Below are positions 1 through 52,398 of a stretch of DNA of 52,398 nt, piece after piece (within the stretch, counting starts at the first letter, position 1; every line of letters begins with the position of its first letter). The DNA comes from Bifidobacterium breve (lineage in GTDB: Bacteria; Actinomycetota; Actinomycetes; S36-B12; UBA5976), in the NCBI GenBank assembly GCA_945866135.1, contig CAMBGF010000003.1, positions 1 through 52,398 of the forward strand, read 5' to 3'. The notes under the pieces are model-generated. The model searched no databases. It saw only the letters and a list, made by a program, of their open reading frames with translations, and was not told the origin of the DNA. The translations under genes were made by a program, and so were the position numbers.

Positions 1-363
1 GTTTTCGATGAATTCGCAGCGCTTTTGGACAATGCAATTTTTGTGGCCCATCACGCCAAGTTCGATGAGAGCTTTGTGGCAGCCGAAGCAAAGCACGCCG
101 GCCTGAATCTTGCGGTTATGCCAGGGCTTTGCACTTACTGGCTGGCTCGGGCCACGGTAACTGGAACCCAAAACCTCAAGTTAGGAACTTTGGCTGAGAA
201 TTTTGGCATTTCCCAACTTGGCGCCCACTCTGCGCTAGATGATGCCCGAGTAGTCAGCCAAATGTTGCCCAAGATGTTAAGCAACCATGATCCGTTAACT
301 TATTTTTCAAATGAGGTAACGCAACCGCGAACTGGGTTTAGCGCTAATTCTTTGCCGAGATAG
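1..363 (+). CDS. DEDDh/DnaQ-like 3'-5' exonuclease, C-terminal part (truncated by window start)
   Basis: Open frame from base 1 (VFDEFAALLDNAIFVAHHAKFDESFV...GAHSALDDARVVSQML); NAIFVAHHAKFD and H-x-A-x-x-DA-x motifs typical of the exonuclease fold. Confidence 0.8.
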   Translation, partial: VFDEFAALLDNAIFVAHHAKFDESFVAAEAKHAGLNLAVMPGLCTYWLARATVTGTQNLKLGTLAENFGISQLGAHSALDDARVVSQMLPKMLSNHDPLTYFSNEVTQPRTGFSANSLPR

Positions 364-388
364 CCGTGGCTAAGTAATCTTCGAAAAG

Positions 389-1024
389 TTATTCGATTAC
401 AACAAGTCCATTTGAAGTTTGGAACGTTACTGAACAAAGACCAATTTCACCGTCTTCAATCCAAGTTAATTCGATATCGTCAAGCAGTGCCTCAGGCGAA
501 TCGCCAAGCCATGATGCCAGCGAATTGCGGTCGCCATTAAAAGTAAAATCAGTAATGCTGACAGCTGATGTGCCACCAACACTTGGGTGAGCGCTCATGT
601 CATCCCACTTAATAAAGAAAGGCAAAATTGGTTCGGCGATTAAGTCGATAACTCCAATTTGCTGCCATGTCAGATCAGTACCACCTGGGCGCTGGCGATG
701 ACCTGGCCCGGCCGAGCGACCAATTCGAGTTTCGAGCGCGGAGATATCATCAACTCGAACGGCCCATCCCATCCAGCCACCACCGGCTTCAGCGCGGTTA
801 CGAACGGCTTGACCAAAGGGCACAGTCTCTGCAACTGGGTGTTCTAGCGGCGCCACGATTTCAATGTATTGGCCGGTAGCCAAAGGCAAAATAAAATTGC
901 GTGTCCCAGCACGTGGGTGCTTGCCACCGTCGATAAATGCAACACCTAATTCGGCGCCAAGACGTTGAACTGTGTCAGCTAATTCGGCATTGGTTACGGC
1001 GTAGGCCACGTGATCAAGTTGCAT
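389..1024 (-). CDS. VOC / glyoxalase-like domain protein
   Basis: N-terminus MQLDHVAYAV, internal GTRNFILPLATGQYIEIVAPL typical of the Glyoxalase-like family. Confidence 0.7.
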   Translation of the reverse strand: MQLDHVAYAVTNAELADTVQRLGAELGVAFIDGGKHPRAGTRNFILPLATGQYIEIVAPLEHPVAETVPFGQAVRNRAEAGGGWMGWAVRVDDISALETRIGRSAGPGHRQRPGGTDLTWQQIGVIDLIAEPILPFFIKWDDMSAHPSVGGTSAVSITDFTFNGDRNSLASWLGDSPEALLDDIELTWIEDGEIGLCSVTFQTSNGLVVIE

Positions 1025-1141
1025 GTTAAAACTTTGGCATAACCGGGGTTACTCATTAGCACCGGGGTAGGGTTTCGCGCGCGACACGCAGGGAGCCTCA
1101 TTACCGACTTTGCTCACTTATATTGTCTAGATTTTCGGTAA

Positions 1142-1187
1142 GCACCCAGAGGGATGGCGGAGGGGAAGCCACCTGAACCCTGGGTGC
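1142..1187 (+). other. Extended hairpin / candidate structured RNA element
   Basis: Perfect 8-bp inverted repeat GCACCCAG (1142-1149)/CTGGGTGC (1180-1187), nested AGG/CCT and TGGC/GCCA pairings, followed by CCTTTTA. Confidence 0.45.
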
Positions 1188-1288
1188 CCTTTTATGCCAT
1201 TTTGCAATCGCTAATTCCACAACTGCCATCTATACACAACAAAACATTTGCACTGATGGATTGCCACAAGTTCGGTCACGCTTGCGAA

Positions 1289-1867
1289 ATGAAAAAAACT
1301 ACTAAGCAAGCAGATAAAGTTTCCGAACCATTGGTTAGTTCCGATTCTGAGCAATTAACGGACGAACAACTGGAATTGCGCGAGCAAGCACTGGCTAAAG
1401 CTGCGCAAAAGTTCGCCAAAACTCTCGCCAGGAGTGCGGTGGCTACCCGCAAAGACTTAGTAAATCAGGTCTTTAGTCAATTAAGTGATGCTGCAATCTT
1501 CAATTGGGCAGACCACGCAAAACTTTGTGTCGCGCTTTGCGACATTCGAACCCGAGATGGCTTACTGCGCATACTCCATGACGAAGTCGAGCTTCGACCA
1601 CAGGTTTGCGATCATCTTGCGCGCGAAATGGCGCGGGCTGGCAAGCAATGGGTCGCACCACTTGCCACAGTATTTGGCGGGATAGTTTGGCTGGCTGGAT
1701 TCCCAGATCAAACTAGAACTGCGATTAATCAAGCTCTTGAAGCTGACCCCAGTTACTCACTTGCCCAACTGCTCGACATTGCGCTTCGTCACAACGTGCC
1801 GGCATCGATCTGGTCGGCTTCCCTTGAGGCTGTGAGTTTCCAGGCTTGCTTAAAGGGCGCCGCATGA
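1289..1867 (+). CDS. DUF4192-like protein (C-terminal-type domain only)
   Basis: LCVALCDIRTRDGLLRIL...WVAPLATVFGGIVWLAGFPDQTRTAINQALEADPSYSLAQLLDIAL resembles the DUF4192 C-terminal part; the track start at 1154 lies inside a hairpin, so M46 (1289) is preferred. Confidence 0.5.
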   Translation: MKKTTKQADKVSEPLVSSDSEQLTDEQLELREQALAKAAQKFAKTLARSAVATRKDLVNQVFSQLSDAAIFNWADHAKLCVALCDIRTRDGLLRILHDEVELRPQVCDHLAREMARAGKQWVAPLATVFGGIVWLAGFPDQTRTAINQALEADPSYSLAQLLDIALRHNVPASIWSASLEAVSFQACLKGAA

Positions 1868-1964
1868 TTATCCACAACTTCAATTACAAAAACCTACGAA
1901 GTGTCAATGTGCGTAGGCTGGAGATTTCAGTCAAATTGTTTTCCAAATAAGCCGGCGGTGGGAA

Positions 1965-2795
1965 ATGCAGCGAGCAATTGCCAGGTCAATTCGCACGGCT
2001 GGGTTATTTGTGATGCTAATAATAATCTTTTCGTTTTCGCTGCTGCCACAAAGCAACGCCTTAACTTCAGATGTCTCCGGCGACAATCAAATGGCGGCCT
2101 ACATCGGCACTGGTGGCTTGCTTTTGCCGGACTCATTTTCAGGATCTACGCAAACCAGGTCACAAGTCTCAAGTTGTCTTGGCTGCACTTGGAAGTACAC
2201 CATTTATTGCATGCAGGATTCAGATAGCCCGTGTCGTCACGCCGTTGTTTCTTGCCCGGCTGGCTCACTGCTATATCGAGTAAGTTTCGGCTTAACTCCC
2301 AGCACGGTAAGTGAAATCGGTTCAGTCTGCTGGGGCAGCTCGCAGCCCTTAACTAGGGAGCTAGCGGAAGCTAACGTTGCTGATTACGTGATTCGGTATG
2401 TGCCAGCGCTAGTTCCAGGTTTTGACCCACCAGATGGGACTCTTACGAGCATTCCAGCAATTTTTTGGACTGGGCAGCCCACCATTTTGTCACCGCCCAG
2501 TTTTACGTTGTCAGGTCGCAACGTCACGATCACGGCCAGGCCAACTTGGCGCTGGGTCTGGGGGGATGGCAGCGCTGTCTGGAAAAGTGTGCCAGGGGCG
2601 CCGTATCCAAGTCGGCAAATAACTCACCAATTTCGGGAGTCTGGCGATTACCAAACGCAAGTCACTACGGTCTGGACCGCCACTTACACGGTTTCTGGGG
2701 TGGGCACATTTGATGTTTCTGGTGAGGTGATTAGGCAAACACAAATGCTCCAAGTTCCCGTGAAGTCTGCCCGCACCGTTCTAGTTAGCCACTGA
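1965..2795 (+). CDS. Secreted protein with PKD-like domain
   Basis: N-terminal signal-like segment (RTAGLFVMLIIIFSFSLLPQSNA) and WVWGDGSAVWKS...ITHQFRESGDYQTQVTTVWTATYTV typical of PKD repeats. Confidence 0.6.
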   Translation: MQRAIARSIRTAGLFVMLIIIFSFSLLPQSNALTSDVSGDNQMAAYIGTGGLLLPDSFSGSTQTRSQVSSCLGCTWKYTIYCMQDSDSPCRHAVVSCPAGSLLYRVSFGLTPSTVSEIGSVCWGSSQPLTRELAEANVADYVIRYVPALVPGFDPPDGTLTSIPAIFWTGQPTILSPPSFTLSGRNVTITARPTWRWVWGDGSAVWKSVPGAPYPSRQITHQFRESGDYQTQVTTVWTATYTVSGVGTFDVSGEVIRQTQMLQVPVKSARTVLVSH

Positions 2796-2934
2796 TCCAC
2801 CTCGATTCTGCGATGTCACCAGCAAGGGGTACACTTAAGACGCGTCCTAAGGATGTCGCCCGTGTTGAGCTTTTGCTTGACAAGGGCTCTTGTTATTGCA
2901 CGAGTTTGAATTTTGGAAGTTGAAAGAGGTTTAA

Positions 2935-4353
2935 GTGGTTACGAAAAAGGCAGCACCAGCAAAGAAAATTTCTGCAAAGAAAGCTACCGCGCCAGCTAAG
3001 AAGGCACCTGCAAAAGCAAGTGCCAAGAAAGCCGCTCCAGGTAAGCCAGCTGCCAAAAAAACTGCCACACCGGTTAAAAAATCTGTCGCTAAAGCCGCCC
3101 CGAAAAAGACAGCAACACCTGCCAAAAAATCTACTTCACTTAGCAAGTCAAGTGAAAAGCCAACTAAAAAATCTGCCCAGGCGCCAAAGGGTTTAAAGGG
3201 TTTAAAGGGTGTTGTTAGTGAAGAGGATGCCATTGAATTAGATGGCGAAATAGTTATTGACGAAGTTGAATTAGCCGCTGCTGCAGTTCTTGAAGTTGAT
3301 CTTGAGACTGAACTCGTCGCCGACTTAGCTGAAATCGCAGACGATGAAGATGCCGAACCCGTAGTTGCTGCTGATAGCGACCACTTAATCATTTCTGATG
3401 TTGATGACACCGATGAGCCGGTTCAGCAAGTAATTACAGCGGGAGCTACCGCTGACCCAGTTAAGGATTACCTCAAGCAAATCGGTAAAGTTCCGCTGCT
3501 AAATGCGGAAGAAGAAGTAGATCTGGCAAAGCGAATTGAAGCTGGATTATTTTCCGAAGAATTATTAGCAACTCGGGGACCATTTAAAGATCGCCGCCAA
3601 GGTGACTATGAATGGATCGCCGAAGATGGTCAGCGCGCCAAGAATCACCTGCTTGAAGCAAACCTTCGTCTGGTAGTTTCGCTGGCAAAGCGCTACACCG
3701 GTCGTGGCATGTTATTCCTGGACTTGATCCAAGAAGGTAACTTAGGACTAATTCGCGCCGTAGAAAAGTTTGACTACACCAAGGGTTACAAGTTCTCGAC
3801 ATATGCAACTTGGTGGATTCGCCAAGCAATTACCCGAGCCATGGCTGATCAAGCACGCACCATTCGTATTCCAGTTCACATGGTTGAAGTCATCAATAAA
3901 CTCGCTCGAGTGCAGCGTCAGATGCTCCAAGATCTAGGCCGCGAACCAACACCAGAAGAATTAGCCCGCGAACTTGATATGACTCCAGAAAAAGTCGTGG
4001 AAGTTCAAAAGTATGGTCGCGAACCGATCTCCCTTCACACCCCACTTGGCGAAGAGGGCGATAGCGAGTTCGGCGATTTAATCGAGGACTCCGAAGCTAT
4101 CGTTCCAGCTGATGCGGTTTCCTTTACTTTGCTGCAAGAACAACTTGATTCAGTCCTGGACACTTTGTCAGATCGCGAATCTGGTGTGGTCAAAATGCGC
4201 TTTGGTCTTACTGATGGCCAGCCAAAGACACTTGATGAAATCGGCAAAGTTTATGGCGTGACTCGTGAGCGGATTCGACAAATTGAATCAAAGACCATGT
4301 CGAAATTGCGTCACCCTTCGCGTTCCCAGGTTTTGCGCGACTACTTAGATTAG
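2935..4353 (+). CDS. sigA: Primary RNA polymerase sigma factor (RpoD/SigA/HrdB)
   Basis: Regions 2-4: [66 protein letters not shown] and [30 protein letters not shown]; Lys/Ala-rich N-terminus; GTG start. Confidence 0.97.
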
Positions 4354-4471
4354 ACATTGAGTGCTCACAATTTGCAGGAATTAAGCGTTCGTTTTGCGTG
4401 TTGATCCGCCTAAACTTGCAGGCATTTGCCAAAATTAGGTGACCCTTTAATTATATTTAACACTTCTCCTG

Positions 4472-5614
4472 GTGGTGAAAATGAAATCTGCTCCACGTAT
4501 TTTTATTTTTGGCTTAGCAGCCATGTTCGCATTAAGTTCATGTGGTAGCGAGGATGTCGCTGACAGCGGATCAGATACTCCAGGAGCAGTAGTTTCTCCA
4601 GCCATTTGGTCGCTAACTGGTCTGCCAGGTCCTGATGACGCGCAATTAAAGCCAATTCTTGTTGTCAAGATTGAAAACAATTCAATAGTTCGCCCGCAAA
4701 CTGGGCTTGATCGCGCAGATTTAATTTTTGAAGAACTTGTCGAGGGTGGCGCGACGCGCTTTGCTGCTGCTTACCAATCAAACATTCCAGATGAAGTTGG
4801 TCCAGTGCGAAGTGTGCGCCACGTTGACGTATCAATTGCAGCGCCAATCGCTGATGTATTCGCATTTTCTGGCGGAGCCAAAAGAACAATGAAATATGTT
4901 GGCCTCGAGTTGCCAACCACAATGAGCCAGGTGCGCGAAGGTGCGCCAGGCATGAATCGCAAGCCTGGAGTTTCAGCTCCGAATAACTTGTTTCTAGATA
5001 CCAAGCAAATGTTTTCTGCCGTTGCCGAATATGACACACCATCTTCGGGTTTCTTCGTGCCATCACCTATTTCAGCAGCCGTTCCGGCGCCATCATCATC
5101 AGCTACCGCGGCCGTTGTACCAGCACCAGTAGGCAAAACAGTCAACACCGTTGAGGTTGCCTTTAGCACTCTTGCTAAACCGAATTGGAAATGGAACGCA
5201 GCCGATAAATTGTGGATGCGAAGCGAGGGATCTAATCCCTTCAACAACATAGATGGATCTCAGTTCGGTACTAATAATTTAGTCATCATTGAAATCCGGG
5301 AAGTCGATGCCGGTTACAAGGGCTCAACAGGTGGCTACGTGCCCCGAAGTGTGACCTCGGGCTCCGGTAGAGGTTGGGTGCTTTCAAATGGCAAGGCAGT
5401 GGAAGTTAAATGGAATAAGCCCACGGTTGTTTCCCAAATGGAATTAAGCGATACCAACGGCAATCCATTTACTATGCCAACGGGTCGCACTTGGGTTGAA
5501 TTGCTGCCTGTGGAAACCACCGGTAAGTATGGCTTTGATGGCGTTGCGGTTGCGATGAGTACTCCACCACAGCCCGCTGCAGTTCCGGAGCGAGACGAAA
5601 TACTTACGCCTTAA
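4472..5614 (+). CDS. DUF3048 (YerB-like) lipoprotein
   Basis: Lipobox ALSSC; PILVVKIENNSIVRPQTGLDRADLIFEELVEGGATRFAAAYQSNIPDEVGPVRSVRHVD typical of DUF3048. Confidence 0.85.
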   Translation: MVKMKSAPRIFIFGLAAMFALSSCGSEDVADSGSDTPGAVVSPAIWSLTGLPGPDDAQLKPILVVKIENNSIVRPQTGLDRADLIFEELVEGGATRFAAAYQSNIPDEVGPVRSVRHVDVSIAAPIADVFAFSGGAKRTMKYVGLELPTTMSQVREGAPGMNRKPGVSAPNNLFLDTKQMFSAVAEYDTPSSGFFVPSPISAAVPAPSSSATAAVVPAPVGKTVNTVEVAFSTLAKPNWKWNAADKLWMRSEGSNPFNNIDGSQFGTNNLVIIEIREVDAGYKGSTGGYVPRSVTSGSGRGWVLSNGKAVEVKWNKPTVVSQMELSDTNGNPFTMPTGRTWVELLPVETTGKYGFDGVAVAMSTPPQPAAVPERDEILTP

Positions 5615-5617
5615 CTT

Positions 5618-5646
5618 AAGAATCGCTAGAAGTATTAAGCGTTCTT
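5618..5646. terminator. Terminator-like imperfect hairpin between convergent genes
   Basis: AAGAA(T)CGCT (5618-5627) pairs with AGCGTTCTT (5638-5646) with one bulge, between the 3' ends of DUF3048 and DUF7455 genes. Confidence 0.45.
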
Positions 5647-5835
5647 TAGTTGGTGCTGTTCGTCCTGCACATCGGTTGCAACACTGCGCAAGCGAACTTC
5701 GTGTTCTTTGAAATGGTGACTGCAGAACTGTAAAGCAGAGCCGCTTTCTAGGTGCACGCGAACAAGGGCCTGGGCGCCACAGCGATCACAGCGATCTGAG
5801 ACGGTCAGTGGGGTACGAGTAATTGTTGATGTCAT
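5635..5835 (-). CDS. DUF7455-type small zinc-binding protein
   Basis: RCDRCGAQALVRVHLESGSALQFCSHHFKEHEVRL: CxxC and CxHH, actinobacterial small protein near sigA. Confidence 0.75.
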   Translation of the reverse strand: MTSTITRTPLTVSDRCDRCGAQALVRVHLESGSALQFCSHHFKEHEVRLRSVATDVQDEQHQLKNA

Positions 5836-6038
5836 TGTTTCACCAGCCCTTAGTTACTTTGCATTTTGATTGATTGCTCTATTCTGTAATTATTTCAGAG
5901 AGTTGGCGCTTTAACACGCCGCGAAATGTAGTTTCACTAATGGCGTATCTATCACAATTCACAAACGAACTTGAAGGTTAATTTTGGGCGGCGTGGCAGT
6001 CCAGCAATCGTCCAACAAATGCCTATTGTTAAAGGGTT

Positions 6039-8123
6039 ATGGTAGTAAAAAAGACCGCAGTTTCTCCTGGTGATTACAACGCAGCAAACTTATCGGTCTT
6101 AGAAGGTCTAGACGCTGTTCGTAAGCGCCCTGGAATGTATATCGGTTCCACTGACTCGCGCGGCTTGATGCACTGCCTCTGGGAAATCATTGACAACTCA
6201 GTTGACGAAGCTTTAGGTGGCCACTGCACCCTAATTGAAGTCACGCTGCACTCTGATCAAGTCGCTGAAGTACATGACAATGGTCGTGGTATTCCAGTGG
6301 ACGTAGAGCCCAAAACCAAACTAACTGGCGTAGAGGTCGTTATGACCAAGTTGCACGCGGGCGGAAAGTTTGGCGGCGGTTCCTATACGGCCTCCGGTGG
6401 CCTGCACGGTGTTGGAGCCTCAGTAGTTAACGCGCTTTCAAGTCGACTAAACGTTGAAGTGGATCGCGCCGGGGCAACGCATGTGATTTCTTTTAGCCGC
6501 GGGGCACCTGGAAATTTTGTTGGCAATGATGAATCGGGCAAGTTCACTAAACAAGGTGGTTTAAAGAAGTCTGGGAAACCAGCAAAAAAGACTGCGACGG
6601 GAACCCGGATTAAGTTTTGGGCTGATACGCAAATTTTCACACCGGACGCGGCATTTGATTTAGCAGAAATTCACGCGCGTGCCAGACAGACTTCATATTT
6701 AGTAAATGGCTTAAAAATTGTCGTCACTGACAAGCGCCTAAAGTCCGAACAAACTTGCGAGTTCGTGCACGTCGGTGGGATTTCGGAATTTTGCGAGTTC
6801 CTCTCCGAAGGTGAGTCCGTATCACCAGTGATTCGACTGAAGGGCAGCGGTAAATTTCATGAAACTGTCCCAGTGCTCGATGCCCAAGGACACATGACGC
6901 CGCAAAATGTTGAGCGCGAGCTTGGCGTGGACATCGCGCTGCTTTGGAACAATACCTACGACTCGCAATTGCAGTCGTATGTGAACATAATTTCAACGCC
7001 AAAAGGCGGCACACACGTCACTGGCTTTGACCGGGCAATCGTAAAGACTGTTAACGAACAACTTAAAGCGCAGCGACTGCTAAAGGCTGGTGAGGACTCA
7101 ATAACTAAAGAAGATGTGCAAGAGGGGATGACTGCAGTTGTCACGGTACGCCTAGCTGAACCGCAATTTGAAGGTCAAACAAAGGAGATTTTGGGAACAC
7201 CGGCTGCGGCAAAAATTGTAAGCGCCGTTGTGAGCGCTGAACTCTCAAATTGGTTTACTAATCCACCACGCGGGGCAAAACCAGCAGCGCGAATCGTGCT
7301 GGAAAAAATCGCAAATGCTTCGCGTGCACGCCTTGCTGCGCGCCATCATCGTGATACCCAGCGCCGAAAGACCGCGCTTGAATCTTCGACTTTGCCAGCT
7401 AAGTTAAAGGACTGCCGAAGTGAAGACAACGAACGAACTGAGTTGTTTATTGTGGAAGGTGACAGCGCACTTGGCACGGCTAAATCTGCGCGAAATAGTG
7501 AGTTCCAGGCGCTGCTTCCGATTCGTGGAAAAATTCTCAATGTGCAAAAAGCTTCCCTGGCTGACATGCTCAAAAACAATGAGTGTGCCTCAATCCTGCA
7601 GGTTATCGGCGCTGGCTCGGGCAGATCTTTTGAAATGGACGCAGTTCGCTACAACAAGATCATTATCTTGGCCGATGCCGACGTTGACGGCGCACACATC
7701 AGAACACTTTTGCTGACTTTGTTTCAAAGGTATTTAACTCCGTTACTTGAAGCCGGCAGAGTTTACGCCGCAGTGCCGCCACTTCACCGAATTGAAGTTA
7801 TTGGCGCTGCTAAAAAACCTGGCGAAGTCATCTACACCTACAGCGATGCCGAAATGACCGCCACAGTTAAAGAGCTAACTAAGACGGGGCGTCGCTGGAA
7901 AGAGCCAATTCAGCGTTACAAAGGTTTGGGCGAAATGGACGCGGTGCAATTGCGCGAAACTACAATGGACCCGGCAAAGCGAACGCTGCGCCGAATTACC
8001 GTGAGCGATGCAAAGTCAGCAGAGAATGTTTTTGAATTGTTGATGGGAAGTGAAGTAGCCCCGCGCAAGGACTTTATTATCGAAGGCGCCGCAAGCTTGG
8101 ATCGATCAAAAATCGACGTTTAA
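6039..8123 (+). CDS. parE: DNA topoisomerase IV subunit B / gyrase B paralogue
   Basis: GHKL ATPase VRKRPGMYIGSTDSRGLMHCLWEIIDNSVDEALGG, TOPRIM EGDSALGTAKSARNSEFQALLPIRGKILNVQ and DADVDGAHIRTLLL. Confidence 0.92.
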   Translation: MVVKKTAVSPGDYNAANLSVLEGLDAVRKRPGMYIGSTDSRGLMHCLWEIIDNSVDEALGGHCTLIEVTLHSDQVAEVHDNGRGIPVDVEPKTKLTGVEVVMTKLHAGGKFGGGSYTASGGLHGVGASVVNALSSRLNVEVDRAGATHVISFSRGAPGNFVGNDESGKFTKQGGLKKSGKPAKKTATGTRIKFWADTQIFTPDAAFDLAEIHARARQTSYLVNGLKIVVTDKRLKSEQTCEFVHVGGISEFCEFLSEGESVSPVIRLKGSGKFHETVPVLDAQGHMTPQNVERELGVDIALLWNNTYDSQLQSYVNIISTPKGGTHVTGFDRAIVKTVNEQLKAQRLLKAGEDSITKEDVQEGMTAVVTVRLAEPQFEGQTKEILGTPAAAKIVSAVVSAELSNWFTNPPRGAKPAARIVLEKIANASRARLAARHHRDTQRRKTALESSTLPAKLKDCRSEDNERTELFIVEGDSALGTAKSARNSEFQALLPIRGKILNVQKASLADMLKNNECASILQVIGAGSGRSFEMDAVRYNKIIILADADVDGAHIRTLLLTLFQRYLTPLLEAGRVYAAVPPLHRIEVIGAAKKPGEVIYTYSDAEMTATVKELTKTGRRWKEPIQRYKGLGEMDAVQLRETTMDPAKRTLRRITVSDAKSAENVFELLMGSEVAPRKDFIIEGAASLDRSKIDV

Positions 8124-8326
8124 GAATTTTTTGGATTTGCCCGGCTAATTGCTACGGGTACCCCGCCAACACCCCAGTCATCAGCAGTAACTTCGTTAAT
8201 AACGATACGAACGTTATCTGGGTCAGCGCCAAGAACGCGTATTGCAGCTTCAGAAATCTCTTTGATAAGCGCATGCTTTTGTTCAACACTGCGACCTTCA
8301 ATGATTTGGACAGTTATAAAGGGCAT
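8120..8326 (-). CDS. 4-oxalocrotonate tautomerase family protein
   Basis: MPFITVQIIEGRSVEQKHALIKEISEA with catalytic Pro after Met. Confidence 0.85.
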   Translation of the reverse strand: MPFITVQIIEGRSVEQKHALIKEISEAAIRVLGADPDNVRIVINEVTADDWGVGGVPVAISRANPKNS

Positions 8327-8337
8327 TAGCTTCCTAA

Positions 8338-8856
8338 CTAGTAGTCGAAAGTCTTGAGTTTGCCGGTATGTACGTCAAAGATCGCGCCAGCAACTGTAAC
8401 CCCGCTGGCCATAAGTGGGTAAGTGCGGATTCGCATAACGTCAGTCAATAAAGCATCTGCCTGATCAGTGACGGTTCGAAATTCAACGCTGCGGGTGTCT
8501 ACGTCATGGTCTTTGAGAATTAGATCGTGAATTTCGGATTCTGTGGCACTTGCCATCCGGCAATCAGTGTGGGGCATAACTAGAACACGATTTACCCCAA
8601 GTAGAAATGTTGCCAAAACTAGGGTTCGCAACACGTCATCAGTGACGCGCGCGCCAGCGTTACGTAGGATTTTCACATCACCTGGGGACATTCCAACTAT
8701 GGCTAGGGGACTGATGCGCGAATCCATGCAAGTAATGATTGCTAGACCTTTAGCTGCAGTACCAGTTAGATGCTGATTTTCAAATCCAGTTTCATATTTT
8801 GCATTAGCGGCTAAGACATCGGCGAATTCATTTGCTGGAAACGGTTGGTTTGGCAT
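8338..8856 (-). CDS. Beta-class carbonic anhydrase
   Basis: Zn ligands ITCMDSRI ... VMPHTDCRM; GDVKILRNAGARV; internal start MPNQPF avoids overlap with the upstream reductase. Confidence 0.9.
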   Translation of the reverse strand: MPNQPFPANEFADVLAANAKYETGFENQHLTGTAAKGLAIITCMDSRISPLAIVGMSPGDVKILRNAGARVTDDVLRTLVLATFLLGVNRVLVMPHTDCRMASATESEIHDLILKDHDVDTRSVEFRTVTDQADALLTDVMRIRTYPLMASGVTVAGAIFDVHTGKLKTFDY

Positions 8857-8860
8857 TTGC

Positions 8861-9832
8861 TCACTCACCGCCGCCACCGCTGGAATGTCCTGGGAAGACG
8901 CCTTGGCTTGCATCGATGTAAGGAACTGAGTTGTTAACCGCAGATCCTGCCTCGCCGAAACCGACTGAAATTAGTGGAACTTTTCCAACATAAGTTGTAA
9001 TGTCGCCCGCTGAATAAACTCGTGGCAAGTTAGTCTTCATTGTGGTGTCAACCAAGATACGGCGCTTCTCTAGATCTATTCCCCAGTTTGCTATTGGGCC
9101 AATGTTGGCAATGAAACCCAGGGCTGCTACCAAAGTTTGCGCCGGCAAAGTACGGGATTCGCCTTCTTTGTTCGCGATAGTTACAGACTCAACCCAATTC
9201 TCGCCAGAGACTGCCGTGACTTCAGAGTTTGTTATTAACTCCACACCCATAGCGCGAACTTGATCAACGGTGCCAGCATGCGCCCGGAAAGTGTCGCGGC
9301 GATGAACTAAGGTCACAGACTTTGCAATTGGGGCAAGTGAGTAAGCCCAATCAAATGCCGAATCACCGCCACCTATGATCACGACATCTTTGCCAGCATG
9401 CACATCTAATTTAGGTACGAAATAAACCAGACCCTTGCCGACGTATTCGTTTCCGGCCGGAAGCTCTCGTGGCGTGAAGGATCCGATGCCACCGGTAATG
9501 ATTGCAACTTTGGCTTCAATTACGGTGCCTTTGTCGGTAACAACTCGAACTGGCCCAGTTTCGCTAGTTTCCAACTCCTCAGCGCGCTCGCCAAGAATAA
9601 AAGTGGGGTTATATGCGCCCGCTTGCTGCATTAAGCCAGCCACTAAATCGCGACCTCTAACAGCAGGAAATCCAGCCACATCAAATATTTCTTTTTCTGG
9701 GTACATGGCCGTAATTTGACCACCTGGCTCAGTTAAAACATCTAAGACAGTTACGGTAAACCCGCGAAAACCGGCGTAGTAAGCGGCATATAGCCCAGTT
9801 GGACCAGCGCCAATTACTAGAACATCGCTCAT
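8861..9832 (-). CDS. NAD(P)/FAD-dependent oxidoreductase, ferredoxin-NADP reductase type 2 / thioredoxin-reductase fold
   Basis: GAGPTGLYAAYYAGFRG, second dinucleotide site VIIGGGDSAFDWA, YSAGDITTYVGKVPLISVGFGEAGSAVNN. Confidence 0.88.
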   Translation of the reverse strand: MSDVLVIGAGPTGLYAAYYAGFRGFTVTVLDVLTEPGGQITAMYPEKEIFDVAGFPAVRGRDLVAGLMQQAGAYNPTFILGERAEELETSETGPVRVVTDKGTVIEAKVAIITGGIGSFTPRELPAGNEYVGKGLVYFVPKLDVHAGKDVVIIGGGDSAFDWAYSLAPIAKSVTLVHRRDTFRAHAGTVDQVRAMGVELITNSEVTAVSGENWVESVTIANKEGESRTLPAQTLVAALGFIANIGPIANWGIDLEKRRILVDTTMKTNLPRVYSAGDITTYVGKVPLISVGFGEAGSAVNNSVPYIDASQGVFPGHSSGGGGE

Positions 9833-9893
9833 AGGCCTAATTCTAGTCCAAGTTGGTTAATGACGGGTGGTAGCGAAATTACTGCAACGAAAC

Positions 9894-10088
9894 TTAAACG
9901 CTGCAACTCATATCAGTACCACAGCACATAGGGGATTTGATTTTCCCGTCGCACTCTGGACATCTTGAAATTTGAACAATATTGCCATCGTCAAGTGTCA
10001 AATTGTCATTGACCAAGGGTTGGTTGCATTTAGCGCAAGTTGCATTTACTGACATCCCACACTTTGCACATGAATATGTAGCGATCAT
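9894..10088 (-). CDS. Small multi-zinc-ribbon protein
   Basis: CAKCGMSVNATCAKCNQPL...RCPECDGKIKSPMCCGTDMSC, several CxxC knuckles. Confidence 0.6.
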   Translation of the reverse strand: MIATYSCAKCGMSVNATCAKCNQPLVNDNLTLDDGNIVQISRCPECDGKIKSPMCCGTDMSCSV

Positions 10089-10172
10089 TTCATTCCTTTC
10101 CGAACGTTTAACTAAGTCTAATTAGGTCGGCTAATCAAGCCGAATTGGTATCTAATTTGGGTGCCCAAGACG

Positions 10173-11411
10173 TTAGCGGTATTCGCCAGGTGTTCGAACC
10201 CATGAGCCATTTGCCAAGGCACTTAAGTCGGTTGCACTGCCATTAAATACATTTAGGTCAAGATGGCCTCGACCTGAGCCTTTACCGGCGTAACAAAGCG
10301 TGACGTCGCTGGGACAATCACCGGCAGAGGGTTGCCAAGGGATGCCGTAAGTTTCTCGGTCTCCAGTTGATGTGTATTGCCAAATAGTCCATAGGTAACT
10401 GCAATCCGATTGCTTCCAAGGCGTTACATAACATGGTGCGCCATTTAATCCTTGGCCAACTTGAACTGCGGGATCTGCTGGATTGCCTGGTTGGGCAAGC
10501 CACAAATGATAATTTCGGAATTTAGTAACTGTATCTGGATCGGTTGAATAGCGATTCGCTAAAAAATTTCGATAAGAATACATAATTGGAGCTCGCCCAG
10601 TTGCCGCCTGCATGGCATCTAACCAAGTAAAAGTCCAAAGCGTAACTAATTCTTTAGAGATAGCTACATCAACAGTTTCCATGTCTAGGACATAGGGGAG
10701 AGTTCGCCCGTCATAACCGCCAAGTGAAGCTAATCGAGCAGCAGCCTGCGCTGCCTGCGCCTGGGCATCGGCAATGATGGCGTTGCTATCGCTGGTCACA
10801 GGTAATCGGGCGCGGTGATAGTAGCCCACCAAGATTCCTGCTGCTTTTGCGCTGGGCGCCCAACTTGTTACGTGCGGCACAGCTAAGGCATCTTCACTTG
10901 CCATGCCATCAGAGCCTTTAATGAACGCAAAGGACACGCCAGCTGCTGCCATACGAGTGAAATCAATGGGTTGGCTTCCGCTTTGCCAGCGAGACATGTC
11001 AAGACCCAGGAGTCGATTGCCTGGACCTACTGGAAGCGCATTGACGATCGCTAACACCGGCGCGGCCTGAACTTTAGAAATCTTTGATCCAGACACCGCG
11101 CGAACTGACATTTTTGCAGTTGCTTTAGGTGCCTTAAATGTTGCCGACCAAGCACCGGTGCTTTTCTTAGAAGTTACGGTTTTAACCGTTTTCCAAGACT
11201 TACCAGTTTTGATTTGGACTTTAACTTTGGCACCTTTTAGGCCGCCAGTGGTCTTTCCAGAAACTTTCACGCTTTGCCCGGCAACCAGTGATGCGGGTAT
11301 GGCAGTCATGGAAACCGAAGATTTAGCTGCTTGGGCAGGTTGGGCAATGAGCAAAAACACCAAGGCAAGAGCAATGAGCAAACTTGCTTTGCTCAGCGGG
11401 AAAAACTTCAT
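10173..11411 (-). CDS. GH25-type lysozyme (glycosyl hydrolase) with signal peptide and N-terminal Ig-like/linker domain
   Basis: RLLGLDMSRWQSGSQPIDFTRMAAAGVSFAFIKGSDG, ILVGYYHRARL, YVLDMETVD. Confidence 0.85.
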   Translation of the reverse strand: MKFFPLSKASLLIALALVFLLIAQPAQAAKSSVSMTAIPASLVAGQSVKVSGKTTGGLKGAKVKVQIKTGKSWKTVKTVTSKKSTGAWSATFKAPKATAKMSVRAVSGSKISKVQAAPVLAIVNALPVGPGNRLLGLDMSRWQSGSQPIDFTRMAAAGVSFAFIKGSDGMASEDALAVPHVTSWAPSAKAAGILVGYYHRARLPVTSDSNAIIADAQAQAAQAAARLASLGGYDGRTLPYVLDMETVDVAISKELVTLWTFTWLDAMQAATGRAPIMYSYRNFLANRYSTDPDTVTKFRNYHLWLAQPGNPADPAVQVGQGLNGAPCYVTPWKQSDCSYLWTIWQYTSTGDRETYGIPWQPSAGDCPSDVTLCYAGKGSGRGHLDLNVFNGSATDLSALANGSWVRTPGEYR

Positions 11412-13846
11412 GGCGCTGCGCAAACGGCAGCAACTGGCTTAGTTAACTTGGTGCCAGTGCTATCTCGCTTGCCAAAATTATTTGGTACTTCCACAGCAGC
11501 TCCCGTTGATCCACAGGCGTGGATTGGACCATTGCCAGCAGTTGCGGTTACCAAAACATCTTCGCTAGATAGGAACTTGTGACATCGCACACCACTAGTT
11601 GCTCGACCCTTACCAGGGAACTCTGTTAACAAAGTTAACTTCATAGTGTGCGCTGCAGTGCCAGGAAGTGCGCCGGCTTCCCCGCCAACTGTGGCAACGA
11701 GACATTCCTCATGCGCATCAACGACGGAACCAAAAATAACTTCCGCACCTTCATAAAGGCGAATGCCAACGACACCAGCTGCTGGACGCCCAGTTGCTCG
11801 AACTAACGAGGCATCAAAATGCAGAAGTTGCGCATCGCTTGTGATCAGCACGACTTCGCCACTTTCGTCTTCGCATTGAATCGCGCCAACTAACGAGTCA
11901 CCTTCTTCAAGGCGGATGATGTTCCAGTCGCCAGCTGATCCCGGTACGTCATTTATGACGCGCTTTACCGTGCCAAATGCAGTAGTTAAGAAAAGCGATG
12001 ATTCTGGCTTATCAAGTGCCATTAAAGCCAGAGGCAGTTCGCCCTTTGCAAGGGTTATGAACTCTTTAAGCGCTCCGCCACCAGCTATAGCCAAAGCGGC
12101 GCCGGGTGCAAGTGCTGGCAGACCAACAACTGATTGCCGGATGACTCTGCCAAAGCTGGTAACAATGCCAACATCACCGCGCGCAGTTGTTCGCACTAGG
12201 GATTTGATCGTGTCGTGGCTAGTTCGTTTCTTTCCGAACTCAAGTGGTATGTCATCTGTGGTGCGGGCAAGTAGTCCCGTTGCTGACATCAACACAAAAC
12301 ATGGATCATCGCTAACTTCAAGTGAAACTGGGAGAGCTGCGGAAACAATTTCGCCATCACCTAGCAGAACTGAGCGTCTGTCATCACCGTATTTATTGGC
12401 AACATCTGTTAACTCTTGTCCGACAACTTTTCGCAGGCGCTTATCATTTTCCAGAATGTCAGTTAAATCATTAATTATGTTTCGCAATTCATCTTGTTCT
12501 TTCTCAAGTTCTAACCGTGAGAATTTCGTAAGGCGACGAAGCGGCATTTCCAAAATGTAATTAGTTTGGATTTCACTTAAATCAAAAACACTCATCAACC
12601 GTTCGCGCGCAGCAGCAGTGTCATCACTACCGCGAATCACTGCGATCACCTCGTCAATGTCCAAAATTGCGACAAGTAATCCGTCCACAAGATGCAAGCG
12701 ATCTGAGGCGCGCAGCCGCCTGAATTCGCTACGACGTCGCACTACTTCGAGTCGATGATCAATAAAAACTTGCAGCAACGGCTTTATGCCTAGAGTTACT
12801 GGCTGTCCGTTTACAAGTGCCACGTTATTAATGTGGAAAGAATCCTCCAGCGGAGCTAATTTATAAAGCTGATCTAATACTGCTTCTGGGTTAAAGCCAT
12901 TTTTGATTTCAATTACAAGTTCCAGGCCAGATTCGTAATCTGTTAAGTCGATGACATCTGAAATTCCTTGCAATTTCTTACTGGTAACTAATTCCTTAAT
13001 TCTTTCGATAACTCGTTCGGGGCCAACTTGATAGGGGAGTTCGCGGACAACAATTCCTTGACGTCGCGGCGAGATCTGTTCAATGTCTACTTTCGCGCGG
13101 ATTTTGAAACTACCTTTACCCACAAGGTATGCCTCGCGGATACCTTCCAGACCGTAAATGATGCCGCCCGTTGGTAAATCAGGACCTGGCACAAAACTCA
13201 TCAGTTCATCCAAAGTTGCTTTGGGGTGCGCTAACAGGTGCGAAGCAGCGGCCACAACCTCGCGAAGATTATGCGGCGGCATGTTAGTTGCCATACCTAC
13301 TGCAATTCCAGAAGCTCCATTTACCAGCAAGTTTGGAATTGCCGAGGGTAAAACTGTCGGTTCTAGTTCTCGGCCATCATAATTTGGCGTGAAGTCCACG
13401 GTGTCTTCATCAATTGAGTCCACCATGGCGCCCGCTGGGCTTGCCAATCTGGCTTCGGTGTAGCGATAAGCGGCTGGACCTTCATCGAGAGAGCCAAAGT
13501 TTCCATGCCCGTCAACGAATGGCAATCGCAGTGACCAAGATTGCGCCATGCGCACCAGCGCGTCATAAATTGCGCTATCGCCATGGGGATGCAATTTACC
13601 CATAACTTCGCCAACAACTCGAGCGCTTTTAACGTGACCTTTATCTGAGCGCAGTCCCATTGCCGCCATAGTGTGCAGAATTCGCCGTTGCACTGGTTTA
13701 AGTCCATCTCGAGCATCAGGCAAAGCGCGCGAATAAATTACCGAATAGGCATATTCCAAAAATGAATCTTGCATTTCAGTTGAAACATCAATGTCAACAA
13801 TTCGACCGGCATCGTGTGCAGGTTTGGGCGCAGTTGGTTTTGCCAT
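11408..13846 (-). CDS. parC: DNA topoisomerase IV subunit A
   Basis: [41 protein letters not shown]; catalytic region [13 protein letters not shown]; GyrA/ParC C-terminal repeats. Confidence 0.92.
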
Positions 13847-13885
13847 GTTTATTAAATTTCCTTGCTAAGTATTGGGAACGTGTAC

Positions 13886-14683
13886 TTACTGATCATTCGG
13901 GCGATGGCCGAACAAGATGTCATCCCATGATGGCGAGTCATCAACAGCTGCAACCGGTTTGGCAGCCACTGGCGCTGGGCTGGCAACGGGCATCGGCACT
14001 GGCATAGTTGGATGACCAGGTCCAGCCCACGCTGGTGGTTCAAGTTCTTCTTGCGCAGCCGTGGGTAATCCAACTAACCGTGGCTTAGGTTCTTCCACAC
14101 GCTTACCAGCTTGATCTGCGCTTGCAGCTTCATCAAAAAGCCAGCGCGCTTCATCATCTAGTGCCACCACACTTCGAGCCAGTGGATCATAAATCCAGCT
14201 AGCACTACCGCCGCCGCTACCACTGTTCCAGGAAAGCAAAACTGTCCAGCGCGAATCATCGCGGCGATAGGAATCCCAAACAAAAGTCAAAGTATCGATA
14301 CCGCGATTAGCTAATTGTCCAGTTGCTAGTTCGCCAAGGATCACTTCCCCGTGGGGGCGACGAATCAGAGTTGCTGCCGCGCGAGTTGCCATGTAGGAAC
14401 GTTCGGCAAGTACGGGCCCGGCGTAACGCTCAATTCGCTCGAGAGGAACCCCACTTTCAGTAGCAATAGCCTGCGCAGTTTCCCCGCGTCTGATTCGAGT
14501 TTGAATGTCTTTTGGAGAAATGCCCGAAGTTGAGTCTGTTCTGGTCACAGTGGCGGTGTCATTGGTGTTGATGCTGCGTTTTATGTGCTCGTCTACATCC
14601 ACGGTGAATTCCAGACCGTCTTCGTCCATGAAAATTAGGGCAAGGTTGTCTTGTGACCGGCCAACAAATATTAGATCTTTCAT
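13886..14683 (-). CDS. sepH: SepH (DUF3071) cell division protein
   Basis: MKDLIFVGRSQDNLALIFMDEDGLEFTVDVDEHIK...SPKDIQTRIRRGETAQAIATESGVPLERIERYAGPVLAER. Confidence 0.88.
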   Translation of the reverse strand: MKDLIFVGRSQDNLALIFMDEDGLEFTVDVDEHIKRSINTNDTATVTRTDSTSGISPKDIQTRIRRGETAQAIATESGVPLERIERYAGPVLAERSYMATRAAATLIRRPHGEVILGELATGQLANRGIDTLTFVWDSYRRDDSRWTVLLSWNSGSGGGSASWIYDPLARSVVALDDEARWLFDEAASADQAGKRVEEPKPRLVGLPTAAQEELEPPAWAGPGHPTMPVPMPVASPAPVAAKPVAAVDDSPSWDDILFGHRPNDQ

Positions 14684-14825
14684 GGCTCACCTTTTCTGCT
14701 ACAACTGCAATACATTCTCCTCGAAATGCCATTAAAATCGGGGGATTAGCGTGGTGTGTCGGACTTTTTGCGCGCTGGCAGGGACAATAGCCAAGAGCGC
14801 GAATTCGAGCAAGGAAAACTTTAAA

Positions 14826-15662
14826 ATGACTTTTGATTCAGTAGCCAGCGATCCATATGTGGAGCTGGCCAGGTCGATTGCAAAAGGCGCCGGCGAACTA
14901 CTTTTGGCTCGTCCCGAACACATCGAGATCGACACGAAATCAAGTGCCACCGATGTCGTAACGCAAATGGATCGAAATGCTGAGGCCTACATCGTGGCGC
15001 AGTTGACCAAGCATCGCCCAGATGATGCCATTTTGGGTGAAGAGGGCGCTAATTCGAAGGGTTCCTCTGGTTTGCAGTGGGTAATTGACCCAATTGATGG
15101 AACCGTGAACTATCTACACCAAATTCCCCATTGGTGCGTTTCGATTGGACTTAAAGATTTAAATTCGGGCGAGGCGATCGCAGGGGTAATTTATGCTCCG
15201 GTTTATGACCAAATGTATATCTCAAGTCAAGGTTTAGGATCTTGGGTGATTGCCCAAGGTGTGGCCCGAATCTTGCAAGTATCCAATTGCGCTGAGTTGA
15301 GTTCAGCAGTTATCGGAACTGGGTTTGGCTACGCAAGTGCGCGCCGGCAAAGTCAAGCGCGTGTCCTTACGCAAGTTCTGCCGCGGGTCGCCGACATCAG
15401 GCGCCTTGGATCCTGCGCGATAGACCTATGCCTGGTTGCTGATGGTGTTTTAGATGGTTACTACGAACGTGGCGTAAATGACTGGGATCACGCAGCGGGT
15501 GAATTAATTGCGCGCGAAGCGGGGGCGATATCAAGTGGACTGTGGGGAAACAAAGTTGGTAACGACATGATTGTCGTGACAACCCCAGCCATTAACGCTG
15601 ATCTAATTGCAATACTGGAAACCAATAACGCGGATAGCGATGTTATTGGTCTAGAAGATTAG
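14826..15662 (+). CDS. Inositol monophosphatase family protein
   Basis: ILGEEGANSKGSSGLQWVIDPIDGTVNYLHQIPHWCVSI and GVNDWDHAAGELIAREAGA motifs. Confidence 0.92.
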   Translation: MTFDSVASDPYVELARSIAKGAGELLLARPEHIEIDTKSSATDVVTQMDRNAEAYIVAQLTKHRPDDAILGEEGANSKGSSGLQWVIDPIDGTVNYLHQIPHWCVSIGLKDLNSGEAIAGVIYAPVYDQMYISSQGLGSWVIAQGVARILQVSNCAELSSAVIGTGFGYASARRQSQARVLTQVLPRVADIRRLGSCAIDLCLVADGVLDGYYERGVNDWDHAAGELIAREAGAISSGLWGNKVGNDMIVVTTPAINADLIAILETNNADSDVIGLED

Positions 15663-15698
15663 CAAGTCCTGTCTGTTGGAAAAGAGTAAAGGATAGTC

Positions 15699-16217
15699 AT
15701 GGCAATTTATGCGTTTGGTGCGAAAGTTCCACAAATTTCAGCAACAGCTTTTGTTCACCCCGAAGCAGTGATAATCGGGGACGTAACCATTGGTGATCTT
15801 TGCTTCATTGGACCATGCGCTGTGTTACGTGGGGATTCAAGTCGCATAGTCATTGGAGCTCGAACTTCTATTCAGGACGGCACCGTAATCCATTGCACTG
15901 CCGTACTACCAACGATTGTCGGGGATGAATGCACCGTTGGTCACAATGCGCATTTAGAGGGCTGCACTATCGAATCTGGCGCGTTAGTTGGTTCTGGGTC
16001 GCTGGTACTTCACGCCGCAGTAGTTGAAACTGGCGCATTAGTAGCAGCGGGCGCGGTGGTATTGGGCGGCATGGTCGTGCCTGCTGGCGCATTAGCCGTT
16101 GGAGTACCAGCCAAAATAAAGCCAGGTGCGGCTGATCCTGAAACTATTGCTTACTCAATCAAAACTTATGTTGAAAACGCCCGCAGATATCCCGGAGAAA
16201 TGCGACGTATCGACTAA
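15699..16217 (+). CDS. Gamma-carbonic anhydrase family (left-handed beta-helix) protein
   Basis: Hexapeptide repeats; VLRGDSSRIVIGARTSIQDGTVIHC ... CTVGHNAHLEGC. Confidence 0.9.
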   Translation: MAIYAFGAKVPQISATAFVHPEAVIIGDVTIGDLCFIGPCAVLRGDSSRIVIGARTSIQDGTVIHCTAVLPTIVGDECTVGHNAHLEGCTIESGALVGSGSLVLHAAVVETGALVAAGAVVLGGMVVPAGALAVGVPAKIKPGAADPETIAYSIKTYVENARRYPGEMRRID

Positions 16218-16230
16218 CATGGGGGCGGTG

Positions 16231-16259
16231 TTGGACTGCACTTACATATGACGTACAGT
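16231..16259 (+). promoter_or_regulatory. Sigma70-type promoter for DUF4193 gene
   Basis: TTGGAC (16231-16236), 17-nt spacer, TACAGT (16254-16259), upstream of the DUF4193 ORF; flanked by GGACTG/CAGTCC inverted repeat. Confidence 0.6.
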
Positions 16260-16321
16260 CCGTCACGATAGCAACTGCACAAACAGTTGTTCCGGAAGCT
16301 GCAAGGAGATTTGAGCTCGAC

Positions 16322-16618
16322 ATGGCAACAGATTACGACGCCCCACGTAAGACTGACGAAGAGGAAAACGAGGAAAGCCTCGAAAACCTCAAGGCACAAC
16401 ATGCCTCCAAAGTCAGTTCCAGTGTTGACGCGGATGAAGCCGATCGCAACGAGTCCCTAGAACTACCCGGCGCAGATCTTTCCGATGAATCAATCACGGT
16501 AATGGTCATCCCTAAGCAAGCAGATGAATTCACTTGCTCACGCTGCTTCTTGGTGCATCACCGCAGCACTTTGGCCAAGGAAGTTAAGGGTCAACCAATT
16601 TGCAATGATTGCGCATAA
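16322..16618 (+). CDS. DUF4193 protein
   Basis: MATDYDAPRKTDEEE...FTCSRCFLVHHRSTLAKEVKGQPICNDCA, conserved actinobacterial small protein. Confidence 0.92.
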   Translation: MATDYDAPRKTDEEENEESLENLKAQHASKVSSSVDADEADRNESLELPGADLSDESITVMVIPKQADEFTCSRCFLVHHRSTLAKEVKGQPICNDCA

Positions 16619-16646
16619 CTAAGCGCAAGCTCAGCAAGTCGCAAGT

Positions 16647-17123
16647 TTAATTCTTGCTTTTAGCTTCAGACAATTTCGTACTCAGGTCCTCTGGATTTCT
16701 AGTTGAGATTTGCCAATATGGATGCGGATCACTTTCATCGGTTATCTCCACTATTAACGTTTGCTTGATGCCACCGCGTAACTGAAAATATGCATCTTTA
16801 TGTGCGTGCGTAGAGCGGGCTCTTCGCGACTGGGTCTCATCTAAGATCTGCACTTTGCCGATGTATCTAAGCGGCATCCGAGCTCGGCCCACTTGAAAAT
16901 TTAATTCATCGATGCGTATCGTCGGGGTATTTTTCAGCAGTCCAAAAATTGCCGCAGTGCTAGCAACAACGCCAACAATTAAGCCTAAATTAATACCATA
17001 AGCGCTGCCATAAGCAATACCTAAAGACACTGTCATAACCAGTGCAACGAACCACATGCCGGCCGAATGCCAAAGACGCTCGGTGTAAACCACGTGCTCA
17101 CCCGAAGTTCCTTCGCTAGGCAT
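16647..17123 (-). CDS. DUF3093 membrane protein
   Basis: VVYTERLWHSAGMWFVALVMTVSLGIAYG and IGKVQILDETQSRRARSTHAHKDAYFQLRGGIKQTLIVEITDESDPHPYWQISTRNPEDL. Confidence 0.88.
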   Translation of the reverse strand: MPSEGTSGEHVVYTERLWHSAGMWFVALVMTVSLGIAYGSAYGINLGLIVGVVASTAAIFGLLKNTPTIRIDELNFQVGRARMPLRYIGKVQILDETQSRRARSTHAHKDAYFQLRGGIKQTLIVEITDESDPHPYWQISTRNPEDLSTKLSEAKSKN

Positions 17124-17194
17124 AAATAAATCTCACATTTCTTTTCTGGCAAGTGCGTTAAGTGCTATTAATCAATAACGATACTCTAGTGATC

Positions 17195-17755
17195 ATGGAA
17201 CGAATTGGTCGCGCAGTTCACCCGCTGATGATTCCGCAAGATGCGAATCCACCGCAGCGGCATGTCGATGCACCAAAGCCTGGTGAGACGATCGCAAGTC
17301 ATTACCGAAATTGTTTTGGTTGCGGCGTAGACCACCCAACGGGGCTTCACATCCAAATCGAAGCCGGCGCTGGAATGACAACGCGGGCGGTTTTTGAGGT
17401 TACTCAACATCATCAAGGCGCGCCAGGTATTGCCCACGGTGGGATTTTGTCCCTGGCCTTTGATGAATCGCTTGGAGCTACTAATTGGTTAATCAGATCT
17501 CCAGCGGTTACTGCGCATTTGGAAGTTTCATATCGACTTCCCGTGCCAGTTGGAACTAAAGTTTTTATTGAAGCAACCATGCAGGCAGTGCTGGGACGCA
17601 AAATTTGGTCAACTGCAGAAGGCCGCTTGGACGCACCAGATGGCCCCCTAGCTGTGGAGGCTGGTTCGCTTTATATGCAGGTGCCACAAGAACATTTTGA
17701 TAGGCACCGAGGAATTACCGACATGAATTCAACATTGCTAGACATTGCCCCATGA
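17195..17755 (+). CDS. PaaI/hotdog-fold thioesterase
   Basis: NCFGCGVDHPTGLHIQ ... HHQGAPGIAHGGILSLAFDESLG. Confidence 0.88.
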   Translation: MERIGRAVHPLMIPQDANPPQRHVDAPKPGETIASHYRNCFGCGVDHPTGLHIQIEAGAGMTTRAVFEVTQHHQGAPGIAHGGILSLAFDESLGATNWLIRSPAVTAHLEVSYRLPVPVGTKVFIEATMQAVLGRKIWSTAEGRLDAPDGPLAVEAGSLYMQVPQEHFDRHRGITDMNSTLLDIAP

Positions 17756-18198
17756 GCAAACTCCAAATCGAATTTGTTTTGCTTCACGAACTAGCGACCC
17801 CACCGGTATATGCCCACCACGGTGACGCGGGTGCTGACTTAGTCTGCGTTGAAGACGTTACTTTGGCACCTGGTGAACGAGTGTTAGTTGCAACAGGACT
17901 TGCGATTGCCTTACCCGCAGGTTATGTCGGCCTTGTTCATCCAAGATCTGGACTCGCTTTTAAGAATGGAATAGGAATTGTAAATACCCCAGGAACTATT
18001 GACTCGGGATATCGCGGTGAACTAAAAATTTGTTTGATCAATTTGGATAAACATGAAACTGTGCGATTGCCGGCTGGGAGTCGAATTGCCCAGTTAGTTA
18101 TTCAAGAAGTTACTACTGCGCAATTCGTGCAAGTCACGCAGCTTGAACCTACGCCACGAAATGAACAGGGTTTTGGTTCAACTGGAGTTGCCACATGA
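17752..18198 (+). CDS. dut: dUTP diphosphatase
   Basis: AHHGDAGADL, HPRSGLAFKNGIGIVNTPGTIDSGYRGEL, GSRIAQLVIQ, RNEQGFGSTG motifs. Confidence 0.96.
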   Translation: MSKLQIEFVLLHELATPPVYAHHGDAGADLVCVEDVTLAPGERVLVATGLAIALPAGYVGLVHPRSGLAFKNGIGIVNTPGTIDSGYRGELKICLINLDKHETVRLPAGSRIAQLVIQEVTTAQFVQVTQLEPTPRNEQGFGSTGVAT

Positions 18199-18797
18199 CC
18201 CAGGGTCCCTTCGATAGTTCAAGTGCGCCCGACACCAGCGATATGCTCGATTTAGGTTCGTTGTTATTACCAAATGTTCCCGGCCTAGAAGTTCATCTTG
18301 ATTTGGATGTTCGTGCTGGAATTGGAAAATCTGTTTCGCTACACATAGATATGTCGATAGCAGAAGTTCAAGTTTTCGCGGCCGCAACCAACGAAGATCT
18401 CTGGGGCGAAATGCGCAATGCGATCGCAGCCGGATTGCGCGAACAGGATGTGGATTGCCAAATAGTTGAGGGTCGCTTTGGCACGGAAGTTCGCACTGTT
18501 ATGCCAACTGTTGATCTAGACGGCAATGCGCACGTGCAACCCGTTCGGTTTGTGGGAATTCGTGGATCACGTTGGTTCTTAAGAGTTGTAATAAGTGGTG
18601 ATGGCGCTATCGCAAACACTCAAGTCCCTTGTGAAATTGACGATGTTATTGCCCAGATTGTTGTTCATCGAGGAAGTGAACCGCAAGCCCCAGGTGAGCG
18701 ACTTTGGTTGCGCAGTCCGAATTCAAATTCAGCGCCTGCTACCGAAGATCCTGCACAAGATCAGGCGAAATACGGACACGTGCACATTTCGCTGTAA
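18195..18797 (+). CDS. DUF3710 protein
   Basis: MLDLGSLLLPNVPGLEVHLDL...VRFVGIRGSRWFLRVVISGDGA; position after dut. Confidence 0.88.
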   Translation: MTQGPFDSSSAPDTSDMLDLGSLLLPNVPGLEVHLDLDVRAGIGKSVSLHIDMSIAEVQVFAAATNEDLWGEMRNAIAAGLREQDVDCQIVEGRFGTEVRTVMPTVDLDGNAHVQPVRFVGIRGSRWFLRVVISGDGAIANTQVPCEIDDVIAQIVVHRGSEPQAPGERLWLRSPNSNSAPATEDPAQDQAKYGHVHISL

Positions 18798-18865
18798 TTG
18801 AGCGGTCAAACTTCAGTGCTCGAAAGTGGTTAAAGTAAGTATGTGAATTACAGTCGGAACACGCC

Positions 18866-19528
18866 ATGAGTGATGCGAAGCAAGATTCCAATGACGAAGG
18901 CATTGTTCATGAGATCAAAGATGACTCTGAATTACTCGCTAAGGCACTCGGTGGCTGGGCTGGCATAGTTGATTCTGGCCTACCATTCCTGGTTTTCACC
19001 ATTGCCTATCTTGCTACTGACCGAAATTTACAAGTCACTCTTTACGCGGCGCTCGGCACAGCTGCGATTTTGGCGGTACTGCGACTTGCCCGAAAGCAGT
19101 CGCTGCAACAGGTACTAGCTGGCCTGTTTGGAATAGCGATTGCGGCATTTCTCGCACGCCGTACTGGGAATGCGGATAATTTTTTCCTGCCAGGGATTCT
19201 GACAAATGCCGCTTATACAGCCGCTTGCTTAGTAAGTATTCTCGCGAAACGGCCACTGCTTGGTTATGTACTGGAAGCCATGCGCGGCAATGATATGTCG
19301 TGGGTAAAGGACACCAAGAAGCACAAATTATTTAGCACGATCACTTGGTTGTGGACTTTGATGTTTGGAATTCGTGTTGCAATCATGTTGCCTCTATATT
19401 TTTTGGGCCAGACTGCTGCGTTAGGTACGTTAAAGATTCTTTTGGGATATCCATTATTCGCACTTGCAATATTCCTCACATATCGATTGTTAACAAAAGA
19501 CAAATTGCTTTCGGGTGAAAACTCGTGA
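18866..19528 (+). CDS. DUF3159 membrane protein
   Basis: LGGWAGIVDSGLPFLVFTIAYL...FGIAIAAFLARRTGNADNFFLPGILTNAAY. Confidence 0.88.
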   Translation: MSDAKQDSNDEGIVHEIKDDSELLAKALGGWAGIVDSGLPFLVFTIAYLATDRNLQVTLYAALGTAAILAVLRLARKQSLQQVLAGLFGIAIAAFLARRTGNADNFFLPGILTNAAYTAACLVSILAKRPLLGYVLEAMRGNDMSWVKDTKKHKLFSTITWLWTLMFGIRVAIMLPLYFLGQTAALGTLKILLGYPLFALAIFLTYRLLTKDKLLSGENS

Positions 19529-20715
19529 CAGAGACTCAAGAAACCCGAATTGGTGACGTTGTTGAATTAACAGTAGACAAAGTTGCCAATGGTGGTTTTT
19601 GTATTGCACGCCATAATGGGCAAGTTGTGTTCCTGCGTCATGGTATTCCAGGTGAAGTTGTGCGCGCGGAAATCACTGACATCAGCAAGAAATTTTTACG
19701 TGCAGATGTGGTGGAGGTTGTTACTGCCAGCGAGCATCGAACTCCGGCGCCATGCAGTTACGCGGGAACTTGTGGTGGTTGTGACTGGCAACACGTTAGC
19801 TTGTCCCATCAGCGAGAGTTAAAGAGTGAAGTTGTGCGCGAACAACTTGCACACTTAGGTGGAATCACCCATGTCAATGGAAAACCCCTTGCGGAATTTG
19901 CGGTAGTAGCTCTTTCGCCGCAAGAAACTGGATTACGTTGGCGCACTCGAAATCGTTACTCTCGCATTGGCGGTGTTTCGGTGGGGTTGAAGATGACTCG
20001 ATCACATACCGTAATTGAAATCGAGGATTGCTTAATTGCTGTTGAAGGCTCTGTCGCCTTGGCGCAAGCCAAAGTGCATCTGGGAACTGGCGACATAAGT
20101 ACCGCGCAGAGTTCCTCTGGTCAGCACGTAGTAGTTGATCAACGCGGTGGTCCATGGCTGGATGAAACAGTTGGGGATCGTAGTTGGCGAATTCATGCCG
20201 GTTCGTTTTGGCAAGTCCATAAAGATGCTCCAGAAGTTTTTGTGCAAACGGTTCGTCGCTTTGCGAATTTAAAAGCCGGAGATAAAGCACTAGACCTTTA
20301 CGCTGGCGCCGGATTATTTGCCGCCAGTTTGGGAGCCGATGTTCGGGAAAGTGGTGAAGTCGTTGCAGTTGAATCAGTTATTGACTCCATGCGCGATGCC
20401 CGTCGCTCGTGTAGTGATTTGCCACAACTGGATTTGATTACGGCAGATGTGAGGAAGTGGATAACTCAAATAGCTGAAGATTTTGAAGTTGTAATTTTGG
20501 ATCCACCTCGCGCCGGTGCGGGCCTTGAAGTAATTACGGAAATCGATCGCATTACCAAGCGCGCGGTTGTCTACGTGGCTTGCGAACCAAGCGCACTGGG
20601 AAGAGATGCAAAGTACTTGGCCGATGCTGGCTGGACTATGACGCAACTTGTTGGCTTAGATGCCTTCCCAATGACTGGCCATGTGGAATGCATTGCGCTT
20701 TTTGAAAGATTTTGA
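19525..20715 (+). CDS. Class I SAM-dependent RNA methyltransferase with TRAM domain (TrmA/RlmD family)
   Basis: TRAM-like N-terminus, C-x5-C-GGCDWQH cluster, ALDLYAGAGLFAASLGADV, ILDPPRAGAG, VYVACEPSALGRD. Confidence 0.9.
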   Translation: MTETQETRIGDVVELTVDKVANGGFCIARHNGQVVFLRHGIPGEVVRAEITDISKKFLRADVVEVVTASEHRTPAPCSYAGTCGGCDWQHVSLSHQRELKSEVVREQLAHLGGITHVNGKPLAEFAVVALSPQETGLRWRTRNRYSRIGGVSVGLKMTRSHTVIEIEDCLIAVEGSVALAQAKVHLGTGDISTAQSSSGQHVVVDQRGGPWLDETVGDRSWRIHAGSFWQVHKDAPEVFVQTVRRFANLKAGDKALDLYAGAGLFAASLGADVRESGEVVAVESVIDSMRDARRSCSDLPQLDLITADVRKWITQIAEDFEVVILDPPRAGAGLEVITEIDRITKRAVVYVACEPSALGRDAKYLADAGWTMTQLVGLDAFPMTGHVECIALFERF

Positions 20716-20748
20716 TCACCTGAGGTAGAAAATCCCAGTGTTCAGGCG

Positions 20749-20754
20749 TATAAT
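20749..20754 (+). promoter_or_regulatory. Predicted -10 element of acnA
   Basis: Perfect TATAAT 38 nt upstream of predicted GTG start; weak -35. Confidence 0.55.
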
Positions 20755-20755
20755 T

Positions 20756-20773
20756 TATCTTGACATCAAGATA
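20756..20773. promoter_or_regulatory. Perfect 18-bp palindromic operator candidate upstream of acnA
   Basis: TATCTTGA-CA-TCAAGATA immediately downstream of TATAAT, overlapping the expected transcription start. Confidence 0.7.
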
Positions 20774-20786
20774 CTTTAGGAGTCTC

Positions 20787-23450
20787 GTGAGCAGCCTTAA
20801 TTCCTTCAACGCCAAATCCGAACTAACTGTGGCTGGTAAGAATTACACGATTTTTCGGCTGGATGCGTTGCCGCACGCAAAGCTGCTGCCTTTCACTCAT
20901 AAAGTTTTGCTGGAGAATTTGTTACGAACTGAAGATGGCGCAAATGTGACTGCTGCGCAGATTGAAACTTTGGCTAATTGGGATTCTCAAGCTGAGCCAA
21001 CTGATGAAATTCAATTCACTCCAGCCCGCGTGATCATGCAGGATTTCACTGGAGTTCCCTGCATAGTTGATCTGGCCACAATGCGAGAAGCCGTTACCGA
21101 ACTTGGTGGGGATCCAAATCAGATCAATCCGCTAGCACCTGCCGAACTTGTAATTGACCATTCGGTAATTGCAGATTTCTTTGGGGACTCTGCAGCTGCC
21201 GATAAAAACGTTGAACTTGAGTATGAAAGAAATAATGAGCGCTACAAGTTCTTGCGCTGGGGTCAGGACGCCTTCACAGATTTTAAAGTTGTGCCACCTG
21301 GCACGGGAATTGTTCATCAAGTAAATATTGAAGCGTTAGCGCGCGTAGTAATGGTTCGAGATGGGCTGGCTTATCCAGATAGTTGTGTTGGTACTGATTC
21401 ACACACAACTATGGTCAATGGCCTTGGTGTACTTGGTTGGGGAGTAGGAGGCATTGAAGCTGAAGCCGCAATGCTCGGGCAACCAGTTTCGATGTTGATT
21501 CCACGAGTAGTTGGCTTTAAATTGTTTGGACAAATGCAGCCGGGCACTACTGCCACGGACTTAGTGCTAACAATTACCGAAATGTTGCGCAAGCACGGCG
21601 TGGTTGGAAAATTTGTGGAGTTCTATGGTGAGGGTGTTACTGCAGTTTCGCTGGCCAATCGCGCAACGATCGGAAACATGAGTCCAGAATATGGATCGAC
21701 TGCCGCAATTTTCCCAATTGATGAGGAAACTCTTAATTACCTGCGGCTAACTGGTCGACCAGAATCTCAAATTGCATTAATCAAGGCTTACACCCAAGCC
21801 CAAGGTCTGTGGCACGATGTGGCACTTGAGCCAACATATTCGGAATACATCGAACTTGATTTAGGCGAAGTTCGCCCTTCGATAGCTGGACCAAAGCGAC
21901 CACAAGATCGAGTCCCTCTTGCAGATGCAGCAACATCTTTTGAAACAGCAGTAGCGACGTTCACTAAAGATCGAAACAAAACCGGCGCAGTGACTATGGG
22001 TAAAGAATCCTTTGAGGTTGGAAACGGCGCAGTAGTTATTGCGGCGATAACTTCCTGTACAAATACTTCAAACCCATCAGTGATGATGGCTGCTGGGTTA
22101 CTTGCTAAGAAAGCAGTGGAAAAGGGTCTAGTTAGTAAGCCTTGGGTTAAAACTACTTTGGCACCTGGGTCACAAGTAGTTACTGATTACTACAACAAAT
22201 CAGGGCTGACTAAGTATTTGGATGCGCTTGGTTTTAATCTCGTTGGCTATGGCTGCACAACTTGTATTGGTAATTCGGGTCCAATTGCGCCAGAAATTAG
22301 CTCAGTCATTGCGGAAAATAATTTAGCCGCAGTAGCCGTACTTTCCGGAAATCGAAACTTTGAGGGTCGAATCAATCCAGATGTAAAAATGAATTATTTG
22401 GCGTCGCCACCACTTGTGGTTGCGTACGCGATTGCAGGTTCGATGGCAATTGACATCCAAAATGATTCCCTCGGTGATGATAAAAATGGCAATCCGGTTT
22501 ACTTGAAGGACATTTGGCCAACTTCACAAGAAATTGCAGATGTAATTGACTCCTCAATTGATGCGCAGATGTTTACTTCTCGCTACAAGGATGTCTTTGC
22601 TGGGGATGCGCGTTGGCAAAATCTTGATACTCCAACCGGAGCAACTTTCGCCTGGGATCCAAAAAGCACTTACGTCAGGCGGCCGCCATATTTTGAAGAC
22701 ATGCCAGCTAACCCGGTACCTGTCACCGATGTCTTTGGCGCGCGAGTACTTGCAAAGTTAGGTGACTCAGTTACGACTGATCATATTTCTCCTGCAGGTT
22801 CAATTCGCGAAGACAGTCCAGCGGGTAAGTACTTAAGAGAAAATGGCGTTGCCAGAGCAGACTTTAACTCCTATGGATCACGTCGGGGAAATCATGAAGT
22901 GATGATTCGCGGAACTTTTGCAAACATCCGGCTGCGTAACCAACTCCTTGATGATGTCGAAGGCGGATTTACGCGCGACTTCACATTAGATGACGCGCCA
23001 CAAACTTCGATTTATGAAGCTTCAGTAAATGCTGCGGCAAAGAATGTGCCGATGGTAATTCTTGCTGGCAAGGAATATGGATCGGGCTCATCTCGAGACT
23101 GGGCCGCAAAGGGCACCGCGCTGCTTGGAGTTCGAGTCGTGATCGCAGAATCTTATGAACGAATTCATCGCTCTAACTTGATTGGTATGGGAGTGTTACC
23201 TCTGCAGTACCCAGCAGGGGAGTCTGCTGATTCGCTTGGCTTAACTGGCACCGAAACTTTCGATGTGACTGGAATTGTGGAATTGAACAATGGCGTAACA
23301 CCAAAAACTGTTACGGTCACAGCTCGCGCCGAAGACGGAAAAGTCGTCAAATTCTTGGCTGTGTTGCGAATCGATACCCCAGGAGAAGCTGATTATTTCC
23401 GCCATGGTGGAATTCTGCAGTACGTCCTTCGTTCACTTGTAAGCGCTTAA
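20787..23450 (+). CDS. acnA: Aconitate hydratase AcnA
   Basis: [83 protein letters not shown] before GTG 20787. Confidence 0.96.
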
Positions 23451-23462
23451 CCGCTTAACTTC

Positions 23463-23801
23463 ATGAACAGTTGGCCATCTGATCTGATGCCTGCCGGTGC
23501 TACTGGGTGGGAAGTTAAGGCAGTCGCCTGGTTACTGGATCGTTGTCCTTCAGAGTTTCGTACTTATGAAATATTTCGCACGCATCCAGCAGCGCTTGGT
23601 TACGTAACGCAATTTCATTTGGAACATCAAGTGCAGGCAATCCGAGATGCCTACCGAAGCGCGCGAACTACTGCCAATTTAAAACCAGAACCACTCGATG
23701 AACTACTTGCTGCGCTAGAGCACGAGGGCGCTCGATTAGCTTTGGAACTAGAACAGGCCAGCTCGGTTATCAAAGCTCTAATTGGCCAGAATTCCAATTA
23801 A
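23463..23801 (+). CDS. Conserved-looking hypothetical protein between acnA and dxs
   Basis: 112-aa ORF starting 12 nt after acnA stop, same strand, amphipathic composition. Confidence 0.6.
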   Translation: MNSWPSDLMPAGATGWEVKAVAWLLDRCPSEFRTYEIFRTHPAALGYVTQFHLEHQVQAIRDAYRSARTTANLKPEPLDELLAALEHEGARLALELEQASSVIKALIGQNSN

Positions 23802-23936
23802 CATAGGCCCGTTTCGAAGTAGGCCAGTGCGCTGGCGCAAGGCATTTAACTCAATAGGTGATTAGACTTGGCAGATGATCCCGCGGCAAGTCGGTGGGAA
23901 ATTGCTAGCGGCAAAATGATTTGCGAAGGTGGGTTT

Positions 23937-25814
23937 ATGTCAATCTTAAAAGGCGTTGAGTCACCAGCAGACTTGCGCTCATTGACCCCTATGCAACTGG
24001 ATCAACTTGCCATTGAGATCCGAGCTTCCCTTGTGGACTACGTGACGCGCACTGGCGGTCACTTAGGTCCAAACCTTGGCGTGGTTGAGCTCACTCTGGC
24101 GTTGCACTTAGTTTTTGACTCGCCTAAAGATCCAATCCTGTGGGATACGGGCCATCAAACTTATGTGCACAAAATGATTACTGGTCGTGCGGGAGATTTT
24201 GATTCACTTCGCCAGGAAGGCGGGCTATCGGGTTATCCGAGCCGGGCCGAAAGTATTCACGACGTTATTGAAAATAGTCACGCTTCAACGGCGCTTTCTT
24301 ATGCAGATGGCATCGCGAAGGCTTTTGAGATCCATGGGGAAAGTGATCGCCATGTAGTTGCAGTCGTAGGTGACGGCGCCCTTACTGGTGGCATGACTTG
24401 GGAAGCTTTAAATAACATTGCAGATGGTTCGGATCGATCTATAGTCATCGTTGTTAATGACAACGAACGCTCATACTCACCAACTATTGGCGGCATGGCG
24501 CGACATCTGGCCACGTTGCGGACAAATCGAGGTTACGAAAAATTCTTAGACTGGGGTAAATCCGTCTTGGAACGAACTCCAGTAGTTGGCGCGCCGGTCT
24601 ATGACGCCCTGCATGGCATGAAAAAAGGTATTAAAGATTTCATCGCACCACAGGGTTTGTTTGAAGATCTCGGGCTTAAGTACATCGGTCCCATCGATGG
24701 TCACAATATCTCTGATATGAAATTTGCATTTCAACGTGCGCGCGATTTCGGTGCACCCGTGATTGTGCACGTAATCACCGAAAAGGGTAGGGGTTACCAG
24801 CCAGCTGAATCAGATGAGGCTGACCGATTCCACGCCGTAGGAATTGTAGATCCAGACACGGGTAAGCCATTAACACAATCAGCAAAATCTTGGACTTCAG
24901 TATTTTCAGGGGAGCTAGTTGCCATTGGAAGTGAGCGACAAGATGTTGTGGCAATCACAGCAGCCATGCTTGGTCCAACGGGTTTAACACCGTTCGCAGA
25001 AAAGTATCCGACTCGCACCTTTGATGTTGGAATTGCGGAGCAGCATGCAGTCACCAGCGCTGTTGGTATGGCACATGCTGGACTTCATCCAGTCGTTGCA
25101 ATTTATTCAACATTCTTAAATCGCGCAGTTGATCAAGTGATTATGGACTGCGCGCTCCACAATGCAGGTGTCACCTTTGCCCTGGATCGCTCTGGAGTTA
25201 CCGGCGACGACGGCGCCAGCCATAACGGAATGTGGGATATGGCGTTACTACGCGTCGTTCCAAATTTGGATTTATATGCACCGCGCGATGGTCAACAATT
25301 GAAATCTGCTTTACGTAGTTCGGTAGCAAAATCAGATCACCCTACGGTGATTCGTTTTTCTAAGGGCGCAGTCCCAGCTGACATCCCAGCAGTAACGCAA
25401 CTTGGTTTTGCTGATGTGCTGCTAGCAACCCAGCGACCAGATGTCAGCATCGTTGCAATCGGTGTGATGGCTACTCCGGCTCTGGAGGCCGCGCATAGTC
25501 TGCAAGACCAGGGTTTTAATGTGGAAGTAATCGATCCCGTTCAAGTCTTGCCGTTATCGCCAGGTCTAATTAACTACTTGAGCAACCGAGAATTTGTCGT
25601 AACAATCGAAGATGGATTAGTTGATGGCGGCATTGGTGAAGCGATTGGTAGCGCGCTGCGCAGGGCTAATTCGCCGACTCGAGTTATCTCACTTGGCGTT
25701 CCAAAGAAATTCTTAGATCACGCCACTCGAAAGTCAATCCTAAATAGTTTGCAACTCGATGCCCAGGGTATTGCAGCAACAATTGCTGAGGGTCTAAAAA
25801 CGACCGTTAGGTAA
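23937..25814 (+). CDS. dxs: 1-deoxy-D-xylulose-5-phosphate synthase
   Basis: TRTGGHLGPNLGVVELTLALH, VVGDGALTGGMTWEALNNIA, FDVGIAEQHAVTSAVGMA, DRSGVTGDDGASHNG; internal start MSILKGVESPADLRSL preferred over track start. Confidence 0.96.
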   Translation: MSILKGVESPADLRSLTPMQLDQLAIEIRASLVDYVTRTGGHLGPNLGVVELTLALHLVFDSPKDPILWDTGHQTYVHKMITGRAGDFDSLRQEGGLSGYPSRAESIHDVIENSHASTALSYADGIAKAFEIHGESDRHVVAVVGDGALTGGMTWEALNNIADGSDRSIVIVVNDNERSYSPTIGGMARHLATLRTNRGYEKFLDWGKSVLERTPVVGAPVYDALHGMKKGIKDFIAPQGLFEDLGLKYIGPIDGHNISDMKFAFQRARDFGAPVIVHVITEKGRGYQPAESDEADRFHAVGIVDPDTGKPLTQSAKSWTSVFSGELVAIGSERQDVVAITAAMLGPTGLTPFAEKYPTRTFDVGIAEQHAVTSAVGMAHAGLHPVVAIYSTFLNRAVDQVIMDCALHNAGVTFALDRSGVTGDDGASHNGMWDMALLRVVPNLDLYAPRDGQQLKSALRSSVAKSDHPTVIRFSKGAVPADIPAVTQLGFADVLLATQRPDVSIVAIGVMATPALEAAHSLQDQGFNVEVIDPVQVLPLSPGLINYLSNREFVVTIEDGLVDGGIGEAIGSALRRANSPTRVISLGVPKKFLDHATRKSILNSLQLDAQGIAATIAEGLKTTVR

Positions 25815-27099
25815 CGACTTTCGCTGGTTGCGAAACTTGGTCTTGAACCATAAACCAAATGGCAGTCTCCAAAACTGGAGCCACAATTTCAATTTGCCAG
25901 AGTCTGGCTCCAAAATTCATTAACTCAACGCGCAGCAGTTCTGGGGTCTCGGGCGGGGACCAAAGTACTCGACGAATGGTTTCTGGCGTCATCAGATTTT
26001 CAACTGGCAGATTTAGTTCTTCTGCCGTGGCAGCTAATTGTCCGCGCGTGAATTCCAGTCGGCGCCAGGCCACAGGATTACGGACCTCCCAGTTTCGTGG
26101 CGCAGGCGTGCCAGTAGCTGGCAACTTAACTGGTGGCAACTGGTCTTCCGATAATTCATGCGCACGAATCGCTGCTTGAATCCAGATATCAGCATGGCGC
26201 TTAACATTTCGCAAATGCATAAATGAAAGAGTCCGCAAGTCTGTCTTTGTAGTCAGGCCAGAATTAGCAATTGTGACGATATGTGAATCTGAAAGGATTC
26301 GCCCAGCTGCGATGTCTTGTTCGCGCGCAATCTCATCACGCGCCTGCCAAACTTCTCGAACAATTGCAATCTCACGTGGACTTCGAATAACGTGCATTCC
26401 AGAAGTTCGCCGCCACGGGTCAACTCGTTCAATTGGAACAGTGGTTCGCCGGACATGATCAAATTCCTGGATAGCCCACTCACGTTTTCCAGCGGCAATA
26501 AGTTGTTGATCCAAAACATTCCAGAGTTCGATGAGGAACTCAACATCTAGCGCTGCATAATTTAGCCAGGAATCTGGAAGTGGGCGAGTTGACCAATCGG
26601 CTGCGCTGTGTTCTTTAGCTAAGGAAAATCCAAGTTGCGTTTCGATCATTGGACCTAAACCAACTCGAGGCAATCCCAATAGTCGCCCTGCTAACTCAGT
26701 ATCGAATAATCCGGCAGTTGGAACTAATCCAACTTCGGCCAGACAAACCAAATCTTGGGAAGCAGCGTGCAAAATCCAATCAACATCTTGCAATGCTGCT
26801 TGCAACAAATCTAGGTTCGCAAAACTTGTCGGATCAATTAAGTGGGAACCACAACCTTCGCGACGAAGTTGGATTAGGTATGCCCGTTGGCTAAATTTGA
26901 ATCCGCTAGCTCGCTCAGCATCTAATGCAACTGGCCCAGTTCCCTTTGAAATAGCAGCGACAATAGCAAGTAATTCCGCGGGTGTGGTAGCAATTTTGGG
27001 TAGCCCATCACGAGGCTCTGAGACCTTAATACTGTTGACTTCCGGAATCTCTTCGGCAGCAACAATAACTGCTAAGTCGTCAGTATTTTCCGATGTCAT
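25807..27099 (-). CDS. Ribonuclease D-like 3'-5' exonuclease with HRDC domain
   Basis: GPVALDAERASGFKFSQRAYLIQLRR, DTELAGRLLGLPRVGLGPMIETQLG, WLNYAALDVEFLIELW; HRDC-like tail. Confidence 0.9.
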   Translation of the reverse strand: MTSENTDDLAVIVAAEEIPEVNSIKVSEPRDGLPKIATTPAELLAIVAAISKGTGPVALDAERASGFKFSQRAYLIQLRREGCGSHLIDPTSFANLDLLQAALQDVDWILHAASQDLVCLAEVGLVPTAGLFDTELAGRLLGLPRVGLGPMIETQLGFSLAKEHSAADWSTRPLPDSWLNYAALDVEFLIELWNVLDQQLIAAGKREWAIQEFDHVRRTTVPIERVDPWRRTSGMHVIRSPREIAIVREVWQARDEIAREQDIAAGRILSDSHIVTIANSGLTTKTDLRTLSFMHLRNVKRHADIWIQAAIRAHELSEDQLPPVKLPATGTPAPRNWEVRNPVAWRRLEFTRGQLAATAEELNLPVENLMTPETIRRVLWSPPETPELLRVELMNFGARLWQIEIVAPVLETAIWFMVQDQVSQPAKVVT

Positions 27100-27110
27100 A
27101 ACTAATGGTA

Positions 27111-27686
27111 TTAGCGCTTACGGGAGAGCGCAGAAACTCCTTCTGGCAATGGCGTTAAGCCGGAACTTTTTTCAACTAATGCCAGCCAAGCTGCAATGTG
27201 AGTTGATAAGTCTGCGCCATCGGGTGACCAAGATGCGCGAATTTCTAAATCGGTATCAGTTGAGCGATCTTCTAAGCCGGCAAATGATCGGGATACTGTG
27301 CGAGTGACGGTTCCAGAGACATTGTGATAGTCCGCACCCGCATCGCGCAGGGCATCAGTTAACCAAGACCAGGCAACTTCGTCAAAGAGATCATCGGTAA
27401 CAACATCTGATTCAATTGGAGCGCGCACGAAAGAAACTACTCTAAATGTTCCATCCCAAGTCTCTTGACCCTCTGGATCATGCAGAACTATGAACCGACC
27501 TACTGCGAGTTCTTCATCGTCAGCGTCGATGGATTCCACTGCAATCGCAATGCTGTGGGGAGCTAGCCGACTCGGCGCTGGAACTTCTTCTAGGACAAAT
27601 TCTGGTCGCAGTACCGGTGATTTCAGGCTAGCTAAAGCGCTATCCCATATGTCCACGCGCGACACACCTGCTTCCAATAACTCCAT
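27111..27686 (-). CDS. DUF3000 protein
   Basis: Position next to the RNase D-like gene; FVLEEVPAPSRLAPHSIAIAVE...GRFIVLHDPEGQETWDGTFRVVSFVRAPIE. Confidence 0.85.
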   Translation of the reverse strand: MELLEAGVSRVDIWDSALASLKSPVLRPEFVLEEVPAPSRLAPHSIAIAVESIDADDEELAVGRFIVLHDPEGQETWDGTFRVVSFVRAPIESDVVTDDLFDEVAWSWLTDALRDAGADYHNVSGTVTRTVSRSFAGLEDRSTDTDLEIRASWSPDGADLSTHIAAWLALVEKSSGLTPLPEGVSALSRKR

Positions 27687-27752
27687 TACTTATAAGCATA
27701 TGAAAAATCGACGTGATGTAGGTCGAGGCGCGCGGTTAGATAGGCTAACTAA

Positions 27753-28580
27753 ATGCCCGTGATTTTAGCGCTCCTTTCAAGTTTGGTTTGGGGTTTATCC
27801 GACTTTCTTGGTGGCACATTATCTAAAAAGCGCAAGGCAGTCGCAGTTATTGGTGGCTCCCAAAGTTTTGGGTTACTTTTTGTCTCGTTACTTGCAATTG
27901 GATTTCAAGCCTGGACTTGGAATCAAACTGTTTGGATAAATGGCGCGATAGCAGGCGCCATGGGTCTACTCGGACTTGTTTGTTTTTATACCGCACTCGC
28001 GACTGGCCAAATGGGAATCGTGGCGCCGATTTCTTCGCTAAGTGCGGTAGTTCCAGTCACTATCGGTTTAGTGCAAGGTGAGCGACCATCAGCAATGCAA
28101 CTTACTGGGATTGTGGTGGCATTAATAGGTGTCATTCTGGCAAGTGGACCAGAGCTAAATGGAAAAGTCGATCCGCGCCCAGTTTTCTTAGCATTATTTG
28201 CGGCCCTAACTTTTGGTTTCTGCGTTTACTTCATGGCGCAAGGTGCCCGAATCAATCCCACTATGACAGTGACTGCTATGCGCGCAGTGCAAGTCTTCCT
28301 TGTGATTATTCTGTTTTTGGCAATTAGAAATCTCGGCGGTTTAGTAAAACGTGACATACCGATGTTGGCAACTATTGGCGCCAGTGACGCGGGCGCAAAC
28401 GTGCTCTACACATTTGCAGCCTCACTCGGATTGCTATCTGTTGTTTCGGTGCTCGGATCCCTTTACCCAATCGTCACAGTGCTATTGGCTTGGTGGATTC
28501 TCAAAGAGCGATTAATGCAAATTCAATATGTAGGAATTGCTATCACTTTTAGTGGCGTTGCCTTACTTGCTCTGGGTTAG
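27753..28580 (+). CDS. EamA/DMT-family transporter
   Basis: Ten-TM-like hydrophobic pattern, two EamA halves (LSSLVWGLSDFLGG..., PVFLALFAALTFGFCVYFMAQG...). Confidence 0.85.
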   Translation: MPVILALLSSLVWGLSDFLGGTLSKKRKAVAVIGGSQSFGLLFVSLLAIGFQAWTWNQTVWINGAIAGAMGLLGLVCFYTALATGQMGIVAPISSLSAVVPVTIGLVQGERPSAMQLTGIVVALIGVILASGPELNGKVDPRPVFLALFAALTFGFCVYFMAQGARINPTMTVTAMRAVQVFLVIILFLAIRNLGGLVKRDIPMLATIGASDAGANVLYTFAASLGLLSVVSVLGSLYPIVTVLLAWWILKERLMQIQYVGIAITFSGVALLALG

Positions 28581-28583
28581 TAA

Positions 28584-28988
28584 CTAACTTCCAGGTAACA
28601 AAGTCATGGAAATTGAATTAATGCAATAACGCAGATCTGTTGGAGTCTGGTAACCCTCACCCTCGAAGACATGTCCTAAATGCGAGTCGCAAGCTGCGCA
28701 ACGAATCTCGGTACGCACCATACCCATAGTTTTGTCTTTGATTTCGATTACAGATTCGGCAGCAAGGGGAGTGAAAAATGATGGCCAGCCACACCCACTG
28801 TGGAACTTTGCATCACTTCTAAATAATTCTGCGCCACATGCGCGACAAGCGTAAATGCCGCTGGTTTCAGTGTCGGTGTATTCACCAATGAAGGGAGCCT
28901 CGGTGCCCGATGCCCGCAGCACGCGATACTCCTCGGGACTTAATTCGTTGCGCCACTGCTCGTCAGACTTTTCTACTTTTTCAACCAT
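28584..28988 (-). CDS. msrB: Peptide-methionine (R)-S-oxide reductase MsrB
   Basis: YACRACGAELFRSDAKFHSGCGWPSFFTPL, RTEIRCAACDSHLGHVFEGE, RYCINSISM. Confidence 0.96.
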   Translation of the reverse strand: MVEKVEKSDEQWRNELSPEEYRVLRASGTEAPFIGEYTDTETSGIYACRACGAELFRSDAKFHSGCGWPSFFTPLAAESVIEIKDKTMGMVRTEIRCAACDSHLGHVFEGEGYQTPTDLRYCINSISMTLLPGS

Positions 28989-29015
28989 GGCTCAAGGTTA
29001 CGGCAGAAATGAAAA

Positions 29016-29723
29016 CTACGCTTTGGTCTTTAAGTAGCGCTGGAATTTAAACTCGCCAGTTGTTGCGCTCGCTGCAAGGTGCCAGTTCAAATCATTGGGC
29101 AATACGTTTGGCAGTGCGCTTTCAATGCCTGCGACAACTGGCGAAATTGTTAAGTCATATTCATCTACAAGTTCGGCTGCGAGTAGCTGTGATAAAAGTC
29201 TAGGACCGCCTTCGCAAGTAACTTTTGCGAAACCCAAGTCGGAAAGAGTTTCAATTAGTCGAATTGTAAAATTACCATCGTTTAAAACCGGCACGACTTT
29301 AGCTACGCTAAGCAATTCACTCGAGGGTTCAATGTTGCCGGCATTAATAACTATCGTTTGCTGCTCGCCACCGTGAAAAAGGGGAGAGGTTAAATCAAAA
29401 TTTAAACTCGAACTAACTATGACAAGAGTTGGTGTGGGCCGATTTAGGAAAGCAAATTCTGCTCGTTTTTTAGGCGCTCGATAATTTTCTTGGCGAGCAG
29501 TATTTGCTCCCACTAGCAAAACATCTGAGAGTGCTCGCAACAGCAAAAGCAGCGACAAATCTTGCGGACTGGTTAAGTCGCGCGAGGTGTCATTTGGTCC
29601 GACAAATTGTCCATCTTGAGATACCACCATGTTGGCGCGCACCCAGGAAGATTTTGGCGGCTGATAATGCTTGGCTATCTCTTGTAGCGTTGCATTTGCC
29701 AAATCTAGAGCCACCAGAGCCAT
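29016..29723 (-). CDS. RibD C-terminal-type / pyrimidine (dihydrofolate-like) reductase
   Basis: WVRANMVVSQDGQFVGPNDTSRDLTSPQDLSLLLLLRALSDVLLVGANTAR, VTCEGGPRLLSQLLAAELVDEYDLTISPVV; start MALVALD avoids the upstream tRNA. Confidence 0.85.
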   Translation of the reverse strand: MALVALDLANATLQEIAKHYQPPKSSWVRANMVVSQDGQFVGPNDTSRDLTSPQDLSLLLLLRALSDVLLVGANTARQENYRAPKKRAEFAFLNRPTPTLVIVSSSLNFDLTSPLFHGGEQQTIVINAGNIEPSSELLSVAKVVPVLNDGNFTIRLIETLSDLGFAKVTCEGGPRLLSQLLAAELVDEYDLTISPVVAGIESALPNVLPNDLNWHLAASATTGEFKFQRYLKTKA

Positions 29724-29747
29724 CCTTACATCCCGGCGAGACTTAAA

Positions 29748-29824
29748 TGGTGGTCGATACAGGACTTGAACCTGTGACCTCTTCCATGTCAAGGAAGCGC
29801 GCTAGCCAACTGCGCCAATCGACC
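29748..29824 (-). tRNA. tRNA-Val (anticodon GAC), CCA encoded
   Basis: Cloverleaf on minus strand: acceptor GGTCGAT/ATCGACC, anticodon loop CTTCC-TTGACAT-GGAAG, T-loop GGTTCAAGTCC, terminal CCA. Confidence 0.95.
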
Positions 29825-29893
29825 GTTGTAGAAAACTACGGTTATTCTTCGTGCTAATTGCTCAATCTTAATTATTATCTCGGTGCAATTACG

Positions 29894-29964
29894 AGGTGGA
29901 GACGGGATTTGAACCCGTGTACAGGGATTTGCAGTCCCTTGCCTCGCCTCTCGGCCACTCCACC
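29894..29964 (-). tRNA. tRNA-Cys (anticodon GCA)
   Basis: Acceptor GGTGGAG/CTCCACC with discriminator U, anticodon loop CTGCAAA, T-arm GGGTTCAAATCCC. Confidence 0.95.
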
Positions 29965-29991
29965 GTGGTAGCCCAATTACGAGCTCTTCCG

Positions 29992-30063
29992 AGCGGATGA
30001 CGGGATTCGAACCCGCGACCCTCACCTTGGCAAGGTGATGCTCTACCACTGAGCCACATCCGC
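29992..30063 (-). tRNA. tRNA-Gly (anticodon GCC)
   Basis: Acceptor GCGGATG/CATCCGC, anticodon loop TTGCCAA, T-arm CGGGTTCGAATCCCG. Confidence 0.95.
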
Positions 30064-30087
30064 GTGCAGGCTTAACCTGACCCCGTT

Positions 30088-30116
30088 ACCTTAGCCCAAT
30101 TAAGGCTTGGGTTCAA
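30088..30116 (-). promoter_or_regulatory. Promoter of the tRNA-Gly-Cys-Val cluster
   Basis: Minus strand TTGAAC (30116-30111), 17-nt spacer, TAAGGT (30093-30088), about 25 nt upstream of tRNA-Gly. Confidence 0.65.
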
Positions 30117-30148
30117 AGTCAGGCGATTTCACTTCGTAAACTACTGAC

Positions 30149-31213
30149 ATGACGCAAAGCCATGCCATCGCACTTTTTGGTAATCAAATGGCAACTGATT
30201 TGGTCGAAGCAACCACTGACATCAATCGATTGAATAGCGGTGGTTGGTGGGCAGTAACTCAAACTTTTGAGGGTGAATTTGCGGCTTTTCGGTTTGCAAA
30301 TGTGCAGCCCCTTGATTTCGAGGCTCTAACTGAAATGGGAATTTTCACAGTGGGTAACTATCAAAGGGTCGCCCTTGATAGCTGGAAATCATCCATGTCA
30401 CAAGCGCAATACATCCAGGCTGTCGAGGCCATCAAAGCTGACATTGCCAAAGGTTGGGTTTATCAAGTGAATCTTTGTCGAGTTTTATCGGCGCCACTTA
30501 AAAATGATCTTGACGTGCTCGGACTTTACAAATTACTAGCACAACATAATCCAGCTCCATATTTGAGCGCTCTACTTGTTCCTAAATCCATTTCTGGATT
30601 CGCTAGTGATGTTCGAATTGTCAGTGCATCGCCAGAACTGTTTATTTCCCGACATGGTCAAGTGCTGCGTTCAAGTCCAATAAAAGGAACGGCTCGCGTA
30701 GCGGATGAACTTCTTGCTAAGGATCAAGCAGAGAACATCATGATCGTGGACTTGATTCGAAATGACTTAGGGCAAGTTTGTGAGGCCGGCTCGGTTCAAG
30801 TCATAGACCTACTGCGCCTGGAGCAACATCCGGGCCTGGTGCACTTAGTCTCGGATGTTGAAGGAACATTACCTAGCAATGTGAGCTGGCAAGAAATACT
30901 TAAGGCCATGTCGCCACCGGGTTCAGTAAGTGGCGCTCCTAAGAGCAGTGCGCTTGAAGTTATCCACCGATTAGAAAAAGGACCCAGAGAGATATATTGC
31001 GGCGGATTTGGCTGGATTGACATTGCTAAAAACGTTGCGCAGATAGCAGTTGGAATTCGCACATTTTGGCAAAGTGAAACAGCAGATCAACGACAAGTTA
31101 ATTTTGGAACTGGCGCAGGAATAACTTGGGATAGTGATCCGCTTGGGGAATGGCACGAGACGGTGCTCAAAGCTTCACGGCTACTTGATATCGCTGCAAT
31201 GGAATTAGACTAA
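30149..31213 (+). CDS. pabB: Chorismate-binding aminodeoxychorismate synthase component I
   Basis: VYQVNLCRVL, SPELFISRHGQVLRSSPIKGTARV, LIRNDLGQVCEAGSVQV, PPGSVSGAPKSSALEVI. Confidence 0.92.
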   Translation: MTQSHAIALFGNQMATDLVEATTDINRLNSGGWWAVTQTFEGEFAAFRFANVQPLDFEALTEMGIFTVGNYQRVALDSWKSSMSQAQYIQAVEAIKADIAKGWVYQVNLCRVLSAPLKNDLDVLGLYKLLAQHNPAPYLSALLVPKSISGFASDVRIVSASPELFISRHGQVLRSSPIKGTARVADELLAKDQAENIMIVDLIRNDLGQVCEAGSVQVIDLLRLEQHPGLVHLVSDVEGTLPSNVSWQEILKAMSPPGSVSGAPKSSALEVIHRLEKGPREIYCGGFGWIDIAKNVAQIAVGIRTFWQSETADQRQVNFGTGAGITWDSDPLGEWHETVLKASRLLDIAAMELD

Positions 31214-31218
31214 GAGGT

Positions 31219-32091
31219 ATGCAGGCAACACACTTCTGGGTCAATGACGAACTCGTTCCAGTAACGCAAGCTAAAGTCAGCGTGCTCGACCATGGCTTTA
31301 CTGTCGCCGATGGCGTTTTTGAAACGCTTTTGGTATTGGACGGCGAAGTTTTCGCGCGGGATCTGCATCTAACACGGCTAGCTAAGTCAGCGGCCGGTCT
31401 TGGTATTGCGCTACCCGATGTAGCTAAATTGAACTCTGCAGTAGATCAAGTGCTCAATGCTCACAAAGCTATGGATTTTGGAAGATTGCGCGTTACTGTA
31501 ACCAGTGGCTCGGGCCCACTGGGTTCTGATCGATCTAACGCAGAACCCACTTTGGTAGTTTCGATATCGGCCCAAGATAAGTGGCCAGATTCCACTTCGG
31601 CGCTGCTGGTGCCATGGACTAGAAATGAAGATTCGCCACTTGCTGGTCTTAAGACAACTTCGTATGCCGAGAACGCTTACGCACTTGAAGCGGCAAAGTC
31701 ACGCGGTTTTTCGGAAGCACTTTTTTGCGATACCTCCAAGCGATTAAGCGAAGGCACTGGATCGAATGTATTCTTAGTCTCCAATGGGGTCGTGATCACT
31801 CCTTCGGATGCAAGTGGGCTCCTCAGGGGAGTCACGCGGGATTTGGTTATCACATGGGCGCAAGAATCAGGAATTGAAATTGAACAACGTGACGTCAGCC
31901 CAGCAGAACTTTGGGATGCGCAGGAGTTGTTCTTGACTTCTTCTACTAGAGACGTATTACCAATAACCGAGTTGGCTTCATTAGATTCTGCTTTGCATCT
32001 AGGCAGCCATCGCACACTTGAAGTTGGCGCAGTGACATTAAAACTGGCGGCAATCTTTCAACAACAGCGCGCTAGAAATATGAACCCATGA
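31219..32091 (+). CDS. pabC: Aminotransferase class IV (aminodeoxychorismate lyase-like)
   Basis: LDHGFTVADGVFETLLV, TTSYAENAYALEAAKSRGFSEALFCDTSKRLSEGTGSNVFLV. Confidence 0.88.
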   Translation: MQATHFWVNDELVPVTQAKVSVLDHGFTVADGVFETLLVLDGEVFARDLHLTRLAKSAAGLGIALPDVAKLNSAVDQVLNAHKAMDFGRLRVTVTSGSGPLGSDRSNAEPTLVVSISAQDKWPDSTSALLVPWTRNEDSPLAGLKTTSYAENAYALEAAKSRGFSEALFCDTSKRLSEGTGSNVFLVSNGVVITPSDASGLLRGVTRDLVITWAQESGIEIEQRDVSPAELWDAQELFLTSSTRDVLPITELASLDSALHLGSHRTLEVGAVTLKLAAIFQQQRARNMNP

Positions 32092-32543
32092 GCCCAAACA
32101 ACACTGATCAAAAACACTCGCTATCCGACATGTTGTATCGCAAATACAAGGGTGGTCGAGATTCAGTGCGCACAAACCGAACTCTTGATACAGCCTGGCG
32201 AACTGTGATTCTTGTGGTCGGACTGACGGTAGTTGGCCTTGGTCTATTCTTCTTATTGTTTCCTGGTCCTGGCTGGGCGGTAATATTTGTCGGCCTCATT
32301 ATTCTTGCCACTGAGTATGCCTGGGCACAGAGATTGCTGAATCCATTGAAAGCGTTTACGTCTCGACTAGCTCTACTATTCACGAGTCGGGAGTTCCACG
32401 AAAAGCGGATGAAGGTAATTTTGGCTACGACCATGATCATCATCACTCTTGCCTATGCATATTGGTCTAAGTGGGGAGCGACTATGCAAGGATTTGCACC
32501 ACTTGTGGAACCGATTGAGAACTTCTTCAACATCGAAATTTAA
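32088..32543 (+). CDS. TIGR02611-type PGPGW-motif transmembrane protein
   Basis: LFLLFPGPGWAVIFVGLIILATEYAWAQRLL. Confidence 0.85.
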   Translation: MSPNNTDQKHSLSDMLYRKYKGGRDSVRTNRTLDTAWRTVILVVGLTVVGLGLFFLLFPGPGWAVIFVGLIILATEYAWAQRLLNPLKAFTSRLALLFTSREFHEKRMKVILATTMIIITLAYAYWSKWGATMQGFAPLVEPIENFFNIEI

Positions 32544-32630
32544 TGATCTCCCTGTGTCCAGCCTTTATGTTTAAGGCTTAATACACCCCTAGAATTAGGT
32601 CATTATCTTCTTGGACAAGGAATCCACGTT

Positions 32631-34634
32631 TTGAACGTACTTGTAGGACCCGATCGAGTTAGTACTATTCTCGATTCTGGTGCGTGCGCTTACGACGCCG
32701 TTGGAGATAAAGCCCGCCAAGTCGTCGTTGCTCGAGTAAATGGCGAAGTAGTTGACCTCAGCCACCAATTAAGTGATGGCGATCACGTTGAACCAATTCT
32801 GATCTCAGATTCAATTGGTTTGTCGGTTTTGCGGCACAGCGTTGCCCACATAGTTGCGCAGGCTACGCAGGCAGTTTTTACCGATGTCAAACTTGGCATT
32901 GGTCCGCCAACTAAAGATGGTTTCTTTTACGATTTCGGAACAACCCGAACTTTTACACCTGAAGATTTGCTAACTATTGAAAAAAAGTGTGTCGAAATTA
33001 TTAATTCTGGACAGCAATTCGCTAGACGTGTCACAACGCGCGAAGCAGCCCGCATAGAACTAAAGAGTGAACCATTTAAGATCAGGCTTCTTGGCGCAGA
33101 CGATGACGCAACTGTAATGTCCGAGGACGTAATGGAAGTTGGCGGCGGCGAGCTCACAATTTACGACAACATTGATTTGCGAAGTGGCGAACTGCGCTGG
33201 TGCGATTTATGTCGTGGACCTCATGTGCCCGACACTCGATACATTGATGCGCGCGCAATAAAGTTAATGCGAACTTCAGCTGCATATTGGCTTGGTGACC
33301 AAAAAAATGAGTCCATGCAACGTGTTTACGGAACTGCTTGGCCAACTAAAGATGGTTTGAAGCAATACCTAAACATGCTGGAAGAAGCAGAGAAGCGCGA
33401 TCATCGTCGGCTTGGCATTGATCTGGATCTATTTTCATTCCCAGATGAAATTGGTTCGGGTCTTGCGGTATTTCATCCAAAAGGTGGAGTTATTCGCCGT
33501 CAGATGGAGGACTACTCGCGAGTTCGCCATGAAAGTGCGGGTTACCAGTTTGTTTACACACCACACATAACCAAAGGCGCACTTTTTGAGCAATCGGGAC
33601 ACTTGGACTGGTATCGCGAAGGAATGTTCCCTGCGATGCATCTTGACGAAGAACTTCACGAAGATGGCACCGTAAAAAAACAGGGCCAAGATTATTATTT
33701 GAAACCAATGAACTGCCCGTTCCATAATCTAATTTACAAATCACGCGGTCGCTCGTATCGAGAACTCCCGCTCCGGCTCTTTGAATTTGGTTCGGTTTAT
33801 CGTTACGAAAAGTCTGGAGTGATCCATGGCTTAACGCGAGTGCGCGGTATGACCCAAGATGATGCGCATATCTACTGCACCCCAGATCAAATGGGCGGCG
33901 AACTGCAAAACCTACTCAGCTTCGTTCTTGATCTATTGCGAGATTACGGGCTAGATGATTTCTACTTGGAACTTTCCACCCGCAATCCGGAAAAATCAAT
34001 TGGCACCGAACAGGAATGGGAGCAAGCTACGGCTGCTCTCGCGCAAGCTGCCCAGCAATCCGGACTTGAGTTAGTTCCAGATCCTGGCGGCGCAGCGTTT
34101 TATGGACCAAAGATTTCAGTGCAAGCACGAGATGCCATCGGGCGCACTTGGCAGATGTCAACAATTCAAGTGGATTTCCAATTACCCCAGAGATTTGAAC
34201 TTGAATATCAAAGCGCAGAAGGCACCCGCGAACGTCCGATAATGATTCATCGCGCGTTGTTTGGATCTATTGAGCGTTTCTTTGGTGTGCTACTTGAGCA
34301 TTATGCTGGCGCTTTCCCACCATGGTTAGCTCCCGTTCAAGTGGTTGGGATCCCAATTGCTGACGTACATATTGAATATTTAGAAGATGTCGCAGCGAAC
34401 TTACGAATGCAGGGGATTCGCGTTGAAGTTGACGCATCCGATGAACGGATGCAGAAAAAGATTCGCACAGCGCAAACCCAAAAAGTACCTTTTATGTTGA
34501 TTGCGGGCGATGAAGATGTCGCAGCCCAGGCCGTTTCATTTAGATACCGTGATGGGTCCCAAGAAAATGGCGTTCCAATTGCTCAGGCCATTGCGAAAAT
34601 TGTAGAAATAGTTGCTTCACGTGAGCAGATCTAG
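32631..34634 (+). CDS. thrS: Threonyl-tRNA synthetase
   Basis: TGS domain, [82 protein letters not shown] start. Confidence 0.97.
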
Positions 34635-34643
34635 GTCTAATCA

Positions 34644-35162
34644 GTGAGCACTGACCCACGTGGCCCACATGCTTGGGATAGATTATGGGCGCCGCATCGC
34701 AAAGAGTACTTAGTTGAAGAAGCTGGGAACTACGACATTGATTCCTGTCCATTTTGTATTGCGCAAACAGTTGATGATCCCACTGGTTTAGTGGTATTCC
34801 GCGCCGCACATGCCTTTGTGGTTATGAATAAGTATCCGTATAACAGTGGGCACATTTTGGTCTGCACAAATCGTCACGTTGCAACATTTGATGAATTGAA
34901 TCCTGATGAAATGCGCGAGGTAGGTGAACTTACTGCCCAAGCAATGCGTACTTTACGAGTGGTCAGTAATGCCCAAGGATTCAACATTGGATTAAACCAG
35001 GGTTCCGTTGCAGGAGCGGGCGTCGCAGATCATTTTCATCAACACGTAGTACCGCGCTGGTCACACGACATTAATTTCATGCCAATTGTTGGCGGCACTA
35101 AAGTATTGCCGGAGTTGATTGAAAGAACTAGGGAATTGCTTTCAGAAAGCTGGAGTAAATAA
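34644..35162 (+). CDS. HIT-domain nucleotide phosphorylase/hydrolase
   Basis: CPFCIAQ..., YNSGHILVCTNRHVATFDEL, HFHQHVVPRW histidine triad. Confidence 0.92.
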   Translation: MSTDPRGPHAWDRLWAPHRKEYLVEEAGNYDIDSCPFCIAQTVDDPTGLVVFRAAHAFVVMNKYPYNSGHILVCTNRHVATFDELNPDEMREVGELTAQAMRTLRVVSNAQGFNIGLNQGSVAGAGVADHFHQHVVPRWSHDINFMPIVGGTKVLPELIERTRELLSESWSK

Positions 35163-36179
35163 CAGCGAAGAGCTTTTTGAGTTTCGCAAAGTCGCGGCGG
35201 GTGTAAGTTCACTGGCAATAATGATCGTGGGTGAATCTAACTTAGTATCAACTTTAGAAACCTCACCATTTTTGATCATCAGCAATTCTTCTTGATTCTG
35301 GTCGCCCCACATCCGAGCAATCTCTTCAGTGATCACAATCCCAATTCGCTCCTGCGCATGCGCCACATCAGTTGTCGATTGCGCGTCTACCAAACTCGGC
35401 AGCCACACTGGAGCTAAGTTTGCAATCCAGCTGGAAAACACTCGGATACCGACTTTGAAATCTATCGGCGTAATTGAAACAACATCAGGATGTAACCACG
35501 CCGACTCTAGTTTGGTGACACTTATTGGCAGCCCGGCTTGATGGTTAGCTAAGGTTGCGTCGTCTAAGCCGGAATACGCCAAATGATCAAACAACTCTTC
35601 CCGAGCGGTGCTAGTTATTGCGATGTGCTCAGGATCAGCAGAAACGGTAATCCAATCGGGCGCCGTGCCAGTTTGAATTTCGCTGGTCAATAAGTCGTAG
35701 ATCCCAGCCAGTGAGGATTCATCGTCTGAGTCAATTGGCAAATATCGAATCATAAGATCCGGCTCCATGGTGCGGATAGCAATGGCGCTAAGTTCATCGA
35801 AATCTGCTCGGCCATGAACAGTGTTAGTTGCTAGAAAGTGCCGAGGCAGCGATTGGTCGCGCGCTTGTTGCCAGAGTATGAAGGTTTCGCGACCAACTCC
35901 GCTACTCCCATCTAGGGCCACAACCAGAGCGTCACATGATTGGACAATGCGAGCGTCAATTTGGGATTGCGAATGGGTGACTATTGCAACCTTTGGCATT
36001 GCTGGGAATCGCATCACAGTTGGAGAAGTTGAAACGAGTTGTGCACCCAAATTGGCGCAAAGTTGTTGCAAATCTGCAGTGTCTGAGGTAACCAAATAGA
36101 TCAAGACGTGCGGCTGCCCAGACTCTGCACTGGCACTGGGTAACATCGACATATCCCTACGAATCGTAGTGGTCAACAT
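35142..36179 (-). CDS. Degenerate EF-G-like (pseudo-GTPase) protein
   Basis: [49 protein letters not shown] parallels the EF-G segment [37 protein letters not shown].GADF; no P-loop, DxPGH or NKxD. Actual start may be internal (MSMLPSA, ~36152). Confidence 0.55.
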   Translation of the reverse strand: [345 protein letters not shown]

Positions 36180-36197
36180 GTTGCTAAGGGGGACACG

Positions 36198-36806
36198 GTG
36201 CTAGATAACCCAAAATCTCGGCGTTCCTTGGCTCATTTAGTTGACCCGATTGCCAAACTTTTAATCAAGGCTCGGATTACTCCGGATGCTTTAACTTGGT
36301 TTGGCGCCGGCGCCACGTTAGTAATTTCGGTGGTTTTTCTTGCGCAAGGCGATTTTTTACTCGGCGCGTTATTGTTTGGAGCTTTTGGTTCAATTGATTT
36401 GCTCGACGGCACCATGGCTCGAATGCTTGGAACATCGGGGGCGTGGGGAGCGTTTCTGGACTCCACTTTGGATCGAGTTTCCGATGCCGCAGTAATTTGC
36501 GGAATTTGTTTTTACTACGCGAATAACGATTTGCCTAATAGCAACTTAGTAGTAAGCGCTGGAGTCATTGCCTTAGTTATGGGCTTGATGACTTCCTATG
36601 CTCGCGCAAAAGCGGAATCCCTAAATGCAAAGTGCACAATCGGAATAGCAGAACGCGCAGAGCGAAATATATTGATTTGGATATCACTACTAATCACAAG
36701 TTTGGTTACCGATGTAATGAGTTATGCATTTGTAATTCTTGCGGTTGTTTCTACAATTACCGTGATCCAGAGAATTGTTTACGTTCGTAAACAATTAGTT
36801 TCATGA
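36198..36806 (+). CDS. pgsA: CDP-alcohol phosphatidyltransferase (phosphatidylinositol-phosphate synthase type)
   Basis: CDP-OH-P motif DLLDGTMARMLGTSGAWGAFLDSTLDRVSDA; synteny with patA and pimA. Confidence 0.9.
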   Translation: MLDNPKSRRSLAHLVDPIAKLLIKARITPDALTWFGAGATLVISVVFLAQGDFLLGALLFGAFGSIDLLDGTMARMLGTSGAWGAFLDSTLDRVSDAAVICGICFYYANNDLPNSNLVVSAGVIALVMGLMTSYARAKAESLNAKCTIGIAERAERNILIWISLLITSLVTDVMSYAFVILAVVSTITVIQRIVYVRKQLVS

Positions 36807-37720
36807 ATCTCAAATCCACCGCGATTGATGCTTCTTATTGGCTTGGTTGGCACCTCTTTTGGCGGCTTCCAGCTCGACTCTCGTACTGGTTTTTCGATAA
36901 GAGCGCGATCGTAGTCTGGAAACGCGAAATTAAAGGAGTCCGTCAACTGGAACTGAATTTGGCTCGAGTGCATGGTTACACGCAAACTGATCCGCGAATT
37001 CGAGATTTAAGTCTGCTTGCTATGCGCAGTTACATGCGTTACTACTGCGAGACGTTCTTGCTCCTGCGATGGAGTAAGGAAAAAATTTTGCGCACTGTGC
37101 AGGCCGAGAATGTTGAACCGCTGCAAACTGCATTGAAATCTGGTGGCGCAGTACTTGCTCTGCCACATCTGGCAAATTGGGATTTAGCCGGGGCTTGGGC
37201 TGCGCTGTATTTTGGCTCAGTGTGTTCCGTTGCCGAGCGCTTAAGGCCAGAAGGGGTATTCCAAAAATTTTTGGCTATGCGAGCTGCTCTTGGCGTAAAA
37301 CTCATGCCATTAACGGGCGAGGGTGGCACGTATGAATTTCTTAGAGATCACGTGAATCAAGGTGAGCTGGTCGCACTTCTGGGTGATCGAGATGTTGCAA
37401 AGAGTGGAATGAGTAATGAATTCTTTGGACATCGTGCATCGATTCCAATCGGTCCAGCGTTGCTGGCTCTTGACACTGGTCGACCACTTTTTACTTGTGC
37501 GCCTTGGTATGACGGCGAAAACATGGTGATTACTTTTGATAACGAAATTGAATTTGACCGAAGTCCAGTGCAAGGTCGGGAGCGCCTGCGCCGAGCACAG
37601 GAAGTCACCGCTCAAGTTCTAAGTAATTTCGAGACACACATTGCTGCTCATTCAAGTAACTGGCATCAATTGCAGCCGATTTGGCCAGACTTAGTTGCGA
37701 ATCCTGAGACGAGCAAATGA
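36803..37720 (+). CDS. Phosphatidylinositol mannoside acyltransferase (LpxL/HtrB-like)
   Basis: GGAVLALPHLANWDLAGAWAAL, GVKLMPLTGEGGTYEFLRDHVNQGELVALLGDRDV, FFGHRASIPIGPALLAL. Confidence 0.88.
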   Translation: MNLKSTAIDASYWLGWHLFWRLPARLSYWFFDKSAIVVWKREIKGVRQLELNLARVHGYTQTDPRIRDLSLLAMRSYMRYYCETFLLLRWSKEKILRTVQAENVEPLQTALKSGGAVLALPHLANWDLAGAWAALYFGSVCSVAERLRPEGVFQKFLAMRAALGVKLMPLTGEGGTYEFLRDHVNQGELVALLGDRDVAKSGMSNEFFGHRASIPIGPALLALDTGRPLFTCAPWYDGENMVITFDNEIEFDRSPVQGRERLRRAQEVTAQVLSNFETHIAAHSSNWHQLQPIWPDLVANPETSK

Positions 37721-38907
37721 GAATCGGAATTGTTTGTCCATATTCCTGGGATATTCCTGGTGGAGTAAGCGCCCACGTAAATGATTTAGCGCAAGCACTC
37801 ATTCGGATGGGACATTATGTGAGCGTGTTAGCACCAGCAGAATTTGATGAGCTACTTCCCGATTTTGTTGTCTCAACTGGAAAGCCGCGGGCAGTTAAAT
37901 ACAACGGCTCTACTGCCCGACTGAGTTTTGGTCCACTGGTAGCGCGCAAAGTTTCGAAGTGGATCGAAGAGGGTGAATTCGATGTGCTGCATGTGCACGA
38001 ACCACTTTCGCCAAGTTTGTCAGTATTGGCGTGCTGGGCCGCTAATGGACCGATAGTTGCGACTTGGCATTCTGCAATGGATCGCTCCCGCATGATGTTG
38101 ACGTTATCCAAACTCGGGCAAACCGCAATGGAAAAAGTTTCGGCTCGGATAGCAGTTAGCGAGGCAGCTCGCGCTACTTTAATTAAGCACGTCGGCGGCG
38201 ACGCAGTAGTCATACCAAATGGTGTTGACGTTTCTTCGTTCACCAAAGCCACTCCAATGTTTGGTTGGCCAGGGCAAAACATGTCGATCGTGTTTTTAGG
38301 TCGCGGTGACGAGCCACGTAAAGGTCTTGAGATTCTCGTTGATGCTTATACGCAAATTCGAAAGATTTTTCCAAATGTCAGATTGCTCATTGCCGGCCCA
38401 GGTGAACCAGCGGATACTTTAGAAAAGCTTTCTAAAGTTGATCGATCAAGTGTCACAGTGCTTGGCATGATCGCGCCACAAGATAAACCAAGTGTGCTCG
38501 CCTCTGGCACGATTTATGTGGCTCCAAATACTGGCGGAGAATCTTTTGGAATTGTTTTATTGGAAGCTATGGCAAGTGGTACGCCAGTGGTAGCAAGTGA
38601 CCTGGAAGCATTTAAACGAGTTCTAGATTTTGGGCGAGCCGGCATAACATTTGAAAACGAAAATTCGGATGATTTGGCCAAGGTTGTTTGCCAGTTACTC
38701 GGTGATGAAGCAAAACGCACTGAGTTAATTGTCCAGGCAAGACTGCGAGCAGCTGAGTTTGATTGGAATGTCGTGGCGAATGAAATCGTTAATGTCTATG
38801 AATCCGTGCGCGTCCCGGGCGTTAAAGTTGAACCAGACTTGACGGGACAATTTATGGGAAGACTTGCACGTGGTCGCATCACACCAGAGCCTCGCGGTGA
38901 GCTATGA
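37717..38907 (+). CDS. pimA: Phosphatidylinositol alpha-mannosyltransferase (GT4)
   Basis: MRIGIVCPYSWDIPGGVSAHVNDLAQAL, IPNGVDVSSF, GGESFGIVLLEAMASGTPVVAS. Confidence 0.92.
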   Translation: MRIGIVCPYSWDIPGGVSAHVNDLAQALIRMGHYVSVLAPAEFDELLPDFVVSTGKPRAVKYNGSTARLSFGPLVARKVSKWIEEGEFDVLHVHEPLSPSLSVLACWAANGPIVATWHSAMDRSRMMLTLSKLGQTAMEKVSARIAVSEAARATLIKHVGGDAVVIPNGVDVSSFTKATPMFGWPGQNMSIVFLGRGDEPRKGLEILVDAYTQIRKIFPNVRLLIAGPGEPADTLEKLSKVDRSSVTVLGMIAPQDKPSVLASGTIYVAPNTGGESFGIVLLEAMASGTPVVASDLEAFKRVLDFGRAGITFENENSDDLAKVVCQLLGDEAKRTELIVQARLRAAEFDWNVVANEIVNVYESVRVPGVKVEPDLTGQFMGRLARGRITPEPRGEL

Positions 38908-39446
38908 GTAGCCAAAATATTTTCATTCTTGTTTTTGTTGCATTTTGCATTTGGTACTTATCGAATCAAGCTGGCCGGCTAGATCGCCTGCATCATCGCA
39001 TCGATGTTGCTGAGTTGGCTTTGCACGGACAACTTTTGCGACGCGGTGGCATTGTTGCCGAGCTAGCTGCGGTGCCGGGGATTGATCCAGCTTTGTCGGC
39101 GCTGTGGGGCCAAGCAGCGCACGAAGTTTTGATTTTGTCAGAAGTTGCCTCACCGGCCCGCACCCAAGTTGAGGATGAATTAAGTGAAATATTGGTAATG
39201 ACTCTGGGGGATCAGGATGAAGTCAACGAAATCCGAAGCATCGCACTTGCGGCCTCTCTACTCGATGAGTTAGCCCAAGTCAGCACTCGAATCCAGATGA
39301 GCCACCAGTTTCACACCGATGCCGTGCGCGATTGCCTCGAGATTCGTGAGCAGTTTCTAGTCCGGTTTTGCCACTTGGCTGGCTTCGCCAAGCCCCCAGT
39401 GCGCTTTGCGTTGGCCGATGAATTTCCAGAGTTTCTTTTCAACTAG
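38904..39446 (+). CDS. LemA-like membrane-anchored protein
   Basis: N-terminal TM (IFILVFVAFCIWYLS) followed by helical region; QFHTDAVRDCLEIREQFLVRFCHLAGFAKPPVRFALADEFPEF resembles the LemA C-terminus. Confidence 0.45.
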   Translation: MSSQNIFILVFVAFCIWYLSNQAGRLDRLHHRIDVAELALHGQLLRRGGIVAELAAVPGIDPALSALWGQAAHEVLILSEVASPARTQVEDELSEILVMTLGDQDEVNEIRSIALAASLLDELAQVSTRIQMSHQFHTDAVRDCLEIREQFLVRFCHLAGFAKPPVRFALADEFPEFLFN

Positions 39447-39503
39447 CAAAACCCCCCTAGGTGACTAGACTTGGGTATCCCGAGCAACCTTTAAGAGGAA
39501 ATC

Positions 39504-40421
39504 ATGGCCAACGAGGCAAAGAAAGATGCAGCTAAGACCGGCGTAACTGGAACGACTCGAGTAAAGCGCGGAATGGCTGACATGCTCAAAGGCGGCGTCA
39601 TCATGGACGTAGTCAACGTTGAGCAAGCAAAAATTGCCGAAGATTCTGGCGCAATTGCCGTTATGGCTCTTGAGCGCGTTCCGGCTGACATTCGCGCCCA
39701 GGGCGGGGTGGCTCGTATGAGTGACCCAGACATGATCGATGAAATCATCAAGGCAGTCTCCATCCCAGTTATGGCTAAAGCTCGAATCGGTCACTTCGTT
39801 GAAGCTCAAGTTATCCAAAGTCTTGGTGTTGACTACATCGATGAGTCGGAAGTTCTTACCCCGGCCGATTACTTCCACCACATTGACAAATGGCAGTTCA
39901 CAGTTCCCTTCGTTTGTGGCGCAACAAATCTTGGCGAAGCGCTTCGTCGCATTAATGAAGGCGCTGCAATGATCCGCTCAAAGGGTGAGGCTGGAACTGG
40001 CGATGTTTCAAATGCAACTATGCACATCCGAACCATTAAAAGTGAGATCAGAAAACTTTCTTCAATGAGTAAAGATGAGCTCTACGTTGCAGCTAAGGAA
40101 CTACAAGCACCTTACGATTTAGTTTGTGAAGTTGCCGAAACTGGAGCACTTCCAGTTGTGCTGTTCACTGCAGGTGGCATAGCTACTCCAGCTGATGCCG
40201 CGATGATGATGCAACTTGGCGCAGACGGTGTTTTTGTCGGTTCAGGAATTTTCAAGTCAGGCGATCCAGTTAAACGAGCAAACGCGATTGTGCAAGCAAC
40301 TCTGCACTTTGATAATCCAGATGAAATTGCAAAAGCAACACGTGGGCTTGGCGAAGCAATGGTGGGCATCAATGTTGCCGACATACCTGCGCCACATCGT
40401 TTAGCTGAGCGTGGCTGGTAG
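39504..40421 (+). CDS. pdxS: Pyridoxal 5'-phosphate synthase subunit PdxS
   Basis: [48 protein letters not shown]. Confidence 0.98.
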
Positions 40422-40426
40422 TTGTC

Positions 40427-41032
40427 GTGTCCCCAGTTATTGGGGTTCTCGCAATTCAAGGTGACGTGCGAGAGCATGCTCATTGCCTTACCGAACTCGG
40501 GGCGCAAGTGCGACTGGTAAAAACAGCAGAGCAACTTGTTGGCCTTGCTGGTTTGGTAATCCCGGGCGGTGAATCCACGACTATGAGTATTTTGGCGGTC
40601 AAAAATCAATTGATTGAGCCATTGCGGGAGCTTAGGGCGCAAATCCCGATGTATGGTTCCTGCGCTGGATTAATAATGCTGGCAAACACCATCACTGATG
40701 GTCGAAGTGATCAACAAACTATTGGCGGTCTTGATATTTGCGCAAAGCGAAATGCCTTCGGGAGGCAAGTCGATTCCTTCGAAATTGATCTGAAGATTCC
40801 AGCAATCGGTGAACCTGACTTTCACGCTATTTTTATTCGCGCGCCGCTGGTTGAATCAGCAAGTGACGCTGTGGAAGTTTTGGCAGCCATTCCAGGGGAG
40901 CGCTCACTAACTGGGTCTGAACAAATTGTTGCTGTGAGACAAGGTAATCTCATGGCAACGTCATTTCATCCTGAGATCACGTCGGATTTGCGAATACATA
41001 AGTATTTTGTAGAAATGGTGAGGTCAGCATGA
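40427..41032 (+). CDS. pdxT: Pyridoxal 5'-phosphate synthase glutaminase subunit PdxT
   Basis: [51 protein letters not shown] start. Confidence 0.97.
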
Positions 41033-41784
41033 GCGGCCATTCAAAATGGGCGACAACTAAGCACAAGAAAGCTGTTATTGACTCTCGCCGGGGAAAGTTG
41101 TTCGCCAAACTTGTTAAGAATATTGAAGTCGCAGCTCGCTTAGGGGGCAGTGACACATCAGCAAACCCAACTTTGTATGACGCAATCACAAAAGCAAAGA
41201 AAAGCTCAGTCCCAAATGACAACATTGATCGGGCCGTAAAACGCGGTTCAGGCGTTGAAGCTGGTGGCGCGGATTATCAAACAATCATGTACGAGGGTTA
41301 TGGTCCAAATGGCGTTGCATTGCTGATCGAGTGTCTAACCGATAACAAAAACCGCGCAGCCTCAGATACTCGAGTTGCTGTGACGCGTAACGGCGGAACT
41401 ATGGCAGATCCAGGATCAGTTTCCTACATGTTTGAACGCAAGGGTGTTGTGATGGTGCCACAAGGCGCGGCAACTGAAGAACAGATCTTCGAAGCGGTTC
41501 TAGAGGCCGGCGCAGATGAAGTTAATGATCATGGTGGCAGTGTGGAAATCATCAGCGATTCAAAGGATGTCGTAGCGGTTCGCCAAGCGCTGCAGGCTGC
41601 TGGAATTGATTACGAATCTGCAGAATCCACTTTCGTACCCAATATGTCGGTGCCAGTAGACGCTAACACTGCGCGCAAAGTCTTTGCTCTAATTGAAGCC
41701 CTGGAAGATGTGGACGATGTCCAAAACGTGTTCACCAACATCGATATTTCCGATTCCGTCTTAGCTGAGCTCGCCGACGAGTAA
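41029..41784 (+). CDS. yebC: YebC/PmpR-family transcription/translation factor
   Basis: [59 protein letters not shown]. Confidence 0.97.
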
Positions 41785-41789
41785 TTCGC

Positions 41790-41825
41790 AAATATCGGAA
41801 TCTGCCCAGATATTTCGGGATTTTT
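41790..41825 (+). terminator. Terminator-like hairpin plus T-run downstream of yebC
   Basis: AAATATC (41790-41796)/GATATTT (41809-41815) followed by CGGGATTTTT. Confidence 0.35.
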
Positions 41826-41899
41826 CCAATTTCGACACTCTGAAGTTATCCACTTTATGATTAAATCCGCCACTTTTGCACTCATATGGCATAGGCTTT

Positions 41900-41913
41900 C
41901 GAACAGATGTTCG
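41900..41913. promoter_or_regulatory. LexA/SOS box of ruvCAB
   Basis: Perfect CGAAC-AGAT-GTTCG, 8 nt before the ruvC start at 41922. Confidence 0.8.
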
Positions 41914-41921
41914 GAGGTGAA

Positions 41922-42449
41922 ATGCGGATTTTAGGTATCGATCCAGGGCTAACGCGCTGTGGTGTTGGAATTGTTGATCTAGACAGTAATCGGCGAACTA
42001 CTTTTGTTGCCGTTCACGTAATTCGCACGCCGCCAGCAAATGACTTGCCACAGCGCCTGCTCGAGCTGGAAACGCAGCTGCGCGAGTTATTTGTTACCTA
42101 CCAACCGCAGGCTGTTGCTATCGAGCGAGTTTTTAGCCAGCACAATGTGCGAAGTGCGATGGGAACTGCGCAAGCCAGTGCGATCGCTATGTTAATTGCA
42201 GCGCGTAGCGGTCTTGATGTTGCGATGTACACACCGACTGAAGTTAAGGCAGCCGTAACTGGTTACGGCCGAGCTGATAAAACACAGATCACAGCCATGG
42301 TCACCAGGCTTTTGAATTTAAAAGAGGCGCCCAAGCCCGCAGATGCTGCTGACGCGCTAGCACTTGCGCTATGTCACGCGTGGAAAGGTCAGGGCAATGC
42401 CAGAATTGCGCAGCACCTGCAAAAGATTGCCGTAGTAGTTGCGTCATGA
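41922..42449 (+). CDS. ruvC: Holliday junction resolvase RuvC
   Basis: MRILGIDPGLTRCGVGIVD, VAIERVFSQHNVRSAMGTAQASAIAM, DAADALALALCH. Confidence 0.96.
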   Translation: MRILGIDPGLTRCGVGIVDLDSNRRTTFVAVHVIRTPPANDLPQRLLELETQLRELFVTYQPQAVAIERVFSQHNVRSAMGTAQASAIAMLIAARSGLDVAMYTPTEVKAAVTGYGRADKTQITAMVTRLLNLKEAPKPADAADALALALCHAWKGQGNARIAQHLQKIAVVVAS

Positions 42450-43042
42450 TTTCCTCCATAAGTGGTCCAGTTTTGGAAATCCGCCCAGATTCTCTAGTCA
42501 TTGCAGTAGGTGGAGTTGGCATGATGGTGATGTGCGCCCCCGACACAATTTCGCAAGCTCGGCTAAACCAAGAAACAACATTGTTTACTTCATTGATAGT
42601 GCGTGAGGACTCACTTACGCTTTTTGGATTTGCTTTCGCCCAAGATCGCGAGATGTTTGAAGTAGTTCAGGGAGTTTCCGGCTTCGGTCCAAAGTTGGCA
42701 TTCACTATTTTGTCCGCGCTACCCGCGGATGAGTTGCGTACTGCGATTGGCAATGAAGATCTTGCCAGGCTTAAACAGACGCCAGGGGTTGGAGCCAAAG
42801 GCGCACAACGACTTGTTTTGGAATTAAAGGATCGAATTGGGACACCCTCACGCAGTGCCCATCATGTAACTGGTAATTCCTCGCATTGGCAAACGCAAGT
42901 AGAGCAGGGACTCCTTGGCCTGGGCTGGAATGCGCGCGAAGCTCAGCGAGCTATTTCGGCGGTCATTGAAGAAGGCGTTGATGATCCCGGGGCTACTTCA
43001 GATTTACTTCGTCGCGCGCTGCAGATCTTGGCAGGAGCATGA
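42446..43042 (+). CDS. ruvA: Holliday junction DNA helicase subunit RuvA
   Basis: [68 protein letters not shown]; overlaps ruvC stop as ATGA. Confidence 0.95.
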
Positions 43043-44064
43043 GCGAGCGCATGGTTAATCCGGCGTTAGCCGAGCAGGAAAAAGTTGCCGACGCTGCGCT
43101 ACGTCCTACTTCGCTGGCTGATTTCGTTGGACAGCAACGCGTCAAGGATCAATTGAATTTAGTGTTGAGCGCAGCGAAACAACGAAATGCAAGTGCTGAT
43201 CACATTTTGTTATCTGGCCCACCAGGCCTTGGAAAGACCACTTTGGCAATGATCATCGCGGCTGAAGTTGGCGCGCCACTTCGGATCACAAGTGGACCAA
43301 CGATTCAGCATGCGGGAGATCTAGCGAGCATACTTTCGAGTTTGATACCTGGTGAAGTTTTGTTTTTAGATGAGATCCATCGGATGTCTCGCGCGGCTGA
43401 AGAAATGATGTATTTAGCAATGGAAGATTTTCGTGTTGACGTCATGGTGGGAAAAGGACCGGGGGCGACTTCAATCCCGCTGGAACTTCCACCATTTACA
43501 TTAGTTGGCGCAACTACGCGCGCTGGCATGTTGCCCGCGCCACTACGTGATCGGTTTGGATTCACCGCTCATTTGGATTACTACGAACCAAATGAACTTG
43601 AACAGATAGTGCACCGCTCAGCTAAAGCGCTGCACATCAAGATTGATGATCAATCAGCCAGTGAGCTATCTCGCAGGTCGCGCGGCACACCAAGAATTGC
43701 AAACCGGTTGTTGCGCCGATCGCGCGATTATGCGCAGGTTCATCATGATGGCGAATTAACAGTTGCCCGAACTCAAGCAGCTCTTGAGCTTTATGAAGTA
43801 GATGATTTAGGTCTTGACCGATTAGATCGAGCAGTTTTGATTGCGTTGATTGACAAATTTGCTGGTGGTCCAGTTGGTCTATCAACTCTGGCTCTTGCAG
43901 TAGGTGAGGAGCCAGAAACGGTAGATAGTGTGTGTGAACCATTCTTAGTGCGCCAAGGCTTCATAACGCGCACCCCAAGAGGACGTGTTGCCACGCCAGC
44001 CGCTTGGGTCGCGCTTGGGCGAAAACGTCCGAATTTGCCTAATCAATTACCGCTTGAGGACTAG
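43039..44064 (+). CDS. ruvB: Holliday junction DNA helicase RuvB
   Basis: [70 protein letters not shown]. Confidence 0.98.
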
Positions 44065-44075
44065 CGGGCGGTGAA

Positions 44076-44099
44076 TTAGTGGGCGCAAATGCCCACTAA
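44076..44099. terminator. Perfect 9-bp stem / 6-nt loop hairpin between ruvB and secD
   Basis: TTAGTGGGC-GCAAAT-GCCCACTAA, no T-run. Confidence 0.55.
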
Positions 44100-44173
44100 A
44101 CTTGTGATTTGTGTGTCAGCACTTTGATTCGCGCAGCGCAGTAACCGCATCCTTAACGAAAAGGCTTTTATAA

Positions 44174-45757
44174 GTGGCTAAGCATTACCGTCCAGGCAGA
44201 TCACTGCTGGTATTTACTCTTGGACTTGTTGGGTTATTGGTATGGGCTTTCCTGCCTGGTGAGAATCATTCTCCTAAATTAGGCCTTGACTTGCGTGGTG
44301 GTACCCAAGTTATTTTGTCGCCAAAAGTGGCCGATGGACAAACTCTGAGCCAGGAACAATTGGATCAAACAGTTGCCATTATTCGCCAACGGGTAGATGG
44401 TTTCGGTGTTGCAGAATCTGAAGTAACTATTCAAGGATCAGGCGATTCCGCAAAAATTATTGTCACAATCCCAGGTGAAACTAGTCGCACAGTTGTGGAT
44501 CAGTTAAAAACAACTGCGCAATTAAATTTCCGGCCAGTGGTCGCGATTGATTTCGGCACACCGCAACCAACTGCTTCGCCAACTCCATCAGCAAGTGCGA
44601 GTGAGAGTCCGGCGATTGATTCAACACCAACACCAACTCCAACTTCCTCAGTTGCTCCCGAATTACTATTGCCTCCGATCCAGTCACCAGATGCTTCAGG
44701 GGATTTTTCGGAGCGGTTTACTGCGCTGGACTGCAGCACCTCAGAAATACTCAAAGGCGCAACAGATAACCCTTCGCAGTACTTAATTACCTGTGAAGAA
44801 GATGGGTCCTACAAATACGTGTTAGCACCAGCTGATTTAGTTGGAACCGATATTGAAAGCGCCACGGCAGGACTTCCACAGCAGGGAGCTGGTGGCTGGC
44901 AAGTTGAACTGCTTATGACGACTGAAGGCGCAAAGAAGTTTGCAACTTCTACCCAGAGTCTTTCAGCCCAACAATCGCCAAATGATCAGTTTGCTATCGT
45001 GCTTGATGGCGTTGTAATTAGCGCGCCATCAGTTAACGAACCAATTCTTGGTGGCTCTGCGGTTATCTCTGGATCATTCACTGCGGATGAAGCCCGCGCG
45101 TTAGCTCAAGTTCTAAAGTACGGCGCGCTGCCGGTTAGCTTAGAAGTTGATGAAGTGCAGCAGATTTCACCTACTCTGGGCGCGGATCAATTGCGCGCTG
45201 GATTAATCGCTGGTGGCTTTGGTTTGTTGCTGGTAATCATTTACTTGCTGCTTTACTATCGCGCGTTAGGCGCAATTGCCGTAGTTAGTCTTTTTGCAGC
45301 TGCTGCTATGACGTATTTTGTTTTCATTATTTTGGGTCGCGGAATTGGATTTACCTTGACTCTCGCTGGAGTGGCAGGAGCAATTGTCGCTATCGGTATT
45401 ACGGCAGATTCTTTTGTTATCTATTTTGAGCGAATTCGAGATGAAATTCGTGAAGGCAAGAGGTTGCGCATCGCAGTTGAACAGGGATGGACTAGGGCTA
45501 GGCGCACCATTTTGGCAGCTGACTTCGTTTCACTTCTTGCAGCGGCAATCTTGTTCTATCTTTCGGTGGGAAGCGTGCGTGGTTTCGCGTTTACTTTAGG
45601 TTTGATCACATTCGTTGACATCGCAGTGGCTTTCTTATTTACTCGCTCGCTAGTAACAAGGTTGGCATCATCTAAGTGGATGAATAAAGGTTCAGCAATG
45701 ACAGGTGTTTCGCCAACTCGACTTGGGGTTATCACTGCACAGGAAGAGGTTAACTAA
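44174..45757 (+). CDS. secD: Protein translocase subunit SecD
   Basis: LGLDLRGGTQVILSP, IIRQRVDGFGVAESEV, VVISAPSVNEPILGGSAVISGSFTADEARALAQVLKYGALPV; GTG start. Confidence 0.96.
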   Translation: MAKHYRPGRSLLVFTLGLVGLLVWAFLPGENHSPKLGLDLRGGTQVILSPKVADGQTLSQEQLDQTVAIIRQRVDGFGVAESEVTIQGSGDSAKIIVTIPGETSRTVVDQLKTTAQLNFRPVVAIDFGTPQPTASPTPSASASESPAIDSTPTPTPTSSVAPELLLPPIQSPDASGDFSERFTALDCSTSEILKGATDNPSQYLITCEEDGSYKYVLAPADLVGTDIESATAGLPQQGAGGWQVELLMTTEGAKKFATSTQSLSAQQSPNDQFAIVLDGVVISAPSVNEPILGGSAVISGSFTADEARALAQVLKYGALPVSLEVDEVQQISPTLGADQLRAGLIAGGFGLLLVIIYLLLYYRALGAIAVVSLFAAAAMTYFVFIILGRGIGFTLTLAGVAGAIVAIGITADSFVIYFERIRDEIREGKRLRIAVEQGWTRARRTILAADFVSLLAAAILFYLSVGSVRGFAFTLGLITFVDIAVAFLFTRSLVTRLASSKWMNKGSAMTGVSPTRLGVITAQEEVN

Positions 45758-46845
45758 TGGCTAGTTTGAGTCAATTGGGAAACGGTCTTTACCGAGGCGA
45801 AGTATCGCTAAACATTGTTGGACGACGGAGAACTTGGTACTTGATTTCGGCGATTCTGATTGCGTTATCAATTTCAACATTAGGTGTCCAAAAACTTAAT
45901 TTAGGAATTGAGTTCAAGGGTGGAGCCGAATTCTCGGTGCCACTAGCAGTTGCCGACGATCAATCAGTCACCCAAGCACGAGAAGCGGTAATTGCTGCGG
46001 GCGAGACACCATCTTCGGTAACTGTAATTGGTGGTAACAAAGTTCGCATCCAAACTCCAGCGTTGTCCACAGAGGCCTCAAATGCGCTAAGTGCGGCGCT
46101 TGCTGCTTCATTTTCGGTTACTGAAACTGACATAAAAGTTCAGTTAGTTGGACCTACTTGGGGTGATGAAGTTTCTAAGAATGCGGCGCGAGCTCTAGTT
46201 GTATTTTTGATCCTGGTATCTATTTTCTTATCCATCTATTTTGAATGGCCTATGGCGGTTGGCGCACTCGTTGCGTTGGCACACGATGTTTTGATTACTG
46301 TTGGCATTTACGCACTCAGCGGTTTTGAGGTAACGCCAGCAAGTGTCATTGGGTTCCTGACGATTTTGGGATACTCGCTCTACGACACCGTGGTGGTATT
46401 CGACAAAGTCAAGGAAAATACTAAGGAAATCTATGGGGGATCGCGCTCTACTTATAGTGAAGCTGCAAACCTTGCACTTAATCAGACTTTAGTTCGAAGT
46501 ATTAACACCTCGGTAGTTGCGCTACTTCCGGTGCTTTCGATTCTGGTTGTCGGTGTCTCGTTACTTGGTGTTGGAACTCTAAATGATTTGGCATTAGCAC
46601 TGTTCGTTGGAATGTTGGTCGGTACTTATTCATCACTTTTCGTGGCAACTCCAGTGTTATGCCAAATTAAAGAACGCCAGCCCGCAAGTATCGCTCTTGC
46701 TAAGCGCGTTGCGGCCCGGCGCAAAGGCAATTCTGAAGCGCAAGTCATTGCGCCAGTGCTGGCATCAGGAGTTTCAACAGTTTCTGCGGCTGGGCCGCGG
46801 CAGCAGATCGTAAAAAAGACGCGATCTCGTAGATCAGGACACTAA
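45757..46845 (+). CDS. secF: Protein translocase subunit SecF
   Basis: LNLGIEFKGGAEFSVPL, LTILGYSLYDTVVVFDKVKEN, NQTLVRSINTSVVALLPVLSIL. Confidence 0.96.
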   Translation: MASLSQLGNGLYRGEVSLNIVGRRRTWYLISAILIALSISTLGVQKLNLGIEFKGGAEFSVPLAVADDQSVTQAREAVIAAGETPSSVTVIGGNKVRIQTPALSTEASNALSAALAASFSVTETDIKVQLVGPTWGDEVSKNAARALVVFLILVSIFLSIYFEWPMAVGALVALAHDVLITVGIYALSGFEVTPASVIGFLTILGYSLYDTVVVFDKVKENTKEIYGGSRSTYSEAANLALNQTLVRSINTSVVALLPVLSILVVGVSLLGVGTLNDLALALFVGMLVGTYSSLFVATPVLCQIKERQPASIALAKRVAARRKGNSEAQVIAPVLASGVSTVSAAGPRQQIVKKTRSRRSGH

Positions 46846-46849
46846 CTAA

Positions 46850-47377
46850 ATGGATCGTGCCGGAGTAGCCGCGTTAATTGCGCAAATTCCGGACTACCCA
46901 TTGCCTGGTGTGGTCTTTAAAGATGTGACGCCAATTTCCGGTGATCCAGCTGCGACCAAGTGGGTTAACTCACAAATTGCTGAACACTTTTCCAAAAGCA
47001 AGATCACTCGGATTGTTGGCGTGGAAGCGCGCGGATTTATTCTTGGTGCTTCACTTGCCACGCACATGGATTTGGGTTTCGTGCCAATCCGCAAGAGCGG
47101 AAAACTTCCGCGAGCTACTTTCCGCGCTGATTACGAGCTGGAATACGGCGCTGACTCAATCGAGATTCATCAAGACGCCCTAACTAAAGGTGATCGAGTG
47201 CTAATTGTTGACGATGTATTAGCCACCGGCGGTACAGCTTGCGCAGCGATTGACTTGATTGAAGAATGTGGCGCGACTGTTGTGGGGATTTCGGTTCTGC
47301 TGGACCTGGCATTTCTTGGGGGCAGTGCCAAAGTTGCACTGCGCGATGCGAATGTGGATGTCTTCGCAGTTCTATAG
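46850..47377 (+). CDS. apt: Adenine phosphoribosyltransferase
   Basis: IPDYPLPGVVFKDVTPI, GVEARGFILGASLA, VLIVDDVLATGGTACAAIDLIEE. Confidence 0.96.
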   Translation: MDRAGVAALIAQIPDYPLPGVVFKDVTPISGDPAATKWVNSQIAEHFSKSKITRIVGVEARGFILGASLATHMDLGFVPIRKSGKLPRATFRADYELEYGADSIEIHQDALTKGDRVLIVDDVLATGGTACAAIDLIEECGATVVGISVLLDLAFLGGSAKVALRDANVDVFAVL

Positions 47378-47415
47378 ATTACAAATAGACTTAGAGCCAA
47401 GCATTAGGAGGCGAC

Positions 47416-49650
47416 ATGACCAGTGAACTCACTGCCACGCCCTTAGTTCAGGCCCTAAAAGATCGATTTCCACAAGGTTTAGATACTCCAATACCGGATC
47501 AACTCGTTGAAGTCATCAATACTTTGGTCGGTTTTCACCCTGGCAGCGATCGCAATGAAGTAATTCGGGCATTTCAAACTGCAGACTATTTCCATAGACT
47601 GCAAAATCGTAAATCGGGCGAGCAATACATAACACATCCGATTGCCGTAGCAGGTTTGCTCGCGGACCTGGGTATGACTACGCCCACCATTATCGCTGCG
47701 CTACTACACGACACAGTTGAAGATACTGATTACAACTTGGACCATCTGCGCGCCGACTTTGGTGATGAGATTGCTGGATTAGTTGATGGCGTTACTAAAT
47801 TGGACAAACTCAAGTACGGCCAAGCATCGGCATCAGAAACTGTTCGCAAAATGGTCGTCGCCATGGCCAGAGACATCCGCGTTCTGGTCATAAAGCTTGT
47901 GGATAGATTGCACAACATGCGAACTCTTTCGTATCTTTCCATCGAGAAGCAAGAACAAAAAGCTCGCGAGACGCTTGAAATTTATGCGCCACTTGCGCAT
48001 CGCTTGGGAATGAATTCTATTAAGTGGGAGCTGGAAGATTTAGCGTTTGCTTCGCTTTACCCCAAAATGAGTGAAGAGATTGCCAGACTTGTTACCCAGC
48101 GAGCTCCAGCGCGCGATGAAAGTCTGCAAACAATCGTAGATGACCTAACGATTGACTTAACTGATAACCACATCGAGGCAATAGTCTCTGGACGACCTAA
48201 ACATTTTTACAGTATCTATCAAAAAATGATTGTGCGAGGCCGCGATTTTGACGACATCTATGATCTGATCGGTGTTCGCATTTTGGTTGAGAGTATCCAA
48301 GATTGTTACGCAACACTTGGAATCATTCACGGTCGGTGGAATCCAGTCCCAGGGCGATTCAAAGATTACATTGCAATGCCAAAGTTCACGATGTATCAGT
48401 CGCTACACACCACCGTCATCGGCCCAAATGGTAAGCCCGTTGAATTCCAGATCCGTACTCATGAGATGCACAGGGCCGCAGAATATGGTGTTGCCTCGCA
48501 TTGGCGTTACAAGCAAGACAAAGTTGCTGGCAAGGATGGGCCAGATGATTTAGGTTGGGTTCGCCAACTTTTGGATTTGCAGCGTGAGACTGCCGACCCT
48601 GGCGATTTTATGGATTCCCTGCGTGATGACTTAGGTGCATCCGAGGTTTATGTATTTACTCCTAAAGGTGAAGTCATGGCTTTGCCGGCTGGAAGTACCC
48701 CAATTGATTTTGCTTACAGTGTGCACACCGAAGTTGGCAATCGATGTGTTGGAGCCCGGATAAATGGCAAACTCGCACCGCTTGATTCCAAGTTATCCAA
48801 TGGCGACAACGTTGAGATCATCACTAACAAGTCAGATTCAGCTGGTCCGACGCAAGACTGGATAAACATTGTTGCCAGCGCCCGCGCCAAATCTAAAATC
48901 AAAGCGTGGTTCTCTAAGGAGCGACGCGAAGAGGCGATTGAGGCTGGCAAAGAAGCAATAATTCGAGCCATGAAAAAAGCGGGTGTGCCACTTCGCCTGT
49001 TAACAAATAACGCACTTAATACTTTGGCAATTGAATCTAATTACAGTGACGTCACTGCGCTATACGCGGCAGTAGGCGAGGGCAATTTAGGCGCCCAGAC
49101 CGTTGTCACAAGGTTTACTGCCTTACATGGCGGGGACGAAAGAGTTGACGAAGATGCTTCAGAACAAGTGCTGCCAGGGCGAGTTGCTAGTCGCCGCGCA
49201 GCCAAGCCAGATCCGGGTATCACCGTAATTGGCGCCGATGACACTTGGGTTAAATTGTCTCGTTGCTGCACACCAGTTCCTGGCGATGAGGTCTTGGGAT
49301 TTGTGACACGTGGTTCCGGTATTTCAGTACATCGAACAGATTGTGTGAATGCCGACTCGCTGCGTGAGCAACCAGAACGGCTAGTTGAAGTCGCTTGGAC
49401 GCCAGGCAAATCAAGTATCTTCCTAGTCAACATCCAAGTTGAAGCCCTAGATCGAGCAAGATTGCTCTCTGATGTTACGCGCACGCTATCTGATCAACAT
49501 GTAAATATTTTGAATGCCTCAGTGACCACCACAAAGGATCGTGTGGCGATATCCAGGTTTACTTTCGAAATGGGAGATCCTTCGCATTTGAATAACGTAC
49601 TGCGAGCTGTTCGTGGCATTGATGGCGTTTACGACGTCTACCGTGTGTAG
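47416..49650 (+). CDS. relA: (p)ppGpp synthetase/hydrolase RelA/SpoT (Rsh)
   Basis: HD motif [11 protein letters not shown], synthetase region [45 protein letters not shown] and ACT domains. Confidence 0.97.
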
Positions 49651-49675
49651 CAAGTGCGAGCGAATCTAGCTCTAA

Positions 49676-50893
49676 TTAGTTAAGGGTTTCAGCGCCAGAA
49701 CGGGCTGCGGCCAACAATTCTTTAGCTTGCACTAACTGTGCTGAGAGCTTGGCTTCATCGCCAGACTTTGCAGCAGCTAATTGCTTCTCCAATTTCGCAA
49801 TACTTGCCTCAAATGAAGTCACTAATGAATTAGCCCGCTGCACAACCTCAGGCTTAGTGCGATGCCATTGTTCCTCTGTGACTTTGCGAATTGCATCTTC
49901 CACAGCTTTTAGTCTGCGCTCGATCTTTTCCTTATCGTTGCGCGGAACATGTCCAGCTTTCTCCCAAGTTTCCTGGATCTCGCGAAGTGCAGATTTAGCA
50001 GCATCAACGCTGGTAATTGGAAGTAGGGATTCAGCTCGCTTAAGCAACTCGAGTTTGATATCTAAGTTCTTGGTGAATTCTTCCTCACGGACGGAGTTGG
50101 CAGCATTGCGGTTAGTGAAGAATTTGTCCTGAACTGCTTTGAATTCGGCCCAAAGTTTTTCTTCTTCACCTTTTGCAGCTCGCGCTAACGTCTTCCATTC
50201 ATCCATCATCTTTTTGTAGGCCGCAGTAGTTGCTGCCCAATCCGAAGATCCGGCTAGTTCATCTGCCTTCTTGATCAGCGACTTCTTAGCAGTTACGGCT
50301 TGGGTACGACTGGCATCCAAAGTTGAAAAATATGCTCGACGTGCTTTATCAAAACCGGAGCGCGCATGGCTAAAGCGCTTCCAAAGTTCTTGTTCTTTAG
50401 CGCGGTCTGTTGTTGGCAAACTCTTCCACTCGGCAAGTAACTCTTTGTACTTTTCGCCCGTAACTTTCCAGGCATTAGATTTTTCCAGAGATTCAGAAAG
50501 TGCAACCAGCTCTTCTCGTCTAGCTAGCGCTGCTGCCTTGATTGCAGTTTTCTTCGCAGCCGCAGCCGCCTTTTTCTCGGCAAAGCCTGCTAGCAAAGAT
50601 TCTTTACCTGCTTTAATTTTTTCTAGATCACCGAGCAGATTTGGTTCAGAAAGAGACTTTTCAATTCGCTCTATCAACGCAGTAACCGTGTCGAGATTGC
50701 CTTTACCGTCTTTAAGCCGGGCTGCTGCAAGTTCGATCTCGGCCATTAAATCTTCATAACGCTTAGTGAAAAATGCCAGACCCTCACTTGGGTCACCCGC
50801 GGCGTACTGCCCAACTTTTATCGGATTTGGTGTGCCATTTAAAAATACGTTTCCAGCTTCGTCAACGTATCCAAATTCGTTAGTTGTTGTCAT
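49676..50893 (-). CDS. DUF349 coiled-coil repeat protein
   Basis: Repeated W-K-x-x-x-R/K units: AEWKSLPTTDRAKEQELWKRFSHARSGFDKARRAYF, DEWKTLARAAKGEEEKLWAEFKAVQDKFFTNRNA. Confidence 0.88.
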   Translation of the reverse strand: MTTTNEFGYVDEAGNVFLNGTPNPIKVGQYAAGDPSEGLAFFTKRYEDLMAEIELAAARLKDGKGNLDTVTALIERIEKSLSEPNLLGDLEKIKAGKESLLAGFAEKKAAAAAKKTAIKAAALARREELVALSESLEKSNAWKVTGEKYKELLAEWKSLPTTDRAKEQELWKRFSHARSGFDKARRAYFSTLDASRTQAVTAKKSLIKKADELAGSSDWAATTAAYKKMMDEWKTLARAAKGEEEKLWAEFKAVQDKFFTNRNAANSVREEEFTKNLDIKLELLKRAESLLPITSVDAAKSALREIQETWEKAGHVPRNDKEKIERRLKAVEDAIRKVTEEQWHRTKPEVVQRANSLVTSFEASIAKLEKQLAAAKSGDEAKLSAQLVQAKELLAAARSGAETLN

Positions 50894-50944
50894 GGCCAAG
50901 TCCTCTTGATCGGGTCCCCGGGGGGCTCTTGTGTGCAATTACAA

Positions 50945-51745
50945 TTATGGCGTAGTTGAAGCTCTGCTAATTACGACCGCTTGAGTTGGCGATCCATCAG
51001 ATGAGCCATTAGAAACACCAGCAGTTGCTATGTTTTCCAGGACTTCTAGCCCAGAAGTTATGCTTCCCCAGATTGTGTAATTAGGCGGCAACGGCGAATC
51101 TTGGTAGACCAAAAAGAATTGGCTGCCATTTGTATTTGGCCCACTGTTTGCCATAGCAACTGTGCCGCGAGGGTAAATGTAGTTCCCATCAGTGCCAGCT
51201 AGTGGGAGATTTTCATCAGCAAACTTAAATCCTGGTCCACCTGTTCGGTCACCTGCCGGATCACCACACTGCAGCACAAAAATTCCTTGAGTTGTTAGGC
51301 GACTACAGGCGGTGTTATTAAAAAATCCGTCATTAGCAAGCCACGCCATAGTTCCAACTGTGGTCGGGGTGTTTGGATCTGCGGAAAATTCAATCGTGCC
51401 GCAATTTGTTTCCAATGTGAATGCACTGGCAGTCGGCAACTCGGTAGTCACCGAGCCGTAAATGATGTTGTTTGCGCGAACTGTGGCAGGAAGTTCGCAA
51501 CCAGGAATTGGCGCGGCAGTTGAAATTGGGGCAACGCTCGGGGTGGCACTTGTTGTTTCGGCAGGTAGTGCTAGATCCTGTTCAGTTTGAGTGCTCTGGT
51601 AATTGAGCCAAAGTGGGATTAGGAGAACTGCGATACCGATTCCAGCCACGACCAGAAAGGTGTTTCTGGTTCGACGATGCGTACGCCGATTTTGCTGGCG
51701 TAGGTATTTTGCGTGGGCTAATTTTCGAGCACGTTTTGAAGGCAC
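50945..51745 (-). CDS. Membrane-anchored cyclophilin-type peptidyl-prolyl cis-trans isomerase
   Basis: TM segment [20 protein letters not shown]; cyclophilin core [47 protein letters not shown]. Confidence 0.92.
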
Positions 51746-51823
51746 AAGTCATAATTCTACGGTGCCAAGGAATTGCCACAAATCACGGTATCCTAGGGGA
51801 ATATCTAGCACAGGAGCGTGAAA

Positions 51824-52398
51824 ATGTTAATCGAAAGCTTTGGCGCTGGCCCTTGGCAGACTAACTGTTATGTGCTTGCCACTGGGGAAAATTCTGAGTG
51901 CATCATTATCGATCCAGGTCTAGGCTCGGCTCCACAGATCCGTGAGATCATCGAAGAAAAACACCTTAAACCGATTGCCACAATGCTTACCCATGGTCAC
52001 ATTGACCACATGTGGTCGATTTTCCCCGTGGCAACTGGCTATGGAATTCCGGCTTTCATTCATGGTGACGATCGATTCTTACTAAATGATCCTGGCGCAG
52101 GCGTATCGATTGAAACAAAAAATGCACTAATGGACATGATGTCATCAGAAGATGTTTTCGCTGAACCAGCCGACACCCGGGAACTCACCGACAAAATGAC
52201 TTTGGAGCTAGCCGGTTTAACTTTCACTGTGCTGCATGCACCTGGTCATACCCAGGGTTCCATCTTGTTCGAGTTCGAGGGCGATCGTAAACAAATCTTT
52301 ACTGGTGATGTTCTTTTCGCAGGCGCAATTGGGCGCACAGACTTACCAGGGAGTTCACCGGATGACATGGATGCATCCTTGCGGGACGTAGTTTTGCA
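51824..52398 (+). CDS. MBL-fold metallo-hydrolase (truncated at window end)
   Basis: Open frame MLIESFGAGPWQTNCYVLATGENSECIIIDPGLGS, LTHGHIDHMW, HAPGHTQGSILFEF; runs off the window end, so absent from ORF track. Confidence 0.92.
   Translation, partial: MLIESFGAGPWQTNCYVLATGENSECIIIDPGLGSAPQIREIIEEKHLKPIATMLTHGHIDHMWSIFPVATGYGIPAFIHGDDRFLLNDPGAGVSIETKNALMDMMSSEDVFAEPADTRELTDKMTLELAGLTFTVLHAPGHTQGSILFEFEGDRKQIFTGDVLFAGAIGRTDLPGSSPDDMDASLRDVVL

Follow-up and report, generated by a model that had tools for sequence, protein, structure and literature searches.

The window analysed here, a 52,398-nt stretch of DNA, contains a gene that almost certainly encodes an elongation factor EF-G2 (FusA2) reduced in situ. 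Its nucleotide pocket is destroyed, while purifying selection maintains the core of the G domain together with the G' subdomain and a small domain II. We propose, with a probability of about 0.5, that the reduced protein docks without nucleotide on the bL12 stalk or factor site of the ribosome and would serve there as an occupant without catalytic activity.

The gene lies on the minus strand within an open reading frame of 345 aa (35142-36179) that had been pointed out in an earlier note on this DNA. The frame itself stands, but the start does not: a conserved ATG is found 27 nt further in (36152-36150). This start is the more likely one because the pattern ATG-[AT]CG-AT(G/C) is kept there in almost all homologues, while the codons upstream are not. 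The protein therefore probably comprises 336 aa (35142-36152, stop codon 35144-35142). The order of genes at the locus is thrS, HIT, pseudo-GTPase, pgsA, phosphatidylinositol mannoside acyltransferase and GT4 glycosyltransferase. The gene for the HIT-family nucleotide hydrolase/transferase (34644-35162, plus strand; PF01230, E=2.6e-13) is convergent and overlaps the 3' end of the pseudo-GTPase gene by 21 nt. On the other side, 45 bp separate the likely start from that of the divergent pgsA, which encodes phosphatidylinositol phosphate synthase (36198-36806, plus strand; NF045883, 190.7 bits, cut-off 170). The acyltransferase (36803-37720, plus strand; NF005919, 298 bits, cut-off 209) and the glycosyltransferase, PimA-like by position (37717-38907, plus strand; PF13692/PF13439), follow. 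The layout, convergent with HIT and divergent from the phosphatidylinositol-synthesis genes, is thus as the earlier note had described it. The source genome assembly measures 1.28 Mb and is 79% complete.

An AlphaFold2 model was built from an alignment of 19 sequences without templates (pLDDT 88.4, pTM 0.88). The top Foldseek matches of the model are all EF-G (best E=1.2e-19), and VIA-align places its residues 9-336 onto EF-G residues 4-403 (Z 24.3, 320 residues), a match that runs through both domain I and domain II up to the C-terminus. In this model, the pseudo-GTPase is an EF-G domain I with its G' insert, followed by a remnant of the domain II barrel. An unrelated fold is ruled out by the model, Foldseek and the structural alignment. 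Domain I, consisting of the G-domain core and the G' subdomain, spans residues 9-250 (35403-36128, minus strand) according to the model, the PDB alignment and hhalign to EF-G2. The G' subdomain (residues 135-225; 35478-35750, minus strand) carries the acidic residues D189 and D198 and shows, together with the helix in front of it, the highest conservation in the protein. Domain II is shrunken (residues 251-336; 35145-35402, minus strand) and contains the invariant R280, which corresponds to R334 of Mtb EF-G1. Domains III-V are absent, as the protein stops at EF-G residue ~403 and the HIT gene overlaps its stop codon. The AlphaFold and Foldseek comparison proposed in the earlier note thus returns an EF-G domain I-II fold without nucleotide motifs; the claimed domain I topology and the absence of domains III-V hold, but the retained domain II (residues ~251-336) had been overlooked.

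Sequence comparisons and genomic position indicate that the parent of the protein is EF-G2, not canonical EF-G. While a Pfam search with the window protein found nothing convincing, the NCBIfam EF-G2 model NF009377 matches residues 82-219 of the 345-aa frame (E=1.4e-8) better than the EF-G models do, with a score of 33.6 bits that does not reach the whole-protein cut-off of 890 bits. Each of the 26 sequences in a mixed alignment (A3) also matches NF009377 individually. An hhalign comparison of 19 genus sequences with 11 full-length EF-G2 of the same order gives 99.5% probability (E=1e-22), and the two share a genomic slot. Direct origin from canonical EF-G is ruled out by the slot, which is that of EF-G2, and by the family searches, in which the EF-G2 model gives the better fit; a chance open reading frame is ruled out by the homologues and their dN/dS. 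The EF-G resemblance first noticed by eye is therefore above chance. Its residue pairing agrees with a multiple alignment that includes canonical EF-G, and the homologues, which could have lacked any similarity to translational GTPases, match EF-G2. The family assignment is retained, with the parent corrected to EF-G2.

To compare the nucleotide motifs, we used an alignment that includes canonical EF-G from the order and follows the residue numbering of Mtb EF-G1. The former P-loop (residues 22-30, TSDTADLQQ; 36063-36089, minus strand) has no Gly-Lys-Thr, whereas full-length EF-G2 reads GPSGAGKTT at this position, and the K26 equivalent is never Lys in the 19 genus sequences. The former NKxD (residues 109-112, TNTV; 35817-35828, minus strand) likewise never has Asp at the D141 equivalent. 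The D84 equivalent (DTPG) is lost and switch I deleted in all 19. None of the G1, G3 and G4 motifs or G2/switch I of EF-G-type translational GTPases is thus present in any of the sequences, extending across the genus the loss of the P-loop, DxPGH and NKxD that had been recognised in the window protein. The former pocket positions vary freely. With a G-domain fold, no G1, G3 or G4 and a gene under selection, the protein qualifies as a pseudo-GTPase, and we infer that it is nucleotide-independent.

Other residues of EF-G are retained. In Mtb EF-G1, a salt bridge formed by D103 and R334 links domain I to domain II (PMC8446442); their equivalents are the invariant D74 and R280, the latter present in 19/19 genus sequences. 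Three glutamates of the EF-G G' subdomain, E221, E225 and E228, touch the L7/L12 (bL12) stalk (PMC8446442). The E221 equivalent is acidic in 18 of the 19 sequences and that of E228 in all of them (here D189 and D198). The E225 equivalent is non-acidic, and is already Ser in the full-length EF-G2 of the order. Asp81 (LDG; 35910-35912 of the window) is invariant in the short family, as in canonical EF-G (FDG); full-length EF-G2 of the order have Ser or Ala at this position.

EF-G2 scores over the cut-off in 80 of 118 sampled genomes of the class. Most of the 30 EF-G2 loci of the class that were read have a divergent pgsA, and HIT is convergent where the fetched stretch reaches it. Within the same order, families f4, f5, f7 and part of f6 carry a full-length EF-G2 with intact motifs in this slot. 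In the class sample outside the order, EF-G2 has a full or near-full frame among the matches listed, apart from contig-split or interrupted cases. As the comparison called for in the earlier note shows, other actinobacteria have full-length EF-G2 with a P-loop as the syntenic homologue between HIT and pgsA. The HIT-pgsA slot is therefore ancestral by synteny, and the gene shrank in place. In a 7-Mb relative outside the order, an EF-G2 frame (G136 C1:6711879-6713486) is broken by TAA and is a possible pseudogene.

The gene is carried by 22 of 23 genus genomes, the exception being 65% complete. It adjoins pgsA in 22/22 loci and HIT in 21/22, with the remaining locus cut by a contig end, and the frame is open in all 22 genomes. 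A full-length EF-G2 over the NF009377 cut-off was found in none of the 23; the full-length EF-G matches in the genus score as canonical EF-G and belong to a separate gene. Among pairs whose dS could be used, the closest have dN/dS ratios (Nei-Gojobori) of 0.08-0.13. The helix that precedes G' (0.79) and G' itself (0.70) are the most conserved regions, and conservation falls to 0.44 in domain II and to 0.37 in the remnant of the switch. These values indicate that the gene is held by purifying selection and is not decaying. The gene is missing entirely from several genera of the family, and its role is therefore dispensable there. No EF-G2 relic was detected by tblastn in the ~1-kb HIT-pgsA gap of G047 and G059 (L077 and L076), nor does this gap contain a long opposite-strand frame. 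In genus g8 of the same family (L181 in G029, L182 in G034), HIT is directly followed by pgsA; a full-length EF-G2 with P-loop lies elsewhere, at a locus that has neither pgsA nor HIT alongside, and was either moved or acquired.

Our survey of 166 genomes of the order shows short forms in families f1 (g1, g3), f3 and f6 (g13, g17, g21, g86, g87, g89), and those that were read sit in the slot. On a quick LG+G4 tree of thrS, HIT, pgsA and the acyltransferase, which raised long-branch warnings, the full-length label changes at least nine times, six of them on strongly supported branches alone. We estimate approximately seven truncations on the best tree and, counting strongly supported clades alone, at least four; both counts assume that domains III-V cannot be regained and include some loose tree labels. 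G258, labelled as lacking the P-loop, is cut by a contig end and carries GPPSSGKS, while G209 and G215, labelled as full, encode only 474 and 437 aa. The latter two (L192 and L190) have an intact P-loop and stop after domain II or III; their frames end ~500 nt before HIT and may be fresh truncations or assembly errors.

The sister genus g17 displays a graded series. G048 and G244 have full-length EF-G2, whereas five genomes (G241-G243, G245, G246) encode forms of ~367 aa that consist of domains I-II, keep the P-loop and TKLD, and have switch I and DTPG deleted. Their dN/dS is ~0.03. In G056, GSAGSGRS replaces the P-loop, with the lysine changed to arginine. The loss of switching and translocation therefore preceded that of nucleotide binding. 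As the switches and domains III-V are gone in the ~367-aa forms while the P-loop and TKLD persist, selection there was not for GTPase switching.

Progressive loss of domains and motifs, and complete loss of the gene more than once within the family, could also be expected of a pseudogene on its way to disappearance, as in the sister genera. This is very improbable given the dN/dS of ~0.1 between diverged pairs and the still lower value in g17. The frames open throughout the genus, the clean ends abutting or overlapping HIT and the confident fold obtained from the homologue alignment point in the same direction. It is also improbable, though less so, that nucleotide is still bound in a remodelled, non-canonical pocket. 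The model keeps β1, helix α1 and the core sheet, and the truncated g17 relatives retain the P-loop and TKLD; however, the equivalents of K26, D84 and D141 are absent in 19/19 sequences, and the positions of the former pocket show free variation where a new site would be conserved.

A more serious alternative, which we nevertheless consider rather unlikely, is that the EF-G2 remnant was repurposed away from the ribosome for a structural or regulatory role, in the extreme case in the phosphatidylinositol mannoside pathway. No translocation or GTPase parts are left, domain II is shrunken and the neighbourhood with pgsA is strict. This neighbourhood, however, is inherited, as full-length EF-G2 is found beside pgsA class-wide. 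The G' region, which contacts bL12, is among the most strongly conserved parts, and Pfam detects no membrane or lipid-binding domain in the protein. The earlier suggestion of a scaffold for membrane-lipid synthesis was drawn from adjacency alone and is unsupported, because the place beside pgsA is the ancestral EF-G2 slot.

Docking on the ribosome, in line with the ribosome-binding role that the earlier note also suggested, fits the pattern of retained parts in the sequences. EF-G2 has here lost both switches and the domains that push tRNA and mRNA (III-V), followed by the nucleotide pocket. According to this proposal, the G' subdomain, perhaps together with domain II, would still dock on the bL12 stalk and factor-binding region, with no nucleotide and no cycling. 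As an occupant or tether, the docked protein may modulate the access of translation factors or mark idle ribosomes. The retained role would be a part of EF-G2 function that never needed GTP hydrolysis, since EF-G2 of M. smegmatis has no ribosome-dependent GTPase activity. If EF-G2 sits on the ribosome rather than moves it, domains III-V, the switches and the pocket would be free to go while G' stays. The non-acidic E225 equivalent and the much reduced domain II argue against stalk docking, and the conservation of G' could serve another partner. The job of the retained piece probably needs neither fuel nor movement.

Comparison with known proteins sets the pseudo-GTPase apart. EF-G2/FusA2 (EFG II subfamily; NF009377) shares its slot beside pgsA, and M. 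smegmatis EF-G2 (PDB 9k0z) has the same domain I-II fold (Z 23.7) with recognisable sequence in the G-domain core and G'. EF-G2, however, has ~700 aa with domains III-V and an intact P-loop, DTPG and TKxD, none of which are found in the 336-aa protein. Laboratory N-terminal fragments of canonical EF-G (residues 1-404/406; PDB 6bk7, 5vh6) adopt the same fold and arrangement of domains I-II. Canonical EF-G (FusA) shares the D103-R334 salt-bridge residues, but has the nucleotide site, switches and domains III-V that are missing here. The truncated EF-G2 of g17 likewise consists of domains I-II only and occupies the same slot; it has lost only the switches and keeps GPxxSGKT and TKLD, whereas the window protein has lost the motifs as well. 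Ski7, a degenerate eukaryotic relative of the translational GTPases, likewise functions without the usual GTPase cycle. It differs in belonging to the eRF3/Hbs1 subfamily, in having another partner and in keeping more of its architecture. Our literature searches on truncated or pseudo EF-G found no description of an EF-G remnant that comprises domains I-II and lacks a nucleotide site, and those on EF-G with Nanopelagicales found nothing relevant. While the EF-G2 family is known, its recurrent pseudo-GTPase form is new.

A review describes the role of actinobacterial EF-G2 as ambiguous, given the absence of GTPase activity in the M. smegmatis protein (PMC9067457). We tentatively suggest that a nucleotide-independent and non-translocating binder of the bL12 stalk or factor site may have evolved from EF-G2 several times within one order of streamlined aquatic actinobacteria. 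The repeated reduction to domains I-II, with the switches, the nucleotide pocket and the tRNA-mimicking domains discarded, constitutes a natural deletion series that reveals on which part of EF-G2 selection acts. It also makes the role of EF-G2 approachable with a small protein of ~340 residues. If the proposal is true, the selected function of EF-G2 in actinobacteria would be passive ribosome binding rather than GTP-driven movement.
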